From Pseudomonadota bacterium (GTDB lineage: Bacteria > Pseudomonadota > Alphaproteobacteria > Rhizobiales > JAKPQE01): a DNA stretch of 64,000 nt. Below the pieces are notes generated by a model, which saw only the letters and a list, made by a program, of their open reading frames with translations, had not been told where the DNA came from and searched no databases. The stretch spans positions 1 through 64,000 of the forward strand of contig JAKPQE010000020.1 of NCBI GenBank assembly GCA_029572955.1. The letters are read 5' to 3'. Of this stretch, positions 1 through 64,000 are shown one piece after another. The first letter of the stretch is position 1; each line of letters begins with the position of its first letter. Both the position numbers and the translations under genes were made by a program.

Positions 1-225
1 GCCGCCATCGCCGAGCCCGTCGAGACCGCGCTCGTCGGCGTCTTCGACCTCACCAAGATCGGCTCGCAGGCCTGGACCGCGGGGGCCAGGATCTTTTGGG
101 ACGACACCAACAAGCGCACCACCAACGTGGCCACCTCGAACACGCTGATCGGCGTCGCCATCGAGGCGGTCGCGGGCGGGGCCGGTGACACCGTCGGCCG
201 GGTGCGGTTGAACGGCGCGTTCTGA
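1..225 (+). CDS. Phage capsid decoration protein, DUF2190-like (partial, C-terminal end)
   Basis: The last 74 codons of a gene that begins before the window. The visible residues (FDLTKIGSQAWTAGARIFWD, then an AIEAVAGG segment and the ending VRLNGAF) follow the pattern of the DUF2190 family, small proteins that decorate or cement phage capsids. Its stop overlaps the start of the next gene (TGATG), so the two are probably translationally coupled. This places the window's left edge at the junction of the head and tail modules of a prophage. The family call rests on pattern recognition of a short C-terminus. Confidence 0.7.
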   Translation, partial: AAIAEPVETALVGVFDLTKIGSQAWTAGARIFWDDTNKRTTNVATSNTLIGVAIEAVAGGAGDTVGRVRLNGAF

Positions 226-536
226 TGAGCGCTTTCGCTGCCGCCGTCAGCGCGCTCTTCGCCGATCCGAATATCGGCAGGGATGCAGTCTACACGCCCG
301 AGGGCGGCGCGCCCGTTCTGGTGCGCGTCGTCGCCCGGCGCGCGGACGCGGTTACTGATTTCGGCGATGCAAGGATCTGGTCCGAGACCACGCGCGTGGA
401 TCTGCAGGTGGCCGAGGTGGCGAACCCGCGCCCCGGCGACAGGGTCGAGATCGACAGCGAAGCCTTCCTCATTCAGGGGGAGCCCGTCCGCGACCGCGAG
501 CAGCTCGTCTGGACCGTCGATCTGAGGCCCGCGTGA
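225..536 (+). CDS. Phage head-tail joining protein (gpFII/Phage_attach-like)
   Basis: A 103-residue protein. Size, position directly after the capsid gene and a beta-rich sequence (PVLVRVVARRAD, then DRVEIDSEAFLIQGEPVRDR, ending in VWTVDLRPA) fit the lambda gpFII-like head-tail attachment family, which forms the ring where the tail docks on the capsid. The ATG overlaps the upstream stop, and its own TGA overlaps the GTG of the next gene, a tightly packed late phage operon. The family is short and divergent, so the assignment leans on gene order as much as on sequence. Confidence 0.65.
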   Translation: MSAFAAAVSALFADPNIGRDAVYTPEGGAPVLVRVVARRADAVTDFGDARIWSETTRVDLQVAEVANPRPGDRVEIDSEAFLIQGEPVRDREQLVWTVDLRPA

Positions 537-1171
537 AACTGAAGCTCGATATCGATCCCGACATCGTCGCGATGATGGCGGCCGAAGTCGCGGCGGGCGA
601 ACGCGCTGTCACGGCCGCCATGCGCGAGGCCGGTCCCGGGCTGAAGACGGCGTGGCGGCTGCAGATCACTGGCGCGGGGCTCGGGCCCCGGCTCGCCAAC
701 TCGATCCGAAGCCAGAACTTCCCGAGGTCGGGCGAGAGCCTGGAAGCCGCGGCGCTGGTCTGGTCGAAAGCACCGGTCATCGTGGGTGCGCATGACACCG
801 GCCCGCTGATCCGCTCGAAAGACGGGTTCTGGCTGGCGATCCCGCTGCCCGCCGCAGGCAAATCCCTGCGAGGCGGCCGGATCACGCCCGGCGAATGGGA
901 ACGACGACGCGGGCTGCGCCTGCGGTTCGTCTATCGCCGCATGGGGCCGAGCCTGCTGGTCGCCGAAGGGCGGCTGAACACAAAGGGTCAGGCGGTTGTC
1001 TCGCGCTCCAAGACCGGGCGCGGCAAGGTCACCGCGCCGATCTTCCTGCTGGTCCCGCAGGTGAAGCTGCCCAAGCGCCTTGATCTGGCGCGGGACGCGG
1101 ACCGGGCGTTGGACAGTGTGCCGGGCCTGATCGTGGCTAACTGGGTGAGCACGAAGCTTGATGGCGGCTAG
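533..1171 (+). CDS. Phage tail-completion-type protein, DUF6441-like
   Basis: A 212-residue protein that starts at GTG 533, overlapping the previous stop by four bases. The alternating charged and hydrophobic N-terminus, the central segment DTGPLIRSKDGFWLAIPLPA and the ending LIVANWVSTKLDGG match the DUF6441 proteins found between head-tail joining and tail terminator genes in Rhodobacterales prophages. The position is that of a tail-completion or head-tail adaptor protein, but I know of no experimental function. No catalytic motif or membrane segment is visible. The prophage operon breaks just after it, where two genes of opposite strand and lower GC are inserted. Confidence 0.6.
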   Translation: MKLKLDIDPDIVAMMAAEVAAGERAVTAAMREAGPGLKTAWRLQITGAGLGPRLANSIRSQNFPRSGESLEAAALVWSKAPVIVGAHDTGPLIRSKDGFWLAIPLPAAGKSLRGGRITPGEWERRRGLRLRFVYRRMGPSLLVAEGRLNTKGQAVVSRSKTGRGKVTAPIFLLVPQVKLPKRLDLARDADRALDSVPGLIVANWVSTKLDGG

Positions 1172-1806
1172 TGTTCTGCGTCGAGCTTCGCAACGCTATC
1201 TCCCAGTGCATTCAGGAGTCGTCGAAAATCGTCACCCTCCCGAAGAATATTCTTGGCATCCTCAATGAAGCCCGCATCGCCGTCGAACGAAGGATGATCT
1301 TTACCCATGTCGATCACAGCTTGAGCATGCGCCACCATCTCATTGAGAGTGTCCCGAGTTTTCTGCAGGGTGCCCGTTTTGTTCATCTCGCGCAACGCGC
1401 TATACAAATGATGCAACGAAATCATCGCGTAGTAGTGTTGCGGAACACCTCTTGAAATCAGTTTATTGCAGAAATCCACTCTTTCGGACAGAATCCCGAC
1501 TAGGAGCTCGAGCTTTTGTTCCTTTGGAATTCCAGCTGCCGAGATTTCCTGCTGCATATTCCCAAGGAGCCACACCATCTGCTTTAAAGAAGGGACATCG
1601 CCAGCGATGGCTTCTTTCCTAATAACCAAGGTGATTTCTCTTTGTTTATCGCTGCCAAGCCATGCGCTTATAAAATCCTCGTCACCAAGGATTTCGGAAG
1701 TTATCCTTCGATCGGCGTAGAGCAAATTGGCCACCGCCTTGGGGTCTTGACAGATTTTAGTGTAGTTTTTCTTCTTTCCCAACCCAAACAAAATTCTTCC
1801 TTTCAT
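1168..1806 (-). CDS. Unknown helical protein, second gene of a cargo cassette
   Basis: I do not recognise this 212-residue protein. I chose the ATG at 1806 because it overlaps the stop of the upstream gene as ATGA and has GGGGAAG just before it; an upstream ATG at 1845 would add 13 residues. The sequence is soluble and strongly helical: a basic N-terminus (MKGRILFGLGKKKNYTKI), then repeated helix pairs (ADRRITSEILGDEDFISAWL; GDVPSLKQMVWLLGNMQQ; YAMISLHHLYSALREMNK) that resemble tetratricopeptide- or Sel1-like packing without a clean repeat. GC is about half, well below its neighbours. Its last bases overlap the stop of the + strand phage gene. An accessory (moron, defence or regulatory) role is inferred from position only. 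Confidence 0.6.
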   Translation of the reverse strand: MKGRILFGLGKKKNYTKICQDPKAVANLLYADRRITSEILGDEDFISAWLGSDKQREITLVIRKEAIAGDVPSLKQMVWLLGNMQQEISAAGIPKEQKLELLVGILSERVDFCNKLISRGVPQHYYAMISLHHLYSALREMNKTGTLQKTRDTLNEMVAHAQAVIDMGKDHPSFDGDAGFIEDAKNILREGDDFRRLLNALGDSVAKLDAEH

Positions 1807-2552
1807 CTTCCCCAATCGTGAGCGCCGCCGTCCGACGTTAACCAAACGCCATCAGAAAGGTATATCGGTCCGCCGTCGCCCCCAAGGGCGGAATATAGGT
1901 CATCCTCGCGATCCCGAACCCTAGGAGGCGGCTTCGGTAGGGCTTTTGTGGTCTGTATCGGCTCCACCATGGCCTCGAGGTTCTCCGAGTTTTGAAGGAA
2001 AGACTGACCAAATTTCGCTGTGCGTTCTAGGATGTTATCTCGGCTTCCATGGAATGTTTGTCGAATGAAAGGGCCGTCGCCCTGGCTGGTTGAAAGAACC
2101 GAGTTTGGTTTCATTTCTTCGACGGGGAGGCCTTCAATGATCTGCACGTCAATTCCGTTCTTTCGCATAAGTATGAGCGAAGTTTGACGTTTATTAATCG
2201 CCGAATAGGCCATCTTGTACATCTTGCTCGCGGGCCGACGTGGTATCCACCCTATCCTGTAGAGGTAAACTGCTAGATCATAAGGACGCGCCATGCCCTC
2301 CACACTTCGCGACTGGCCGGGCGGCAATATGATACCTTCTTGAGTGAAACGCGCTTCGGACGCGAGGCATTCGATTGTATTTTGACAGTTCCAGTTAAGG
2401 AAATTTATGTCAGATATGCGCGCCCACTTCAGCGGTCGGTTGTTCATCTTGACCACGACCTCATCACCGATTTTCAGATCGGTCCGAAGGCAGTTCACCG
2501 GATAGGTCGTCCCGGTGTTATCGAAAGCAACATGTGCGATTATGTATGACAA
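1803..2552 (-). CDS. Unknown protein, first gene of a cargo cassette
   Basis: An unrecognised 249-residue protein starting at TTG 2552, with GGGAG about seven bases upstream; no better ATG lies nearby. The N-terminal third looks beta-rich (SYIIAHVAFDNTGTTYPVNC, then LKIGDEVVVKM), with two cysteines in NWNCQNTIEC. A middle block (YKMAYSAINKRQTSLILMRK) is basic. The C-terminus is a proline-rich linker (ALPKPPPRVRDREDD) followed by a short acidic and aromatic tail. There is no signal peptide or membrane helix. It is coupled by ATGA to the helical protein downstream, and both lie against the direction of the phage tail genes. A conserved small domain plus linker and tail suggests protein-protein interaction, but no function can be claimed. 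Confidence 0.6.
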   Translation of the reverse strand: MSYIIAHVAFDNTGTTYPVNCLRTDLKIGDEVVVKMNNRPLKWARISDINFLNWNCQNTIECLASEARFTQEGIILPPGQSRSVEGMARPYDLAVYLYRIGWIPRRPASKMYKMAYSAINKRQTSLILMRKNGIDVQIIEGLPVEEMKPNSVLSTSQGDGPFIRQTFHGSRDNILERTAKFGQSFLQNSENLEAMVEPIQTTKALPKPPPRVRDREDDLYSALGGDGGPIYLSDGVWLTSDGGAHDWGR

Positions 2553-2674
2553 CTACGGCTCCCGTCATCTTGAAGCCAATGTCCCTATAGAGTTGAAGCG
2601 GGTCAAGGACCTATGTTGCTCGACAGTTCGGACACTTCGCAGCGGCTTTTTTGCCCTAACAGAATAGCGATCTC
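2553..2674. promoter_or_regulatory. Intergenic space between cargo cassette and tail genes
   Basis: This 122-bp stretch separates the divergent cargo cassette from the resumed tail operon and must hold the cassette's promoter. On the minus strand a TTGACC hexamer lies about 65 bases before the TTG start, but no convincing -10 box sits at the right spacing. No repeat or tRNA end was seen that would mark an insertion boundary. Confidence 0.3.
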
Positions 2675-3094
2675 ATGCCCACCCCACGCGAAACCATCCT
2701 CGCCGCGCTGCACGCGCGGCTTTCGGCGTTGCCCGCCACCGCGCTGCGGGGTGACGTGCTGCCCGAGCGCGTCCCGGCCGAGGGGTTGCTGATCCTGCGC
2801 GACGGCGAGCCGGGGGAGCCCGAGGTGACGCTGTCGCCACTACGCTACCATTACCAGCATCGCGCCGAGATCGAGGCTGTCGTGCAGGGCACCGCCCGTG
2901 ACGCCGCCTTCGACACGCTGACCGCCAGCATCGGCGCGGCGCTCGCCGTCGACCGGACGCTGGGCGGGCTCTGCGACTGGGTCGAGGCCGAAGCCCCGCG
3001 CCCGGTCGATCTGCCGGTCGAGGGCGCCGCCAGCCTGAAGGCCGCCGTGATCCCGGTCATTCTGCACTACACCACGGCCGACCCTCTGGCCTGA
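2675..3094 (+). CDS. Phage tail terminator-like protein (gpU type)
   Basis: A 139-residue protein beginning MPTPRETILAALHARLSALP and carrying a YHYQHRAEIEAVVQ strand and a FDTLTASIGAALAVDRTLGG helix. This N-terminal helix plus beta layout is typical of gpU-like tail terminators, which cap the growing tail tube and join it to the head. In related prophages this gene lies directly before the tail tube gene, as here (25 bp gap). It is the first tail gene after the opposite-strand cassette, so that insertion split the operon between DUF6441 and this gene without damaging either. Confidence 0.55.
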   Translation: MPTPRETILAALHARLSALPATALRGDVLPERVPAEGLLILRDGEPGEPEVTLSPLRYHYQHRAEIEAVVQGTARDAAFDTLTASIGAALAVDRTLGGLCDWVEAEAPRPVDLPVEGAASLKAAVIPVILHYTTADPLA

Positions 3095-3118
3095 CCCCAC
3101 CTACAACAGGAGAACACC

Positions 3119-4057
3119 ATGGCACGAGCCCAGGGGGCGCGGGCGCAGATGGCGCTTGCGTTCGAGACCGTCTATGGCACGCCGCCCGCAGGCGGCTTCA
3201 CAAAGATGCCCTTCGCCAGCACCACGCTCGGGGCGGAGCAGCCGCTGCTGAACTCCGAGCTTCTCGGCTACGGCCGCGATCCGCTGGCGCCGATCAAGGA
3301 CGCGGTGACGGCAGACGGCGATGTCGTCGTGCCGCTCGACGCCGAGGCCTTCGGCTTCTGGCTGAAGGCAGCTTTTGGCGCGCCGTCGACGACGGGTACC
3401 GGCCCTTGGACGCACGAGTTCCAGTCCGGCGCCTGGACCCTGCCGAGCCTCTCCATCGAGACCGGCATGCCTGAGGTCCCGCGCTACGCCATGTATTCCG
3501 GCTGCGTGCTCGACCAGATCACATGGCAGATGCAGCGGTCTGGCCTGCTGACGGCCACCGCCCGGCTGGTGGCGCAGGGGGAGACGGTGGCTACGACCAC
3601 CAGCGCCGGAACTCCGGCTGCACTGGAGCTGAAGCGGTTCGGCCATTTCAACGGGTCAATCACGCGGAACGGCTCGGCCCTCGGCAATGTGGTCTCGGCC
3701 GACATTACCTATGCCAACAACCTCGACCGCATCGAGACCATCCGTTCGGACGGCCGCATCGACGGCGCGGACCCCTCCATCGCGGCGCTCACCGGCTCCA
3801 TCGAGGTCCGGTTCGCCGACAGCACGCTGGTGACGCAGGCGATCAACGGCGATCCCTGTGAGCTCGAGTTCGCCTACGTCCTGCCGTCGGGCGAGAGCTT
3901 CACCTTCACCGTGCATGCCGTCTACCTGCCGCGACCCCGGATCGAGATTTCCGGGCCGCAGGGCGTGCAGGCCACCTTCGACTGGCAGGCCGCCCGCGAC
4001 AGCGTGGTCGGGCGGATGTGCACTGCTACCCTGATCAACGACATCGAGGTGTACTGA
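3119..4057 (+). CDS. Phage major tail tube protein
   Basis: A 312-residue structural protein. It begins MARAQGARAQMALAFETVYG, the usual start of long-tail tube proteins of this type. Strand-rich segments follow: YAMYSGCVLDQITWQMQRSG, then DITYANNLDRIETIRSDGRI, ending in a beta-rich ARDSVVGRMCTATLINDIEVY-type tail. Proteins with this fold polymerise into the tube of siphophage tails. GAGAA-type ribosome-binding bases lie before the ATG, and it sits directly before the tail chaperone genes, the canonical order. Length is normal for the family. There is no sign of damage. Confidence 0.8.
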   Translation: MARAQGARAQMALAFETVYGTPPAGGFTKMPFASTTLGAEQPLLNSELLGYGRDPLAPIKDAVTADGDVVVPLDAEAFGFWLKAAFGAPSTTGTGPWTHEFQSGAWTLPSLSIETGMPEVPRYAMYSGCVLDQITWQMQRSGLLTATARLVAQGETVATTTSAGTPAALELKRFGHFNGSITRNGSALGNVVSADITYANNLDRIETIRSDGRIDGADPSIAALTGSIEVRFADSTLVTQAINGDPCELEFAYVLPSGESFTFTVHAVYLPRPRIEISGPQGVQATFDWQAARDSVVGRMCTATLINDIEVY

Positions 4058-4059
4058 GA

Positions 4060-4497
4060 ATGCTGACGCTCGACCTGACCAACGCGCCCCGCTGGCATGA
4101 CCTCGCGCCCGGCGTGCGGGTGCAGCTGCGCCCGCTGACCACGGCGCTGATGGTGATGACCCGCAGCGACCCGGCCGTCGAGGCGGTGCCGGACGAGGCT
4201 TCAGACGAGGAACGCGCCGTCGCCTTCGCCAAGGCGCTTGCGCGGCGGGCGGTGCTCGCCTGGGAGGGCATGGGCGATGCGGACGGCAACCCCATCGACC
4301 CGAGCCCCGAGGCCATCGACGCGCTGCTCGACATCTGGCCGATCTTCGAGGCCTTCCAGCTGACCTACGTTTCCAAAGGCCTGTTGCTGGAGCAGGAAAA
4401 AAACGCCTCCGCGCTCTCGCCGAATGGTCCTTCGGCGGGGGCGACCGATATTGCGACGCCTGCCAAGCGGCGTGCGAAGACTGCCCGACGCGGCTAA
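4060..4497 (+). CDS. Tail assembly chaperone (G-like product)
   Basis: A 145-residue protein starting at ATG 4060, two bases after the tail tube stop; the frame stays open upstream to 4018 but lies within the tail tube gene. It begins MLTLDLTNAPRWHDLAPGVR and is helical and acidic, as expected of the lambda gpG-like chaperone that coats the tape measure before tail tube assembly. After about residue 115 the zero frame becomes low in complexity (ASALSPNGPSAGATDIATPA), while the -1 frame looks protein-like and leads into the next gene. A slippery heptamer sits exactly at that switch. The short product is probably the abundant form. Confidence 0.75.
   Translation: MLTLDLTNAPRWHDLAPGVRVQLRPLTTALMVMTRSDPAVEAVPDEASDEERAVAFAKALARRAVLAWEGMGDADGNPIDPSPEAIDALLDIWPIFEAFQLTYVSKGLLLEQEKNASALSPNGPSAGATDIATPAKRRAKTARRG
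4398..4404 (+). promoter_or_regulatory. Candidate programmed -1 ribosomal frameshift site (A AAA AAC)
   Basis: Seven bases A AAA AAC sit in the correct phase (zero frame codons GAA AAA AAC) near the end of the tail chaperone gene. After a -1 slip, reading resumes at base 4404 and stays open without a stop to 4724. It gives EWSFGGGDRYCDACQAACED and then joins in frame with the small gene at 4506. The fused protein would be about 221 residues. Such G/G-T frameshifts are a conserved feature of long-tailed phages. The site is seen directly; its use is inferred. Confidence 0.65.
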
Positions 4498-4505
4498 ACC
4501 GACCG

Positions 4506-4724
4506 ATGACCCACGAGGGCTGGCAGGTCTGGGATCTGGTCGGCCGCCTCGGGGGGCAGCTGCGGGTGCTGCCCGGCGCGGTGATCGGCTGGGACATGTC
4601 GGCGGCGCTGGCGCTCGGTGACGCGCTCGGCGTGCCGCCGCTCGCCATGGCCGAACTGCTGCCCGTGATCGAGGCGGTGATGGTCACCAAACTCAACGAA
4701 CAGATGGATCACTCCCGTGGCTGA
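4506..4724 (+). CDS. T-domain of the tail chaperone (72 aa if translated alone)
   Basis: This frame encodes MTHEGWQVWDLVGRLGGQLR and ends EQMDHSRG. Small proteins of this kind are annotated as separate genes after the tail chaperone in Rhodobacterales prophages. In this sequence the frame is open back to 4404 and is joined to the chaperone by the -1 slippery site, so the real product may be a G-T fusion whose extra domain recruits tail tube subunits. The intervening -1 segment carries four cysteines in a short span (CDACQAACEDC), suggesting a metal-binding knuckle. No good ribosome-binding site precedes ATG 4506. It overlaps the tape measure start by eight bases. Confidence 0.6.
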   Translation: MTHEGWQVWDLVGRLGGQLRVLPGAVIGWDMSAALALGDALGVPPLAMAELLPVIEAVMVTKLNEQMDHSRG

Positions 4725-7152
4725 GAAGAGAGTCAGCGTCCGCCTCGCGGCCGTGGGCGGACGGCAGGTGCGCGCCGAACTGGAAGGTGTCGGTGAGGCC
4801 GGGTCGCGCGGCTTCGGAAGGCTGGGCCGGGAGATGGAGGCCGCGAATACCCGGCTGGCGGCCTTCTCGCGGCGTGTTGCTGTCGCGGCCGCCGCCGCCG
4901 TAGCAGCTGCCGCCGCCGCTGGTGTGGCGATGATCCGCTCCGGCCTCCAGACGGTCGATGCGCAGGCCAAGCTCGCGCAGTCCCTCGGCACCACCGTCGC
5001 CTCGATCCAGACGCTCGAGCGTGCGGGCGAGCTGGCGGGCGTGTCGATGTCCGGGATCGAACAGGCCACCAAGGACCTGACGCGCCGTCTCAGCCAGGCG
5101 GCGGCTGGGACAGGCCCCGCCGCCGATGCGCTCGACCGGCTGGGCCTTTCCGCCACCGACCTGATCGCCCTGCCGCTGGACCAGCGTGTCGGCGCGATCA
5201 ACGCCGCCATCGAGAACTTCGTGCCCGCCGCCGAACGCGCGGCGGTCGCGGGCCAGCTCTTCGGCGAGGAAGGCTCCATCGCGATGAGCCGGATCGACAC
5301 GGCGACGCTGCGCCAGGCAACGGAGGACGTGCTTGCCTTCGGCGTTGTCGTCTCCGAGCAGGATGCCGACCAGATCGAGCGGACGAACGACGCGATCTCG
5401 CGCCTCGGGCTGATCTGGCGCGGGCTGTCGAACCAGCTGGCCGTTGCTGCCGCCCCGGCCCTTGAGGCGGTCGCCAATGCCATGGCGGCCATCGCCAGCC
5501 GCACCGGGCCGCTCGGCATCGCCATTCGCGGCCTCTTCGACAATATCGGCCGCCTGACCACCTATGCCGTGACCTTCGCGACCTTCCTCGCGGGCCGCTG
5601 GGTCGTCGGGCTGGCCGCCGCCGCGCTGTCGGTCCGCGGGTTCGCAACCGCGCTCGTCGTGCTGCGCGGGGCACTGATCCGCACAGGCATCGGTGCGCTG
5701 ATCGTCGGCGTGGGCGAGCTGATCTACCAGCTGTCCCAATTCGTTGCCCGCGTGGGCGGGGTCGGCGAAGCCTTCCGGCTGCTCTCCGATCTGGCCTCCG
5801 AGGTATGGTCGCGGGTCGGGCTCGCGCTCGACGCCGCGCTGGCCCGCATGGCGGCTGGATGGGAGGGGTTGAAGGCCGCCGCGCTCTCGGCTCTTGACGG
5901 CACCGTCGCGGGCGTCGTGGGTTTTGGGGACCGCACTGTCGCGATCTTTCAGGGCGCCTATGACGGCGCGGTGGCGATCTGGGGCAGCCTGCCGGGCGCC
6001 ATCGGCGACTTCGCCTACCAGGCCGCAAACGGGCTGATCGGCGGGGTCGAGGCGATGCTGAACGGCGTCGTCACGCGGATCAACAGCTTCATCGAGACCC
6101 TGAACGCCGCGCTGGCCCTGCTGCCCGAATGGGCGACCGGCGAAGGTGGCGTGCGGATCGGCACGCTCGACGCGGTGGACCTGAGCCGGATCGACAACCC
6201 GTTCGAGGGGGCCGCGACGGCGGCTGGCACCGCGGCGGCCGATGCGTTCTCGGCGGCGCTTTCTCGGACCTACATCACTCCGCCCGATCTCGGTCTCGGC
6301 GCGATGGCGGAAGACGCGCGCGCCCGGGCCGATGCCTATCGCGAGGCCGCGGGTATGTTGACCGATGCAGCGACCCGGCCGCTTGCTGCCTGGCAGGCGC
6401 TGAAGGATGCCGTGACCGGGTCCGGCACAGAGGCCGAGACTGCGCTGACAGATGCGGCGACCTCCGCCGATGCGCTCGCGACCGGGCTCGACGACACCGC
6501 CGCCGCGGCCAATGGCGCCGGAGGTGCTGCCCGCGATGCCGGAACCGCCGCTGGCGAAGGGGCCGAGCGTGCGCTGACCGGATGGCAGGCCGTGACGGCG
6601 GCGCTGTCGGATTATGCAAGCAGGGCGCGGGAGATTGGCGGCGATATCGGCCAGAGCCTCGTCAGCGCGTTTCAGTCCGCCGAAGATGCGGTCGGTGAGT
6701 TCGTGAAGACCGGCAAGCTGAACTTCCGCGATCTGGTGACCTCGCTCATTGCCGATCTGGCGAAGCTGGCGGCGCGGCGCTTCATCCTCGGTCCCATCGC
6801 CAACGCGCTCTCGGGCGCGCTTGGCGGCGCGGGCGGGATCTTCGCCAACATCCTGCACGCGGGCGGCATGGTCGGATCGTCCGGCCCCTCGCGCATGGTC
6901 CCGGCCATGGCCTTCGCCGCCGCGCCGCGGATGCATTCGGGCGGCGCTGTCGGGCTTCGGCACGACGAGGTTCCGGCAATCCTGCAGCGGGGCGAACAGG
7001 TGCTCTCGCGTCGCGAGGCACAGAGCTACGGCGCGGGCGGCGGGATCAACGTCACCATCATGGCCCGCGACGCCGAGAGCTTCCGACAGTCCCGCACGCA
7101 GGTCGCGGCGGACATCGCCCGGGCGGTCTCGCTCGGGCGGAGGGGCATGTGA
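4717..7152 (+). CDS. Phage tail tape measure protein
   Basis: An 811-residue protein starting at GTG 4717. The N-terminus holds coiled-coil-prone helices and an alanine-rich hydrophobic run (VAVAAAAAVAAAAAAGVAMI). Hydrophobic segments follow around residues 270-350, then alanine/glycine-rich helices. The C-terminus carries the lambda tape-measure C-terminal signature (FKTGKLNFRDLVTSLIADLA, then AARRFILGPIANALSGALGG) and a tail-tip segment LRHDEVPAILQRGEQVLSRR. Tape measure length sets tail length; 811 residues implies a modest siphophage tail. It lies directly after the chaperone that binds it. The gene is intact. Confidence 0.88.
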   Translation: MAEKRVSVRLAAVGGRQVRAELEGVGEAGSRGFGRLGREMEAANTRLAAFSRRVAVAAAAAVAAAAAAGVAMIRSGLQTVDAQAKLAQSLGTTVASIQTLERAGELAGVSMSGIEQATKDLTRRLSQAAAGTGPAADALDRLGLSATDLIALPLDQRVGAINAAIENFVPAAERAAVAGQLFGEEGSIAMSRIDTATLRQATEDVLAFGVVVSEQDADQIERTNDAISRLGLIWRGLSNQLAVAAAPALEAVANAMAAIASRTGPLGIAIRGLFDNIGRLTTYAVTFATFLAGRWVVGLAAAALSVRGFATALVVLRGALIRTGIGALIVGVGELIYQLSQFVARVGGVGEAFRLLSDLASEVWSRVGLALDAALARMAAGWEGLKAAALSALDGTVAGVVGFGDRTVAIFQGAYDGAVAIWGSLPGAIGDFAYQAANGLIGGVEAMLNGVVTRINSFIETLNAALALLPEWATGEGGVRIGTLDAVDLSRIDNPFEGAATAAGTAAADAFSAALSRTYITPPDLGLGAMAEDARARADAYREAAGMLTDAATRPLAAWQALKDAVTGSGTEAETALTDAATSADALATGLDDTAAAANGAGGAARDAGTAAGEGAERALTGWQAVTAALSDYASRAREIGGDIGQSLVSAFQSAEDAVGEFVKTGKLNFRDLVTSLIADLAKLAARRFILGPIANALSGALGGAGGIFANILHAGGMVGSSGPSRMVPAMAFAAAPRMHSGGAVGLRHDEVPAILQRGEQVLSRREAQSYGAGGGINVTIMARDAESFRQSRTQVAADIARAVSLGRRGM

Positions 7153-7213
7153 GTGCGACCCCGCAAGTGGGAACCGGTTGCGGGGGCCAGAGCACGAACC
7201 ACGGAGAGAATTG

Positions 7214-7840
7214 ATGGCGTTCCATGAGGTCCGGTTTCCGGACAACATCAGCCGGGGCGCGCGGGGCGGACCCGAGCGGCGCACCCAGATCGTCGAATTG
7301 GCCTCGGGCGACGAGGAGCGCAACGCCAGCTGGGCCAATTCGCGCCGCCGCTACGATGTCGCCTACGGCATCCGCCGCGCCGACGATCTGGCGGCGGTCG
7401 TCGCCTTCTTCGAGGCCCGCAACGGGCGGCTCTACGGGTTCCGCTTCAAGGACTGGGGCGACCACAAATCCTGCCTGCCTTCGGGGACAACCGCACCGAC
7501 CGACCAGGTGATTGGCACCGGCGACGGTGCGACGACGACTTTCCAGCTGGTGAAGCGCTACGCCTCGGGCAGCCAGACATGGGTGCGGACCATCGCCAAG
7601 CCGGTCGCGGGCTCGGTCACCGTCGCTCTGAATGGCGCACCCCAAGCGTCCGGCTGGTCCGTCGATACCACGACCGGCGTCATCACCTTCACCACCGCGC
7701 CGGGCGCGGGCGTCGCGATCACCGCAGGCTTCGAGTTCGATGTCCCGGTCCGCTTCGACACCGACGTGCTCGACGTAACGCTCGATCTCGAGCGGCTTGG
7801 CTCGATCACCTCCATCCCGCTTCTGGAGATCCGACGATGA
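7214..7840 (+). CDS. Distal tail protein, DUF2460 (GTA gp12-like)
   Basis: A 208-residue protein from ATG 7214, preceded by GGAGAG. It begins MAFHEVRFPDNISRGARGGP, the hallmark of DUF2460/TIGR02217 proteins, which correspond to gene 12 of the Rhodobacter gene transfer agent and form part of the distal tail/baseplate hub. Internal motifs RRRYDVAYGIRR and GRLYGFRFKDWGDHKS agree with the family, and the second half is a beta-rich domain. Normal length. The frame extends upstream into the tape measure gene, but ATG 7214 is the only start with family homology. It ends in an ATGA overlap with the holin-like gene. Confidence 0.88.
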   Translation: MAFHEVRFPDNISRGARGGPERRTQIVELASGDEERNASWANSRRRYDVAYGIRRADDLAAVVAFFEARNGRLYGFRFKDWGDHKSCLPSGTTAPTDQVIGTGDGATTTFQLVKRYASGSQTWVRTIAKPVAGSVTVALNGAPQASGWSVDTTTGVITFTTAPGAGVAITAGFEFDVPVRFDTDVLDVTLDLERLGSITSIPLLEIRR

Positions 7841-8187
7841 ATGATGAAACCGGATTTCTGGCGGCGGCGCTGAAGGAACTGCTCGCCTCCACGGCGGTGA
7901 TCCTCGCCGCCTGGGGCGCGCTCGGCGGAGCGACCAACGCGCTGACCACGAAGATGCGGCTGCGCGACGCGCTGCGCCACATCCTGCTCGGCGGTCTGAT
8001 CGCAGCCGGGATGGGCAGCCTGTCGATGGCGATCATCACCCGTTGGCTCGGCCTGCCGCCCGAGGCGATCCCGGCCGGGGGCGCGGCTGGCTCGGCCGCC
8101 TATCTGGTCGGCGTCTTCGGTCCGGCCTTCATCGAGGTGCTGCTCGCCCGACTGCGCCACGCCGGGAAAGGCGATGGCGATGCATGA
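7837..8187 (+). CDS. Holin-like small membrane protein
   Basis: A 116-residue protein starting in an ATGA overlap with the DUF2460 gene. It has about three hydrophobic segments (residues 8-35, 48-72 and 80-105: ELLASTAVILAAWGALGGAT, HILLGGLIAAGMGSLSMAII, AAYLVGVFGPAFIEVLLARL) and a basic, charged C-terminus. That is a class I holin topology, and the lysozyme gene lies 120 bp downstream. Holins make the inner-membrane holes that release or activate endolysin at the end of the phage cycle. The function is inferred from topology and position. Confidence 0.6.
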   Translation: MNDETGFLAAALKELLASTAVILAAWGALGGATNALTTKMRLRDALRHILLGGLIAAGMGSLSMAIITRWLGLPPEAIPAGGAAGSAAYLVGVFGPAFIEVLLARLRHAGKGDGDA

Positions 8188-8311
8188 CCTTCTCCGCCTC
8201 GCGCGCTCCCTGCGCTGCGACCCGTCCGATCCCGGCCAGGCCTTCCGCCACCGACTGGGCGTCGGCATCGCCGTCGCCGCGCTGATCCTGATCCTCTCGC
8301 TTCTGGGGTGA
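8180..8311 (+). CDS. 43-aa single-pass membrane protein of the lysis block
   Basis: A very short gene. ATG 8180 has GGGAAAG nine bases upstream; ATG 8174 would add two residues. The product begins MHDLLRLARSLRCDPSDPGQ and ends in one hydrophobic helix (GVGIAVAALILILSLLG). It overlaps the holin-like gene at its start and the lysozyme GTG at its end. A small single-pass protein between holin and lysozyme could be an antiholin, a second holin or a spanin partner; the sequence does not decide. Close packing on both sides supports it being real. Confidence 0.5.
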   Translation: MHDLLRLARSLRCDPSDPGQAFRHRLGVGIAVAALILILSLLG

Positions 8312-8976
8312 CTTCCATGCAGATGACTGCCAAGAAAATGTCTGATCGCGGCCTTCTGGCCCTCGTCCGGCACGAAGGGATCGTGCCCGGACCCTATCTC
8401 GATGTGAAACAGGTGTGGACCTTCGGCATCGGCCACACGGTTGCCGCCGGGGCACCCGATCCCGCCACGATGCCGCGCGGCATGCCCGCCGATCTCGATG
8501 CCGCGATCCGCGAGGCGTTCCGGGTCTTCCAGGCCGACCTCGCGCGTTACGAGGCTGACGTTTTGCGCGCCGTGAAGGTGCCGCTCGAGCGGCACGAATT
8601 CGATGCGCTGGTCTCCTTCCATTACAACACAGGCGGCATCGCCAAGGCGGCGCTCACCCGGCACCTGAACGCGGGCGACCGGGCTGCTGCGGCAGCAGCC
8701 TTCATGGGCTGGCTCAAGCCTGCCGCGATCCGCCCGCGCCGCGAGGCCGAGCGCGACCTCTTCGCCAAGGGCCACTATCCGACCGGTACTATTCCGGTCT
8801 GGTCGGTCGACCGCGACGGCTGGGTCGATTTCTCGCGACCAATCCGGCGCCTGACCGAGGACGAGGCGCTGGCGCTGCTGCGTCCCGAAAGCGCGCCGGT
8901 GCCGACGCAAACCATTGTTGCCCCGTCTTGGTGGCGGAGGCTGTTGGACCATTTCAAAGGAAAGGCAACATCATGA
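8308..8976 (+). CDS. Phage endolysin, glycoside hydrolase family 24 lysozyme
   Basis: A 222-residue muramidase that cleaves the N-acetylmuramic acid-N-acetylglucosamine bond of peptidoglycan. The GH24 catalytic triad is visible with T4-like spacing: Glu23 in RHEGI, Asp32 in PYLDVKQVW and Thr38 in TFGIGHT. The family helix FDALVSFHYNTGGIAKAALT follows, then a C-terminal extension of about 60 residues (RDGWVDFSRPIRRLTEDEAL) ending in a basic amphipathic stretch. Starts are GTG 8308 (overlapping the previous stop) or ATG 8317. No signal peptide, so export depends on the holin. Confidence 0.9.
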   Translation: MTSMQMTAKKMSDRGLLALVRHEGIVPGPYLDVKQVWTFGIGHTVAAGAPDPATMPRGMPADLDAAIREAFRVFQADLARYEADVLRAVKVPLERHEFDALVSFHYNTGGIAKAALTRHLNAGDRAAAAAAFMGWLKPAAIRPRREAERDLFAKGHYPTGTIPVWSVDRDGWVDFSRPIRRLTEDEALALLRPESAPVPTQTIVAPSWWRRLLDHFKGKATS

Positions 8977-9182
8977 ACTGGAACCTCGCGCGTGGGCTGA
9001 TCTACCTTGCCTGTCTGGCGGCCTCTGGTCTGGCGATGGCCGGTCTGGCTGATTTCGATCTGGCGACCGGCACCTTCGACCTGAGGCCCTTCAATCTCTA
9101 TGCCCTGACCGGCGCTGGCGGTGGTGTGGTGTCGTCCGCGCTGGCCTCTCTGGCATTGCTTCGCGGCTGGGGGCGGAAGTGA
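8973..9182 (+). CDS. 69-aa two-helix membrane protein of the lysis block
   Basis: A small protein from ATG 8973, overlapping the lysozyme stop by four bases. It has two hydrophobic segments (LIYLACLAASGLAMAGLADF; LTGAGGGVVSSALASLALL) with a short polar loop and a basic end RGWGRK. I do not know a described function. It could be an antiholin or second holin. It ends in an overlap with the GTG start of the DUF2163 gene, so it belongs to the same transcript. Confidence 0.5.
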   Translation: MNWNLARGLIYLACLAASGLAMAGLADFDLATGTFDLRPFNLYALTGAGGGVVSSALASLALLRGWGRK

Positions 9183-10063
9183 AATCCCTTCCGCCCGCGC
9201 TGCAGACCCATCTCGACGAGGGCACGACCACACTCGCGTGGTGCTGGCGGATCGCCCGGGCCGATGGTGTCACCTTCGGCTTCACCGATCACGACCGGAC
9301 GCTCAGCTTCGACGGCACCGATTTCGAACCCGAGAGCGGGCTGACGGCCTCCGAGGTGCGCTCGGGTTCCGACCTGTCCGTCGATGCGCAGGACGCGGAA
9401 GGCGTGCTGACTTCGGACCGCATCACCGAGACCGACATCCTCGATGGCCGCTGGGACAACGCGGCGGTCGAGGTCTGGCGGGTGAACTGGGCCGACACGG
9501 GCCAACGTGTTCTAATGCGGCGCGGCGCCCTTGGGCAGATCAGGCGCGGGCGGCTGGCCTTCGTGGCCGAGGTCCGCTCGCTCGCCCATGTCCTCGGCCA
9601 GACTGTCGGGCGGACCTTCCAAGCGACCTGCGATGCCGCGCTCGGCGATGCGCGCTGCGGCGTCGATCTCGAGGACCCCGCCTTCAAGGGCGCGGGTGCT
9701 GTGGTTGATCTGCTGCGCGACCGCGCGTTCACCGCCTCCGGTCTCGGCGCCTTCGAGGTTGGCTGGTTCACATTCGGCACGCTGGACTGGACGAGCGGCG
9801 CGAATGCTGGGCGGCGCACCGAGGTGCTGGGCCATGACGTCACGGACGGCATCGCCGTGCTGACCCTGCTCGAGGCACCGGTGCGGGCCATAGCCGAGGA
9901 CGACAGCTTCACGATCCGCGCGGGCTGCGACAAGCGGATCGAGACCTGCGGCGCGAAGTTCGCCAACACCGCCAGTTTCCGGGGCTTTCCGCATATCCCC
10001 GGCCAGGATGCCGTCCTGCGCTATGCGACGAAGGACGGTGGCCATGATGGAGGCGTGCTGTGA
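9179..10063 (+). CDS. Tail hub/baseplate protein, DUF2163 (GTA gp13-like)
   Basis: A 294-residue protein from GTG 9179. It shows the DUF2163/TIGR02218 pattern: LPPALQTHLDEGTTTLAWCW, then FGFTDHDRTLSFDGTDFEPE, a central beta domain, and a cysteine-rich C-terminal region (GCDKRIETCGAKFANTASFR, GFPHIPGQDA) like the BR0599 domain. The homologue in the gene transfer agent of Rhodobacter (gp13) is a tail-hub component. The length is normal. It is followed with overlap by the NlpC/P60 gene, exactly the gp13-gp14 order. Confidence 0.87.
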   Translation: MKSLPPALQTHLDEGTTTLAWCWRIARADGVTFGFTDHDRTLSFDGTDFEPESGLTASEVRSGSDLSVDAQDAEGVLTSDRITETDILDGRWDNAAVEVWRVNWADTGQRVLMRRGALGQIRRGRLAFVAEVRSLAHVLGQTVGRTFQATCDAALGDARCGVDLEDPAFKGAGAVVDLLRDRAFTASGLGAFEVGWFTFGTLDWTSGANAGRRTEVLGHDVTDGIAVLTLLEAPVRAIAEDDSFTIRAGCDKRIETCGAKFANTASFRGFPHIPGQDAVLRYATKDGGHDGGVL

Positions 10064-10494
10064 AAACCGCTGATCCGGACAAGGTGATCGCGGCAGCGCG
10101 CGCGTGGCTCGACACGCCGTATCACGACCAGGCGAGCCTGCGCGGCGTCGGCTGCGACTGCCTCGGGCTGGCGCGCGGCGTCTGGCGCGAAGTCGTGGGC
10201 CCCGAGCCGTTTCCGATCCCGCCCTACAGCCGGGACTGGGGCGAGACCGGTCCTCGCGAGGTGCTGGCCGAAGGCGCGCGCCGCATGATGCCCGAGGTCG
10301 CCCCGGCAAATGCCGGTCCCGGCGCGCTGGTCCTCTTTCGGATGATGCCCTGCGCCATCGCCAAACATGTCGGGATCCTGACTGGCCCCGACACTTTCCT
10401 CCATGCCTACGAGCGACTCGGCGTGATCGAGGAACCGCTCACCCAAGCCTGGCGGCGGCGCATCGCCTTCGCCTTCCTGTTTCCGCAACGCTGA
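10060..10494 (+). CDS. NlpC/P60 family phage cell-wall peptidase (GTA gp14-like)
   Basis: A 144-residue cysteine peptidase of the TIGR02219 group, starting at GTG 10060. The catalytic Cys is in the GCDCLGLARGVW segment (Cys34), and the His in IAKHVGILTGPDTFLHAYER. These tail-tip enzymes cut peptide crosslinks in peptidoglycan to let the tail pass. It sits between the DUF2163 gene and the host-specificity gene, the canonical gp13-gp14-gp15 order. Length and motifs are intact, so the enzyme should be active if the gene is expressed. Confidence 0.88.
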   Translation: MKTADPDKVIAAARAWLDTPYHDQASLRGVGCDCLGLARGVWREVVGPEPFPIPPYSRDWGETGPREVLAEGARRMMPEVAPANAGPGALVLFRMMPCAIAKHVGILTGPDTFLHAYERLGVIEEPLTQAWRRRIAFAFLFPQR

Positions 10495-10503
10495 GGCCCC
10501 GAC

Positions 10504-11367
10504 ATGGCCACTCTCATTCTCGGCGCTGCCGGTGCTGCCATCGGCGGCTCGATCGGTGGCGCGATCCTCGGCGTCAGTGCCGCGACCATCGGCGGCTTCA
10601 TCGGCTCCACCATCGGCTCGGTCGTCGACAGCTGGATCGTGTCCTCGCTGGCGCCTGCCCAGAAGATCGAGGGTCAGCGGCTGGATTCCCTGCGGATCAC
10701 GTCCGCGACCGAATGGGCGATCATCCCCCGGCTCTACGGCCGGATGCGGATCGGCGGCAACATCATCTGGGCCACCGATTTCCGTGAAGAGACGAAGACC
10801 ACGACGCAGGGCGGCGGCAAGGGCGGTGGCGGCGGGAGGGTCCAGACGACCGAGTATCTCTACTATGCCAGCTTTGCGGTCGCGCTCTGCGAAGGCTCCG
10901 AAGCCGGTCCCGGAGGGACCATTCTCTCCGGTGGAGAGAATGGAGGCGGAGGAGGCCCGGCAGGGCGGGGAATCACCGGCATCGGCCGCATCTGGGCCGA
11001 CGGCAAGCCGCTCGACATGACCGGCATCACCTGGCGCTGGTATCCGGGGAACGAGGCGCAAGCAGCCGACCCGTTCATCGCCGCCAAGATGGGGGCGGCC
11101 AATACGCCTGCCTATCGCGGTACGGCCTATGTCGTCTTCGAGGAACTGCCGCTCTCGACCTACGGCAACCGCCTGCCGCAGCTCAGCTTCGAGGTGTTCC
11201 GGCCGCTTGCGGATCCCGACACCGCCGAGGGGCTGGTCAAGGCGGTGACAATGATCCCCGCCTCAGGCGAGTTCACCTATGCGACCGAACCATCGGCACG
11301 GCGACGGGCACGGCGACCTACGGAATGGGCACCGGGGCGACGACCACCGGCCTCACCAAGACCGTGA
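10504..11367 (+). pseudogene. Truncated host-specificity/tail-tip protein (J/GTA gp15-like), N-terminal part only
   Basis: The first 259 or so residues are a clear J-like N-terminus: MATLILGAAGAAIGGSIGG, then EWAIIPRLYGRMRIGGNIIW, a glycine-rich loop, KPLDMTGITWRWYPGNEAQA, ELPLSTYGNRLPQLSFEVFR and finally EFTYATE. Intact homologues run to well over 1000 residues with a TIM-barrel domain. Here the sequence switches after about 11284 to a different gene read in another frame, adding some 28 missense residues before a stop. A large deletion has removed the rest of this gene and the start of the next. The tail tip of this prophage is therefore probably non-functional. Confidence 0.85.
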
Positions 11368-12638
11368 ACCTTGGCACCGGCGGCGCATCGGGGTCGAACA
11401 CGGTCGTCAACATCGGCCCCGCGACCTCCGGCGCGAATGGCACGACGGTGGTCAACACGCCGACCGTCACCTTCGCCAATGCCGTCACGCAGGTTGGCAT
11501 GCCCCAGGCGAACCTCATCGCACAACTGCTGGGCCTCGGCGGGGCGACGTCCGACAGCTACAACCGGCTCTCGGTCAACACGCCTGCTGTGCTGTTGAAC
11601 AACGCTGGCGCGGGCATCGAGGCCACTGTGAACAAGGCCGCCGCCGGGAATGACGCCGCTTTCGCCTTCAAGACTGGGTTTTCGGCACGGGCGCTGATCG
11701 GGTTGCTCGGCAACGACGACTTCAGCTTCAAGGTCAGCCCGGACGGGTCGGCCTTCTTCGACGCGATGCGCATCGACCGAACCAGCGGCCAGGTGGAACT
11801 GCCGCAGCCGACGGTCCTGCCCGGCCTCAGCGCTGCACCGTCCCCTCCGCCCGCTGGCAAGGCCGCCGTCTACGCACGCAACCGCGCAGGCGCACCGTGG
11901 ATCGACGTCATGCGCCCCTCCGGCAGGGACTTCCCGCTCCAGCCCCACTTCGGGGTGAACCGCATCGCGACCTGGTCTCCTTCCGCCACGACGACGATCA
12001 CCACCGAAGGCATGCCGATCACCTCGGTCGGGACGGTGTCGCACCCGACGCTGGCTGCGACGAACCTCGCCACATCGATGCGGCGCTGGCGCCTGACCTC
12101 TGCGGCCGTCGTGGACTCAGTGGCTGACCAGCGCTCTGCAGGCTGGGCTTGCTGGCGCGGGAATGCGGCGGGCCTCGGCGGCTGGACATTCGTCACGCGG
12201 ATTTCGCTGACCACCTTGCAAGCCACAGGGATGGCGTTCTTTGGCCTCTACGGATCGACGGGCGCACTGGCCACCACCCTTACGCTGGCTGCAGCCATCA
12301 ACTGCGTCGGGATCGGCTTCCAGCGAGGGACGCACACCCGCTGGCAGCTGGTGACGAATGACGGAACTGGCGCGCCCACCCTGACCGACATGGGGGCGAG
12401 TTTCGCCATCGCCACGGGCGGAGTGCTGACCCTGTTAATCGCCGCCCCGCCGAACGGAAGCTCTGTCTGGGTGCGCGTCGTCGACGAGGTCTCCGGCGCG
12501 ATCTTCGAGCAGGAGAGAACCACTGACCTGCCCGCCGCAACGCAGTTCCTGTCGCCGCGCCTCCTCCTGAATACCGGCGCGACGGCCGCGGCCGTCGCCT
12601 GCGACTGCGCCGGGGTCTACCTCGAAACGGACTTTTGA
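11292..12638 (+). pseudogene. C-terminal remainder of a tail-fibre gene (DUF2793-like)
   Basis: From about 11292 the frame reads IGTATGTATYGMGTGATTTG, and then a tail-fibre-like sequence (NRLSVNTPAVLLNNAGAGIE, FSARALIGLLGNDDFSFKVS, FDAMRIDRTSGQVELPQP), the pattern seen at the C-terminal half of DUF2793 tail fibres. A C-terminal receptor-binding-like beta domain follows and ends AGVYLETDF. There is no proper start: the first ATG (11325) lies inside a repeat-like stretch with no ribosome-binding site. It is fused out of frame to the truncated J-like gene. Translation from 11325 would give 437 residues, but a functional fibre is unlikely. Confidence 0.75.
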
Positions 12639-12729
12639 CCAAGCGCGGCAATTGAACACTTGTCTTAGGGAATGGCGGAAACATCTCAAATCTGTAGATT
12701 GCCCCGAACGAACCACAGAGGCCGACGCC

Positions 12730-13095
12730 ATGCCCAATCTTCACCCCCCGTTCTTTCTACGCCTCTATTTCAGCGATGCCGAGATGATGGGGCCCGGTAA
12801 GGCGGCGCTGCTGGAGGGGATCGCGCGGACGGGCTCGATCTCGGCCGCCGGGCGCGAATTGGGGATGAGCTACAAGCGCGCCTGGATGCTGGTCGAGGCG
12901 ATGAACGCGATGTTTGCCGAGCCGCTTGTGACCAGAGTGCGCGGAGGGCCGGGCGGCGGCGGGGCCAGCCTGACCCCGGCGGGAGACCGCGTCCTGGCCC
13001 TGTTCCGCGAGATCGAGACCGCCTCGATCGCAGCAAACGCAGGGCGGATCGCGGCGCTCAAGGCCATGCTCACGGACATGTCTGGCGGAAAATAA
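12730..13095 (+). CDS. One-domain ModE-like molybdate-responsive regulator
   Basis: A 121-residue protein from ATG 12730. It is the winged helix-turn-helix domain of ModE alone: GPGKAALLEGIARTGSISAA, then GRELGMSYKRAWMLVEAMN, a GGPGGGGASLTPAGDRVL wing, and a C-terminal helix. The C-terminal di-Mop molybdate-binding domain of full ModE is absent. Such short forms are common in alphaproteobacteria; they either sense the metal otherwise or act with a separate Mop protein, one of which is encoded at 15707. It lies 59 bp upstream of modA, with a palindrome in the gap. Repression of the island when molybdate is plentiful is inferred. Confidence 0.8.
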   Translation: MPNLHPPFFLRLYFSDAEMMGPGKAALLEGIARTGSISAAGRELGMSYKRAWMLVEAMNAMFAEPLVTRVRGGPGGGGASLTPAGDRVLALFREIETASIAANAGRIAALKAMLTDMSGGK

Positions 13096-13115
13096 CGGTT
13101 GCGGGGGCCTTGCAA

Positions 13116-13130
13116 TCGGATATTTTCCGA
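13116..13130. promoter_or_regulatory. Palindrome upstream of modA, candidate ModE-type operator
   Basis: A 15-bp inverted repeat TCGGA-TATTT-TCCGA lies in the 59-bp gap between the ModE-like gene and modA, about 25 bp before the modA start. It is AT-rich at the centre, as Mo-boxes are, but it does not match the classical long Mo-box closely. The position would let it block modA expression. Assignment to this regulator is inference. Confidence 0.4.
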
Positions 13131-13154
13131 CAAACACAACCGATGGAGCCCGCC

Positions 13155-13907
13155 ATGCGCCGCCTGATTCTCGCCCTTCCGCTTGCCCTTGCCGCGCTGC
13201 CTGCCGGTGCCGAGGAGGTCGTCGTCTTCGCCGCCGCCTCGCTGAAGACTGCGCTCGACCCGATCGCGGCGCAATTCCAGACCGAGACCGGCAACAAGGT
13301 CACGATCAGCTATGCCGGCTCGAATGCGCTGGCCAAGCAGATCATCGAAGGCGCGCCCGCCGACGTCTTCATCTCGGCTTCGAAGCAGTGGATGGATGAG
13401 GTCGAGAAGGCCGGTGAGGTGGTGGCCGGCACGCGCGGCGACCTGCTCGGCAACACGCTGGTGCTGGTCGCTCATGATTCCGCCGCCCCACAACTCGAGC
13501 TGACCAAGGACACCGACCTGGCCGCGCTGCTGGCGGGTGGCAAGCTGTCGATGGCGCTGGTAGATTCGGTGCCCGCCGGCCAATATGGTAAGGAGGCCCT
13601 GACCGCGCTTGGCCTGTGGGACAAGGTTCAGGGTTCGGTCGCGCAGGCCGACAACGTGCGGGCCGCGCTGGCGCTGGTCTCTACCGGCGAGGCCCCCTTT
13701 GGCATCGTCTACGCCACCGACGCGGCCGCCGATCCGGCGGTGCATGTCGTCGGCACCTTCCCGGCTGACAGCCACAAGCCGATCACCTATCCCGCCGCGC
13801 TGCTGAAGACCGCCGCGGACCCCGCCGATACCGCCTTTTTCGAGGCGCTGTCCGGTGACGCCGCCGACAAGGTCTTTGCCGATCAAGGCTTTGCGATCCT
13901 GAACTGA
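13155..13907 (+). CDS. modA: Molybdate ABC transporter, periplasmic binding protein ModA
   Basis: A 250-residue binding protein with a signal peptide (MRRLILALPLALAALPAGA) and mature start EEVVVFAAASLKTALDPIAA. The ModA motifs are present: AAASL for oxyanion binding, YAGSNALAKQIIEGAPADVF, and DSVPAGQYGKEALTALGLWD. I chose ATG 13155 because it starts the signal peptide and has TGGAG seven bases upstream; ATGs at 13143 and 13110 would give an odd extension. It captures molybdate, and often tungstate, in the periplasm and passes it to ModB. modB follows 7 bp later. Confidence 0.92.
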   Translation: MRRLILALPLALAALPAGAEEVVVFAAASLKTALDPIAAQFQTETGNKVTISYAGSNALAKQIIEGAPADVFISASKQWMDEVEKAGEVVAGTRGDLLGNTLVLVAHDSAAPQLELTKDTDLAALLAGGKLSMALVDSVPAGQYGKEALTALGLWDKVQGSVAQADNVRAALALVSTGEAPFGIVYATDAAADPAVHVVGTFPADSHKPITYPAALLKTAADPADTAFFEALSGDAADKVFADQGFAILN

Positions 13908-13914
13908 GGCCGGA

Positions 13915-14613
13915 ATGACAGACTGGCTTGGCCCCGCCGAATGGGACGCGCTGCGCCTGTCGCTGCGCGTCTCTGCCGTGGCGACGCTGGCCAGCCTGCC
14001 GCTGGCGCTTCTGGTGGCGCATGCCTTGGCGCGCTGGCGGTTTCCGGGGCACGGGCTCTTGAACGGGCTGGTGCATCTGCCGCTGGTGCTGCCGCCGGTG
14101 GTCACGGGCTACCTCTTGCTGCTGACCTTCGGGCGGCGCGGCTGGGTGGGGCAGACGCTGGATGAGTGGTTCAGCCTCGTCTTTGCCTTTCGCTGGACCG
14201 GCGCCGCGCTGGCCGCCGCGGTGATGGCCTTTCCGCTGATGGTGCGCGCCATCCGCCTGTCGGTCGAGGCGGTCGATCCCAGGCTCGAGGCCGCAGCCGG
14301 CAGCCTCGGCGCCTCGCGCCCATGGGTCTGGCTGACCATCACCCTGCCGCTGATCGCGCCGGGGGTGATCGCAGGGGCGGTGCTGGCCTTTGCCAAGGCC
14401 ATGGGCGAGTTCGGCGCCACCATCACATTCGTGTCGAACATTCCGGGCCAGACGCAGACCCTACCCTCGGCGATCTACAGCTTTCTGCAGGTGCCGGGGG
14501 GCGAGACGCAGGCGGGCCGGCTGGTGCTGGTTTCGGTCGCGGTGGCGATGACGGCGCTGGTGCTGTCGGAATGGCTCGCCCGCCGGGCGGCACGCAGGGT
14601 GGCCGGACGATGA
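13915..14613 (+). CDS. modB: Molybdate ABC transporter permease ModB
   Basis: A 232-residue inner-membrane permease with about five helices. The EAA loop that contacts ModC is visible (LEAAAGSLGASRPWVWLTI), and the C-terminal KAMGEFGATITFVSNIPGQT segment is typical of ModB. Length is normal. It forms the membrane channel of the ModABC complex. The ATG lies 7 bp after modA, and the stop overlaps the modC start as ATGA, so the three genes are translated as a unit. Confidence 0.93.
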   Translation: MTDWLGPAEWDALRLSLRVSAVATLASLPLALLVAHALARWRFPGHGLLNGLVHLPLVLPPVVTGYLLLLTFGRRGWVGQTLDEWFSLVFAFRWTGAALAAAVMAFPLMVRAIRLSVEAVDPRLEAAAGSLGASRPWVWLTITLPLIAPGVIAGAVLAFAKAMGEFGATITFVSNIPGQTQTLPSAIYSFLQVPGGETQAGRLVLVSVAVAMTALVLSEWLARRAARRVAGR

Positions 14614-15710
14614 GCGTCTCGGTCGCCCTGCGCCACGACTTCGGCAGCTTTTCTGCCGATCTGGCCTTCGAGGCGCAGCCGGGCGTAACGGTGCTGTTCG
14701 GTCCCTCCGGGTCGGGCAAGTCCACGGTGCTGAACGCGGTGGCCGGGCTGCTGCGCCCGGGCGAGGCCCGCATCGCGGTGGGCGACACCGTGCTGACCGA
14801 CACCGCACGGGGCATCTTCGTGGCCCCCCACCGCCGCCGCCTGGGCATCATCTTTCAGGATGGCCGGTTGTTCCCGCATCTCAGCGTTCGGCAGAACCTG
14901 CGCTATGGCCGCTGGTTCGCCCCGCAGGGGACGCGCGCGCCCGAGGCCGCCATTATCGAGATGCTGGGCATCGGCGCGCTGCTCGACCGCGCCCCGGCGA
15001 CGCTGTCGGGGGGCGAGCGCCAGCGCGTGGCCATCGGCCGGGCGCTGTTGTCGGGCCCCCGCCTGATCCTGGCCGACGAGCCGCTGTCGGCCCTCGACGA
15101 GGACCGCAAGGCCGAGATCCTGCCCTATCTGGAGCGGCTGCGCGACGAATTGCGGGTGCCGATGCTCTATGTCAGCCACGCCCCGGCCGAGGTCGCCCGC
15201 ATCGCGACCACCGTGGTGCGGCTGGAACGAGGCCGCGTCGCGGGGATCGGCCCGGCCGCCGAGATGCTGGCCGACCCCGCGACCGCAGGGCCGGGCCGCG
15301 AGGCCGGCGCGGTCATTGTCGCGCGCATCGTCGCCCATCACCCCGACGGCGTGACCGAGCTTTCGGCCAGCGGCCTGCCGCTCTTCCTGCCGACGCTCAC
15401 CGCGATGCCGGGCGCCCGGCTGCGGCTGCGAATCGCGGCGGCCGATGTGATGCTGGCCCGCGGACGGCCCGAGGGGATCTCGGCGCTGAACCTTCTTCCT
15501 GGCACCGTCGAGACGCTGCGCGAGACCGGCGACGTGGTCCTCGTGCGCCTTGCCACCACGGCCGGGCCGATCCTGTCGCGCGTCACGCGCCGCTCGGTCC
15601 GTCAGCTTGGCATCGCCCCGGGCGCCGCGCTGACCGCGATCGTCAAATCCCTGTCCCACGCCCCCGAGGACGTGGGCACACCCACCCCCGAAAAGGAGAC
15701 GAAACCATGA
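14610..15710 (+). CDS. modC: Molybdate ABC transporter ATPase ModC
   Basis: A 366-residue ATPase starting at ATG 14610, overlapping modB. Walker A is GPSGSGKST (residues 31-39). The signature LSGGERQRVAIGRA and Walker B LILADEPLSALD follow, with the switch His in YVSHAPAEVARI. From about residue 290 it carries a C-terminal Mop-like domain (ISALNLLPGTVETLRETGDV) that can bind molybdate and inhibit transport. It powers uptake through ModB. The last bases overlap the start of the separate Mop gene. Confidence 0.93.
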   Translation: MSVSVALRHDFGSFSADLAFEAQPGVTVLFGPSGSGKSTVLNAVAGLLRPGEARIAVGDTVLTDTARGIFVAPHRRRLGIIFQDGRLFPHLSVRQNLRYGRWFAPQGTRAPEAAIIEMLGIGALLDRAPATLSGGERQRVAIGRALLSGPRLILADEPLSALDEDRKAEILPYLERLRDELRVPMLYVSHAPAEVARIATTVVRLERGRVAGIGPAAEMLADPATAGPGREAGAVIVARIVAHHPDGVTELSASGLPLFLPTLTAMPGARLRLRIAAADVMLARGRPEGISALNLLPGTVETLRETGDVVLVRLATTAGPILSRVTRRSVRQLGIAPGAALTAIVKSLSHAPEDVGTPTPEKETKP

Positions 15711-15913
15711 AACTCAGCGCCCGCAACCGCATCCGGGGCACGGTCGAGGCCATCACCCGCGGCGCCGTGACCAGCCATGTCGTGATCGACATCGGCGGGG
15801 CCAAGATCACCTCGTCGATCACCAACGAGGCCGTCGACGATCTGGCACTGGCCAAGGGCGATACGGTCTATGCCGTCGTCAAGGCCAGCGACGTCATGGT
15901 CGGCAAGGATTGA
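15707..15913 (+). CDS. mop: Molbindin (single Mop domain protein)
   Basis: A 68-residue protein that is one Mop domain: MKLSARNRIRGTVEAITRGA, then VTSHVVIDIGGAKITSSITN, and DTVYAVVKASDVMVGKD. Molbindins form hexamers that bind molybdate in the cytoplasm for storage and homeostasis. It overlaps the modC stop, so its synthesis is coupled to the transporter. Because the regulator at 12730 lacks its own Mop domains, this protein might also supply molybdate sensing; that is speculation. Confidence 0.9.
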   Translation: MKLSARNRIRGTVEAITRGAVTSHVVIDIGGAKITSSITNEAVDDLALAKGDTVYAVVKASDVMVGKD

Positions 15914-15916
15914 TCC

Positions 15917-16390
15917 ATGGCGGAGGGGGACGACGGCCGCATTCGTGCCGGGGAGGTCGCGGGCAGCCTGCCCCCGACCTTCGACGCGCAGCTATACTTC
16001 ATCGGCCGCATCCGCAGCCCATGGACGACGCGCGAGGATTGCCCGCGCAAGGGCGACCCCGACACCGGCCCCCTGTTCCGGCTGGAGATCGAACCGCGCT
16101 GGCACGTCGCACTGACCGGGCTGACGCCAGGCAGCCTGATCCAGGTGCTGTACTGGATGCACCTCAGCCGCCGCGATCTGCTGTTGCAGACGCCGAAGAG
16201 GGACGGGGTCATCCACGGCACCCTCGCGCTGCGCTCACCCGTGCGGCCCAATCCAATCGCATCGTCGGTGGTGCCGCTGCTGGCGGTCGAGGACGGCACG
16301 CTGACAGTGCGTGGCCTCGACTGCATCGATGGCACGCCGATCCTTGATGTCAAACCCGCCTCTGGCCCCTTCATGGGAGATCACACGTGA
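15917..16390 (+). CDS. TsaA/TrmO-like (UPF0066 family) protein
   Basis: A 157-residue protein with the TsaA-like beta-barrel pattern: FIGRIRSPWTTREDCPRKGD, then LIQVLYWMHLSRRDLLLQTP, and ALRSPVRPNPIASSVVPLLA, ending GLDCIDGTPILDVKP. The family includes TrmO, an S-adenosylmethionine-dependent methyltransferase acting on t6A37 of threonine tRNAs. This copy is short and embedded between mop and a metal-type binding protein, three and minus four bases from its neighbours. That setting suggests a role tied to molybdenum or a chelator (for example methylating a metallophore) rather than to tRNA. The fold call is firm, the substrate unknown. Confidence 0.75.
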   Translation: MAEGDDGRIRAGEVAGSLPPTFDAQLYFIGRIRSPWTTREDCPRKGDPDTGPLFRLEIEPRWHVALTGLTPGSLIQVLYWMHLSRRDLLLQTPKRDGVIHGTLALRSPVRPNPIASSVVPLLAVEDGTLTVRGLDCIDGTPILDVKPASGPFMGDHT

Positions 16391-17466
16391 CCCTTCCGCA
16401 TTCACTGTGCTTGCGCAGCCCTGCCGATCCGCAAACGCGGCCCAAGGTTGCGTCGCTCATTCTGGCCCTGGTGGCGGTGGCGCTCCTGCTCCTGTCGGCC
16501 ATGCCCTCTTCCGCCCGCGAGATCACCGACGCCACCGGGCGACGTGTCACTATCCCCGATGCGCCCGCGCGCGTCTTTGCCGCCGGCCCGCCGGCCTCGG
16601 TGCTGCTCTATGCGGTGGCGCCCGAGAAGATGATCGGCTGGGTGCGGCCCCCCAAGGAACGTGACCTGCCCTTCCTGACGCCCGAAGTCGCCGCGCTGCC
16701 CGAACTGGGCAGGCTGACCGGCAAGGGCGGCACGCTGAACCTGGAGGTTCTTCTTGCCGCCAAACCCGACCTGATCGTGGATTTCGGGACCGTCAACGAG
16801 ACCTATATCGACCTGGCCAACCAGGTGCAGGCGCAGACGGGGATTCCGTATGTGCTGATCGACGGCAGCTTCGCCAATACTCCGGCGGCCATTCGGCAAC
16901 TGGCCGATGTGCTGGGCGTTTCCCCGCGCGGCGAGGAATTGGCCGCCTACGCCGAGGAGACCTTTGCCCTCGTCGATGCCACCTTGGCGAAGGTGCCAGC
17001 TGACGCTCGCCCGCGCATCTATCTCGCGCGCGGACCTGAGGGGCTGGAAAGTGCGGCGAAGGGTGCCATCAACGCCGAGATCCTCGAGCGCGCGGGGGCA
17101 ATTAACGTCACCGAAGGACCGCAAAGCGGCCTCGTCACCACCTCACCCGAGCAGATCCTGGCCTGGAACCCCGACACCATCGTCACCATCGACCGCGAGT
17201 TTGCGACCACGGTCGCGAGCCGTCCGGAATGGTCCAAGGTCGCGGCGGTGGCAGAGGGACGGGTTTTTCTGGCACCCGACACGCCGTTCGGCTTCATCGA
17301 CTCACCGCCGTCCATCAACCGTCTGATCGGGCTTCACTGGGCTTTGCATCGGCTTTACCCTGAAGCCGCAACAGGTGACCTGAAGGCTGAGGTGGCGCGT
17401 TTCTACGGCCTGTTCTATCATGTGACGCCCGACGAGACCGCAGTTGCCCGGCTTCTGGGCGAATAG
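16387..17466 (+). CDS. FecB/TroA-type periplasmic binding protein, possible molybdate or metallophore binder
   Basis: A 359-residue protein from GTG 16387, overlapping the TsaA-like gene. An N-terminal hydrophobic helix (LILALVAVALLLLSAMPSSA) is a signal peptide. The mature part starts REITDATGRRVTIPDAPARV, the typical start of FecB/BtuF-type (class III) binding proteins for siderophores, corrinoids or, in the MolA group, molybdate. AAKPDLIVDFGTVNETYIDL and LVTTSPEQILAWNPDTIVTI follow. The ligand cannot be read from the sequence. A molybdate, tungstate or Mo-chelate ligand is inferred from the neighbouring mod genes. Confidence 0.78.
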   Translation: MTLPHSLCLRSPADPQTRPKVASLILALVAVALLLLSAMPSSAREITDATGRRVTIPDAPARVFAAGPPASVLLYAVAPEKMIGWVRPPKERDLPFLTPEVAALPELGRLTGKGGTLNLEVLLAAKPDLIVDFGTVNETYIDLANQVQAQTGIPYVLIDGSFANTPAAIRQLADVLGVSPRGEELAAYAEETFALVDATLAKVPADARPRIYLARGPEGLESAAKGAINAEILERAGAINVTEGPQSGLVTTSPEQILAWNPDTIVTIDREFATTVASRPEWSKVAAVAEGRVFLAPDTPFGFIDSPPSINRLIGLHWALHRLYPEAATGDLKAEVARFYGLFYHVTPDETAVARLLGE

Positions 17467-18463
17467 ACCGGGCTTGGCCCTGGCCACGGGGCTGCTGGCA
17501 CTGGCGCTGGTCGCGCTGGTCGCGCTTGCCAGTGGCGCTTATCCTCTTGGGCCGACCCAACTGCCTGGTGTGGTCGCTGAACTGTGGCTGGGGGAGGCCA
17601 CAGGGCCACAACGGGTGGTGCTGCTGAACATCCGCCTGCCGCGTATCGCGACCGCGGTGCTGGTCGGGGCCGCGCTGGCCGGGGCTGGTTCAGCCTATCA
17701 GATGGCGTTTCGCAACCCGCTGGTATCGCCCGACATTCTGGGGGTATCGGCGGGGGCTGGGCTGGGCGCAGTGGCAGGAATCTTCTTTGGCCTGCCGGTC
17801 TGGGGGATTCAGGCGGCGGCCTTTGCCACCGGTCTGGCCACCGTCGGCGTGGTGATGGCAGTGGCGGCATTGGCGATGGGTGGCGCGCGCGACACGCTGG
17901 CGCTCGTCCTGACGGGCATGGCGGTGGGCGCACTGGCGGGGGCAGGCATCGCGATCTTCAAGGTGTTGGCCGATCCCGACAACCAACTGCCCGCCATGAC
18001 CTTCTGGCTGCTTGGCAGCCTCGCAGGTGTCCGCAGCGGCGACGCGGTCGTCCTGATCCCGGCGATCATTGTCGGCCTTGCGCCGCTGGTGCTGCTGCGC
18101 TGGCGCATCGGGACGCTCGCGATGGGCGAGGACGAGGCCCGTGCGCTTGGCATCGACACCAGCCGACTCCGCATCGTGGTGATCCTCACAGCGACGCTCA
18201 TGACCGCCGCGGCGGTATCGGCGGCGGGAACGATCGGCTGGATCGGGTTGATGGTGCCGCATATGGCGAGGCTGATCGCCGGCCCTCGTTTCGACCGGGC
18301 GCTGCCGCTGGCGTTGATCCTGGGTGCGACGCTGATGCTGGGTATCGACACCGTGGCGCGCAGTGTGGCCACCACCGAACTGCCCCTGGGTGTGCTGACG
18401 GCAGTGATTGGGGCGCCGGTGTTCCTGACCCTCTTGGCGCGGGGCCGGAAGTCATGGGGCTGA
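17444..18463 (+). CDS. FecCD-type ABC transporter permease
   Basis: A 339-residue permease starting at TTG 17444, overlapping the binding protein gene by 23 bp. It has about ten hydrophobic helices and FecCD signatures: RLPRIATAVLVGAALAGAGS, YQMAFRNPLVSPDILGVSAG, and the C-terminal GTIGWIGLMVPHMARLIAG. Such permeases move siderophores, vitamin B12 or, in MolB, molybdate across the inner membrane as a homodimer. It works with the ATPase at 18454, whose start overlaps its end. Confidence 0.88.
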   Translation: MPGFWANRPGLALATGLLALALVALVALASGAYPLGPTQLPGVVAELWLGEATGPQRVVLLNIRLPRIATAVLVGAALAGAGSAYQMAFRNPLVSPDILGVSAGAGLGAVAGIFFGLPVWGIQAAAFATGLATVGVVMAVAALAMGGARDTLALVLTGMAVGALAGAGIAIFKVLADPDNQLPAMTFWLLGSLAGVRSGDAVVLIPAIIVGLAPLVLLRWRIGTLAMGEDEARALGIDTSRLRIVVILTATLMTAAAVSAAGTIGWIGLMVPHMARLIAGPRFDRALPLALILGATLMLGIDTVARSVATTELPLGVLTAVIGAPVFLTLLARGRKSWG

Positions 18464-19254
18464 TCGTTGCGAGCGATCTGGCGATCGGTCCGGCACCCGG
18501 CCGCATTCTGGCGCGCGACATCACCTTCACCCTCGAGAAGGGCGAAGTGATCGCCGTGCTTGGTCCGAACGGTGCCGGCAAGACGACGTTGTTCCGGACC
18601 CTGTTGGCGCTCATCCCGCCAATGGCCGGGCAACTCGAGCTGTCGGGTTTCGACCCCGCCACGCTCTGTCCGGAAGCGATCGCCCGCCGGCTCTCGTATG
18701 TGCCGCAGGCGATGAGCGCAGCTTTTCCGTGGTCAGTCACCGATTTCGTGCTGATGGGCCGAAGCGCGCGGATCGGTCGTTTTGCAACCCCCGGCCGCGC
18801 CGACAGCGCCATCGCAGCCAAGGCGCTGTCCCGGATGGGGATCACCCATCTGGCCGAAGCACCTGTCACCCGCCTGTCCGGAGGCGAGCGGCAACTGGCG
18901 CTAATCGCCCGCGCTCTGGCGCAAGAGTCCCCGGCGATCCTTCTGGATGAACCGGCCGCCGCGCTGGATTTCGGCAATCGCGAACGTCTGGCGCAGCTTC
19001 TGTCGGGGCTGGCTGCTGACGGGCTGGGCCTCATCTTTTCCACGCATGAACCCGCGCAAGCTGCGCGGCTGGCGGATAAGGTGCTGACCATCGACCGCGC
19101 CGGTCAGGCGATGCTGGGGGCGCCATCAGCGATGCTGGCAGCCGAGCGCCTGGCCGCGCTTTACGGGCTGCGCCTCGCTGAGGTGCAACGCGCCTCAGGC
19201 CAGAGGGCCGAAGGTTGTGGCCAGATCGCGCGGCCGGGCGGCATAGGGCCATGA
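18454..19254 (+). CDS. FepC/MolC-type ABC transporter ATPase
   Basis: A 266-residue ATPase from ATG 18454, overlapping the permease by 10 bp. Walker A is GPNGAGKTT (residues 37-45). The signature LSGGERQLALIARALAQ and Walker B AILLDEPAAALDF follow. It energises the FecCD-type permease. The C-terminus (AEVQRASGQRAEGCGQIARP) runs 60 bp into the convergent modD gene; the ABC domain is complete before the overlap, so this tail may be a read-through extension without function. Confidence 0.88.
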   Translation: MGLIVASDLAIGPAPGRILARDITFTLEKGEVIAVLGPNGAGKTTLFRTLLALIPPMAGQLELSGFDPATLCPEAIARRLSYVPQAMSAAFPWSVTDFVLMGRSARIGRFATPGRADSAIAAKALSRMGITHLAEAPVTRLSGGERQLALIARALAQESPAILLDEPAAALDFGNRERLAQLLSGLAADGLGLIFSTHEPAQAARLADKVLTIDRAGQAMLGAPSAMLAAERLAALYGLRLAEVQRASGQRAEGCGQIARPGGIGP

Positions 19255-20043
19255 GGTCACAATCAGCCCAACCCCGGCGCGCACTACGTCGGCGACATTG
19301 CCTGGCGAAATGCCCCCCGCCGCCGCGATCAGCACGCCGGGCGCGTGCTTTCGGGCTGCACGAGTGACCTCGACAATCTCAGGCAGAGAAAATTTCTCGA
19401 GCTGGATGATGTCGAAGCCGGCATTGATCGCCTCGTCGGCCTCGGCGGCGCATGAAACTTCAATCCCCAGCTTCTTCTCCGGCGCAGCCCGGCGCAAACG
19501 ATCGGCCAGCACATCCAGCGGCAGATCGGCGGTAAAGGCGAGGTGCTCGGCAAAGACCAGAACGGTTTCGGACAGGCCGGCGCGGTGAACCACGCCGCCA
19601 CCGGCGAGGGCCGCCTGTTGTGACAGCCGACGGCTGCCGGGGAAGGTCTTGCGGGTCAGCGCGACCGGCACCGCCGGATCGACCAGCCGCGCGGCATCGA
19701 CCATGGCGCGCGTGGCAGTGGCGATGCCCGACAGGCTTTCCATCAGGTTCTTGGCCGCCTTCCAGACCAGATGCAGCGCCTCGGCCGAGCCTTCGGCGGC
19801 AATGATCGGCGCTCCGGGCATCAGCATCTCGCCCGAGGCGGCGCGCGGATGCACCGACAGGCCCACCCGGCGCATCATCGCTGCGGCCACTTCGATGCCC
19901 GCCAGGCACATCGGATCGCGTGCTGCCAGCGACAGCCGCCCGATGCTGAGGCCAATCCCCATCGCAGAAGTGGTCAGGTCGCCCGCCTGGGCGTCCTCGA
20001 ATATCAGTCGGTCGATCTCGACCTCAGGCAGAACCCAAGTCAT
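19195..20043 (-). CDS. modD: ModD protein, quinolinate phosphoribosyltransferase-like
   Basis: A 282-residue member of the nicotinate/quinolinate phosphoribosyltransferase superfamily in its ModD branch: it starts MTWVLPEVEIDRLIFEDAQA, carries VPVALTRKTFPGSRRLSQQA, and later AGFDIIQLEKFSLPEIVEVT and IAAAGGISPGNVADVVRAGV. ModD proteins are found beside molybdate transport genes; their reaction is not established to my knowledge. The phosphate-binding region (AAAGGISPGN) is present. It is the last gene of a modA-modB-modD operon and overlaps both its upstream partner and the convergent ATPase gene. Confidence 0.87.
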   Translation of the reverse strand: MTWVLPEVEIDRLIFEDAQAGDLTTSAMGIGLSIGRLSLAARDPMCLAGIEVAAAMMRRVGLSVHPRAASGEMLMPGAPIIAAEGSAEALHLVWKAAKNLMESLSGIATATRAMVDAARLVDPAVPVALTRKTFPGSRRLSQQAALAGGGVVHRAGLSETVLVFAEHLAFTADLPLDVLADRLRRAAPEKKLGIEVSCAAEADEAINAGFDIIQLEKFSLPEIVEVTRAARKHAPGVLIAAAGGISPGNVADVVRAGVGLIVTSWPYAARPRDLATTFGPLA

Positions 20044-20717
20044 CCGTTGCTCCTGTCATGGCGACGCAGCACCACCAGCACCAGCGTCGAAAAGGCCCCC
20101 AGCCCCGCCGAAAGCCACAGCGCCCGGTCGAACTCTCCCGCGGTGACCGCGTTATAGATTTCAAGCGACACCGTATTGGTGCGCCCGATGATGTTACCGC
20201 CCAGCATCAGCGTGACGCCCACTTCGCCAAGGCTGCGGGCGGTCGCCATCAACAGCCCCGCTCCAACGGCACCGCCGATGCAGGGCAGGATGATCCGCAG
20301 GAAGATCGAAACTTCACCATGGCCCAAGGTGCGTCCGGCCTCGATCAAGCTGGGCGGCAACGCGGCGATGGCCGACTGCACAGGCTTGGCGATCAGCGGC
20401 AGCCCGACCAGCACCGAGGCCAGCAGGATGCCGCCCTGAGTGAAGATCAGCCCGGCGCCGAAGGTGATCTCGATCCAGCCGCCCAGACCCCGTCGGCCAA
20501 GCGCCAGCAGCAACAAAAACCCGAGCACGATCGGCGGAAACACCATCGGCAGGGTGATCGCCACGTCCAGCGCGGTCCGCCCCGGCCAGCCGCGCCGCGA
20601 CAGCGCCCAGCCAAGTGCGACCCCAAGGCTGGCATGGATCACCAGCGTCATTGCCGCGATGCGCAGGCTCAGCATCAGCGGAAAGGCCAAGCTCAGGTCG
20701 CCGATCGGGCTGGTCAA
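20040..20717 (-). CDS. Second ModB-like molybdate/oxyanion ABC permease
   Basis: A 225-residue permease with five or so helices. The ModB-type EAA loop is LIEAGRTLGHGEVSIFLRI, followed by RSLGEVGVTLMLGGNIIGRT and the C-terminal helix. It overlaps the binding protein gene upstream (four bases) and modD downstream (four bases). Together with the binding protein at 20714 and the divergent ATPase at 21504 it would form a second ModABC-type transporter, for molybdate, tungstate or a related oxyanion. It differs clearly from the first ModB, so it is not a recent duplicate. Confidence 0.85.
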   Translation of the reverse strand: MTSPIGDLSLAFPLMLSLRIAAMTLVIHASLGVALGWALSRRGWPGRTALDVAITLPMVFPPIVLGFLLLLALGRRGLGGWIEITFGAGLIFTQGGILLASVLVGLPLIAKPVQSAIAALPPSLIEAGRTLGHGEVSIFLRIILPCIGGAVGAGLLMATARSLGEVGVTLMLGGNIIGRTNTVSLEIYNAVTAGEFDRALWLSAGLGAFSTLVLVVLRRHDRSNG

Positions 20718-21421
20718 AGCCCGTGCCGCTCCATGATGGCGCGCGCCTCGGGGGTTTCGAGGAAGGCAGCGAAACCGGCGGCCACCTTCTCGTCCATCAT
20801 CCCGCAGGATATGATGATCGGGTCGTAAAGCCCCGGATCGACTAACAGCCAGCCGCCGATCTTTTCGCCCGCGCCGAGCGCATCAGTGAGGTTCATCAGT
20901 CCCACGTCGATCTCTGCGCTGTCGAGATAGGCTGTGACCTGCGGCACCGTCGCCACGGTGAGGAGCCGGTCGGCAACGCTGTCGGCCAGCCCGGCGCGGT
21001 CCAGATACTGACGTCCGGCGCGGCCATAGATCGCGGATTTTTCGTCGGGAATGCCGATCCGCGTGATCGCCGCATCGGCCAGCGACTCGGGCGCGGACAG
21101 GGTCAGCCCCTTGCGCCAGGCGACGACAAGCTTGCCCTTACCCAGCGGCACGAAGCGGGTGATGCTGAGGCCCTCGGCCTTGTCGAGAACCTTCTGATCG
21201 CCGCAGACGATGTCGATCTTGCCGCTTTCGCGCGCCTGACCAATCACCTGTCCCATGTTGCCGTAGATCTGCCCGACCTCGCCATGCCCGGCTGCAGCAA
21301 AGGCTGCGACCGCTTCCGCCAGCGGGCGCTTGTAACCCGCGCCGGCCGCCAGCGTAAAATCCTCGGCTATTGCTGGCAAAGACGCAAGCGCGAACAGCGC
21401 GCCGGTCACAATGGATTTCAT
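20714..21421 (-). CDS. Second ModA-like periplasmic oxyanion-binding protein
   Basis: A 235-residue binding protein from ATG 21421, with GGAGG placed well upstream. The signal peptide is MKSIVTGALFALASLPAIA. The mature protein (EDFTLAAGAGYKRPLAEAVA, then IYGNMGQVIGQARESGKIDI) has the ModA fold pattern, but AAGAGYKR replaces the usual AAASL motif, so ligand geometry may differ. The tungstate-specific TupA TTTS motif is absent. It delivers its ligand to the permease at 20040. A divergent ATPase gene shares its 82-bp promoter region. Confidence 0.8.
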   Translation of the reverse strand: MKSIVTGALFALASLPAIAEDFTLAAGAGYKRPLAEAVAAFAAAGHGEVGQIYGNMGQVIGQARESGKIDIVCGDQKVLDKAEGLSITRFVPLGKGKLVVAWRKGLTLSAPESLADAAITRIGIPDEKSAIYGRAGRQYLDRAGLADSVADRLLTVATVPQVTAYLDSAEIDVGLMNLTDALGAGEKIGGWLLVDPGLYDPIIISCGMMDEKVAAGFAAFLETPEARAIMERHGL

Positions 21422-21456
21422 CTTCTGGCCTCCTTTACGGCTGGGCATTCATTTCA

Positions 21457-21476
21457 TTATGTTTTATGAAACATAA
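21457..21476. promoter_or_regulatory. Inverted repeat between divergent modA2 and modC2, candidate Mo-box
   Basis: A perfect inverted repeat with arms TTATGTTT and AAACATAA around TATG lies in the middle of the 82-bp region shared by the two divergent operons. It could control both. Flanking ATT and CGA bases give it some likeness to ModE boxes of alphaproteobacteria, which have ATAAC/GTTAT-type outer arms. It differs from the site upstream of modA1. The repeat is directly visible; the regulator is inferred. Confidence 0.5.
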
Positions 21477-21503
21477 CGAATTGTCAACCCGGAAGGATCC
21501 GCG

Positions 21504-22304
21504 ATGAACCGCCCCTTTGCGCCGCAACATGGCCTTTTGGCGCAGGTCAGTCTGCCGCTGACGGGAGCCGAGGGGCCGTTCGATCTGGCCGTAGATCTGC
21601 GCATCGAGCCGGGCGCCTTCATTGTGCTGACCGGGCCGTCGGGATGCGGAAAGACCACGCTGCTGCGGGTTATCGCCGGACTTGCCCGCCCCCGAAACGG
21701 ATCCGTCATCCTGCACGACCAGATCTGGACCGACTGCGCCCGCGGTCTGTACCGCCCGGTGCGCGACCGCTCTCTGGGCATGGTGTTTCAGGATTACGCG
21801 CTGTTTCCCAACATGACGGCGGCGGCCCAAATCAATTTCGCGCTTCGCGGCACCCCCCGCTCGCAGCGCCGCGCCCGCTGCCAGGAACTGCTGGACCTTG
21901 CAGGTTTGTCGGCCCTCGCGACTCGGCGTCCGGCGCAGCTTTCGGGTGGGCAGCAGCAACGGCTGGCACTGGTCCGCGCGCTGGCCCGTCGTCCCCGGCT
22001 GCTGTTGCTGGACGAACCGCTGTCGGCGCTGGACCCCGCGACGCGCGAACGCCTTCGCGGTGAGCTGCGCCGCGTGCACGACGCCTCGGGCACGATCACG
22101 TTGATGACCAGCCATGACCCGACCGAGGCGACGAGCTTGGCGGATATTGTCTTGGAAATGATGGGCGGTCGCATCTTGCGAAAAACTCGTAACCAAGATC
22201 ATGTGCCAGCTCCACGGCGCGGCGAGCCGCCATGTTCCGCACGAGGCTGTAACGTCACCGATCCAAGATCATCATGGCAAAGCATAGGCCAGACTTCGTT
22301 CTGA
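21504..22304 (+). CDS. Second ModC-like ABC ATPase with an abnormal C-terminus
   Basis: A 266-residue frame. The first 226 or so residues are a normal ModC/TupC-type ATPase: Walker A GPSGCGKTT (44-52), signature [16 protein letters not shown], Walker B LLLLDEPLSALDP, switch His in MTSHDPTEATSL. After GGRILRKT (about base 22178) the sequence becomes a basic, cysteine-containing tail (DHVPAPRRGEPPCSARGCNV) unlike any ABC protein, and the DNA there is non-coding in character. The catalytic domain is complete, but any Mop domain is absent, so the gene's 3' end was probably replaced when the island's border formed. Confidence 0.78.
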   Translation: MNRPFAPQHGLLAQVSLPLTGAEGPFDLAVDLRIEPGAFIVLTGPSGCGKTTLLRVIAGLARPRNGSVILHDQIWTDCARGLYRPVRDRSLGMVFQDYALFPNMTAAAQINFALRGTPRSQRRARCQELLDLAGLSALATRRPAQLSGGQQQRLALVRALARRPRLLLLDEPLSALDPATRERLRGELRRVHDASGTITLMTSHDPTEATSLADIVLEMMGGRILRKTRNQDHVPAPRRGEPPCSARGCNVTDPRSSWQSIGQTSF

Positions 22305-22531
22305 TGGAGCCCGTTCGATTGGACCACGGCCCGCGCATCACCTTCCTGGCCGGCGCACCAGTCAGCCGCAGGAACACGCCTGACAATGGATCCGATCACA
22401 AGGCCAGAAGATCATAAACTCCTTGCAAACCGAGCGGCATCAACAAGAGAAGGTTCGACGGCAGGCCCATACCCTCCGCCAGTTTCCTTATCTCACGCTG
22501 AATTCGCTTCGCTCATCAGCTCCGATGGGGC
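22305..22531. other. Gene-less border of the molybdenum island
   Basis: I see no supportable gene here. Reading frames on both strands are short and unlike known proteins. The stretch has a lower, mixed GC compared with either side and probably derives from remnants of older mobile or regulatory DNA at the junction between the imported left third and the phn region. No insertion sequence ends, integrase or tRNA were recognised. Confidence 0.4.
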
Positions 22532-22806
22532 GGCCTGACCGGCCGGCGCGCCGTCGCGCTTGCGAACCCTGGCGGGTTCGGGAAGTTCAACAGCCCTTTT
22601 CGCTCACGGCAGTCTCGCTTGGCTCGACGCCTCCGCGAGGGTGGCCTGACCGGCCGGCGCGCCGTCGCGCTTGCGAACCCTGAAGGGTTCGGGAAGTCCA
22701 ACAGCCCTATTCGCTCGCGGCAGTCTCGCTGCGCTCGACGCCTCCGCGAGGGCGGCCTGACCGGCCGGCGCGCCGTCGCGCTTGCGAACCCTTCGGGTTC
22801 GGAAGA
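22532..22806. repeat. 111-bp tandem repeat (about 2.5 copies) with conserved hairpin
   Basis: Units start at 22532, 22643 and 22754, exactly 111 bp apart; the third is cut after about 52 bp. Each opens with GGCCTGACCGGCCGGCGCG and contains a stem CGAACCC/GGGTTCG at 22563-22580, 22674-22691 and 22785-22801. The loop is TGGC, TGAA and TTC in turn while the stem stays perfect. The rest of the unit differs at only a few bases. The period is a multiple of three and both strands stay open, but no protein is recognisable. The last hairpin lies 32 bp after the phnN stop and may serve as its terminator. Confidence 0.85.
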
Positions 22807-22832
22807 CCACCGAAACGTCGGGGTCCATCCAC

Positions 22833-23417
22833 TCAGCCGCTGATGACTGCCAGAAAGGCCGCGCGGGCGTCGTCGAGCCGGCCGGAATTGTCGATGGTGA
22901 CGACGTCCGGCCCCTCGACCGCGATTTCGGCGGCGCGGGCGATCCGCTTTTCGACATCGGCGGCGCTCTCGCGGCCGCGGGCCATGAGGCGTTCGCGCAG
23001 CCGTTCCGGCGAGGCGGTGACGTGGACGACCCGGAGGTCGGCGTATTTCGCGCGCGCCTCGGCGATGGTCGCCCGCGAGACGTTGGCGACGACGGTGCGG
23101 CCCTCGACGATGGCGGCGTCGATCAGCACCGGCAGGCCGTAGGCGAGCCCGTGCGCCCGCCAGGAAAGGGCGAACCCGCCTTCGGCGAGCAGCGCGGCAA
23201 AGCCCGCCTCGTCGATGCTGTCGTGATCCTCGAGGTCCGGATCGGCGGTGCGGGTCACGATACGGCGGGCGAAGACGACCCCGCCGTCCGGCGGCAAGGC
23301 CGCGCGGGCGCCGTTGATGAGGCTGTCCTTGCCGGCGCCGGACGGGCCGACGACGAGCACCAGCCGGCCCGGTCCGAGCCGGCCCGCCGCGTCACGTCCT
23401 TCATCGCGCATCGTCAT
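22833..23417 (-). CDS. phnN: Ribose 1,5-bisphosphate phosphokinase PhnN
   Basis: A 194-residue kinase that turns ribose 1,5-bisphosphate into 5-phosphoribosyl 1-diphosphate (PRPP), the last step that recycles the ribose from C-P lyase. The P-loop GPSGAGKDS is near residue 22, and guanylate-kinase-like features follow (VFARRIVTRTADPDLEDHDS, then VIDAAIVEG-type and VTASPERLRERLMARGRES). The start at ATG 23417 fits family length; the frame is open further upstream but with no homology. It is the last gene of the phnCDEMN group, 91 bp after phnM. Confidence 0.9.
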   Translation of the reverse strand: MTMRDEGRDAAGRLGPGRLVLVVGPSGAGKDSLINGARAALPPDGGVVFARRIVTRTADPDLEDHDSIDEAGFAALLAEGGFALSWRAHGLAYGLPVLIDAAIVEGRTVVANVSRATIAEARAKYADLRVVHVTASPERLRERLMARGRESAADVEKRIARAAEIAVEGPDVVTIDNSGRLDDARAAFLAVISG

Positions 23418-23508
23418 CGCATCCCCGCTCCTCACCGGGACCTGCCGGGAGAATGGACCGCGCGGCCGCGCCGGTCCATCGGCCAGCGTGTCGCCGGACG
23501 GCCGCGCC

Positions 23509-24660
23509 TCAGGCGACGCGCCGGCCCTCGCGCCAGACCTCGCGCACGATCGGCACGCCCGAACCGTCGTCGGCGACGCGCACGATATCGGCGCGCCGTC
23601 CCGGCTCGAGCCGGCCGCGATCGGCAAGGCCGACCGCCTCGGCCGGATTGGCGGTGACGAGGCGGATCGCATCGGCCAGCGACAGTTCGCGGGCGAGGCG
23701 CGGCAGCACGAAGGCCGCCTGGACGAGGCTGAACGGCACGTAGTCGGAGGACAGCACGTCGAGCAGGCCCTGATGGGCGAGTTCGAGGGCCGAGACGTTG
23801 CCGGAATGCGAGCCGCCGCGCACGACATTCGGCGCGCCCATCAGCACCTTGAGGCCGTTCTCATGGGCAACACGCGCGGCCTCGACGGTCGTCGGGAACT
23901 CGGCGATGGCGACGCCGTCGCCGATCGCCTCGCGGACATGGGCGGGCGTCGCGTCGTCATGGCTGGCGAGCACGATGCCGGCCTCGTTGCAGGCGGCGAC
24001 GACGGAGGAGCGATTGGCCGCCGAATAGAGCGAATGCATGCGCAGCCGCTCCTCGATGAAAGCATCCATCTCGGTGTCCGACATGCCGGACTTGCCCTGG
24101 TAGTACTCCTTGAACTTGTCGAGGCGCACGAACTGGCGCTGGCCCGGCGTGTGGTCCATCAGCGAGACGAGCCGCACGTTCGGATCGGCGAAGAAGGGCT
24201 CGGCCTCCTCGGCGGCATCGCTCGCCGAGAGTTCGCAGCGCAGATGGATGAGATGGTCGGCGCGCAGGCGACCGGCGCCGCGGGCGCCGTCGATGGCGAC
24301 GGCGAGGGTGCGCATTTCGCGGCCGAGCTGCTTGGAATCGGCGTCCGAGCCGACGCGGAGCGCATCGAACACGGTGGTGATGCCGGACGAGACGATCTGG
24401 GCGTCGTGCGCCTGGATCGCCGCGATCGGGTTCCAGCGCACGCCGGGGCGCGGCGCGTAGTGGCTTTCCAGATGGTCGGTGTGCAATTCGACGAGACCCG
24501 GAACGAGATAGTCGCCGGCGCAGTCGATGCCGGCGGCGACGCTCCCCTCGGAGATCTCGGCAACGCGCCCGTCACGGGCGACGAGGGTGCCCTCGACGAC
24601 GCCGTCGACGAGCACGATGCGGGCGTTGGTCAGCACCAGTTCGGTGGCGGTGGCGGTCAT
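23509..24660 (-). CDS. phnM: Alpha-D-ribose 1-methylphosphonate 5-triphosphate diphosphatase PhnM
   Basis: A 383-residue amidohydrolase-superfamily enzyme that removes pyrophosphate from ribose 1-methylphosphonate 5-triphosphate, giving the substrate of C-P lyase. The metal-binding motif is visible as HTDHLESHYAPRPGVRWNP, and MDHTPGQRQFVRLDKFKEYY plus VLASHDDATPAHVREAI are family hallmarks. The C-terminal LADAIRLVTANPAEAVGLAD block is the usual amidohydrolase end. It lies between phnE and phnN on the same strand. Length is normal. Confidence 0.93.
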   Translation of the reverse strand: MTATATELVLTNARIVLVDGVVEGTLVARDGRVAEISEGSVAAGIDCAGDYLVPGLVELHTDHLESHYAPRPGVRWNPIAAIQAHDAQIVSSGITTVFDALRVGSDADSKQLGREMRTLAVAIDGARGAGRLRADHLIHLRCELSASDAAEEAEPFFADPNVRLVSLMDHTPGQRQFVRLDKFKEYYQGKSGMSDTEMDAFIEERLRMHSLYSAANRSSVVAACNEAGIVLASHDDATPAHVREAIGDGVAIAEFPTTVEAARVAHENGLKVLMGAPNVVRGGSHSGNVSALELAHQGLLDVLSSDYVPFSLVQAAFVLPRLARELSLADAIRLVTANPAEAVGLADRGRLEPGRRADIVRVADDGSGVPIVREVWREGRRVA

Positions 24661-24769
24661 CTGGCGTCATCCTCTGTACCCGGCGGCGGCCGGCGAAGGC
24701 GGCAGGACAAGACTGTTGCGCAAAACACGGGGAGCGGCGCCGGCATCGCTGCCGGAGCCGGTCCGTCAC

Positions 24770-25567
24770 TCAGATCACCAGCTTGCGGAGCTGCTGGGAG
24801 AGAATGTCGACGAGCGACACGGTGAGGACGACGACGAGGATGATCGCCGCCGTCTCGGCGTACATGAAGCCGCGGATCGACTCGAAAAGGATCTGGCCGA
24901 TGCCGCCGGCGCCGACGAGGCCGAGCACCGTCGCCGAGCGCACATTGGTCTCGAAACGGTAGAGCGAGAACGAGATCCACAGCGGCGCGACCTGCGGCAC
25001 GACCCCGTAGACGATCTCCTGGAGCTTGCTCGCGCCGGTGGCGCGGATGCCCTCGACCGGGCGCGGATCGATCGCCTCGACCGCCTCGGAAAAGAGCTTG
25101 GCGACGATGCCGAGATTGTGGACGAAGAGCGCCATGACGCCGGCGAAGGGGCCGAGGCCGACGGCGACGACGAACAGCACCGCAAAGACGATCTCGTTGA
25201 TGGCGCGGGCCGCGTCCATGGCGCGCCGGACCGGCTGGACGATCCACACCGGCGCGATGTTGTTGGAAGACAGAAGCGCGAAGGGAATGCCGAAGACGAC
25301 CGACAGGAAGGTGCCCCAGATGGCGATCTGCACGGTCAGCACCATCTCCTCGATGTAGATGTCGAGGTCGCGGAAGTTCGGCTCGAGGAAGCCGCCGGCA
25401 TATTCGGCCATGTTGGCCGCATCGGTAAAAAGGTTCGGCCAGCGATAGACCTCGGCCGGGAAATAGCCCCAGGCGAGCAGGCCGAGGACGACCGCCCACA
25501 TCAGCCAGCGATAGGCCCGCCGGCCGAGATCCTCGCGGGGGATTTCCAGTACGGCTGACTTCTGCAT
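24770..25567 (-). CDS. phnE: Phosphonate ABC transporter permease PhnE
   Basis: A 265-residue permease from ATG 25567 (a TTG at 25582 would add five residues). It has an N-terminal segment [20 protein letters not shown], five or six membrane helices and the EAA-type loop [20 protein letters not shown], with [20 protein letters not shown] near the end. It is the membrane part of the PhnCDE importer for phosphonates. Many relatives carry two phnE genes; only one is present here. An intercistronic hairpin separates it from phnD. Confidence 0.92.
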
Positions 25568-25595
25568 GGCACGTCGTCCCAATCACGAAAGGAAG

Positions 25596-25620
25596 CGGCG
25601 CCGGTTCATCACCGGCGCCG
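25596..25620 (-). terminator. Intercistronic hairpin between phnD and phnE
   Basis: A perfect 10-bp stem CGGCGCCGGT / ACCGGCGCCG with a 5-base loop lies in the 68-bp gap between the phnD stop and the phnE start. No U-run follows on the minus strand, so it is more likely an mRNA-stabilising or partial attenuation element that keeps the binding protein mRNA more abundant than the permease mRNA. Confidence 0.5.
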
Positions 25621-25635
25621 TATCTGGCATCTGCG

Positions 25636-26634
25636 TCAGGCCTGCGGAACCTTGGCCATCAGCTCTTCGATCTTGACCTTCTCGACCTCGAGCTTGTCGA
25701 TCTCGGCCTTCTTCTCCTCGGCCGACATCTTCTCGTCGCCCTGGATCTTGAAGATCTGCTTGGAGATCGCGAGGATCCGGATCGGGTAGAGCTGGGCGTC
25801 CGACGACGGCTTGAACGGCGCCCACTGCAGGTCGGAGAGGATCTTGCGGGCCTTCTCGACTTCTTCCGGGGTGCCCTGGCGGCCATAGCTCATGATGAAG
25901 GTGTAGAGCTTGTCCCTGGTCGCCTGATCGAGGTCCTTCTTCCAGACCAGCGGATCGGACGGGATCAGCGGCGACTGCCAGAGGATCTTGATGTTGCCGC
26001 GGGCTTCCGGATTGGTCGCCTCGAGACGGCGCATGTTCTCGGTGTTGTTGGTGGCGACGTCGACCTGCTTGTTGGCGACGGCGAGGGCGTTCGCCTCGTG
26101 GTTGGCGTTGCGCACGGTCTTGAAGCAGGTCTTCGGGTCGACGTTGTTCTTGGCGAAGACGAAGGTGGTCGGGACGAGGAAACCCGAGGTCGAGTTCGGG
26201 TCGCCGAGGCCGAAGTCGAGCGTGCCGTCGCACTTCAGGACGTCCTCGAGATTGTTCAGCGGGCTGTCCTTGTGGGCGATCAGCAGCGACCAGTAGCCGG
26301 GGTTGCCCTCGTTGTCGACGGTCTGGGCGAAGACTTCGCCGCCGGCGCGGTCGACCGCTTCCATGCCCGACTTGTTGCCGTACCAGGCGACCTGGACCTT
26401 GCCGAAACGCATGCCCTCGATGATGCCGGCATAGTCCGAGGCGAAGAACGGATTGATCTTGAGGCCGGTCTGCCGGGACATCTCCTCGAGGAACGGCACC
26501 CAGTTGGTCTTCAGGTTCTGGGTCGTCTCGGTGGAGATGATGCCGAAGTTGATTTCGGTCGTCTCGGCGGCGGCCGGAGCGGCGAGCGCCGTGGCCATGG
26601 CGAGCGCCATCGCGCCCTTGGCGAAGAAGTTCAT
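25636..26634 (-). CDS. phnD: Phosphonate ABC transporter, periplasmic binding protein PhnD
   Basis: A 332-residue binding protein from ATG 26634, preceded by GGAGG. Its signal peptide MNFFAKGAMALAMATALAAP is followed by a mature PhnD pattern: INFGIISTETTQNLKTNWVP, then FASDYAGIIEGMRFGKVQVA and WYGNKSGMEAVDRAGGEVFA, with GDPNSTSGFLVPTTFVFAKN contributing to the ligand cleft. The C-terminus is a charged helix (GDEKMSAEEKKAEIDKLEVE). It captures phosphonates such as 2-aminoethylphosphonate for PhnE and PhnC. Confidence 0.93.
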   Translation of the reverse strand: MNFFAKGAMALAMATALAAPAAAETTEINFGIISTETTQNLKTNWVPFLEEMSRQTGLKINPFFASDYAGIIEGMRFGKVQVAWYGNKSGMEAVDRAGGEVFAQTVDNEGNPGYWSLLIAHKDSPLNNLEDVLKCDGTLDFGLGDPNSTSGFLVPTTFVFAKNNVDPKTCFKTVRNANHEANALAVANKQVDVATNNTENMRRLEATNPEARGNIKILWQSPLIPSDPLVWKKDLDQATRDKLYTFIMSYGRQGTPEEVEKARKILSDLQWAPFKPSSDAQLYPIRILAISKQIFKIQGDEKMSAEEKKAEIDKLEVEKVKIEELMAKVPQA

Positions 26635-26683
26635 CGGATTGCCTCCTGCTGGGGTCTCGATCGTCTGCAGCTGTGATACGGAC

Positions 26684-27523
26684 TCAGGCTCCGGCGAATG
26701 CCGGAACCGCCGTCGCGACCGGCCGCGATCTCGCGGCGATCGGCCCTTCGGGAAGAACCAGCTCCGCGCTGGCCTCGCCGTAGAGTTCGCAAAGAAAATC
26801 GTCGGTGAGCGCGCTCGAGGGGCCGTCATAGGCGACCTCGCCGTCGCGCAGCGCGATGGTCCGGGGGCAGAACCGGCGCGCATATTCGACCTGGTGCAGC
26901 GAGACGACGACGGTGATGCCGTCGTTCTCGTTGATCTCGGTCAGGGTTTCCATGACGCGCCGGGCGGAGGCCGGATCGAGCGAGGCGATCGGCTCGTCGG
27001 CAAGGATCGCCCGCGCGCCCTGGACGAGGGCCCGGGCGATCGCGGCGCGCTGCTGCTGGCCGCCGGAGAGCGTCGAGGCGCGCTGCATCGCCGTGTCGGC
27101 GATGCCGACCCGGTGCAGCGCCTTCATGCCGCCGGTCTTCTCGTCGCGATTGAAGAGCCCGAGCGTGCCGCGCCAGGACGGGATCTGGCCGAGCAGGCCG
27201 ACGAGCACGTTGGTCAGCACCGAGAGGCGGGAGACGAGGTTGAACTGCTGGAAGATGACGCCGACCTGGCGGCGCACGGCGCGCGCCTCGCGCTTGAGGC
27301 GGCCGCCCGACTGCACCACCTGGCCGCCGACGACGATCTCGCTCGGGCTGTCGGCATTGCCTTTTTCAAGGCCGATCAAATGACGCATCAGCGTCGACTT
27401 GCCCGAACCCGAGGCGCCGATCAGCGCCACCATCTCGCCCGAGGCGACCGACAGGGAGACATCGCGCAGCGCTTCCTTGCGCCCGAACGATTTGGAAAGC
27501 CCATGTACTGCGATCGCCGTCAT
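26684..27523 (-). CDS. phnC: Phosphonate ABC transporter ATPase PhnC
   Basis: A 279-residue ATPase. Walker A is GASGSGKST (residues 36-44), the signature [17 protein letters not shown], and Walker [14 protein letters not shown]. The family segment [20 protein letters not shown], which is typical of PhnC, is present. It is the first gene of the phnCDEMN group; a candidate Pho box lies 70-85 bp upstream. The C-terminal 30 residues ([20 protein letters not shown]) are an extra tail. phnD follows 49 bp later. Confidence 0.93.
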
Positions 27524-27959
27524 GTCCCGCTCCCTGCCCTTGTCATGGGCAGCGGATAGCGGGGTTTTGTGTCAGCCTGACAAACCAGCCGTGACGGTTC
27601 GGTGACGAGGCCCGGATTGCGGCGCAAAGTCCGCCGCGAAACGCTGCCGGATCGGCCGCGGCCAGGATCCGCGCTCGTCGGCCACAGGGTTGAAAAGCGG
27701 TGCGGCAAGGCGCAGATTGGACGTGGTGTTCCACGAACAGGAAAGGGCGTTTTGTGATTGCCATTGTGTCTCGTCGGCATGGGCGCGCCTGACCGGAGTT
27801 CGAGCCGGAGCTGACGGCTCCGAAGATCGCAAATCCGGAAATCCCGCCCCAGGCCGTCCGCAACGCCGGACCCGACCGACTGTCGGTTCCGCGTGTTTTC
27901 TTGCGCCTTGAATTGCCGGACCTGCCCTCGCGCGGGAGACGGCGACGGGAAAGAGACCA
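27524..27959. other. Shared promoter region of phnC and rsgA (gene-less)
   Basis: This 436-bp stretch lies between two divergent genes and holds no supportable coding frame. It must contain the phnC promoter (minus strand) and the rsgA promoter (plus strand). The phnC side carries a candidate Pho box, listed separately. On the rsgA side the only ribosome-binding-like bases are GGGAAAGAG just before the ATG. No hairpin terminator or repeat was seen. Confidence 0.5.
27591..27607 (-). promoter_or_regulatory. Candidate Pho box upstream of phnC
   Basis: On the minus strand CGTCAC occurs twice with starts 11 bp apart (CGTCAC-cgaac-CGTCAC), the spacing of PhoB half-sites. It lies about 70 bp before the phnC start. 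The half-sites differ from the ideal TGTCAT by one or two bases each. PhoB itself is encoded at 59589. Activation of phnCDEMN under phosphate starvation is inferred. Confidence 0.55.
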
Positions 27960-29012
27960 ATGACACTTCAACTCGCCGAGCTGGCCGCCTTCGGCTGGCA
28001 GAACAGTGACACCGCTGAGCTTTCAGCCGACGAAATCGAGACCTGCCGACCGGTTCGCGTCGTCGCCGTCGAGCGTTCGGGCCTGCGCATCGCCGGTCCG
28101 GGGATCGACACCGGGATTCCCCCATTCCGGTCCGGTGAAGACGAGGAAGGCGCCGCGACGGTCGGCGACTGGCTGCTCCTCGACGGCGAGGCCCTGCGGC
28201 CGCGCCGCCTCCTGCCGCGCAAGAGCCTGCTGAAGCGGCGCGCGCCGGGCACGGGCCGGCAGATCCAGCTGATCGCGGCCAATGTCGACGTGCTGTTCAT
28301 CGTCACGTCGTGCAACCAGGACTTCAACATCGCCCGCCTCGAGCGCTATCTCGCCCTCGCGCGGGAGGCCGGCGCGCTGCCGGTGATCCTGTTGACGAAA
28401 GCCGATCTCGCCGACGATGCCGGCACCTATGCGAGCGCGGCGGCCGATGGCCTGCCCGGCGTCTTCGTCGCCGCCATCGATGCCCGGTCGGCGGCGGTCG
28501 GCGGGCAGTTGCTGCCCTATTGGCGCGCCGGCCAGACCGCGGCCCTCGTCGGCTCGTCGGGGGTCGGCAAGTCGACCCTCGTCAACACGCTCCTCGGGCG
28601 TGACGAGATCGCCACCGCCGGCATCCGCGAGGACGACGACAAGGGCCGCCACACGACCACCAGCCGCGCCCTCTACCGGCTGGCGAACGGTGCCTGGCTG
28701 GTCGATACGCCGGGGATGCGCGAATTGCAGCTGACGGATGCGGAATTCGGCATTTCCGCCGTGTTCGAGGACATCGTCGCCCTTGCCGGGGATTGCCGGT
28801 TCGGCGACTGCCGCCACGAGGGAGAGCCGGGATGCGCGGTCCGGGCGGCGATCGAGGCCGGCGACCTCGACCCGGCGCGGCTCGCACGCTGGCAGAAGCT
28901 CCATCGGGAAGAGACGCACAACAGCGCCAGCCTCGCCGAGAGGCGGGCCAAGGACCGCAAGTTCGGCAAGATGGTGAAACGCGCCATGGCCGAGAAGCGA
29001 CAGCGCGAATAG
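27960..29012 (+). CDS. rsgA: Ribosome small-subunit-dependent GTPase RsgA (YjeQ)
   Basis: A 350-residue circularly permuted GTPase that checks late 30S subunit maturation. It has an N-terminal OB fold, the G4 motif in VILLTKADLAD, then the P-loop GSSGVGKST (198-206), GRHTTTSRALYRLANGAWLV and DTPGMRELQ. The C-terminal zinc site is CRFGDCRHEGEPGCAV. All motifs are intact. It lies on the + strand between two minus-strand phn operons, so it interrupts an otherwise continuous phosphonate cluster. No functional link to phosphonates is known. Confidence 0.93.
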   Translation: MTLQLAELAAFGWQNSDTAELSADEIETCRPVRVVAVERSGLRIAGPGIDTGIPPFRSGEDEEGAATVGDWLLLDGEALRPRRLLPRKSLLKRRAPGTGRQIQLIAANVDVLFIVTSCNQDFNIARLERYLALAREAGALPVILLTKADLADDAGTYASAAADGLPGVFVAAIDARSAAVGGQLLPYWRAGQTAALVGSSGVGKSTLVNTLLGRDEIATAGIREDDDKGRHTTTSRALYRLANGAWLVDTPGMRELQLTDAEFGISAVFEDIVALAGDCRFGDCRHEGEPGCAVRAAIEAGDLDPARLARWQKLHREETHNSASLAERRAKDRKFGKMVKRAMAEKRQRE

Positions 29013-29031
29013 CGCCGCGGGCGGCGAGGGC

Positions 29032-29670
29032 TCAGGCCGGCGCTTCGTACTTCTCGAGGAACGCCTCGACGGAAAGGTCGCGGAAATCGTCGAGCGCGGC
29101 GCCGATCCGCTCGTGTTCCCAGTCCCACCAGGCCAGCCGCTGCAGGCGCGCGGCGATATCGGCCGGGAAGCGCTGGCGGATCGGCCGGGCCGGCACGCCG
29201 CCGACGATCGTGTAGGGCGGAACGTCGCGCGAGACGACGGCGCCCGAACCAATCACCGCGCCGTCGCCGACGACGACGCCCGGCAGGATGGTCGCGCCAT
29301 GGCCGATCCAGACGTCGTTGCCGACGACGACCGCGTTGTCGCGGCGCCAGGAAAAGACCCCGGCGTCGAAATCGCGGCCGGGCCAGTAGTCGGCGGAGCG
29401 ATAGGTGAGGTGGTGTTGGGTGGCGCGCCAGGTCGGATGATTGGAGGCGTTGATGCGGACCGCCGAGGCGATCGAGCAGAACTTGCCGATCTCGGCGAAC
29501 ATCACGTCGCCGTCGCGCATGATGTAGCTGTAGTCGCCGAGGCGGCAGTGGCTGAGGAGCGTGCGCTCGCCGACCTCGGTGTAGCGGCCGAGCTCGGCCT
29601 CGACGAGTTCGGCATCGAGCGCGACATGGGGCTCGATGCCGAGGCGGGTCGGTGCGGCCGCGGCGCTCAT
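29032..29670 (-). CDS. Hexapeptide-repeat acetyltransferase of the phosphonate cluster
   Basis: A 212-residue left-handed beta-helix acetyltransferase of the chloramphenicol/virginiamycin acetyltransferase-like family, close to the phn-linked group (TIGR03308 type). It shows [40 protein letters not shown] and the catalytic-site segment [20 protein letters not shown], then [20 protein letters not shown]. Start ATG 29670 overlaps the phnL stop as ATGA; the frame extends upstream without homology. It probably acetylates aminoalkylphosphonates or an intermediate, as PhnO does in enterobacteria with an unrelated fold; the substrate is not proved. Confidence 0.85.
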
Positions 29671-30374
29671 GCGGCCATCTCGGCGGCGAAGGTCGCCACG
29701 TCGACAACGACGTCGGCGACCCGGTCGCGCACGTCGGCGTCGTGGAAGATGCCGACAATGGCGGTGCCGGCGGCCTTCTTCTCGTCGATGAGGCGGACGA
29801 CGGCGTCGCGATTGGCCGCGTCGAGCGAGGCGGTCGGCTCGTCGAGAAGGAGGATCGGGCGCTCGGCGGCAAAGCCGCGGGCGATGTTGACCCGCTGCTG
29901 CTCGCCGCCCGAGAAGGTCGCCGGTGGCAGGCGCCAGAGCCGGGCCGGCACGTTGAGCGCGGCAAGCAGCTCGCCGGCGCGCGCCTCGGCGGCGGCCTCG
30001 TCGGCGCCTTCCTCGATCAGCGGTTCCTTGACGAGGTCGAGGGTCGAGACGCGCGGGATGACCCTGAGGAACTGGCTGACATAGCCGAGCGTCGTGCGCC
30101 GCAGCTCGATGATCTCGCGCGGCGCGGCGGTCACGATGTCGACCGTGCCGGTGTCGGCATGGACGAGGATCTCGCCGCGCTCGCAGCGGTAATTGCCGTA
30201 GACCATCTTCAGGATCGAGCTCTTGCCGGCGCCCGAGGGACCGCCGAGCACGACGCACTCGCCGGCGGCGGCGGCGAACGAGACATTGGCGATGACCGGC
30301 AGGCGCAGCCCGCCCTGGAGATGCAGGGTGAAGGACTTGGCGACGTCGAAAAGCTCGAGCCTCGGCAGTTTCAT
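29667..30374 (-). CDS. phnL: C-P lyase accessory ABC protein PhnL
   Basis: A 235-residue ABC-type ATPase of the C-P lyase machinery. It starts [20 protein letters not shown], with Walker [11 protein letters not shown] (44-53), the signature [20 protein letters not shown] and Walker [13 protein letters not shown]. Despite the ABC fold it is not a transporter component; PhnK and PhnL act on the PhnGHIJ core, and PhnL is needed for methylphosphonate ribosylation with PhnG, H and I. It follows phnK by 10 bp and overlaps the acetyltransferase gene. Confidence 0.93.
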
Positions 30375-30384
30375 CGGTTCGCCC

Positions 30385-31176
30385 TCATACCTGCAGGATC
30401 GACGAGACGAGAAGCTGGGTGTAGGCGGCCTGCGGATCGTCGAGCACCTGATCGGTCAGGCCTTCCTCGATCACCTCGCCGCCCTTCATCACCAGCATGC
30501 GATGGGAGAGCAGCCGGGCGACCGCGAGGTCGTGGGTGACGACGATCGCCGAGAGGCCGAGATCGGCGACGAGGCCGCGCAACAGGTCGAGCAGGCGCGC
30601 CTGGACCGAGACGTCGAGGCCGCCGGTCGGCTCGTCCATGAAGACGAGGCGCGGGCCGGTGACGAGATTGCGGGCGATCTGCAGGCGCTGGCGCATACCG
30701 CCGGAGAAGGAGCGCGGATCGTCGTCGACGCGATCGGCGGCGATCTCGACCCGGCCGAGCCAGTCGGTCGCGGTTTCGCGGATGTGGCCGTAATGGCGCT
30801 CGCCGACCGCCATCAGCCGCTCGCCGACATTGCCGCCGGCCGAGACCGTCATGCGCAGCCCGTCGATCGGGTTCTGATGGACGAAGCCCCAGTCGGTCCG
30901 CATCAGGAGGCGGCGTTCGGCGTCCGACAGGGCGTGCAGGTCGCGCATGCGGCCATCGCGCATGCGGTATTCGATGACGCCGGCGGTCGGCACGACCCGG
31001 GTCGCGAGGCAATTGAGCAGCGTCGTCTTGCCCGACCCGGATTCGCCGACGATCGCCAGCACCTCGCCGGGCCAGAGCTCGAAGCCGATGTCGCGGCAAC
31101 CGACCCGATCGCCGTAGAACTTGGTGATGCCGCTCGCCCTGAGGAGCGGTCCGCCCTTAGCGCCCGGACCGGTCAC
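30385..31176 (-). CDS. phnK: C-P lyase accessory ABC protein PhnK
   Basis: A 263-residue ABC-type ATPase. The start is GTG 31176, which overlaps the phnJ stop as GTGA and has GGAGG 7-8 bases upstream. Walker A is GESGSGKTT (44-52); the family segment LMRTDWGFVHQNPIDGLRMT, signature SFSGGMRQRLQIARNLVTGP and Walker B LVFMDEPTGGLDV follow. PhnK binds the PhnGHIJ core near PhnJ and is required for activity. Length is normal. Confidence 0.93.
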   Translation of the reverse strand: MTGPGAKGGPLLRASGITKFYGDRVGCRDIGFELWPGEVLAIVGESGSGKTTLLNCLATRVVPTAGVIEYRMRDGRMRDLHALSDAERRLLMRTDWGFVHQNPIDGLRMTVSAGGNVGERLMAVGERHYGHIRETATDWLGRVEIAADRVDDDPRSFSGGMRQRLQIARNLVTGPRLVFMDEPTGGLDVSVQARLLDLLRGLVADLGLSAIVVTHDLAVARLLSHRMLVMKGGEVIEEGLTDQVLDDPQAAYTQLLVSSILQV

Positions 31177-32081
31177 GATGCGTCCTCCGTCGCGGCTGCC
31201 GCGGCCGCGCCCGACCATGCCGGTGCGCCGGCAAGGGTGCCCTCGTGGCCGGCGGCCCGGCGTTCCTCGCAATGGTCGCTGTCGGAGCAGACGAACATGC
31301 GGCCGCCGGCATCGTCGACGATCACCTCGTCGAGGAAGACGCCCTCGGCACCGCAGAGGGCGCAGGGCGCATCGAATTCCTGGACCGAGAACGGATGGTC
31401 CTCGAAGTCGAGGCTGACGACGTCGGTGTGCGGCGGGATCGCGTAGATGCGCTTCTCGCGGCCCGCCCCGAAAAGCTGCAGGGCCGGCGAGCGATGCATT
31501 TTCGGATTGTCGAATTTCGGCGTCGGCGAGGGATCCATCACGTAGCGGCCGGCGACCTTGACCGGATAAGCGTAGGTCGTGGCGATATGGCCGTGGCGGG
31601 CGATGTCCTCGTAGAGCTTGACGTGCATCAGGCCGTATTCCTCGAGGGCGTGCATCGTCCGCGTCTCGGTCTCGCGCGGCTCGAGGAAGCGCAGCGGCTC
31701 GGGGATCGGCACCTGATAGACGAGGATCTGGCCGGCCGCGAGCGGCGTCTCGGGAATGCGGTGGCGGGTCTGGATGACCGTCGCCGCGTCGGTGCGGGTG
31801 GTGGTGGCGACGCCGCTCGTCTTGACGAAGAAGCCGCGGATCGACACCGCGTTGGTGGTGTCGTCGGAGCCCTGGTCGATGACCTTCAGGACGTCGTCGG
31901 GGCCGATGATCGCCGCCGTCACCTGCACGCCGCCGGTGCCCCAGCCATAGGGCATCGGCATTTCGCGCGAGGCGAACGGCACCTGATAGCCGGGAATGGC
32001 GATGGCCTTGAGGATCGCCCGGCGGATCATCCGCTTGGTCTGCTCGTCGAGATAGGCGAAGTTGTAGGCCCCGGCGCTCAT
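31173..32081 (-). CDS. phnJ: C-P lyase catalytic subunit PhnJ (radical SAM)
   Basis: A 302-residue radical S-adenosylmethionine enzyme that breaks the carbon-phosphorus bond of ribose 1-phosphonate 5-phosphate, releasing the alkane. The four conserved cysteines are at 240, 243, 265 and 271 with the family spacing C-x2-C-x21-C-x5-C (APCALCGAEG, then FVCSDSDHCEER). The N-terminal MSAGAYNFAYLDEQTKRMIR and YGWGTGGVQVTAAIIG are typical. The start at ATG 32081 overlaps the phnI stop as ATGA. A C-terminal alanine-rich tail (GAPAWSGAAAAAATEDAS) is extra. Confidence 0.95.
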   Translation of the reverse strand: MSAGAYNFAYLDEQTKRMIRRAILKAIAIPGYQVPFASREMPMPYGWGTGGVQVTAAIIGPDDVLKVIDQGSDDTTNAVSIRGFFVKTSGVATTTRTDAATVIQTRHRIPETPLAAGQILVYQVPIPEPLRFLEPRETETRTMHALEEYGLMHVKLYEDIARHGHIATTYAYPVKVAGRYVMDPSPTPKFDNPKMHRSPALQLFGAGREKRIYAIPPHTDVVSLDFEDHPFSVQEFDAPCALCGAEGVFLDEVIVDDAGGRMFVCSDSDHCEERRAAGHEGTLAGAPAWSGAAAAAATEDAS

Positions 32082-33190
32082 TCCGCCGCCTCCCGCGCAT
32101 CCTCGCCGGGCTCCTCGACGCGCGCCGCGGCCTGTTCGCGCCGCATCCGGCGAACGAGTTCCAGTTCCGACTGGAAGTCGACATAGTGCGGCAGCTTCAG
32201 GTGCTCGACGAAGCCGGTCGCCTGCACGTTGTCGGAGTGCGAGAGCACGAATTCCTCGTCCTGGGCCGGCGCCGTCAGCTCCTCGCCGAGTTCCTGCCAG
32301 CGCAGCGCCCGGTCGACGAGCGCCATGGCGATCGCCTTGCGCTCGGACTGGCCGAAGACGAGGCCATAGCCGCGGGTGAACTGCGGCGGCACCTTGGCCG
32401 AGCCCTTGAACTGATTGATCATCTGGCACTCCGTGACGGCGATCCGGCCGAGCGGCACGGCAAAGCCGAGGTCCTCGGCGAAGAACTCGACCTCGACCTC
32501 GCCGAAACGGATTTCGCCGGCAAAGGGATGCGAGCGGGCATAGCCGCGCTGGGTCGAATAGCCGAGGGCGAGGAGGAAGCCCTCGTCGCCGCGGGCAAGG
32601 TTCTGCAGGCGCAGGTCGCGATCGGCCGGGAATTCGAGCGGCGCGCGGGTGAGGTCGCCGGGCTCCGCCTCGGGCGCGGCGGCAAGGCTGGTCTCGACGA
32701 GGCCTTCGGCGGCGAGCAGATCGGTGACCCGCGGCGTCTCCTCGCCTGCCGGCTGGCGTTCGGCCGGCGGCGCGGTCTCGCCTTCGGCGGCGAGCGCGAA
32801 ATCGATGAGGCGATGGGTGTAGTCGAAGGTCGGCCCGAGCAGCTGGCCGCCCGGCAGATCCTTGAAGGTCGCCGAGATGCGCCGCTCGATGCGCATCGCG
32901 CCGGTATCGACGGGCTCGCCGGCGCCGAAGCGCGGCAGCGTCGTGCGGTAGGCGCGCACGAGGAAGATCGCCTCGATGAGATCGCCGCGCGCCTGCTTGA
33001 TGGCGAGGGCCGCGAGCTCGCGGTCGTAGAGCGAGCCTTCGGTCATCACCCGGTCGACCGAGAGCGCCAGCTGCTCGACGATCTGCGCCAGCGTCAGGTC
33101 GGGCACCGCGCGATCGCCGCGCCGCCGGTCGGCGAGCAGATCGTGCGCGTTGCGGATCGCCGTCTCGCCACCCTTTACCGCCACATACAT
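32078..33190 (-). CDS. phnI: C-P lyase core subunit PhnI
   Basis: A 370-residue protein starting MYVAVKGGETAIRNAHDLLA, the hallmark of PhnI. It contains EQLALSVDRVMTEGSLYDRE, LPRFGAGEPVDTGAMRIERR and the C-terminal EFVLSHSDNVQATGFVEHLK. In the PhnGHIJK complex it is the nucleosidase that replaces adenine of ATP with the phosphonate, giving ribose 1-phosphonate 5-triphosphate with PhnG, H and L. Length is normal. It lies 3 bp after phnH and overlaps phnJ. Confidence 0.94.
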   Translation of the reverse strand: MYVAVKGGETAIRNAHDLLADRRRGDRAVPDLTLAQIVEQLALSVDRVMTEGSLYDRELAALAIKQARGDLIEAIFLVRAYRTTLPRFGAGEPVDTGAMRIERRISATFKDLPGGQLLGPTFDYTHRLIDFALAAEGETAPPAERQPAGEETPRVTDLLAAEGLVETSLAAAPEAEPGDLTRAPLEFPADRDLRLQNLARGDEGFLLALGYSTQRGYARSHPFAGEIRFGEVEVEFFAEDLGFAVPLGRIAVTECQMINQFKGSAKVPPQFTRGYGLVFGQSERKAIAMALVDRALRWQELGEELTAPAQDEEFVLSHSDNVQATGFVEHLKLPHYVDFQSELELVRRMRREQAAARVEEPGEDAREAAE

Positions 33191-33193
33191 CGC

Positions 33194-33787
33194 TCAGCCC
33201 TCCCGGATCGGCCGCGTCGAGCGCGGCAGGCCGGCAACCGCGTCGGGCGAACAGAAGACGAGATCGATGCCGAGCGGGAAGGCGGCGTGGTTTTCCTGCC
33301 AGGCGTGCCAGAAGCCGTCCGGCAACGGTATCGCGGCGAAGCGCGCCGCACCCTCGATGCCGGGGCCGGTGAGGAGCTGGCCGGCGGCGGCGGTCATCGC
33401 CTCGACCTCGACGACCAGCGTCGCCGAGCGATCCGGATATTCGGCCGTGCCTTGCGGGAAATGGGAGAAGGGCGGCATCTCGCCCGCCTCGGCGATCACC
33501 GCGAAATCGGCGGCATCGGTGTCGCGCGTGATGCGGCAGCCGGTGTGGAAGCGCAGCCAGTCGGCGACCTCCGGCGTTCGCGCCAGCCGGTCGTCGAGCC
33601 AGACGGTCGTCTCGAAATCGACGAGGGTGAGGAGCACGGCGGCGGTCGTCGCCAAGAGCCCGGCCGGCGGCACGAGCCCGGCCGCGAGCGCCACGGCGTG
33701 GCCCGGCTCGGCCATCGCCGCGGCGACGGCGCGGAACGTCGCCTGCGATTGAAACACCGGATCGGCAAAACCGGCTGCCAGAGCCAT
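33194..33787 (-). CDS. phnH: C-P lyase core subunit PhnH
   Basis: A 197-residue protein from ATG 33787, where TGATG couples it to phnG. The sequence ALAAGFADPVFQSQATFRAV, then VDFETTVWLDDRLARTPEVA and GPGIEGAARFAAIPLPDGFW, ending PLGIDLVFCSPDAVAGLPRS, is typical PhnH. PhnH is a PLP-fold protein without cofactor that forms part of the C-P lyase core. Length is normal. Confidence 0.93.
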   Translation of the reverse strand: MALAAGFADPVFQSQATFRAVAAAMAEPGHAVALAAGLVPPAGLLATTAAVLLTLVDFETTVWLDDRLARTPEVADWLRFHTGCRITRDTDAADFAVIAEAGEMPPFSHFPQGTAEYPDRSATLVVEVEAMTAAAGQLLTGPGIEGAARFAAIPLPDGFWHAWQENHAAFPLGIDLVFCSPDAVAGLPRSTRPIREG

Positions 33788-34272
33788 CAGTCTTCCCCTC
33801 TTACCAGCGTGAAGAAATCGACCCGCGTCGCCGCGGTGCGGGCCGCGGACCGGGTATCGGCGGCCGCGATGTCGCCGCGGATCGGCGCGAGAACCTCGCG
33901 CTCGACGCGGGCGCGCGCTTCGCCCTGCCAGAGCGCGTCGAAGATCGCGGCGAGACGCGCCTTGTCCTTGTCGCGGCCGAGGACGTAGCCATGGCCGACC
34001 GAGCCGCCGATGCGGACGGCGGCGCGGGTCACCGTCGCTTCTCCGAAATTGAAGGAGGCGCCGTCGCCGCCGATGCGGCCGCGCAGCATGACGAGGCCGG
34101 TCTCGGCGCGGCGGATGTCCTCGATGCGCGGCTTGTCCTGCCAGTCGCTCCAGGCCGCCGCGAGCGTCTCGGCGCCGGCGAGGGCGAGAACGCGCATGGC
34201 GTCGCGGCGATCCTCGACATCGGGCCGCTGCTCGCGGACGCATCCTTTGCCGGCGTGGTGATCGTTGGCCAT
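33787..34272 (-). CDS. phnG: C-P lyase core subunit PhnG
   Basis: A 161-residue protein, the first gene of the phnGHIJKL operon. It contains RRDAMRVLALAGAETLAAAW, GLVMLRGRIGGDGASFNFGE and RIGGSVGHGYVLGRDKDKAR, as expected for PhnG. It works with PhnH, I and J in the core complex. A candidate Pho box lies 50-67 bp upstream, and the phoD terminator lies between that box and phoD. Confidence 0.92.
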   Translation of the reverse strand: MANDHHAGKGCVREQRPDVEDRRDAMRVLALAGAETLAAAWSDWQDKPRIEDIRRAETGLVMLRGRIGGDGASFNFGEATVTRAAVRIGGSVGHGYVLGRDKDKARLAAIFDALWQGEARARVEREVLAPIRGDIAAADTRSAARTAATRVDFFTLVRGED

Positions 34273-34322
34273 GGTCTCGTCGAGCCCCCGCGTCGATAGG
34301 CCCGTCTGGATAGAGTCCGCCG

Positions 34323-34339
34323 GTGACAGTCCGATGACG
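34323..34339 (-). promoter_or_regulatory. Candidate Pho box upstream of phnG
   Basis: On the minus strand CGTCAT-cggac-TGTCAC gives two PhoB half-sites whose starts are exactly 11 bp apart, 51-67 bp before the phnG start. Match to the TGTCA-type consensus is good. It is the natural control site for phnGHIJKL under phosphate limitation, by inference from PhoB encoded in the same window. Confidence 0.65.
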
Positions 34340-34361
34340 ACGACCGCGGGGTGCCGTCACG

Positions 34362-34389
34362 AAAAAGGGCCGGTCGAGGCCGGCCCTTT
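34362..34389 (-). terminator. Rho-independent terminator of phoD
   Basis: A 10-bp stem AAAGGGCCGG / CCGGCCCTTT around TCGAGG lies 22 bp after the phoD stop. On the minus strand the stem is followed by a run of Us, from the A-run at 34362-34366. It separates phoD transcription from the phnG promoter, so phoD and phnGHIJKL are separate units. Confidence 0.85.
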
Positions 34390-34411
34390 CCGATCGCGAT
34401 GGCGCGAAGGC

Positions 34412-35974
34412 TCAGGCACGTTCCGGCTTCAGCGTCACCGAATAGAGATCGTTGTCGGCGACGTCGCGGATGTTGACCGTCATGTCCTCGCTCTCGCCGT
34501 CGATCGTCACCTTGCCGAAGAACTGCAGGCCGTCGGACGGCGGCAGGTTGGCGCCCTGCTCCTTGGTCGGCGCCTTCTGGAACATGACCTGCGGACCAAA
34601 GGTGTCGTCGAGGTCGTTGGGGCCGAAGGTGCCGGCATGGAGCGGACCGGTGACGAACTCCCAGAACGGGGCGAAGTCCTGGAACTGCGCCTTTTGCGGA
34701 TCGTAGTAGTGGGCCGCGGCGTAGTGCACGTCGGCGGTCAGCCAGACGACGTTGCGGATGCCGGCATGCTTGATGAAGGAGAGGAGCCTGGCCGTCTCGA
34801 TCTCACGGCCCCTGGCCGGGCCGTCGCCGTTCGCCATGTTCTCGAAGTTCTCGCCATCGCGGACGACGAGGCCGAGCGGCATGTCGGAGGCGATCACCTT
34901 CCAGGTCGCGGTCGAGCCGGCGAGCGCCCGCTCGAGCCACTGCGCCTGCTCGCTGCCGAGGAACGACACCGCGTCGCCCTCGTCGTTCTTGCCGTTGGCG
35001 TTGCGATAGGTGCGCATGTCGATGAAGAAGATGTCGAGCATCGGCCCGTAGGAGACCTTGCGGTAGATCCGGCCCGGCTCGTCGAGATTGGGACGCAGCG
35101 GCGTCATTTCGATGAAGGCGCGGTTGGCGCGCGCGGCGAGCAGCGAGGCCGACTTCACCTTGTAGCGGTCGTCGGCATCGAGCATCTCGCCCGGATACCA
35201 GTTGTTGAGGACCTCGTGGTCGTCCCACTGGTAGAACACCGGCACGGCCGCGTTGAAGGCGCGGACATGCTCGTCGAGCATGTTGTACTTCCAGTTGCCG
35301 CGGAACTCGGCGAGCGTCTCGGCGACCTTGGACTTCTCCTCCGTCGTGACGTTCTTCCAGATCTCGCCGTTCGGCATCTTCTTTTCCGCCTCGATCGGCC
35401 CGTCGCAATAGACCGTGTCGCCGGAGTGGATGAAGAAGTCGAAGTCGTGGGCGAGCATGGTCTTGTAGGTCAGCATGCCGCCGCGATCGAGGTCGATGCC
35501 CCAGCCCTGGCCGGCGGTGTCGCCCGACCAGCCGAAGGTGATGGTCTTCTTGGCCGAGGGCGCGGTGCGCAGGCGGCCGGTCATCGGCTCGCTCTCGGCG
35601 CCCGGCATCGCCAGGTCGGCGAAGCGCACACGATAGAAGATCTCGCTGTCGGCCGGCAGGTCGGTGACGTCGAGCTTGCCGACGAAATCGGTCGCCTCGC
35701 CGACATCGACGAAGGGCAGCCGGCGGGCGCCGGCGAAGTCGGGCCGCGTCGCCAGCTCGACCATCATCCGCGCCTCGCGGTCGGCGCGCGCCCAGAGCAT
35801 CGCCCGGCCGCCATCGACGTCACCGGACTGCAGGCCGTGGGTGATGACCGGCCGGTCGGCCGCCCGCGACAGCGCCGGGAGCACGAGCCCGCCGGCCATC
35901 ACCAGACCGCCGGCGGCCGAACTCTGAAGGAAACGGCGACGCGAAAGGCCGCCCCGGATTTTCGAGCGATACAT
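34412..35974 (-). CDS. phoD: Secreted alkaline phosphatase PhoD
   Basis: A 520-residue phosphodiesterase/alkaline phosphatase of the PhoD family, which releases phosphate from organic esters in the periplasm. It has a Tat signal (SRRRFLQ at 11-17, then a hydrophobic AGGLVMAGGLVLPALSRAA). The metal-binding motifs include FDFFIHSGDTVYCDGP, VFYQWDDHEVLNNWYPGE and NVVWLTADVHYAAAHYY. The start at ATG 35974 has GGAGG eight bases upstream. A three-unit Pho box lies about 80 bp upstream and a strong terminator follows. Tat export fits a cofactor- and calcium-loaded enzyme. Confidence 0.93.
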   Translation of the reverse strand: MYRSKIRGGLSRRRFLQSSAAGGLVMAGGLVLPALSRAADRPVITHGLQSGDVDGGRAMLWARADREARMMVELATRPDFAGARRLPFVDVGEATDFVGKLDVTDLPADSEIFYRVRFADLAMPGAESEPMTGRLRTAPSAKKTITFGWSGDTAGQGWGIDLDRGGMLTYKTMLAHDFDFFIHSGDTVYCDGPIEAEKKMPNGEIWKNVTTEEKSKVAETLAEFRGNWKYNMLDEHVRAFNAAVPVFYQWDDHEVLNNWYPGEMLDADDRYKVKSASLLAARANRAFIEMTPLRPNLDEPGRIYRKVSYGPMLDIFFIDMRTYRNANGKNDEGDAVSFLGSEQAQWLERALAGSTATWKVIASDMPLGLVVRDGENFENMANGDGPARGREIETARLLSFIKHAGIRNVVWLTADVHYAAAHYYDPQKAQFQDFAPFWEFVTGPLHAGTFGPNDLDDTFGPQVMFQKAPTKEQGANLPPSDGLQFFGKVTIDGESEDMTVNIRDVADNDLYSVTLKPERA

Positions 35975-36051
35975 GATGATGCCTCCTGCCTCCTTGGCGT
36001 GAATTTCGCGCGGACTATGGGGCGCGACCATGTCGGCAAGATCGCCGCGCG

Positions 36052-36079
36052 GTGACGGCGGGGCGACAAGTCGGCGACA
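36052..36079 (-). promoter_or_regulatory. Candidate Pho box (three half-sites) upstream of phoD
   Basis: On the minus strand TGTCGC, TGTCGC and CGTCAC occur at starts exactly 11 bp apart, which makes one and a half Pho boxes. The array ends about 78 bp before the phoD start. Spacing is perfect although each unit deviates from TGTCAT by one or two bases, as expected for a GC-rich genome. It implies PhoB control of phoD. Confidence 0.6.
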
Positions 36080-36084
36080 CTGCG

Positions 36085-36279
36085 ATGAAAGGGATCGGCC
36101 CCGGGCCGGCGGCACCCGCCGGGAACGCCGCAAGGCCGACGGGCCCGGCGGCCTCGGCGATCAGCGAGGGCGGCGAGGCGATCGGCACGCAGATGCCGGC
36201 GTACAAACTGGCGCTCGACGACGACGACCGCTGGCGGCTCGTCGCCTTCATCGCCGCCGACTTCGCCACCGGCCGCTGA
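36085..36279 (+). pseudogene. Possible remnant of a c-type cytochrome C-terminus
   Basis: A 64-residue frame from ATG 36085. Its second half (SEGGEAIGTQMPAYKLALDD, then DDRWRLVAFIAADFATGR) looks like the methionine-ligand loop and last helix of a small cytochrome c. No CXXCH haem motif precedes it; that space is the phoD promoter. It is probably the tail of a gene lost by deletion, or chance similarity. It ends 9 bp from the convergent LysR gene. Confidence 0.35.
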
Positions 36280-36288
36280 GCGCGCCGG

Positions 36289-37179
36289 TCAGCGCGACAA
36301 CTCGGCAAGGAAATCGAGAAAGGCGCGGACGCGCGGCAGGTGCTGGCGGCCGGGCGGCATCACGGCGTGGACCGGCACCGTCTCGGAGACGTGATCGTCG
36401 ACGAGCAGCGGCACCAGACGGCCGTCGGCGATGGCGTCGTCGAGGATGAAATCGGCAAGGCGGGCGATGCCGAAGCCGGCGATCGCCATGTCGCGCAGGA
36501 CATCGGCGCTGTCGCAGGTGACGGCGGCGGCGACCTTGACCGGCACGACGCGACCGTCGATGCGCAGCGGCCACTCGGAGAGGCGGGCAAAGCCGGTGAT
36601 CACCATGCAGGTGTGGCGGGCAAGGTCGGCCGGCGTCTTCGGTGTGCCGTGCCGGGCGAGATAGTCGGGGCTCGCGACGATGGTGCGCCGGGCCTCGCCG
36701 AACTTGCGGGCAACGAGGCTCGAATCGGCGAGCGGACCGATGCGGATGGCGACGTCGACCTGCTCGCCGATGACGTCGATGCGGCGGTCGGCGATGGCGA
36801 GTTCGAGGGCGATTTCGGGATAGCGGGCGTGGAACTCGGTCAGGCGCGGGGCGAGACGATGCTTGCCATAGGCCGTGCCGGTGCTGATGCGCAGGGTGCC
36901 GCGCGGCTTGCCGCGGGCTGCCGTCACCTCGGCCTCGGCGGCCTCGATCGCGGCGAGGATCTCGCGGCCGCGGACGAGCATCGTCTCGCCTTCCGGCGTC
37001 AGCATCAGGCGCCGGGTGGTGCGCTGCAGGAGCCGGACGCCGAGGCGATCCTCGAGCCGGGTCACCGCCTTGGAGACCCCGGAGGGGGTGAGGCCGGTTT
37101 CCTCGGCGGCGGCGGCGAACCCGCCGTGCTCGGCGACGCGCACGAAGACGGCGATCTCGTCGGCGGAGGTATTATTCAT
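36289..37179 (-). CDS. LysR family transcriptional regulator
   Basis: A 296-residue LysR-type regulator. The N-terminal winged helix-turn-helix is MNNTSADEIAVFVRVAEHGG, FAAAAEETGLTPSGVSKAVT and RLEDRLGVRLLQRTTRRLML; the effector-binding domain follows (GTLRISTGTAYGKHRLAPRL and so on). It belongs to the group close to CrgA/YafC-type regulators. It is divergent from a small gene and a tautomerase gene, which it may control. A 10-bp palindrome TCATCGATGA (37199-37208) lies 20 bp upstream of its start and is a candidate binding site. The inducer is unknown. Confidence 0.9.
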   Translation of the reverse strand: MNNTSADEIAVFVRVAEHGGFAAAAEETGLTPSGVSKAVTRLEDRLGVRLLQRTTRRLMLTPEGETMLVRGREILAAIEAAEAEVTAARGKPRGTLRISTGTAYGKHRLAPRLTEFHARYPEIALELAIADRRIDVIGEQVDVAIRIGPLADSSLVARKFGEARRTIVASPDYLARHGTPKTPADLARHTCMVITGFARLSEWPLRIDGRVVPVKVAAAVTCDSADVLRDMAIAGFGIARLADFILDDAIADGRLVPLLVDDHVSETVPVHAVMPPGRQHLPRVRAFLDFLAELSR

Positions 37180-37282
37180 GACTGGAATTCCGTAGTGTTC
37201 ATCGATGACTTCAGATTATGCGCAAACGAGGATCGAATAGAAAGGGCTCCGAGGCAACCCCGCCCGCCAAGGAGCCAGATCC

Positions 37283-37492
37283 ATGCAGCAGACGTCCTGC
37301 GGTTTTCCGATCCTTCGCCGCGCCGACGGCGGCATCGACTACGACCGGTACCGGGCGATCGCCGATCGCGAACACGCCGCGGCGCTCGCCGCCTTCTGGA
37401 CAACCCTCACGCACGGCTTTGCGAACGGGGCGACGGCCGCCTGCGCACCGGCCGGTCGCGCCGACCGCCGGCTTGCCGGTGAGGCCTGCTGA
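37283..37492 (+). CDS. Small unknown protein upstream of a tautomerase gene
   Basis: A 69-residue frame from ATG 37283, with GGAG upstream. The sequence MQQTSCGFPILRRADGGIDY followed by DRYRAIADREHAAALAAFW looks real at the N-terminus (short helix-rich protein), while the C-terminus (GATAACAPAGRADRRLAGEA) is low in complexity. I do not recognise it. It overlaps the tautomerase start by one base and is divergent from the LysR gene, so it may belong to the regulator's target operon. Confidence 0.5.
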   Translation: MQQTSCGFPILRRADGGIDYDRYRAIADREHAAALAAFWTTLTHGFANGATAACAPAGRADRRLAGEAC

Positions 37493-37875
37493 TGCCGCTC
37501 GTTCGCATCGACGTTCCGGACCAGCTCTCGACCGATCGGGCCGCCGGCCTCTCGGCGGCGGTGCACGATGCGCTCGTCGCCTGCTGCGACGTGCCGGCCG
37601 GCGACCGCTTCCACGTCGTCTCGCGGCACAGCGCCGGCGGGCTCGTCGTCGATCGACAGTTCCTCGGCGTCGCGCGCGGGCCTGAGGCATCGATCGTCTC
37701 GATCACCTTCCGCAGGGGCCGCAGCGACGAGGCGAAACGCGCCCTCTACCGGGCGATCGTCGCCGGCGCCGCAGACCGCGCCGGGCTGCGCCCCGAGGAC
37801 GTGATGATCGTCCTTTGCGAGAACACGCTCATCGACTGGAGCTTCGGCAACGGCATCGCCCAATACGCACCGTGA
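37492..37875 (+). CDS. Tautomerase family protein
   Basis: A 127-residue protein of the 4-oxalocrotonate tautomerase superfamily (the Tautomerase_2-like long group). The catalytic proline is residue 2 after the start Met (MPLVRIDVPDQLSTDRAAGL). HDALVACCDVPAGDRFHVVS, then FRRGRSDEAKRALYRAIVAG and RPEDVMIVLCENTLIDWSFG match the family. Pairing with a divergent LysR regulator is frequent for this group and suggests an inducible degradation or detoxification step. The natural substrate is unknown. Confidence 0.87.
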   Translation: MPLVRIDVPDQLSTDRAAGLSAAVHDALVACCDVPAGDRFHVVSRHSAGGLVVDRQFLGVARGPEASIVSITFRRGRSDEAKRALYRAIVAGAADRAGLRPEDVMIVLCENTLIDWSFGNGIAQYAP

Positions 37876-37896
37876 CGAGACGGCCGGCGCGGCGCC

Positions 37897-38553
37897 TCAC
37901 TTGTCGCCGAGCTGCCGCGCGACATCGGCCCGGATGTCGCCGACGAGGGCCCTGAGGTTGCGGCCCGGACAGGCGGTCGAGGCGTAATCGCGGTGGACGC
38001 CGATCGCCGCCGCGCCGAGATGGTGGCGCCGGGCGAGAAGGACGATGAGGTCGACGATCGCGGCGACCTGCCGGGGCGAAGGCGTTTCCGTCTCGAAATT
38101 GCCCTCGACGACGATGGCGATATGGCCGGTCGGGTCATAGCCGGTGTTGGTGTCGCCGACGAAGCCGACACCGCGCCCTTCGGCGACCTCGCCGTTCGCC
38201 GCCACGTAGTAGTGATAGGGCACGTCGGCCCAGGCCTTCTTCGTCCGGCCGTCGGCGAGCTTGCCGGTCGACTGGGAAAACGCCTGCAGGGCCTGCAGCT
38301 TCGCCCGCGTCGATGTCGCCGGCTTCTGGCGCGTCGCGGTGTGATGGAGGGTGATGCGCGCCGGCGCTTGCTGCGTCATCCTGGCGATCGGCGCCTTTGC
38401 GCCCCACTCGGCCCGCGTCAGGATACGGAGATCGGCGGCCGCTGCCGTGACGGCCGGCGCGAGCACCAGCGCCACGGCGAGCGCCAGCATCGCCCGGCGG
38501 CGGCGAGACGGGCGCCGGTCAGTTGCCCGACTTGATGTAGGCGTCGCCGACAT
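37897..38553 (-). CDS. Secreted N-acetylmuramoyl-L-alanine amidase (PGRP/Amidase_2 type)
   Basis: A 218-residue amidase that cuts the bond between N-acetylmuramic acid and L-alanine. A basic N-terminus (RRPSRRRRAMLALAVALVLA) is a signal peptide. The Zn ligands of the T7 lysozyme-like fold are visible: His70 or 71 in ITLHHTATR, His187 in IGVHRDYASTACPG and Cys195 in the same segment. The start at 38553 overlaps the caspase-like gene by 35 bp; ATG 38490 would start the signal peptide directly. It is encoded directly after a caspase-SPOR protein, so both may act on peptidoglycan in the periplasm. Confidence 0.87.
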   Translation of the reverse strand: MSATPTSSRATDRRPSRRRRAMLALAVALVLAPAVTAAAADLRILTRAEWGAKAPIARMTQQAPARITLHHTATRQKPATSTRAKLQALQAFSQSTGKLADGRTKKAWADVPYHYYVAANGEVAEGRGVGFVGDTNTGYDPTGHIAIVVEGNFETETPSPRQVAAIVDLIVLLARRHHLGAAAIGVHRDYASTACPGRNLRALVGDIRADVARQLGDK

Positions 38554-39805
38554 GGCGCTTCACCCTGGCGAGTTCGGCGCTCGCCTCGGACTTCGAATAG
38601 GGCCCGAGCACGACCGCATAGAGCCCGTTGGTCAGGTTGCTGTAGTCGTCGGTGTCGATGAGATAGGCGTCGACGCCCTTGGCGAGGAGCTGGTCGCGGC
38701 GGCCGACGGCGCGGCCGCGGTCGTTGTGCTTGTAGGAGCCCATGATCACGAACCACGAGCCGGTCGGGCGGCGCGTCTCCTCGACCGGCGGCGGCGCAGC
38801 CGGCGGCGGCAGGGCCGCCTGTTTCTCGGCCTTTTTTTCGGCCTGCTCAGCGCGGATTTCCTCGAGCCGTGCCTTGGCGAGCTCGGCATAGACGCTGCCG
38901 GGATAGCGGGCGACGAAGGAGGACAGCACCGCGGCGCTGCTCGTGTCCTTGATCGTCTCCCAGACCTGGCGGTCCTCGGGCGGCGCGGAAACCAGCGCCT
39001 GCGGCGGGGATTGCGGCTCCGGGGCGCCGGTCGCGCCCGGCGGTACGAGATAGATGTTCTCGCTCGGCAACGAGCCATAGGCGAACGGCTCCTGCTGGCC
39101 GCCGGTCTCTTTCAGCACGCTGTCGCGGATGCGGCGGAACATCAGGCTGATCTCGAGGCCGGGCTGCTCGACATTGTCGAGAAGCGCCTGGGTATAGGGG
39201 CTGTGGGCGCCGTCGCCGTCGTTCGCGGTGGTGCCTTCCTTGGCGGCAAAGCCGATCAGCGTGCCGGTGTTCGGCTCGACGCGGGCAAGGCCGCGGCCGA
39301 TCGAGCGGGTCGCGCCGGAGCGGCGCATCTGGTTGACGAAGGGATTGTCGCGGCAGGCATCGAGCAGCACGACCTTCAGCTTGGTCGCGCCCTCGACCGC
39401 CATCAGCACGGTGTCGAGCGGGATCGCCTCGAGCATCACGGCGCGGTCGCTCGCCAGCCGGGCATCGACCGGGACGAGGTAGTTCTGCCTGTCGATCTCG
39501 ATGCCGTGGCCGGCATAGAAGACGAGCGCGATCTCGGCGCCGGCCGCCCTGGAGCTGAAGTCGATCAGCACCCGGCGCATGGCGTCGTAGTCGAGGTTGT
39601 CGGCGTGCTCGACCGTGAAGCCGAGGCGTTCGAGCGAGGTGCCGAGGGAGGCGGCGTCGTTGACCGGATTGGGCAGCGCCGGAACGTGGGTATAGGCCGC
39701 GTTGCCGATGAGCAGCGCGACGCGCTCGGCCGCCGACGCGGCGGTTGCCAGAAGGCAGGCGACCGCGATGACGAGGGCCCGGACGACGCGGTGAAGCAAG
39801 TTCAT
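38519..39805 (-). CDS. Secreted caspase-like peptidase with C-terminal SPOR domain
   Basis: A 428-residue protein with a signal peptide (MNLLHRVVRALVIAVACLLA). A caspase-like C14 domain follows: RVALLIGNAAYTHVPALPNP, the catalytic His100 in VFYAGHGIEI and Cys151 in LLDACRDNPFVNQ. After a proline-rich linker (PPPAAPPPVEETRRPTG) it ends in a SPOR domain (WFVIMGSYKHNDRGRAVGRR, then GLYAVVLGPYSKSEASAELA), which binds glycan strands stripped of peptides. An EIRAEQAEKKAEKQAAL coiled coil lies between. Such caspase-SPOR proteins are known in rhizobia but their substrates are not. The amidase gene overlaps its 3' end, and amidases make the SPOR ligand. Confidence 0.88.
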   Translation of the reverse strand: MNLLHRVVRALVIAVACLLATAASAAERVALLIGNAAYTHVPALPNPVNDAASLGTSLERLGFTVEHADNLDYDAMRRVLIDFSSRAAGAEIALVFYAGHGIEIDRQNYLVPVDARLASDRAVMLEAIPLDTVLMAVEGATKLKVVLLDACRDNPFVNQMRRSGATRSIGRGLARVEPNTGTLIGFAAKEGTTANDGDGAHSPYTQALLDNVEQPGLEISLMFRRIRDSVLKETGGQQEPFAYGSLPSENIYLVPPGATGAPEPQSPPQALVSAPPEDRQVWETIKDTSSAAVLSSFVARYPGSVYAELAKARLEEIRAEQAEKKAEKQAALPPPAAPPPVEETRRPTGSWFVIMGSYKHNDRGRAVGRRDQLLAKGVDAYLIDTDDYSNLTNGLYAVVLGPYSKSEASAELARVKRHVGDAYIKSGN

Positions 39806-39913
39806 CTCCCTTGCAAGGCAACTCCGAGGAACAAGCGCCGCTTTTCGAGGGAAATCATATTTGGCAACGATGGCGGGCTCAAGCCGGTGCCTCCGACGGG
39901 CGGCCGGCGCGGC

Positions 39914-42900
39914 TCAATGAAAATCCCGCGATTTCGGCAGCACCCGGACATTGCGCGGGTGGCGGGCCGCGGTCGGCGGCGGCAGCGACGCATCGGCGGC
40001 AGCCCCGGGATCGATCAGGCGCGCCAGCTCGGCGGTGCGGTCGACGACGCGCCGGGCCATCAGGTGGACGACGCCTTCCGGGCTCTTTTCGACAAGGCCC
40101 TCGACGAGCAGCAGGCGGGCGCCCATCACTTCGCGGCGGAAGCGCTCGAAGTCGCGCGCCCACATGACGATGTTGGCGATCCCGGTCTCGTCCTCGAGGA
40201 TGACGAAGATGGCCTTGCCCTTGCCCGGCCGCTGGCGCACCAAGACGACGCCGGCGACGCGGCGGAAGGCGCCGTTGCGGCTGGTGCCGATCCCGGTGCA
40301 GGTGGCGATCCTTTCGGCGGCGAAGATCGGCCGGAGAATCGCCATCGGATGGGCCTTCAGCGACAGGCGGACGGTCTGATAGTCGGTCGCGACATGCTCG
40401 CCGAGCGGCATCTCCGGTAGTTTCGCGTCGGGCTCGGCGCCGAGTTCGCGGGCATCGGCCGCGGCAAAGAGCGGCAGCGGCGCGTCGTCGGGCAGGCGGC
40501 GCACCGCCCACAGCGCCTCGCGCCGGTCGAGGCCGATCGAGCGGAAGGCATCGGCATCGGCGAGAAGGCGCAGCATGCGGGCCGAAAGCCGGGCCCGGCG
40601 GGCGAGATCCTCGACGGTCGCATAGCCTGCGTCGCGCCTCTCGACGAGCCTTGCGGCCTCGTCGGCCCCCATGCCGTCGACCTGGCGAAAGCCGAGGCGC
40701 AGGGCGAGCTGACCGTCCGGCCCGCTCTCCAGCGTGTTGTCGTAATCGCTCGCATTGATGTCGACGGGGCGCACCGCGACGCCGTGCTCGCGCGCGTCGC
40801 GCACGAGCTGGGCCGGGGCATAGAAGCCCATCGGCTGGGAATTCAGCAGCGCGGCGGCGAAGACCTCCGGATGGTGGCATTTGATCCAGGCCGAGATGTA
40901 GACGAGCTTGGCAAAGGCGGCGGCGTGGCTTTCCGGAAAGCCGTAGGAGCCGAAGCCCTTGATCTGCTCGAAGCAGCGCGCGGCGAAGTCGCGATCGTAG
41001 CCGCGCGCCACCATGCGGCCGACCATCAGCGTCTCGAAGCGCTCGATCGAGCCGAGATTGCGGAAGGTCGCCATGGCGCGGCGCAGCTGGTTGGCCTCGA
41101 CGTCGGAGAATTTCGCCGCGACCATGGCGAGGCGCATCGCCTGCTCCTGGAAAAGCGGCACGCCCATCGTCTTCTTCAGCACCCGGTAGAGTTCGTCGGG
41201 GGGCCCGTGCTCGGGCGCGGGCGCGGGAAACTCCACCGGCTCGCGGCCGGAGCGGCGGCGCAGGTAAGGGTGCACCATGTCGCCCTGGATCGGGCCGGGG
41301 CGCACGATCGCCACCTCGATGACGAGATCGTAGAAATTCTCGGGGCGGAGGCGCGGCAGCATGCTCATCTGCGCCCGGCTCTCGACCTGGAAGACGCCGA
41401 CCGAATCGGCCCGCTGCAGCATGGCGTAGACCGCCGGGTCCTCGCGCGGCACGCCGGCGAGATCGAGGTCGATCCCCTTGTGGGTGCGCAGGAGGTCGAA
41501 GGCCTTGGCGATCGCCGTCAGCATGCCGAGGGCGAGCACGTCGACCTTCATCAGGCCGAGCGTGTCGATGTCGTCCTTGTCCCATTCGATGAAGGTGCGG
41601 TCGGCCATCGCCGCATTGCCGATCGGCACCAACTCGTCGAGGCGGCCGCGGGTCAGCACGAAGCCGCCGACATGCTGGGAAAGATGGCGCGGGAAGCCGA
41701 GAAGGCGGACGGCGAAATCGACGGCGCGGCGGATCGTCGGATTGTCGGGGTCGAGGCCGGCCTCGCGGATGCGCTCGTTCCGGATCATCCGGCCGCCGCT
41801 TCCCCACATCATGCCGGCGAGGCGGCCGGTGATGTCGTCGGTGAGGCCGAGCGCCTTGCCGACCTCGCGGATGGCGCTGCGCGGCCGATAGCTGATGACG
41901 GCGGCGGCGAGGCCGGCGCGGTGGCGGCCGTAGCGCTCGTAGATGTGCTGGATGATCTCCTCGCGCCGCTCGTGCTCGAAATCGACGTCGATGTCGGGCG
42001 GCTCGCGGCGCTCGGCCGAAATGAAGCGGGCGAACAGGAGGTCGTGCTCGGCCGGGTCGACGGGGGTGATGCCGAGGACGAAGCAGACGGCGGAATTGGC
42101 GGCCGAGCCGCGGCCCTGGGCGAGGATGCCCTTGTCCTCGGCGACGCGGACGATGTCGTGGATGGTGAGGAAGTAGCGGGCGTAGTCGAGTTCGGCGATG
42201 AGCTGCAATTCCTCGCGCAGGCTCTTTTCGACCTTGTCCGGAATGCCGGCCGGATAGCGCAGGCCAGCGTGGCGCCAGGTCAGCTCCTCGAGCCAGCCTT
42301 GCGCGGTGCGGCCGGGCGGCACCGGCTCGTCCGGATAGTCGTATTTCAGCTCGGAGAGGCAGAAGGAGACGCGGGCGAGGAAGTTCAGCGTCTCGGCCAC
42401 CGCCTCCGGCGCATCGCGAAAGAGCCGGGCCATCTCGTCGTGGGGCTTCAGGTGGCGCTCGGCATTCGCCTCGAGGATGCGGCCGGCGGCGGCGATCGTC
42501 ACGCCCTCGCGGATGCAGGTGACGATGTCCTGCAGGTCGCGCTGGCGCGGGTCGTCGTAAAGGACGTCGTTGACGGCAAGGAGTGGCACCCGCGCCCCGG
42601 CGGCGAGGGCCTTGAGGCCGGCAAGGCGGCGCCGGTCGTCGCCCCGGCGCAGCATCGTGGCGGCGAGCCAGACGGCGCCGGGCGCCGCCTCCCTCAGCCG
42701 GTCGAGCAGGCCGTCGAGCGCCGCGGTGCGGGGCGGCGGCATGACGACGAGGAGAAGGCCGGTGGTGTCGGCGAGAAGGTCGTCGAGATCGAGGATGCAC
42801 TCGCCCTTCCTTGCCCGGCGATTGCCGAGGGTGAGGAGGCGGCAGAGCCGGCCCCAGCCGGCGCGGTTCTCCGGATAGGCGAGGATGTCGGGGGTGCCGC

Positions 42901-43258
42901 CGGCAAAGACGAGGCGGGCGCCGACGACGAGGCGGAAGGCTTTCGCCCGGCGGCGCAGGGTCTCGTGCAGGACGGCGAGCGCGGCCTCGTCCGGATGGGG
43001 CGCGAAGGCGTGTTCGCCGGGAGACCCGCCGCCCGGCAGCTTCAGCGGCGGCGGCAGGCCGTTGTCGCGCAGATCCTTCAGGGCCGCATAGGCGCGCACC
43101 ACTCCGGCGACCGAATTGCGGTCGGCGATGCCGATGCCGGCATGGCCGAGGAGCAGCGCCGTCAGCACCAGGTCCTGCGGATGGGAGGCGCCGCGCAGGA
43201 ACGAATAATTGGTGGTGACGGCGAGTTCGGCATAGCCGGGCGGGTTCATCGTGATCAT
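39914..43258 (-). CDS. dnaE2: Error-prone DNA polymerase DnaE2 (ImuC)
   Basis: A 1114-residue C-family polymerase. I chose ATG 43258 because it overlaps the imuB stop as ATGA; ATG 43249 is also possible. The N-terminal PHP domain begins YAELAVTTNYSFLRGASHPQ. The palm and fingers include RGSAANSAVCFVLGITPVDP, the catalytic DIDVDFEHERREEIIQHIYE and GLMKVDVLALGMLTAIAKAF, and an OB fold lies near the end (FRRVAGVVLVRQRPGKGKAI). Length is normal for DnaE2. It is the translesion polymerase of the imuA-imuB-dnaE2 SOS cassette. Confidence 0.95.
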   Translation of the reverse strand: MITMNPPGYAELAVTTNYSFLRGASHPQDLVLTALLLGHAGIGIADRNSVAGVVRAYAALKDLRDNGLPPPLKLPGGGSPGEHAFAPHPDEAALAVLHETLRRRAKAFRLVVGARLVFAGGTPDILAYPENRAGWGRLCRLLTLGNRRARKGECILDLDDLLADTTGLLLVVMPPPRTAALDGLLDRLREAAPGAVWLAATMLRRGDDRRRLAGLKALAAGARVPLLAVNDVLYDDPRQRDLQDIVTCIREGVTIAAAGRILEANAERHLKPHDEMARLFRDAPEAVAETLNFLARVSFCLSELKYDYPDEPVPPGRTAQGWLEELTWRHAGLRYPAGIPDKVEKSLREELQLIAELDYARYFLTIHDIVRVAEDKGILAQGRGSAANSAVCFVLGITPVDPAEHDLLFARFISAERREPPDIDVDFEHERREEIIQHIYERYGRHRAGLAAAVISYRPRSAIREVGKALGLTDDITGRLAGMMWGSGGRMIRNERIREAGLDPDNPTIRRAVDFAVRLLGFPRHLSQHVGGFVLTRGRLDELVPIGNAAMADRTFIEWDKDDIDTLGLMKVDVLALGMLTAIAKAFDLLRTHKGIDLDLAGVPREDPAVYAMLQRADSVGVFQVESRAQMSMLPRLRPENFYDLVIEVAIVRPGPIQGDMVHPYLRRRSGREPVEFPAPAPEHGPPDELYRVLKKTMGVPLFQEQAMRLAMVAAKFSDVEANQLRRAMATFRNLGSIERFETLMVGRMVARGYDRDFAARCFEQIKGFGSYGFPESHAAAFAKLVYISAWIKCHHPEVFAAALLNSQPMGFYAPAQLVRDAREHGVAVRPVDINASDYDNTLESGPDGQLALRLGFRQVDGMGADEAARLVERRDAGYATVEDLARRARLSARMLRLLADADAFRSIGLDRREALWAVRRLPDDAPLPLFAAADARELGAEPDAKLPEMPLGEHVATDYQTVRLSLKAHPMAILRPIFAAERIATCTGIGTSRNGAFRRVAGVVLVRQRPGKGKAIFVILEDETGIANIVMWARDFERFRREVMGARLLLVEGLVEKSPEGVVHLMARRVVDRTAELARLIDPGAAADASLPPPTAARHPRNVRVLPKSRDFH

Positions 43259-44853
43259 GGGAAGAGCCCGTGCAGATACCAGCGCGGCCGGGCGTCCTCG
43301 CCATAGGACCCGGCGCGATAGACCCAGAAGCGGCGGCCGTCGCGATCCTCGAGGCGGTAGTAGTCGCGCGCCGGCGTGCCGGCGGGTGCGCGCCACCATT
43401 CCGGGGCGATGCGCTCGGGCCCCTCGGCGCGGGCGACCTCGTGCAGCACCCGGCGCCAGCGGAAGCGCAGGGGCGGCCCGTCCGGCACCTCGGCGAGCGC
43501 CTCGATCAGCTGCGGCGGATCGAAGAGCTGCAGCGGCCGTCCCGGCGGCTCGTCCGGATCGGGCGCCGACCAGGCGAGCGTGGCGGCGGGCTTATCGAGC
43601 GCCGGGGCGAGACGGGCGGCGCGGTCCGGGTCGTGGCTGTCGCGGGCGGCAAAGCGCAGCACGCGGTCGCGGCCGAGGCGGGCGGCGAGACGATCGACGA
43701 GATCGGCGACGGCCTCGGCGCCGCCCCCTTCCCGCTCGGCAACGCCGGCGGCGAGGCTCTCCTGCGTTGCCGCGAGCGGCTCGGCGCGCGGCACGGCGAG
43801 GCGGACGAGATCGAAGCCGAAGCCGGGATCGAGCGGGTCGTCGAGGGCGGCGATGCGCTCGCGAAAGAGCCGCACGAGCGCCGCGACGTCGCGGCTCGGC
43901 CGGCCGGTCTCCACCGCGATGCGAAAGACCGCGCCGTCGGTGCGGTAGACGCTCGCCTCGAAGAGGCGCCCGCCCTCGCCGCGCGCCTCGAGGATGGCGA
44001 CGGTGCGGCCGGCGAGAACGGCGAGCGTCGCCTCGATATCCTCGGCGCGGCCGATCGGCTCGGCGAAGCGCTCCTCGACGATCACCGGCGCCGGCTCGCG
44101 GCGCGGCGTGATGCGCACGTCCTCGGCGCCGACGAGACGGGCAAGGCGGCGCGGCAGCTCCTCGCCGAAGCGGGCGGCGAGCGGCCGGCTCGGGCGGTCG
44201 GCGAGATCGCCGACGGTCTTGAGGCCGGCCCGCGACAGGGCGACCGCCACCTCGTCGGACAGGCCGAGGGCGGCGACGGGCAGCGGCCGGGCAGCGGCGG
44301 CCTCGGCACCGGGCGGCACGATGGCTGCTCGATCGGTACGAGCACGGCCGAAGCGGGCAGCGGCGCGGGCGGCTTCGGGCGTTCCGGCGATCGCGGCGCG
44401 GGCGGTGAGGCCGGCGCGTTCGAGGCGGGCGCGAAGGGCCGCGGCGAGGCCCGCCTCGCCGCCGAAAAGATGGGTGCAGCCGGTGATGTCGAGGACGAGA
44501 CCGGCGGGAAGATCGAGAGCGACGAGCGGCGTGAAGCGCTCGCAATCGTCGGCGAGGCGTTCGAGCAGGCCCGTGTCGGCGGCCGGATCGGCGGCAACAG
44601 CGAGAAGCTCCGGCACCCGGGCGCGGGCGTCGGCGAGGGTGAGACCGGGGGCGAGACCGAGGTCGCGGGCGCGCCGGTCGAGGGCGACGAGGCGGGCCGC
44701 GCCCTTCACCTTCTCGACAAGGACAAGCGGGTGTTCAGCCAGTGCGCCGGAAGTCGGTGCGACGGAACTCTGCCGGCGCAGCCGGTCGGCCGACAGGAAC
44801 GGCAGCCACAGCGCCAGATAGCGACGCCCGCTCGACGAAAACATGTCGGTCAC
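43255..44853 (-). CDS. imuB: Y-family polymerase-like mutagenesis protein ImuB
   Basis: A 532-residue Y-family polymerase homologue lacking the catalytic acidic residues, as in all ImuB proteins: the first motif is RYLALWLPFLSADRLRRQ, where DinB would have DMDAFYA. It links DnaE2 and ImuA to the beta clamp. ALDLPAGLVLDITGCTHLFG, ALGLSDEVAVALSRAGLKTV and a C-terminal ImuB-C-like domain follow. The start (44853 or ATG 44844) lies inside imuA, giving an overlap of about 110-119 bp. It is followed by dnaE2 with an ATGA overlap. Confidence 0.93.
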   Translation of the reverse strand: MTDMFSSSGRRYLALWLPFLSADRLRRQSSVAPTSGALAEHPLVLVEKVKGAARLVALDRRARDLGLAPGLTLADARARVPELLAVAADPAADTGLLERLADDCERFTPLVALDLPAGLVLDITGCTHLFGGEAGLAAALRARLERAGLTARAAIAGTPEAARAAARFGRARTDRAAIVPPGAEAAAARPLPVAALGLSDEVAVALSRAGLKTVGDLADRPSRPLAARFGEELPRRLARLVGAEDVRITPRREPAPVIVEERFAEPIGRAEDIEATLAVLAGRTVAILEARGEGGRLFEASVYRTDGAVFRIAVETGRPSRDVAALVRLFRERIAALDDPLDPGFGFDLVRLAVPRAEPLAATQESLAAGVAEREGGGAEAVADLVDRLAARLGRDRVLRFAARDSHDPDRAARLAPALDKPAATLAWSAPDPDEPPGRPLQLFDPPQLIEALAEVPDGPPLRFRWRRVLHEVARAEGPERIAPEWWRAPAGTPARDYYRLEDRDGRRFWVYRAGSYGEDARPRWYLHGLFP

Positions 44854-45562
44854 GGTTCCACTCCAAAAACCAGGTACGCCCCGCCGGCCCGGCCCGGTGG
44901 CGCAGGAGCGTCGCCGCGAAGGTCGGGTGGCCGGGGGCGTTGGCGGCGAGCGCGGCGGAGGCGGCGCCGGTCACCCGCCAGCGGGTCATGGCGGCGCTCG
45001 GCGTCGGTTCGCCGGCGACGCGGATGGCGAACAGGGCGAGACCGGAAGCCGCCGCGGCGAGGGAGAGGCGCCGGCTGGCGGTGAGGTCGAGGATCTTCGG
45101 GGCACCGAAAAGCTCGATCAGCACCGCGCCGAGCGCCGGGCAGCGCGCCGCCTCGCCGGCGGCCCGCAGAGCGGCCTGCGGATCGGGGGCGGAGACGAGG
45201 ATCAGCCGGTCGGGATCGAGGCCGAAGGCGACGAGGCCGGGGGCGTAGAGGCCGCCCGTCTCGATGTCGACGAACTCCTGGCGGATCCAGACGATCGGCC
45301 GGTCGCCGGCGGCGCGCAAGGCAAGGGCGAGGCCGAAGCCGGCGGCGGCGGGCGCATCGGCCGAGCCGGCGGAGAACACTTCGTGCAGGGCGGCGCGGGG
45401 AAGACCGCCGCCGAGGATCTCGTCCGGCGCCGCGGCACCGAGCGAGAAGGTCCCGGCGACCTTCCGCCCCGCATCCGGCACCACGCCGGCGCCGAGCCGG
45501 GCAATGGCGCCACGCAGGGCGGCAAGGGTCTCCCGCGTCGCTTTTTCCGGCGTCGCTCGCAT
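44735..45562 (-). CDS. imuA: SOS mutagenesis protein ImuA
   Basis: A 275-residue RecA/SulA-like protein of the ImuA family. It carries AAPDEILGGGLPRAALHEVF, then PIVWIRQEFVDIETGGLYAP and GLDPDRLILVSAPDPQAALR, and GAVLIELFGAPKILDLTASR. ImuA recruits the ImuB-DnaE2 complex. It is the first gene of the cassette; a GTTC-N7-GTTC LexA box lies 18-32 bp upstream. The C-terminus ends in a small repeat (EFRRTDFRRTG), and its last 119 bp overlap imuB. Confidence 0.92.
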   Translation of the reverse strand: MRATPEKATRETLAALRGAIARLGAGVVPDAGRKVAGTFSLGAAAPDEILGGGLPRAALHEVFSAGSADAPAAAGFGLALALRAAGDRPIVWIRQEFVDIETGGLYAPGLVAFGLDPDRLILVSAPDPQAALRAAGEAARCPALGAVLIELFGAPKILDLTASRRLSLAAAASGLALFAIRVAGEPTPSAAMTRWRVTGAASAALAANAPGHPTFAATLLRHRAGPAGRTWFLEWNRDRHVFVERASLSGAVAAVPVGRPAAPAEFRRTDFRRTG

Positions 45563-45579
45563 CGTTTTCAGTCTCGGTT

Positions 45580-45594
45580 GTTCGCTATTTGTTC
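45580..45594. promoter_or_regulatory. lexA box: LexA (SOS) box upstream of imuA
   Basis: The direct repeat GTTC-gctattt-GTTC, with a 7-base spacer, is the LexA-binding consensus of alphaproteobacteria. It sits 18-32 bp before the imuA start on the minus-strand operon, overlapping where the promoter core should be. It implies DNA-damage induction of imuA-imuB-dnaE2. Confidence 0.87.
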
Positions 45595-45688
45595 TTTAAT
45601 AACGACTCGAAATAGGAAAAGAGTCAAGGGTGCCGCACGGACATGGTCGACGGCCGATGAGCCGGACGGGCGGACCAGACGACCCCGT

Positions 45689-46456
45689 TCAGGGCAGCGA
45701 AACGGGCGCGAAAGGGGTGTGGTCCGGCCGGCCCGGGGCGAAGCGCCAGACCGGCGGGCGCCGGTGGAAACGCACTGCCGGCAGCGCGATCAGCGACGAG
45801 GACACCGTGCCGAAGCCGTTCGGGCGGGCAAAGCACATGGCGGCCACTTCCTCGCCGTCCCGGGCGTCGTGCCCGTCGTCGGCCATCAGTTTCGCCCAGT
45901 CGTCCCAGTCGCCGCCGTCGGCATGCGCCGGGTCGGGACGCGGCGGGGTCGCGGCGGCGAAGCGGTCGAGATAGGCGGCGATGCGCGGACTCATCCGGTC
46001 GTCGAGTTCGAGGGCGCTCAGCATATGGAGGCCGGGGGGAACCGGGATCGGCCGAACCGATTGTCCGTCGACGCGCAGCCAGAACGCCTCGCGCCGGTCG
46101 GCGACGACCATGTTGAAGGGGCGGTAGGCGGCCGGCTCGAGCGCCGCCAGCGCCGCGGCGGCGGTCCCGGCCTCGGCGTGGTCGAGCGCCTCCAGCACCA
46201 GCTCGCCGCGCGACCGCTTGCCCGGCTCAGGCCCGAGGGTCCCCATGCGATTGAGGATCGCGGCGACGACACCGTCGCGGTTCATGCCGAGCCACGAACC
46301 GCCGGCGAGTTCGTCGAGGCCCGCCACCACTTCCGGCCGGTCGTCCCACCAGCGGCCAGGTGCGCGCCAGGGTCGCCCGGCCATCTCGTCGCGATTGGCG
46401 GCGATGACCAGGGGCCAGTCGTCATCGGGTCGGCGCAGCAGCACCAGCGTGCACAT
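45689..46456 (-). CDS. NRDE family protein (TANGO2-like)
   Basis: A 255-residue protein of the NRDE/TANGO2 family, named for the Asn-Arg-Asp-Glu motif, here in LVIAANRDEMAGRPWRAPGR. The N-terminal cysteine follows Met (MCTLVLLRR), as in Ntn-hydrolase-like proteins. SWLGMNRDGVVAAILNRMG and the C-terminal CFARPNGFGTVSSSLIALP complete the family pattern. In animals TANGO2 has been linked to haem handling; the bacterial role is not defined. It lies between imuA and the divergent arsR operon. Confidence 0.87.
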   Translation of the reverse strand: MCTLVLLRRPDDDWPLVIAANRDEMAGRPWRAPGRWWDDRPEVVAGLDELAGGSWLGMNRDGVVAAILNRMGTLGPEPGKRSRGELVLEALDHAEAGTAAAALAALEPAAYRPFNMVVADRREAFWLRVDGQSVRPIPVPPGLHMLSALELDDRMSPRIAAYLDRFAAATPPRPDPAHADGGDWDDWAKLMADDGHDARDGEEVAAMCFARPNGFGTVSSSLIALPAVRFHRRPPVWRFAPGRPDHTPFAPVSLP

Positions 46457-46674
46457 CGGGGACCTTCCGCCTCCGCAACGGGTCGCCGCCGCTTATAGCA
46501 CGGATCGGAGCCGGCAATCGTCGCCGGTCCCCGATGCCGTCCGACCGGTGCCGCGCGCGGCCGGTCGGGTCGCCTTTCGCCGCTTTTCCGCGGAGATTTC
46601 GTGCACACGACCGCCCCTGCCCGGACGGGCTGTCCGGTGGTCCGACCAACAGCACGACGGCCTTTCTTTTTTGC

Positions 46675-46690
46675 GCTTATGCGCATAAGC
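46675..46690. promoter_or_regulatory. Perfect 16-bp palindrome, ArsR-type operator
   Basis: GCTTATGC joined to its exact reverse complement GCATAAGC lies 8-23 bp before the arsR start codon. ArsR/SmtB repressors bind such imperfect or perfect 12-2-12-like palindromes at their own promoters. Its place so close to the ATG leaves no room for a Shine-Dalgarno sequence, so binding would block the start of transcription directly. The stretch upstream (46457-46674) holds no gene. Confidence 0.7.
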
Positions 46691-46697
46691 TCATTTT

Positions 46698-47048
46698 ATG
46701 AAATCGACGATCTCCATCCTCGCGGCGCTTGCCGAACCGACCCGGCTCGGGGCCCTTCGCCTGCTCCGGGACGGCGGCGAGCATTGCGTCTGCGAGCTCA
46801 TGGAGCGCCTGCAGGCCAGCCAGTCGCGCATGTCCCGGCACATGGCCACGCTGAAGACGGCGGGGCTGGTCGTCGATCGGCGCGATGCGCAGTGGGTGCG
46901 CTACCGGCGCAATCCGGACATGACCGAGGAAGCCCGCGCGATCGTCGAGGCCGCGCTCGCGGCCATCGATGCCGACGAGCCGCCGGGAACCCGCAGAGGT
47001 GAGACATGGACGTCAAAGTGCTCGGCTCGGGATGCCGAAACTGCCTGA
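46698..47048 (+). CDS. ArsR family metal(loid)-responsive repressor
   Basis: A 116-residue ArsR/SmtB-type winged helix protein: MKSTISILAALAEPTRLGAL, then GGEHCVCELMERLQASQSRM and SRHMATLKTAGLVVDRRDAQ. The metal(loid) motif is Cys30-Val-Cys32, equivalent to the ELCVCDL site of arsenite sensors. Derepression by arsenite, antimonite or a similar thiophilic ion is inferred. It controls the operon of a thioredoxin-like protein and a permease. No Shine-Dalgarno is visible, so the mRNA may be leaderless or nearly so. The last 43 bp overlap the next gene. Confidence 0.88.
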   Translation: MKSTISILAALAEPTRLGALRLLRDGGEHCVCELMERLQASQSRMSRHMATLKTAGLVVDRRDAQWVRYRRNPDMTEEARAIVEAALAAIDADEPPGTRRGETWTSKCSARDAETA

Positions 47049-47242
47049 ACACCGCCGAGATCATCACCGCCAAGGCGGCTGAACTCGGCGTTCCCGTGAC
47101 CGTCGAGAAGGTCACCGATTTCGCCGCGATCGCCGGCTACGGCGTCATGCGCACGCCCGGCGTCGTCATCGACGGCAAGGTCGTCCACGCCGGCGGCGTG
47201 CCCTCGGCGGACGACGTCGCCCGGTGGCTCACCGGGGCCTGA
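47006..47242 (+). CDS. Small thioredoxin-like redox protein (CxxC)
   Basis: A 78-residue thioredoxin-fold protein with the active-site pair Cys10 and Cys13 in VLGSGCRNCLNT. GYGVMRTPGVVIDGKVVHAG supplies the cis-proline loop. It belongs to the redox-active disulfide protein 2/thioredoxin_3 group that often sits beside DUF318 permeases and ArsR regulators. It starts inside arsR (43-bp overlap, with AGAGGTGAG before the ATG). It may carry or reduce the metal(loid) or organoarsenical before export. Confidence 0.88.
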   Translation: MDVKVLGSGCRNCLNTAEIITAKAAELGVPVTVEKVTDFAAIAGYGVMRTPGVVIDGKVVHAGGVPSADDVARWLTGA

Positions 47243-47279
47243 GACAGACGTCAGACCCGGGGCGAAGGATTCGCGCGCC

Positions 47280-48338
47280 ATGGACATGATGCAGCGTCTC
47301 GCCGCAATGGAAGACCGTCTCGGCCCGGGCGGACCGGCCGTCCTCGTCGTCGGGGCGCTGGTCGCCTGGGCGGGCATCTATGTCCAGCTCGGCCCTCTCG
47401 CCGACGGCGTCGTCGCCCTCACCCCGCTCGATCCGGCCTCGCACAACGGGGCTGCGCTGCGCTTCTTCGTCTACGACGCGCCGAAGGTGCTGATGCTCCT
47501 CGTCCTCGTCGTCTTCCTGATGGGGATCGTGCGCAGCTTCTTCTCGCCCGAGCGGACGCGCGCGCTGCTTTCCGGACGCGCCGAGGGTCTCGGCAATGTG
47601 CTCGCCGCGGGCCTCGGCGTCTTGACGCCGTTCTGTTCCTGCTCGGCCGTCCCGCTGTTCATCGGTTTCGTATCGGCCGGCGTACCGCTCGGCGTCACCT
47701 TCTCGTTCCTCATCGCCGCACCGATGGTCAACGAAGTCGCCCTCGGCCTGCTCTTCGGCCTCGTCGGCTGGCAGGTGGCGCTCGCCTATCTCGGCTTCGG
47801 GCTCACCATCGCCATCCTCGCCGGCTGGACCATCGGCCGGCTCGGCCTCGAGGCCTGGCTCGAAGACTGGGTGCTTGCCCTGAAGACCGAGGCCACCGCC
47901 GCACCCGCCATCGACATGACCCCGCGCGCGCGCATCGGCGCCGGGATCGAGGCCGTTCGCGAGATCGTCGGCAAGGTCTGGCCGTGGGTGCTCGGCGGCA
48001 TCGCCGTCGGCGCGCTGATCCACGGCTATGTGCCGCAGGACACGATGGTATCGGTGATGGGCAGCGAGGCGTGGTGGTCGGTGCCGGTGGCCGTGCTGCT
48101 CGGCATTCCGATGTACAGCGGCGCTGCCGGCATCATCCCGGTGATCGAGGCACTGATCGGCAAGGGCGCCGCGATCGGCACCGTGCTCGCCTTCATGATG
48201 TCGGTGATCGCCCTGTCGCTGCCGGAAATGATCATCCTCAGGCGCGTGCTGAAGCCTCGGCTCATCGCCGTGTTCGTCGCGGTGGTCGGTGCCGGCATCC
48301 TCGCCGTCGGCTACCTCTTCAACGCCCTTTTCGGGTGA
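47280..48338 (+). CDS. DUF318/ArsP-like permease
   Basis: A 352-residue membrane protein with 8-10 helices. The family signature is TPFCSCSAVPLFIGFVSAGV near residue 120, and a second similar segment VAVLLGIPMYSGAAGIIPVI lies in the C-terminal half. These permeases include ArsP, an exporter of trivalent organoarsenicals, and copper- or redox-related transporters. Given the ArsR repressor and thioredoxin-like protein in the same operon, metal(loid) efflux is likely. The substrate is not proved. It lies 38 bp after the redox protein gene. Confidence 0.87.
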   Translation: MDMMQRLAAMEDRLGPGGPAVLVVGALVAWAGIYVQLGPLADGVVALTPLDPASHNGAALRFFVYDAPKVLMLLVLVVFLMGIVRSFFSPERTRALLSGRAEGLGNVLAAGLGVLTPFCSCSAVPLFIGFVSAGVPLGVTFSFLIAAPMVNEVALGLLFGLVGWQVALAYLGFGLTIAILAGWTIGRLGLEAWLEDWVLALKTEATAAPAIDMTPRARIGAGIEAVREIVGKVWPWVLGGIAVGALIHGYVPQDTMVSVMGSEAWWSVPVAVLLGIPMYSGAAGIIPVIEALIGKGAAIGTVLAFMMSVIALSLPEMIILRRVLKPRLIAVFVAVVGAGILAVGYLFNALFG

Positions 48339-48348
48339 TCCCCCGCCG

Positions 48349-49587
48349 CTATTTCCCGGCGAGATCGCGCAGGCGCCGGGCAGCGGCCCGCAGCGCCGGG
48401 CGGGAGCGGACGAAGGCGGCAAGCCGCGAGCGCCAGACGACCGGCCAGCCACGGGGCGACAGCGCCACTTCGAGGCGGGCCATCGGCGCCGGCCGGGCGC
48501 CGAAGCCGAGCTTGTAGCTCTCGTCGCCGATCGAGAAATCGAAGACGTCGTAGCCTTTCCCGATCGCCCACTCGATGGTGTAGTCGCTGATCAGGCGGCC
48601 GGTGGAGAAGCGCCGCCACTCGTTCTCCTCGGTCGAGGAGAGCAGCTGCACGACCCGCCCGCCATGGCGCACGGCGTAGGAGCAGGCGGCGGGCTCGCCG
48701 AGAACCTCGGTCGCCGACAGCACCGTGAAGCCGTCGGCGGCATGCTCGACGGCAAGGCGGCGGTAGAACTCCCGATAGACCGGATCATCGAGGATCTCGG
48801 CGCGGCCGAGGGCGGCAAAGCGCGCCTTGCGCTGGGCGACGAGGGCCGCGAACACCCGCTCGGCATCGCCGGCATTGTCGACGACGCCGAATACCTGCCG
48901 CGACCGGTTCTGATAGCGCCGGCGCTTCTCGCCGAGCTCGCGGGCGATCTTGGGATCGAGCACGTCGGCGCGATAGGCCTCGAAGGTCTCCGGCAGCGCG
49001 ACGGCGAAGCATTGGAGCTCGATCGGCGCGGCATCCTGGAGCCGGGCGAGCGGATTGGACGAGCCCTCGACCGTCAGCGGCATCTTCTCGAAGCGGACGA
49101 GATCGGCCGGCAGCGCCGTGCGCACGGCGGCCCAGACCGCGGCCCAGGATTCCGACTGGTGCGCGAGCTCGGGATCGAAGACCGGGGCGTTGTAGTCGGC
49201 AACGCCGAGATCGGGAAACTCGACGACGACAAGGCCGCCGAGGCGGCGGCGCACCAGCGGCAGCAACAGCCGGTCGGTGCCGGCCTCGTCGACGATGACG
49301 ACGATCAGCGGCTCGGCACCATGCGCCGCGCCGATCGTGTCCATCCAGGTGCCGAACCAGACCGTCGTCTGGAACGGCGTCGCCCGGCCGCGCGTCTCGA
49401 GCGCCCGCCAGCGGTCGATTACCGCCGCCGGATCGGTGAAGATCTCGGCGCGCCAGGCGCCCGGATCGAGGCCTTCGCCCTCGTGTGCGCGATGACGGGC
49501 GGGGACATCGCCCGCCGGATCGGCAATCCCGGCGCGCATGACGATCGATTCGCTGAGGCAAATCGCGGCATCATGGGAAAGCGTCAT
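48349..49587 (-). CDS. CelD/BcsL-like GNAT acetyltransferase
   Basis: A 412-residue protein from ATG 49587. It has an N-terminal FemAB-like region (PFQTTVWFGTWMDTIGAAHG, then PLVRRRLGGLVVVEFPDLGV) and a C-terminal Acetyltransf_6 domain: KRRRYQNRSRQVFGVVDNAG, AERVFAALVAQRKARFAALG and YTIEWAIGKGYDVFDFSIGD. This architecture is that of CelD/BcsL proteins linked to exopolysaccharide or cellulose synthesis and to cell-envelope modification. No exopolysaccharide genes are nearby, so the substrate is open. It is convergent with the permease gene, 11 bp away. Confidence 0.82.
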   Translation of the reverse strand: MTLSHDAAICLSESIVMRAGIADPAGDVPARHRAHEGEGLDPGAWRAEIFTDPAAVIDRWRALETRGRATPFQTTVWFGTWMDTIGAAHGAEPLIVVIVDEAGTDRLLLPLVRRRLGGLVVVEFPDLGVADYNAPVFDPELAHQSESWAAVWAAVRTALPADLVRFEKMPLTVEGSSNPLARLQDAAPIELQCFAVALPETFEAYRADVLDPKIARELGEKRRRYQNRSRQVFGVVDNAGDAERVFAALVAQRKARFAALGRAEILDDPVYREFYRRLAVEHAADGFTVLSATEVLGEPAACSYAVRHGGRVVQLLSSTEENEWRRFSTGRLISDYTIEWAIGKGYDVFDFSIGDESYKLGFGARPAPMARLEVALSPRGWPVVWRSRLAAFVRSRPALRAAARRLRDLAGK

Positions 49588-49771
49588 GGCAGGGCACTCT
49601 TCTTGGCTTGGGAAGCGAATTGTCGTGCTGCCATTCTGGACCGGGCACATTGCGATCCGGTTGCCACGGGCAGCCGGCGGCCCGAAACCCGCGATCTTGG
49701 TCAAAAAAGGCTGAACGGACACGGGCGGAGCGGCGCGGTCGCGGCAGCCGGGCCGCCGGTGCGCGGGCGGC

Positions 49772-51274
49772 TCAGACGACGATGCCGACCCCGGCGCGGC
49801 GCGGATCGCCGGCGGCCTCGATGCCGCCGCCGGCGAGAAGTTCGACGGCATGGACGCCGCCATAGAACATGTTGTGTTCCGGCCAGGCGCAATGGTCCGG
49901 GAAGGCGCCGCGCAGCGCGTCGGCGACTTCCTCGCCGGCCAGGTCCTCGAAGTCGAGCCGGCCGCGCTCGACGTGAAGGCGCGGCGCTTCGATCGAATCG
50001 TGGAGCGTGAGGCCGCGCTTCAGCCTTGCGACGATCGCCTGCAGCACCGCCGTGCGGATGCGGTTGGAGCCGCCCGAGCCGAGGGCGAGGAGGCCGCCGT
50101 CGCGGCCGACGACCACCGTCGGCGCCATCATCGAGGCGAGGCGGATGCCCGATATCCAGCGGTGGAAGCCCTTCGGATTGAGATCTTCCTCGCCGAGCAT
50201 GTTGTTGAGCATGTAGCCGGCGCCGGGCACCAGCGCGCCGTTGCCCTCGCCATTGGTGACGGTGGCGGCGGCGGCGTTGCCGTCGCGATCGACGACGCTG
50301 ATGTGGGTCGTGCCGCGCGTCGCGCGCGGGCGATCGGCCTCGAGCGCGACGGCGATGCGCCGGGAGAGACCCTCCGGGTCGGTGCGCCAGAGCCGGTCGA
50401 TGCGGTCGACGGCGCCGGCGATGGCGAGCGCCCGGTCGGCCGCGCCCGTCGTCGTGGCGCCCTCGCCGAGCTCGGCGAGCATCGCGGCGATGAGGCCGCC
50501 ACCGAGCGCCGGCGGCGGATTGAGGGAGACGCGGGCCTTGCCGACGGCGAGATCGAGCGGCCTGCGGATCTCGACGCGATAGCCGGCGAGGTCGGCGGCG
50601 GTCAATTGACCGGCGTCGCGCTGCGCCTCGAGAATGGCGCGGCCGATCTCGCCTTCGCGCTCGAGCCGCGGCCCCTCGCGCGACAACGCGTCGAGGGCGT
50701 CGGCGAGCGCCGGATTGCGGAACAGATGGTCGACCGGCAGGGTCGCGCCGCCTTCGGCGAACATCCCGGCCGCCGCCGGGGTGGCGGTCAGGATCGGCGA
50801 GACGACATTGAAGAGATAGGCCTGGAACGGCGTCATCACGACGCCGCCCTTCGCGGCGCGGATCGCCGGCTCGACGAGGCGGGTCATCGGCAACGAGCCG
50901 AGCGTCTCGTGGATGGCGAAGACGCCGGGCACGAAGCCGGGCGTCGCCGTGGCGCCGGCGCCGATGTGGAAGGCCTGCGTGGCGGTGCCGAAATCGGCGA
51001 GGATCTCGCGGAAGTCGATGTCGGCCGCCGGCCGCTTGGCGCGCGGCGTGTCGACGAAGAAGTCGACGAGGCGGGTTTCGCCCTGGTGATGGGCCATCAT
51101 GAAGCCGCCGCCGCCGGGCGAGGCGAGCACGGGCTCGCACACGCAGGCCGCCCAAAGACCCGCGATCGCCGCGTCGAAGGCATTGCCGCCGTCGGCCAGG
51201 ATCTCGGCGGCCGCTTCCGCGGTCACCCGATGGCCGGCTGCGACCGCGCCGCGCTGTCCGTTTCCCCCCGTCAT
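49772..51274 (-). CDS. Gamma-glutamyltransferase family protein
   Basis: A 500-residue Ntn-hydrolase that self-cleaves to form a large and a small subunit. The nucleophile is Thr322, first residue of TTHISVVDRDGNAAAATV. AAEILADGGNAFDAAIAGLW and VLASPGGGGFMMAHHQGETR belong to the N-terminal subunit, and GYMLNNMLGEEDLNPKGFHR to the small subunit. It hydrolyses or transfers gamma-glutamyl groups, for example of glutathione. It lacks a clear signal peptide, so it may be cytoplasmic. Length is slightly short for exported GGTs. Confidence 0.9.
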   Translation of the reverse strand: MTGGNGQRGAVAAGHRVTAEAAAEILADGGNAFDAAIAGLWAACVCEPVLASPGGGGFMMAHHQGETRLVDFFVDTPRAKRPAADIDFREILADFGTATQAFHIGAGATATPGFVPGVFAIHETLGSLPMTRLVEPAIRAAKGGVVMTPFQAYLFNVVSPILTATPAAAGMFAEGGATLPVDHLFRNPALADALDALSREGPRLEREGEIGRAILEAQRDAGQLTAADLAGYRVEIRRPLDLAVGKARVSLNPPPALGGGLIAAMLAELGEGATTTGAADRALAIAGAVDRIDRLWRTDPEGLSRRIAVALEADRPRATRGTTHISVVDRDGNAAAATVTNGEGNGALVPGAGYMLNNMLGEEDLNPKGFHRWISGIRLASMMAPTVVVGRDGGLLALGSGGSNRIRTAVLQAIVARLKRGLTLHDSIEAPRLHVERGRLDFEDLAGEEVADALRGAFPDHCAWPEHNMFYGGVHAVELLAGGGIEAAGDPRRAGVGIVV

Positions 51275-51346
51275 GCACCCTCATTACAGGGCCGGCGGCG
51301 CAAACGAAAGATGGTCGTCGCGCCGCGCCGGTCCGCACCCGTGCCG

Positions 51347-52261
51347 TCAGGCGCCGGCGATGAAATCGAGACCCGAGCCGAGGATCTTCGGATCGGGCGG
51401 GATCGCCACCGCCTCGTCCTTGTCGGGATAGTCGAGCGTCTGCAGGAGGAAGCGGATGACTTCGAGACGGGCGCGCTTCTGGTCGTTGGCGCGCACCACC
51501 GTCCAGGGCGCCCAGTCGGTGTCGGTCAGCGGCATCATGCGGTCGCGCGCCTCGCTGTAGGCGTCCCATTTCGACAGCGCGGCGATGTCGATCGGCGACA
51601 GCTTCCAGGTCTTCAAGGGATTGTGGCGACGCTCGTGGAAGCGCTCGAGCTGCGCCTCGCGGCCGATGTTGAGCCAGAACTTGAAGAGGATGATGCCGTC
51701 GTCGACCAGCATCTTCTCGAAGGTCGGCGTCTGGGCGAGGAAGGCGACATTCTCCTCGGGCGTGCAGAAGCCCATGACCGGCTCGACCCCGGCGCGGTTG
51801 TACCAGGAGCGATCGAACAGCACGATCTCGCCCCGCGTCGGCATCTCGTCGACATAGCGCTGGAAATACCACTGGCCGAGTTCGGTCTCGGTCGGCTTGG
51901 TCAGCGCGACGATACGGGCATAGCGCGGGTTCATGTACTGGCGCACGACGAAGATGGTGCCGCCCTTGCCGGCCGAATCGCGGCCCTCGAAGACGAGAAC
52001 GAGGCGCCGGCCGGTCTCGCGCACCCAGGCCTGGACCTTGACGAGCTCGACCTGCAGCTTCTCGAGCTCGGCCTCGTAGTCCTTCTTCTTCAGCTTCTTG
52101 TCATAGGGATAGCCGCCGCTCGAGAGGGCGCGGTCGGCAATTTCCGGCGCCAGCACCGGATTGTCGATATCGAAGACCGAAAGCGGATCGGCGGCGGCCT
52201 GCGCCGCCGTCTTGTCCTTCGCTTTGTCCTTCTCCTTGCCCTTTGCCTTGTCCTTGCCCAT
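51347..52261 (-). CDS. ppk2: Polyphosphate kinase 2 (PPK2)
   Basis: A 304-residue PPK2-type kinase that moves phosphate between polyphosphate and nucleotides, mostly making GTP or ATP from polyphosphate. A low-complexity lysine/aspartate-rich N-terminus ([20 protein letters not shown]) precedes the core. Walker A is [17 protein letters not shown]; the lid and Walker B regions are [20 protein letters not shown] and [16 protein letters not shown]. It lies divergent from phoR, consistent with phosphate storage being tuned with the Pho regulon. A weak Pho-like site lies between them. Confidence 0.92.
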
Positions 52262-52327
52262 GGCTCGCCTTCTCGTCCAGGTGGGGTCCCGGACAGCCTA
52301 GTTGGTTTTTCGGGGTGGCGGAATCGG

Positions 52328-52345
52328 CTGTCATCGGTTTTCCAT
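52328..52345. promoter_or_regulatory. Weak Pho-like site between ppk2 and phoR
   Basis: CTGTCAT followed 11 bp later by TTTCCAT gives one perfect and one poor half-site in the 158-bp region shared by ppk2 and phoR. PhoR operons are often under their own control. The second half-site matches only partly, so the call is tentative. The remainder of the intergenic stretch holds no gene. Confidence 0.35.
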
Positions 52346-52419
52346 CTTGGCGGACTAGACAAACGCGCTCGCACTCAGTGCATCATCGACGCGGCGAATC
52401 GGGACAGGGACGAAAAGAC

Positions 52420-53742
52420 ATGGCGGCCGAGGACGACAGGCGGGAGGAAGACGGGGCGCGCGGCCTCGGCGGCCGCCTCGTCTGGCGCTGGTACGTGCCG
52501 ATGCGCGGCACGCTGGCGATCGTCGCGACCGCCCTCGTCATCGCGGTCGCGGCCGGCGGCCTGTCGATGATGCTCGCCGCCGGCATCTTCCTGTTCTCGG
52601 CCGCGGCGATCTCGCTGCTGCCGCGGCGCGACCTGAAACCCCGGCTCGATGCGCGCCGGGCCCTGCGCCAGCAATCCTCGCCGGAGCCGGCGATGCGCCG
52701 GGTGATCGAGGCCCTGCCCGAGCCGGCCTTCCTCGTCGACCGGCGCAAGATCATCCGGGTCGCCAACCGGGCGGCCCGCGAAAGCCTGCCCAATCTCGGC
52801 GTCGGCGATTCCTTCGGCCTCAAGATGCGCGAGCCGACGCTCGTCTCGGCGCTCGAGCGGGTGATCGTCTCGGGCGCGCCGGAGACCTGCACCATTGCCG
52901 AGCGGCTGCCGCCGGAGCGCTGGCTCGCCGTCCACCTCGCCCCGGTCGCGCCGGGCCCGGGCGGCGGGGCGGCCGACGCCTTCCTGCTGCTCTTCCACGA
53001 CCTCACCGAACAGCGGCGCACCGAACGCATGCGGGTCGACTTCGTCGCCAATGCCAGTCACGAGCTGCGGACGCCGCTCGCCTCGCTCAGCGGCTTCATC
53101 GAAACCCTGCTCGGCCCGGCGCGCGACGACCCGGACGCGCGGGACCGCTTCCTCGGCGTGATGAAGGTGCAGGCCGAACGCATGGCCCGGCTGATCGACG
53201 ACCTCCTGTCGCTGTCGCGCATCGAGATGCGGCTGCACCAGCGGCCGACGGCGATCGTCGATCTCGGCGACGTCATCGGCCATGTCGCCGAGGCGCTGCG
53301 CCCGCTCGCCGGCGATCTCGACGTCGCCATCGAGACCAAGCTCCCGGGGGGGCCGATGCGGCTGCGCGGCGATCGCGACGAACTCGTCCAGGTGTTCGAG
53401 AACCTCGCCGAGAACGCCCTCAAATACGGCGCCTCCGGCAAGCGCATCGAAATTTCCGTCGAGCCGCTCGCCGCAGGGCCGCTCGGCTGGCGCACCACGG
53501 TGCGCGATTTCGGCCCCGGCATCGCCCGCGAACACCTGCCGCGCCTCACCGAGCGGTTCTACCGCATCGATGCGGCATCGAGCCGGGAGAAGAAGGGAAC
53601 CGGCCTCGGGCTCGCCATCGTCAAGCACATCGTCAATCGCCACCGTGGCCAGCTGACGATCGAAAGCGAGCCGGGAAAAGGCTCCGCCTTCCATGTCACC
53701 CTGTTCGCCGAAACCGTCGCGAACGGTGACGCCTCCCAGTAG
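52420..53742 (+). CDS. phoR: Phosphate regulon sensor kinase PhoR
   Basis: A 440-residue sensor histidine kinase from ATG 52420. Two hydrophobic segments lie at about residues 30-45 and 48-67. A PAS-like region follows (IEALPEPAFLVDRRKIIRVA), then the dimerisation domain with His214 in FVANASHELRTPLASLSGFI, and the ATPase domain (N-box FENLAENALKYGASGKRIEI, G-boxes VRDFGPGIAR and KGTGLGLAIVKHIVN). It phosphorylates PhoB under phosphate limitation and is held inactive by PstSCAB-PhoU when phosphate is plentiful. It is 177 bp upstream of pstS. Confidence 0.93.
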   Translation: MAAEDDRREEDGARGLGGRLVWRWYVPMRGTLAIVATALVIAVAAGGLSMMLAAGIFLFSAAAISLLPRRDLKPRLDARRALRQQSSPEPAMRRVIEALPEPAFLVDRRKIIRVANRAARESLPNLGVGDSFGLKMREPTLVSALERVIVSGAPETCTIAERLPPERWLAVHLAPVAPGPGGGAADAFLLLFHDLTEQRRTERMRVDFVANASHELRTPLASLSGFIETLLGPARDDPDARDRFLGVMKVQAERMARLIDDLLSLSRIEMRLHQRPTAIVDLGDVIGHVAEALRPLAGDLDVAIETKLPGGPMRLRGDRDELVQVFENLAENALKYGASGKRIEISVEPLAAGPLGWRTTVRDFGPGIAREHLPRLTERFYRIDAASSREKKGTGLGLAIVKHIVNRHRGQLTIESEPGKGSAFHVTLFAETVANGDASQ

Positions 53743-53769
53743 TTATTGTTTATTTTCAATATATTATAC

Positions 53770-53808
53770 TGTCATATACACGACATCCAACTGTCATAGA
53801 AACATCAA
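53770..53808 (+). promoter_or_regulatory. pho box: Pho boxes upstream of pstS
   Basis: TGTCAT, CGACAT, TGTCAT and CATCAA start at 53770, 53781, 53792 and 53803, every 11 bp, forming two tandem 18-bp Pho boxes. This is the best PhoB site of the window and lies 110-150 bp before the pstS start. The AT-rich stretch just upstream (about 53745-53768) differs sharply from the genome and may aid promoter opening. Confidence 0.85.
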
Positions 53809-53919
53809 GTGACGAGTCTAGGTTCGCGACGCGCCCCGGCCTGACAGCCGAAGGGTGCCGGTCGGAAGACATATTCCGATGCCGATTTTCAATGACCGCA
53901 ATCGACAAGGAGAGGTCAG

Positions 53920-54960
53920 GTGAAAACCAAGATTTTCGCGAGCGCGATGGCGCTTGCTGCCGCCGGCGTTCTGTTCAGCGGCGCTGCCGAAGCCCGCGAC
54001 CAGATCAAGATCGCCGGCTCGTCCACCGTTCTTCCCTACGCCAACATCGTCGCCGAAGCGTTCGGCGAGGCCTTCTCGAACTTCAAGACCCCGATCGTCG
54101 AGTCGGGCGGCTCTTCGGCCGGCCTCAAGGAGTTCTGCAAGGGCACCGGCGAGGACACGATCGACATCGCCAACGCTTCGCGTGCGATCAAGGACAAGGA
54201 AGTCGAGGCCTGCAAGGCGGCCGGCGTGACCGAGATCGAAGAGATCAAGATCGGCTATGACGGCATCGTGTTCGCCTCCGACGTCAACGGCCCGTCCTTC
54301 GCCTTCACCCCGGCCCAGTGGTTCGCCGCTCTCGGCGCCCAGGTGCTGGTCGACGGCAAGCTGGTCGACAACCCGAACACCAAGTGGTCGCAGGTCGACG
54401 CCGCCCTCCCGGAGTGGGACATCGCCGCCTACATCCCGGGCGAGAAGCACGGCACCCGCGAAGTGTTCGAAGAGAAGGTCCTGATCGCCGGCTGTGAAGC
54501 CACCGGCGCCCTCAAGGCGATGGTCGACGGCGGCATGGACAAGAAGGATGCGCACAAGGCCTGCGCCAAGGTCCGCAAGGACGGCAAGGCGGTCGACATC
54601 GACGGCGACTACACCGAGACGCTGTCGCGCATCGACTCCAACCGGACCGGCATCGGCGTGTTCGGTCTCGCCTTCTACGAGAACAACCGCGACAAGCTGA
54701 AGGTCGCGACCATGGACGGCGTCACCCCGTCGGTCGAGACCATCGCCAAGGGCGAGTATCCGGTGTCGCGTCCGCTGTTCTTCTACGTGAAGAAGGCGCA
54801 TCTCGACGTCATCCCGGGTCTTCGCGAGTATGTCGAGTTCTTCATCTCCGACGACATGACCGGCCCGGGCAGCCCGACTGCCAATTACGGCCTGGTTCCG
54901 GCTCCGGACGCCGAGCGCGAGGCCACCCGCGCCGACTTCGCCGCCGGCAAGACCCTCTGA
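53920..54960 (+). CDS. pstS: Phosphate ABC transporter, periplasmic binding protein PstS
   Basis: A 346-residue phosphate-binding protein starting at GTG 53920, with AAGGAGAGG upstream. The signal peptide is MKTKIFASAMALAAAGVLFS. The mature protein begins RDQIKIAGSSTVLPYANIVA, with the phosphate-binding segments VESGGSSAGLKEFCKGTGED and IANASRAIKDKEVEACKAAG, and later PGEKHGTREVFEEKVLIAGC. It captures phosphate for PstC and PstA. A strong hairpin after the gene likely gives PstS in excess over the membrane subunits. Confidence 0.95.
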   Translation: MKTKIFASAMALAAAGVLFSGAAEARDQIKIAGSSTVLPYANIVAEAFGEAFSNFKTPIVESGGSSAGLKEFCKGTGEDTIDIANASRAIKDKEVEACKAAGVTEIEEIKIGYDGIVFASDVNGPSFAFTPAQWFAALGAQVLVDGKLVDNPNTKWSQVDAALPEWDIAAYIPGEKHGTREVFEEKVLIAGCEATGALKAMVDGGMDKKDAHKACAKVRKDGKAVDIDGDYTETLSRIDSNRTGIGVFGLAFYENNRDKLKVATMDGVTPSVETIAKGEYPVSRPLFFYVKKAHLDVIPGLREYVEFFISDDMTGPGSPTANYGLVPAPDAEREATRADFAAGKTL

Positions 54961-54978
54961 GGGTTCACGGGACAGCGC

Positions 54979-55006
54979 GACGGAAGGCGGCACGCCGCCT
55001 TCCGTC
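54979..55006 (+). terminator. Attenuating hairpin after pstS
   Basis: A perfect 12-bp stem GACGGAAGGCGG / CCGCCTTCCGTC with loop CACG lies 19 bp after the pstS stop, followed by TCCCCTTTT. It is a plausible partial terminator in the 165-bp gap before pstC, which would make pstS mRNA more abundant than pstCAB, a common layout. Confidence 0.75.
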
Positions 55007-55125
55007 TCCCCTTTTGGGGAACGGAACAAACCGGGTGAGGCGTTTCTGCCGGCATTCCCCACGAGAGCCCGCAGCCTAGCGGGACGGGCTCGAAAGGGAC
55101 GGGGTGCGCGGCGACGGGGGAGCAC

Positions 55126-56586
55126 ATGAGTCCGTTCTGGATCATTCTCGCGGTGCTCGGCATCGCCATCCTCGGCTTTGTCGCAGGTGTCGCCAGGGCC
55201 CGCGCCTCGGTCAACGGCAACCTCGTCAAACTCCATTCCCGCACCGGCTATTACGGTTCCTTCGTCGCCATCTGGGCGAGCCTTCCGGCATTCCTGCTGC
55301 TCGGCGTCTGGCTGATCGTGCAGCCGATCGTCGTCGATCGCGCGGTGACCGCGCAGATCCCGGACGAAGCCATCGCAGCGACCGGCAATCTCAGCCTCAT
55401 CAACGGCGTCGTGCGTTCCGTCGCCGAGGGCCTGTCGCGGCTTTCGGCCACCGAGCGGCGCGATCTCGACATCGGCGTCGTCGCCGCACGGCCGCTCATC
55501 GCCTCGAAGGGCGTGGCGCTGGCGAGCGACGTCGAGCCCTACATGATCCGCGCCGCCGATACGCTGAACCGGCTGCAGGCGGCCGGCGTGATCGGCCGCA
55601 CCGCGCTGGTGCTGCTGGTCTCGGTCGTCGGCCTCGGGCTCGCCCTGCTGCGCATCCGGCCGGCACAGCGGGCGCGCAACTCCGTCGAGACCGTCATCCG
55701 CGGCGTTCTCCTGTCGGCCTCGATGGTCGCCATCCTGACCACGGTCGGCATCGTCTTCTCGATGCTCTTCGAGGCGCTGCACTTCTTCAGCATCGTCTCG
55801 CCGATCAACTTCTTCTTCGGCACGGTCTGGGATCCGCGCTTCGCGGCCGCCGGCTCGGAAGGCACCGCCGGCCAGTTCGGCTTCCTGCCGCTCGCCTGGG
55901 GCACGCTCTACATCTCGACGATCGCGCTGCTGATCGCCGTGCCGATCGGCCTCTTCGCGGCGATCTACATGGCCGAATACGCGACCGCCCAGGTGCGCGC
56001 GGTGGCCAAGCCGCTGCTCGAGGTGCTGGCCGGCATCCCGACCATCGTCTACGGCTTCTTCGCCCTCGTCACCGTCGGCCCGATGATCCGCGACTGGATC
56101 GCCATCCCGCTCGGCCTCGGCTCGTCGGGCAACAACGTCATGACCGCCGGCGTGGTCATGGGCATCATGATCATCCCGTTCGTCTCCTCGCTCTCCGACG
56201 ACATCATCACCGCGGTGCCGAACGCCATGCGTGACGGCTCGCTCGGCCTCGGCGCCACCAAGTCGGAGACGATCAAGCGCGTGGTGCTGCCGGCGGCGCT
56301 GCCGGGCATCGTCGGCTCGGTGCTGCTCGCCGCCTCGCGCGCCATCGGCGAGACGATGATCGTGGTGCTGGCGGCCGGCGTCGCGACGAACATCAGCGCC
56401 AACCCGTTCCAGGAGATGACGACGATCACCGTCAAGATCGTCAGCCAGCTCACCGGCGACCTCGAATTCACCAGCCCGCAGACGCTCGTCGCCTTCGCGC
56501 TCGGCATCACGCTGTTCACCGTGACGCTCGGCCTCAACATCCTCGCGCTGCACATCGTGCGGAAGTATCGGGAGCAGTACGAATGA
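55126..56586 (+). CDS. pstC: Phosphate ABC transporter permease PstC
   Basis: A 486-residue permease, longer than the classical form owing to an N-terminal extension with extra helices (SPFWIILAVLGIAILGFVAG) and a periplasmic loop. The conserved transport core starts near residue 200: FFFGTVWDPRFAAAGSEGTA, PIGLFAAIYMAEYATAQVRA, the EAA loop LGATKSETIKRVVLPAALPG and AIGETMIVVLAAGVATNIS. It pairs with PstA to form the channel. The last bases overlap the pstA start as ATGA. Confidence 0.94.
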   Translation: MSPFWIILAVLGIAILGFVAGVARARASVNGNLVKLHSRTGYYGSFVAIWASLPAFLLLGVWLIVQPIVVDRAVTAQIPDEAIAATGNLSLINGVVRSVAEGLSRLSATERRDLDIGVVAARPLIASKGVALASDVEPYMIRAADTLNRLQAAGVIGRTALVLLVSVVGLGLALLRIRPAQRARNSVETVIRGVLLSASMVAILTTVGIVFSMLFEALHFFSIVSPINFFFGTVWDPRFAAAGSEGTAGQFGFLPLAWGTLYISTIALLIAVPIGLFAAIYMAEYATAQVRAVAKPLLEVLAGIPTIVYGFFALVTVGPMIRDWIAIPLGLGSSGNNVMTAGVVMGIMIIPFVSSLSDDIITAVPNAMRDGSLGLGATKSETIKRVVLPAALPGIVGSVLLAASRAIGETMIVVLAAGVATNISANPFQEMTTITVKIVSQLTGDLEFTSPQTLVAFALGITLFTVTLGLNILALHIVRKYREQYE

Positions 56587-57905
56587 CCGACGCCGCCATG
56601 GAAACCGCAAAGCCCGTCGCCACGCGACCCGCCCGCACGGATTTCGGCCTCAAGAAGCGCTATCGCGTGGAGCGCCGCTTCCGCATCTACGGCGTCGTCG
56701 CCATCGCGCTCGGCCTGTTCTTCCTCGTGGCGCTGATCAGCTCGATCGTGCTGCAGGGCATCTCGGCGTTCCGCCAGGCCAATGTCGAGATCGACGTGCT
56801 GCTCGACAAGGCGATCATCGCCCCGAACGGCGCCGTCAACACCGACGCGCTGATGACCGGCAACGTGTTCCGCTACGACGACGTGATCCGCAACGCGTTC
56901 GCGGCCCAGCTCGGCATCGCCAAGGACGACAAGGGCACGGCGCGCACCGCCTACAACCTCGTCTCCAAGGGCGCGCGCATCCAGCTGCGGGCCATGCTCG
57001 CCGCCAATCCCGATCTCGTCGGCACGCGCCAGAAGGTGTCGTTCCTGCTCGACAGCAATGTCGACGCCTTCCTCAAGGGCCATATCGACGCCGACATCCC
57101 GGAAAGCCGGCGACCGATCAAGGACCGCGACATCGCCTGGATCAAGCAGCTGGAAGACAGCGGCGCGCTCTCGATGAAGTTCAACACCGGGCTGTTCACC
57201 TTCGGCGCCTCGAGCCGGCCGGAAACGGCAGGTGTCGGCGTCGCCGTCATCGGCTCGCTCTACATGATGGCGATCGTGCTCGCCCTCGCCCTGCCGATCG
57301 GCGTCGCCGCCTCGATCTACCTGGAAGAATTCGCGCCGCAGAACCGGCTGACCGACCTCATCGAGGTCAACATCAACAATCTCGCGGCGGTGCCCTCGAT
57401 CGTCTTCGGCATCCTCGGCCTCGCCGTCTTCATCAACTTCGCCGGCCTGCCGCGATCGGCCTCGCTCGTCGGCGGCCTCGTGCTGACGCTGATGACGCTG
57501 CCGACGATCATCATCGCGACCCGCGCGGCGCTGAAAGGGGTGCCGCCGTCGATCCGCGAGGCGGCCCTCGGCGTCGGCGCCTCGAAGATGCAGGCGATCT
57601 TCCACCACGTGCTGCCGCTCGCGACCCCCGGCATCCTCACCGGCACGATCATCGGCCTTGCCCAGGCGCTCGGCGAGACCGCGCCGCTCCTGATGATCGG
57701 CATGGTCGCCTTCGTCGCCGACTATCCGGTGACGCCGAACGATCCGGCGACGGCGCTGCCGGTGCAGATCTACATGTGGGCCGGCCAGGCCGAACGCGCC
57801 TTCGTCGAGCGCACCTCGGCGGCGATCATCATTCTTCTCGCCTTCCTCGCCATCATGAACATCACCGCGGTCTTCCTGCGCAAGCGCTTCGAGCGCCGCT
57901 GGTAG
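56583..57905 (+). CDS. pstA: Phosphate ABC transporter permease PstA
   Basis: A 440-residue permease with a long N-terminal/periplasmic region between the first and second membrane helices (residues about 60-215). The core has PIGVAASIYLEEFAPQNRLT, VNINNLAAVPSIVFGILGLA, the EAA loop LGVGASKMQAIFHHVLPLAT and LAQALGETAPLLMIGMVAFV. It forms the transmembrane channel with PstC. The DUF3333-like N-terminal extension is usual in alphaproteobacteria. pstB follows 33 bp later. Confidence 0.94.
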   Translation: MTDAAMETAKPVATRPARTDFGLKKRYRVERRFRIYGVVAIALGLFFLVALISSIVLQGISAFRQANVEIDVLLDKAIIAPNGAVNTDALMTGNVFRYDDVIRNAFAAQLGIAKDDKGTARTAYNLVSKGARIQLRAMLAANPDLVGTRQKVSFLLDSNVDAFLKGHIDADIPESRRPIKDRDIAWIKQLEDSGALSMKFNTGLFTFGASSRPETAGVGVAVIGSLYMMAIVLALALPIGVAASIYLEEFAPQNRLTDLIEVNINNLAAVPSIVFGILGLAVFINFAGLPRSASLVGGLVLTLMTLPTIIIATRAALKGVPPSIREAALGVGASKMQAIFHHVLPLATPGILTGTIIGLAQALGETAPLLMIGMVAFVADYPVTPNDPATALPVQIYMWAGQAERAFVERTSAAIIILLAFLAIMNITAVFLRKRFERRW

Positions 57906-57938
57906 TCCAAGTAACCCCGACAGGGAGCGTTTCCAGCG

Positions 57939-58745
57939 ATGAACGATATCCTCGAGGCCGCCGCCGTGACCGAAACCGGCTACGATCCGTCGATCAAGAT
58001 GAGCGGACGCGACGTCTGCGTGTTCTACGGCGACAAGCAGGCGCTTTTCGACGTCAATCTCGACATCACCACCAATCAGGTGACGGCGCTGATCGGCCCG
58101 TCGGGCTGCGGCAAGTCGACGTTCCTGCGCTGCCTCAACCGCATGAACGACACGATCAGCATCTGCCGGGTGACCGGCAACATCAGCCTCGACGGCGAGG
58201 ACATCTACGATCCCTCGATCGACGTCGTCGAGCTCAGGGCCCGCGTCGGCATGGTGTTCCAGAAGCCGAACCCGTTCCCGAAGTCGATCTTCGAGAACGT
58301 CGCCTACGGCCCGCGCATCCACGGCCTGGCCCGCGACAAGACCGATCTCGAGGAGATCGTCGCCAACAGCCTCGAGCGCGCCGGCCTCTTCGCCGAGGTC
58401 AAGGACCGTCTCGACGAGCCGGGCACCGGCCTTTCCGGCGGCCAGCAGCAGCGCCTGTGCATCGCCCGGGCGATCGCCGTCAATCCGGAAGTCATCCTGA
58501 TGGACGAGCCGTGCTCGGCGCTCGACCCGATCGCCACCGCCAAGGTGGAGGAGCTGATCGACGAGCTGCGCGAGAAATTCACCATCGTCATCGTCACCCA
58601 TTCGATGCAGCAGGCGGCGCGCGTGTCGCAGCGGACGGCCTTCTTCCACCTCGGCATTCTCGTCGAGGAAGGGCCGACCGACCACATCTTCACCAATCCC
58701 GTCGATCGGCGTACGCAGGACTACATCACCGGCCGCTTCGGCTGA
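57939..58745 (+). CDS. pstB: Phosphate ABC transporter ATPase PstB
   Basis: A 268-residue ATPase. Walker A is GPSGCGKST (53-61), followed by the PstB-specific segment [20 protein letters not shown] and [20 protein letters not shown], the signature [20 protein letters not shown] and Walker [14 protein letters not shown]. The C-terminus [18 protein letters not shown] is typical. It drives phosphate import and, with PhoU, takes part in signalling to PhoR. phoU follows 35 bp later. Confidence 0.95.
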
Positions 58746-58780
58746 GCCGGCCGACCTAGAGATTCCGGGGAGAGAACCAC

Positions 58781-59503
58781 ATGTCCGACCATATCGTGCG
58801 CGCCTACGACGAAGACCTGCGCGTCCTCACCTACCGCATCGGCGAGATGGGCGGCGTCGCCGAGCATCTCGTCGCCGACGCGGTCGAGGCCCTCGTCGCC
58901 GGCAACAACGAGCAGGCCCAGGCGGTCATCGAGGGCGACAAGCGGATCGACCACATCCACGAGGAAATCGAGGAGAAGGCGATCCTGCTCATCGCCAAGC
59001 GTCAGCCGATGGCGCTCGACCTGCGCGAGATCATCGCCGCGCTGCGCATCTCGCACGATCTCGAGCGGGTCGGCGACCTTGCCAAGAACATCGCCAAGCG
59101 CGCCCTCGCCATCGAAGGCGCGCTGCAGCCCAAGCGTCTCGTGCTCGGCGTCCAGCACATGGTCGAGATCACCCTCGAACAGCTGAAGGCAGTGCTCGAC
59201 GCCTATGCCAATCACGACGACGCGGCGGCGATCATCGTGCGCAAGCGCGACGAGGAGGTGGACGCCATGTACACCTCGCTGTTCCGCGAACTCCTCACCT
59301 ACATGATGGAGGATCCGCGCAACATCACGCTGTGCACGCACCTCTTGTTCTGCGCCAAGAACCTCGAGCGTATCGGCGACCACGCCACCAACGTCGCCGA
59401 GACGGTGCACTACATCATCACCGGCCACAAATTCTCCGGCGACCGCGCCAGGGGCGACGAGACGATCGCCGCCCTTTCCGACGTGACGCCCGGCGAGAAA
59501 TGA
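58781..59503 (+). CDS. phoU: Phosphate signalling protein PhoU
   Basis: A 240-residue protein made of two three-helix bundles. The two PhoU motifs are present: MALDLREIIAALRISHDLER with VGDLAKNIAKR in the first half, and TLCTHLLFCAKNLERIGDHA with TNVAETVHYIITG in the second. PhoU links the PstSCAB transporter to PhoR and keeps the Pho regulon off when phosphate is sufficient. Length is normal. phoB follows 85 bp later. Confidence 0.95.
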   Translation: MSDHIVRAYDEDLRVLTYRIGEMGGVAEHLVADAVEALVAGNNEQAQAVIEGDKRIDHIHEEIEEKAILLIAKRQPMALDLREIIAALRISHDLERVGDLAKNIAKRALAIEGALQPKRLVLGVQHMVEITLEQLKAVLDAYANHDDAAAIIVRKRDEEVDAMYTSLFRELLTYMMEDPRNITLCTHLLFCAKNLERIGDHATNVAETVHYIITGHKFSGDRARGDETIAALSDVTPGEK

Positions 59504-59588
59504 GGCCTGACCGGCGGCGGGGTCGGTCGCGACCCGGCCGCCTCGCGCCGGCATTTCACCCGGCGGCCAAACACGGAGACCCGCGCGC

Positions 59589-60296
59589 GTGACCCCGCCA
59601 CGGATTCTCATCGTCGAGGACGAGGAAGCCCTCACGATCCTCCTCAAATACAACCTCGAATCCGAGGGCTATTCGGTCCAGATCACCGACCGGGCCGAGG
59701 AAGCCGAACTCGTCCTTTCCGAAAATCCGCCCGATCTCGTGCTGCTCGACTGGATGCTGCCGGGCATGTCGGGCATCGAGCTGTGTCGGCGCATGCGCAC
59801 GCGGGCCCAGACCGAGCGGCTGCCGGTGATCATGCTGACCGCCCGCGGCGAGGAGACCGAGCGGATCCGCGGCCTGGCGACCGGTGCCGACGACTTCGTC
59901 GTCAAACCGTTCTCGGTTCCCGAACTGATGGCCCGGGTGCGGGCGCTGCTGCGCCGCGCCAATCCGGAGCTGACCCAGGCCAAGCTCTCGGCCGGCGACA
60001 TCGAACTCGACCGCGAAACCCACCGGGTCCGGCGCGGCAGCCGCGAGCTGCATCTCGGCCCGACCGAATTCCGCCTGCTGGAATTCCTGATGCAGAGCCC
60101 CGGCCGGGTGTTCACCCGCGAGCAGCTGCTCGACGGCGTGTGGGGCCGCGACGTCTATGTCGACGAGCGCACCGTCGACGTCCATATCGGGCGCCTCAGG
60201 AAGGCGATCAATCGCGGCACCGCCAAGGACCCGATCCGCACGGTGCGCGGCACCGGCTACGCCTTCGACGAGAAATTCGCGCGCGGCCGGAACTGA
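59589..60296 (+). CDS. phoB: Phosphate regulon response regulator PhoB
   Basis: A 235-residue OmpR/PhoB-type regulator from GTG 59589. The receiver domain has the acidic pair EDEE near residue 10, the phosphoacceptor Asp54 in LVLLDWMLPGMSG and Lys106 in VVKPFSVPELMA. The C-terminal winged helix contains GPTEFRLLEFLMQSPGRVFT and VDVHIGRLRKAINRG. Phosphorylated by PhoR, it activates promoters with Pho boxes; several such boxes lie in this window (upstream of phnC, phnG, phoD and pstS). Confidence 0.95.
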   Translation: MTPPRILIVEDEEALTILLKYNLESEGYSVQITDRAEEAELVLSENPPDLVLLDWMLPGMSGIELCRRMRTRAQTERLPVIMLTARGEETERIRGLATGADDFVVKPFSVPELMARVRALLRRANPELTQAKLSAGDIELDRETHRVRRGSRELHLGPTEFRLLEFLMQSPGRVFTREQLLDGVWGRDVYVDERTVDVHIGRLRKAINRGTAKDPIRTVRGTGYAFDEKFARGRN

Positions 60297-60472
60297 CGGC
60301 CGCGCCCGCAATCTCCCTTTGCCCTCGAAAAGCTCAGCGACCTCCGGTCTTTCGGGGCAGGTTGCGCTTGCGTGAAACGACCGGCCGGGCCAACATCCCG
60401 ACGTGCGTTCGCCGGCGGCCGTTCACGCGGCCGATCGACGCAGCTTCGGTCTTCGAACCGCCAAGGAAAAAA

Positions 60473-61300
60473 ATGACAAGCATCTATGGAAACGTCCTCG
60501 TCCACCTAGACGGCGCCGAGCACTGCGCCGAGCGGATCGCCATCGGCATCGAGATCGCCAAGGCGACGAAAGCGCGGCTGACCGGCTTCTTCGCCGAAAG
60601 CGACCCGGAGGTGCCCGGTCCGATCGCCACCTGGCCGACGCCGCGTTTCGTGGCGCGGCGCGACGCCGCCGAGAAGGCCTTCACCGCGGCGGTCGCCGCC
60701 GCCGGCATCGAAGGCGTGTTCCACGCGCTCGGCTCCGGCCGGCCGTCGGTGATCATGCACGAGATGGCACGCGCGGCACGCGCGGCCGACCTCACCATCG
60801 TCTCGCAGCGCGATCCCGATCGCGACGCGCATCTGCCGGACTTCTTCGTCGGCCACGCGGTCGCCGACAGCGGTGCGGCCGTGCTCGTCCTGCCCTATGC
60901 CGGCAAGTTCCGGCTCGGCCAGGGCCGCGCCGTGATCGCCTGGGACGGCGAGAAGGCGACCTCGCGGGCGATGCGCGCGGCGATGCCGCTGATCGGGGCT
61001 GCGGCCGAGGTCGTCGTCTTCATGATCCCGCTCAGCGGCGCCGAGCCGGAAGCCGATCCGCCGGCCTATGCCGATCCGGTGGCCTGGCTCGACGGCCTGC
61101 ACCACAAGGTCGAGCGCGAGCATCTGTCGGCCAAGGCGGCGCATATCTCGGACGTGATTATTTCGCGTGTCGCCGACGACGTCGGCGGGCTCTTGGTCGT
61201 CGGCATCAACAATCCGGACGCCATGCGCAACCCGCTGCGCAAGACCAAGGCGCGGCGGCTGCTCGACCAGATCACCATTCCGACGGTCTTTGCGACCTGA
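60473..61300 (+). CDS. Universal stress protein (UspA family)
   Basis: A 275-residue protein from ATG 60473, with AAGGAAAAA upstream; the frame extends farther back but without homology. It begins MTSIYGNVLVHLDGAEHCAE, the usual Usp start, and has a second Usp-like half (FRLGQGRAVIAWDGEKATSR, then AHISDVIISRVADDVGGLLV). Usp proteins support survival under starvation and other stress. The ATP-binding G-2x-G-9x-G(S/T) motif is not clear. It lies 177 bp after phoB; whether it belongs to the Pho operon is uncertain. Confidence 0.8.
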   Translation: MTSIYGNVLVHLDGAEHCAERIAIGIEIAKATKARLTGFFAESDPEVPGPIATWPTPRFVARRDAAEKAFTAAVAAAGIEGVFHALGSGRPSVIMHEMARAARAADLTIVSQRDPDRDAHLPDFFVGHAVADSGAAVLVLPYAGKFRLGQGRAVIAWDGEKATSRAMRAAMPLIGAAAEVVVFMIPLSGAEPEADPPAYADPVAWLDGLHHKVEREHLSAKAAHISDVIISRVADDVGGLLVVGINNPDAMRNPLRKTKARRLLDQITIPTVFAT

Positions 61301-61310
61301 CCGACACTCG

Positions 61311-62261
61311 ATGAATGAAATGAGCCTGCTCGTCGCCATAACCGGTTGGGAAGCGGAGGTCTGGCACCGCCGCTTCCGCGAGCTTGCGCCGGAGCGCCGG
61401 GTCTATCTGCACAGCGATGCCTATCCGGTCGAGAAGATCCGCTATGCCTGCACCTGGAAGGCGCCGCACGGCCTGCTCGCGACGCTGCCCAATCTCGAGG
61501 CGGTGTTCTCGCTCGGCGCCGGCGTCGACCATCTCATCGCCGACCCGGACCTGCCGGATGTGCCGATCATCCGCATCGTCGATCCGGACCTCACCGGCCG
61601 GATGAGCGAATATGTCGTGCTGCATGTGCTGATGCATCACCGCCGGCAGCGGCTCTACGACACCCAGCAGCGGGCCCGGGTGTGGCGCGAGCATCGCCAG
61701 CCGGCGGCGCGCGAGGTCCGTGTCGGCATCATGGGGCTCGGCGTGCTCGGCCGCGACGCGGCCGAGAAGCTCGTCCATCTCGGCTTCGACGTGGCCGGCT
61801 GGAGCCGCACGGCGAAGGCCGTTCCGGGGATCGTCTCGTTCTCCGGCGATGCCGAACTCGACGCGTTCCTCGAGCGCACCGACATCCTCGTCGTGCTGTT
61901 GCCGCTGACCGACGAGACACGCGGCATTCTCGACCGCGACCTGTTCGAACGGCTGGCCAAGGACGGCGAACTCGGCGGGCCGATCGTCATCAATGCCGGG
62001 CGCGGCGGGCTGCAGGTCGAGGAGGACATTCTCGCCGCCCTCGACGACAACACGCTCGCGGCGGCAACGCTCGACGTCTTCGAGCGCGAGCCGCTGGCGC
62101 CGTCGAGCCGGCTGTGGTCGCACCCAAAGGTGACGGTGACGCCGCACAACGCGGCGGTCAGCCAGCCGCAGGCGCTGACCCGCTATATCCTCGACCAGAT
62201 CGCCCGGCACGAGACCGGCCTGGCCTTCGAGAACGTGGTCGACCGGACCGCCGGCTACTGA
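61311..62261 (+). CDS. D-2-hydroxyacid dehydrogenase (glyoxylate/hydroxypyruvate reductase A type)
   Basis: A 316-residue NAD(P)H-dependent reductase of the GhrA-like group, which reduces glyoxylate and hydroxypyruvate. The Rossmann motif is VGIMGLGVLGRDAAEKL; catalytic Arg and His lie in NAGRGGLQVEEDILAALDDN and VTVTPHNAAVSQPQALTRYI, and the Glu is in TLDVFEREPLAPSSRLW. The start ATG 61311 follows the stress protein stop by 10 bp, so they may be cotranscribed. Length is normal. Confidence 0.88.
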   Translation: MNEMSLLVAITGWEAEVWHRRFRELAPERRVYLHSDAYPVEKIRYACTWKAPHGLLATLPNLEAVFSLGAGVDHLIADPDLPDVPIIRIVDPDLTGRMSEYVVLHVLMHHRRQRLYDTQQRARVWREHRQPAAREVRVGIMGLGVLGRDAAEKLVHLGFDVAGWSRTAKAVPGIVSFSGDAELDAFLERTDILVVLLPLTDETRGILDRDLFERLAKDGELGGPIVINAGRGGLQVEEDILAALDDNTLAAATLDVFEREPLAPSSRLWSHPKVTVTPHNAAVSQPQALTRYILDQIARHETGLAFENVVDRTAGY

Positions 62262-62351
62262 GCGATCGCGCCGGCGACGCGCCGCGCAATGGCGTCGGCC
62301 CCGCGCAGGCGGGCGCGCCATGATCAAATCAACATATTGAGAAAATTACAG

Positions 62352-62400
62352 ATTCCCGCTCTCGCGGGAATGACGGGGTCTGGCTGGTGCCGGACCCCGT
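62352..62400. terminator. Two hairpins in the convergent gap before maeB
   Basis: A perfect stem ATTCCCGC / GCGGGAAT with loop TCTC (62352-62371) is followed by ACGGGGTC / GACCCCGT with a 12-base loop (62373-62400). They lie between two convergent genes and can end transcription from both sides. The first also resembles dispersed palindromic elements common in alphaproteobacterial intergenic DNA. Confidence 0.6.
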
Positions 62401-62447
62401 TTCGCGTCCGGAATCGCGGCAGGCACGGCTCTCGGCGTCGCTCGACT

Positions 62448-62488
62448 TGTCCGAAAACCGGTGCCCGCTTTTCCGGGTCGAGCTCTAG
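62448..62488. repeat. Rhizobiales-type intergenic repeat fragment
   Basis: The segment with CCGAAAACCGGTGCCCGCTT, then TTCCGGGTCGAGCTCTAG, resembles an intergenic element seen many times in Rhizobiales genomes (a CCGAAAACCGG...TTTTC...GCTCTA pattern), and its end overlaps the stop codon of the malic enzyme gene. This is recognition of a pattern from memory, not of copies in the window, where it occurs once. Confidence 0.35.
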
Positions 62489-64000
62489 CCGCCGATGTCG
62501 TAGGCGGCGAGTGCCGCCATGTTGACGATGTCGGAATCCCTGGCGCCGAGCGAGACGATCTGCACCGACTTGTCGAGGCCGACGAGCAGCGGACCGATGA
62601 CCGTCGAGCCGCCGAGTTCCTGCAGCATCTTCGTCGAGATCGAGGCGGCGTGGAACGCCGGCATGATCAGCACGTTGGCCGGGCCCGACAGGCGGCAGAA
62701 CGGATAGAGCGCCATGGCGTTCATGTTGAGCGCCACGTCGGCCGACATTTCGCCGTCATACTCGAAATCGACGCGGCGGCGGTCGAGGATCTGCACCGCC
62801 TCGCGCAGCCGCTCGGAACGCTCGCCGGCCGGATGGCCGAAGGTCGAGTAGGCGAGCATGGCGACGCGCGGCTCGTAGCCGAAGCGACGGGCGACGCCGG
62901 CCGCTTCCTCGGCGATGTCGGCGAGCTGCTCGGCGGTCGGCATGTCGTGGATCGCGGTATCGGCGATCAGCACGTTGCGGCCGCGGGCGAGCACCAGCGA
63001 GACGCCGACGGCGCGATGGCCGGGCTTGGGATCGATGACGCGGCGCACGTCCTCGAGCGCGACCGAATAGTTTCGGGTAACGCCGGTGACGAGCGCATCG
63101 GCATCGCCCATCGCGACCATCGAGGCGCCGAAATGGTTGCGGTCGTTGTTGATGAGGCGCTGGCAGTCGCGGAACAGATAGCCGTGGCGCTGCAGGCGCT
63201 CATACAGGAACTCGGCATATTCGTGCGCCCGCTTGGTGAAGCGGGCATTGACGATCTCGATGCCCTCGCGCAGCTCGACGCCGGCCATCGAGGCGGTGGC
63301 GCGGATCTCGTCCTCGCGGCCGACGAGGATCGCCGAGCCGAGGCCCTGGTTGACGAAGCTGACGGCGGCGCGGATGACCTGCTCCTCCTCGCCCTCGGCG
63401 AAGACGACGCGGCGGGGATTGCGCCGCACCTTCTCGAAGATGCGCTGCAGCGTGCCGGCGATCGGATCGCGGCGGGCGGAAAGCTGGGTCTTGTAGCCTT
63501 CCATGTCGACGATCGGCTGGCGGGCGACGCCCGATTCCATGGCGGCGCGGGCGACCGCCGGCGGGATCGCCGAGATGAGGCGCGGATCGAACGGCACCGG
63601 GATGATGTAGCCGGGGCCGAATTTCGGGCGCTGGCCCTGATAGGCGGCGGCGACCTCGTCCGGCACGTCCTCGCGGGCGAGGCGGGCGAGCGCCTCGGCG
63701 GCGGCGATCTTCATCTCCTCGTTGATGGTCGTGGCGCGCACGTCGAGGGCGCCGCGGAAGATGTAGGGGAAGCCGAGAACGTTGTTGATCTGGTTGGCGT
63801 AGTCGGAGCGGCCGGTCGCCATGATGGCGTCGTCGCGGACCTCGGCGACCTCCTCCGGGGTGATCTCCGGGTCGGGGTTGGCCATCGCGAAGATGATCGG
63901 GTTCTTGGCCATCGAGGCGACCATCTCGGGCGTCAGCGCACCCTTCTGGGAAAGGCCGAAGAAGACGTCGGCGCCTGCCATCGCCTCGGCGAGGGAGCGG
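62485..64000 (-). CDS. maeB: NADP-dependent malic enzyme, MaeB type (partial; N-terminus outside window)
   Basis: A frame of 505 codons that continues past the window's end; ATG 63981 is internal. The visible start SLAEAMAGADVFFGLSQKGA and NPIIFAMANPDPEITPEEVA belong to the malate-oxidising domain with its NAD(P) fold, AINEE-like strands following. From about residue 170 on comes a phosphotransacetylase-like domain (RRVVFAEGEEEQVIRAAVSF, SAILVGREDEIRATASMAG and ALYPFCRLSGPANVLIMPAF). This malic enzyme-Pta fusion is the MaeB/TME layout; the Pta part is regulatory, not catalytic. It converts malate to pyruvate. Confidence 0.93.
   Translation of the reverse strand, partial: RSLAEAMAGADVFFGLSQKGALTPEMVASMAKNPIIFAMANPDPEITPEEVAEVRDDAIMATGRSDYANQINNVLGFPYIFRGALDVRATTINEEMKIAAAEALARLAREDVPDEVAAAYQGQRPKFGPGYIIPVPFDPRLISAIPPAVARAAMESGVARQPIVDMEGYKTQLSARRDPIAGTLQRIFEKVRRNPRRVVFAEGEEEQVIRAAVSFVNQGLGSAILVGREDEIRATASMAGVELREGIEIVNARFTKRAHEYAEFLYERLQRHGYLFRDCQRLINNDRNHFGASMVAMGDADALVTGVTRNYSVALEDVRRVIDPKPGHRAVGVSLVLARGRNVLIADTAIHDMPTAEQLADIAEEAAGVARRFGYEPRVAMLAYSTFGHPAGERSERLREAVQILDRRRVDFEYDGEMSADVALNMNAMALYPFCRLSGPANVLIMPAFHAASISTKMLQELGGSTVIGPLLVGLDKSVQIVSLGARDSDIVNMAALAAYDIGG

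Follow-up and report, generated by a model that had tools for sequence, protein, structure and literature searches.

We wondered what two small genes that run against the tail operon of a prophage might do for the element that carries them. They lie in the window analysed here, a stretch of 64,000 nucleotides that opens a 133.6-kb contig and whose first genes are the head-tail region of the prophage. The features that matter are given below in window positions.

225-536, + strand: head-tail attachment protein (PF05354), preceding DUF6441
533-1171, + strand: left flank, DUF6441 minor-tail-type gene (PF20039, E 2.7e-46)
1172-2674, no strand: whole cargo insert, from DUF6441 to the tail terminator; GC about 0.50 against about 0.70; an occupied hotspot
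1168-1806, - strand: g2, 212 aa, ATG start, predicted all-helical, without family, translationally coupled to g1
1803-2552, - strand: g1, 249 aa, TTG start
1803-1806, - strand: ATGA in which g1 stop and g2 start overlap, from the ORF coordinates
1806-1910, - strand: codons of the g1 C-terminal module (REDDLYSALGGDGGPIYLSDGVWLTSDGGAHDWGR), which also occurs on proteins with unrelated bodies
2675-3094, + strand: right flank, tail terminator (PHROG 4204, E 1.2e-43)
3119-4057, + strand: tail tube-like gene, named by position and gene order
4717-7152, + strand: tape measure-like gene, named by position and gene order
g1 residues 1-85, about 86-205 and 215-249: N-domain, middle domain and C-terminal module

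On the minus strand g1 runs from 2552 to 1803 and the ATG of g2 lies at 1806, and the ATGA at 1803-1806 is therefore common to both. At the other end of g2 its stop converges with that of DUF6441 in a 4-nt overlap. The earlier note had described two coupled genes with an ATGA overlap on the strand opposite to the phage genes, and the ORF list and the coordinates agree on this. Its account of a low-GC insert between DUF6441 and a tail terminator stood as well, with a GC of 0.49-0.51 in the insert versus 0.65-0.72 in its surroundings and clear family matches for both flanks. Two promoter-like and three terminator-like matches were found at the cassette, and shuffled sequence gives about as many.

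Neither protein had been assigned to a known family, and scans of Pfam, PHROGs, PADLOC (models up to an E of 5), NCBIfam and PDB sequences were blank for both g1 and g2. No enzymatic or transport domain was found in either by the Pfam, PHROGs, PADLOC and NCBIfam scans. The structural model of g2 is all-helical, which at a pLDDT of 60 is a weak test of the helical description. Its fold search returned generic helical matches only, the best PDB match being a designed protein at Z 9.6, a value that helical models lacking a true match are stated to reach, and Pfam gave no TPR or Sel1 repeat. The model of g1 (pLDDT 41) was too poor for a fold search. Two assignments of g1 domains were tried and not supported by hhalign: that of the N-domain to the PriA 3'-binding domain (probability 4% across 17 columns, against 99.6% for the positive control) and that of the middle domain to the YbjN chaperones (0.1%, against 100% for the positive control).

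Is the insert then a moron? Indeed, it sits between genes that are adjacent in relatives without it. The same gene order is present in the cultured Rhodobacter capsulatus phages RcDormio and RcOceanus, in Nostoc phage Nsp-JY21 and in Synechococcus phage Sc-Yong805-1. In all four the site is empty, the DUF6441 and terminator homologues overlapping by 4 bp (ATGA), and the DUF6441 homologues of these phages show 46-59% identity. The two genes are also adjacent on a fecal phage scaffold. These empty-site relatives are more distant than the close relatives of the window, among which the insert was present in all 139 loci having both flanks and absent from none. The 139 loci come mostly from IMG/VR, with the window and genome loci added, and some contigs are present twice; because loci were picked by similarity to the flanks of the window, 'never empty' holds for the close group. 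The earlier note had read the insert as a moron, and the empty-site relatives together with the 139 filled loci support that reading by a stronger test than its own.

The filled loci hold 116 distinct inserts of 375-3234 bp (median about 1.07 kb). Every one of these has a GC below that of its flanks, 114 by more than 5 points, and the mean values are 0.56 for inserts versus 0.71 for flanks. A base composition unlike that of the phage, as looked for in a moron, is also found for the insert of the window (0.50 against 0.70). The longest insert ORF is antisense in 73 inserts and sense in 40. Where a terminator locus had at least 4.5 kb upstream, DUF6441 lay within 6 kb of the terminator in 87 of 88 cases. 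Inspection by eye of the slot borders in 45 inserts revealed no conserved motif or repeat.

The site is a cargo hotspot, a single place that is filled with mostly unrelated cargo among relatives. We counted 137 cargo ORFs of at least 110 aa in 104 clusters, some of which may be non-coding antisense frames. Single cargo proteins gave defence-type matches to RmrA, PDC-S31, PDC-M19, capP, PglW and QueC, and further ones to WYL, HEPN, HipA, NYN and Schlafen AlbA_2. Other cargo matched cation efflux, chromate and sulfate transporters, a decarboxylase and GNAT enzymes. As the cargo mixes defence genes with transporters and enzymes, position in the slot is no proof of defence. The largest insert (L073:228-3267) holds four sense genes including a QueC-like one and is possibly a defence or deazaguanine operon. 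Twice, a single host genome carries two prophage contigs of this group whose slots hold different cargo: L063 and L084 in IMG/VR genome 2882020545, and L032 and L095 in 2885094732. The cargo sites of P2, P4 and lambda in Enterobacteria likewise take an independent insert of deviant GC between two structural genes, and likewise swap cargo that includes defence genes. In contrast to those sites, the slot described here belongs to alphaproteobacterial siphoprophages, has DUF6441 on one side and the tail terminator on the other, holds mostly antisense cargo and is filled in all close-relative loci. No description of it was found in the literature searched. It offers a source of unstudied mobile-element cargo, with more than 100 distinct inserts at one address that can be traced by their flanks.

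We then asked whether g1 and g2 belong together. The pair is retained in two other loci (L002 and L003), and g1 is 99% identical in a Jannaschia rubra locus (L162), strain CECT 5088 having it in a homologous prophage. Four loci (L004-L007) carry g1 followed by a different second gene of 152-161 aa, one locus (L010) has g2 at the same site without g1, and the distant relatives of g1 are plasmid-borne with varying neighbours. The other partner and the solitary g2 make the cassette modular, and the idea of a fixed two-gene system is not supported. In the g1 relatives the start codon is TTG or GTG, and its position matches that of the TTG of g1. Comparison of g1 with L004 and L163, at moderate divergence, gave a dN/dS of 0.08-0.09, dS being saturated further out; for g2 against L010, dN was 0.14 and dS was saturated. 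Judging by these rates, both genes are under purifying selection, the dN/dS figure coming from the g1 comparisons. Since other prophages carry these genes at this site too, and the genes are subject to such selection, the cassette is more than a chance insertion.

Among more distant relatives, one part of g1 stood out. Its last ~35 residues carry the motif GEPxYLSDGxW/YxxSDG and are also found on proteins whose bodies differ from that of g1, where they almost always form the very C-terminus. The distant relatives are 41-57% identical to g1 in this part and 20-37% in their bodies. Bearers of the module comprise four mutually unrelated-looking bodies; alpha-, beta- and gammaproteobacteria have them on plasmids, prophages and islands. 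On Rhizobium and Agrobacterium plasmids, a 482-aa bearer matches g1 at z 15.1 in the module and z -0.4 in the body. In Rhizobium, it is directly followed by a member of a small module-bearing family, whose proteins have about 110-175 aa and to which the second gene of L004-L007 belongs; the members tested reached module scores of z 7.5-11.8. The STM3752 family, which occurs in Salmonella SPI-3 and in E. coli lambdoid prophages, scored z 7.8-10.2 in the module. A W-type version (YLSDGVWLxSDGxxxDxGR) is found mostly on g1-like and 482-aa proteins and also on some small ones, and a Y-type version (YLSDGMYLxPDGxL) mostly on small proteins. The homology rests on 35 residues, for which shuffled sequences rarely or never match the observed scores. 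By these comparisons it is a transferable C-terminal module, newly recognised here.

The module is rare. It was found in 1 of 398 genomes sampled from the phylum, in 2 of 385 from the class and, clearly, in 3 of 293 from the order of Jannaschia, with the centre genome or that of the window itself counted in. Whole-genome matches with E 0.01-1 were judged to be chance, as were those in Pseudomonas MPC6, L256 and L294. Searching all six frames of the collected loci with a module profile gave clear matches (E <=5e-8) only to known bearers and to one 58-aa ORF (L289:3968-4144) that is mostly module. This ORF belongs to a phage judged T7-like by inspection, where it lies between the primase-helicase and DNA polymerase genes and overlaps the primase-helicase stop. 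Stand-alone modules were searched for in other phages and not found, leaving this ORF as the sole case.

Almost all module-bearing proteins are encoded on mobile elements. Using tblastn of plasmids, we found g1 relatives of full length on those of Acinetobacter (38.6%, E 3e-45) and the middle domain plus module on those of Vibrio, Psychrobacter and, weakly, Variovorax (E 0.04). Klebsiella IncF plasmids carry degenerate relatives with broken frames and a lost module (L168:6001-6699, L172), and a g1 copy with an in-frame stop in a Rhodobacteraceae MAG adjoins a replication gene named plasmid-type by inspection. The plasmid relatives have toxin-antitoxin, restriction-modification, mobilisation and replication genes among their neighbours. 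TOTE conflict genes adjoin module-bearing proteins on Frigidibacter and Leisingera plasmids; other bearers lie beside helicase genes or, in lambdoid prophages, in their moron region. The TOTE/conflict neighbourhood favours conflict over physiology and is no proof of it.

We therefore regard the cassette, tentatively and in a form somewhat likelier to fail than to hold, as a moron in a permanently filled slot of a Rhodobacterales-type siphoprophage that is expressed in the lysogen, acts in conflict between elements and docks a partner through its C-terminal module. This reading starts from what was seen above, namely the placement, the swapping of cargo and partners, the foreign composition, the antisense strand, the selection and the shared module; the activity and the docking are what we infer. 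Expressed from the lysogen, the cassette would act in mobile-element conflict, most likely in superinfection exclusion or defence and less likely in counter-defence. The variable body of g1 would sense or act on the target, and the module, which looks beta-hairpin-like, would dock g1 to a common partner. A candidate for this partner is a conserved proteobacterial host factor; in some loci it might instead be the second protein of the cassette itself. g2 would serve as a helical adaptor or regulator of g1, a role that the small module-bearing protein would take in other cassettes. The defence-type families among the slot's cargo, and the toxin-antitoxin and restriction-modification genes beside plasmid relatives of g1, speak for this explanation. 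That g2 itself lacks the module counts against it, as do the mixed cargo of the slot, the non-obligate pairing and the dissimilarity in sequence between g2 and the Sel1 or TPR-like neighbours of other module-bearing proteins.

The shared module hints at a common molecular partner. A bolder version is possible, though it would more probably prove wrong: the module may be a new docking peptide that, on unrelated proteins or alone, engages one conserved partner in proteobacterial cells, with the slot trading such proteins. If so, plasmids, prophages and lytic-type phages would all use it. The module offers a way to what may be a common target of otherwise dissimilar proteins, and if that target were a host defence or quality-control factor, hypothetical genes including STM3752 would gain a functional lead.

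Could the cassette serve the incoming element instead? In that case the module would be a decoy or inhibitor that captures a host factor such as an adaptor of defence or proteolysis, and this would explain why plasmids, temperate phages and a lytic-type phage all have it. The nearly module-only ORF between two replication genes of the T7-like phage and the confinement of module-bearing proteins almost wholly to mobile elements speak for such counter-defence. However, a stand-alone module was found just once, and the window genes lie antisense to the tail operon, in a cargo slot and not in an early region, so that we regard it as unlikely. Sorting into virions or a secretion system is scarcely probable at all: sorting signals typically are a conserved extreme C-terminus shared by unrelated bodies, as the module is (its W type ends in DxGR), yet it is also found on small non-mobilisable plasmids and a Salmonella chromosomal island, and its bearers have no common secretion system or virion.

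The remaining alternatives concern the role of the pair. Lysogenic conversion for host physiology (stress, envelope or metabolism) would fit the efflux and transport genes, the decarboxylase and the GNAT enzymes that fill the slot elsewhere. This appears decidedly unlikely for g1 and g2, in which Pfam, PHROGs, PADLOC and NCBIfam showed no enzymatic or transport domain, and plasmid g1 relatives adjoin toxin-antitoxin and restriction-modification genes. An addiction pair, in which g1 and g2, or g1 and a small module-bearing protein, are toxin and neutraliser, would explain ATGA coupling of two small genes in a mobile-element setting. We consider it very unlikely: the unit is not obligate, as partners are exchanged in L004-L007 and g2 stands alone in L010, and no toxin-antitoxin family was matched in Pfam, PHROGs, PADLOC or NCBIfam.

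Several look-alikes of the module-bearing proteins were compared. TY-Chap3 (PF22552) comprises CesT/YbjN-like predicted peptide-binding chaperones of ADP-ribose conflict systems (PMC9503650). It matched weakly, over 87 residues, one small module-bearing protein (L224, a relative of the L004-L007 gene), at 18.2 bits against a cut-off of 27 and in 1 of 7 family members, so the small family was not placed in it; g1 and g2 themselves gave no match. A small module-bearing protein tried as a YbjN showed no profile similarity by hhalign (YbjN positive control 100%). STM3752, a mobile-element gene without assigned function, shares the C-terminal module with g1 (z 7.8), and its body shows no detectable kinship to g1 (z -0.5; hhalign probability 0.4%), leaving the g1 middle domain unsupported as an STM3752 body. 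Helical-repeat-like genes lie near a module gene in four loci (a Psychrobacter Sel1 gene, its Vibrio homologue, G1027 and Paenochrobactrum). g2 shows no similarity to these Sel1/TPR-like neighbours (z <1), and a module plus a helical-repeat partner is therefore a mere recurrent impression.

Three further arrangements were seen around module-bearing genes. An E. coli STM3752-like moron (L220:7107-7511) lies between the replicative helicase and Q genes of lambdoid prophages, near an ImmA/IrrE metallopeptidase gene. In L257, L185 and L186, a small island recurs that consists of an HTH regulator, a DUF4258-like gene and a module-bearing gene, and the helicase-like gene after it differs (953 aa in L185, 639 aa in L186). 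Lastly, a 132-aa prophage protein (L258:6114-6512) encoded right after a module-bearing gene ends in DDEIPF like the SSB tip and may mimic SSB.
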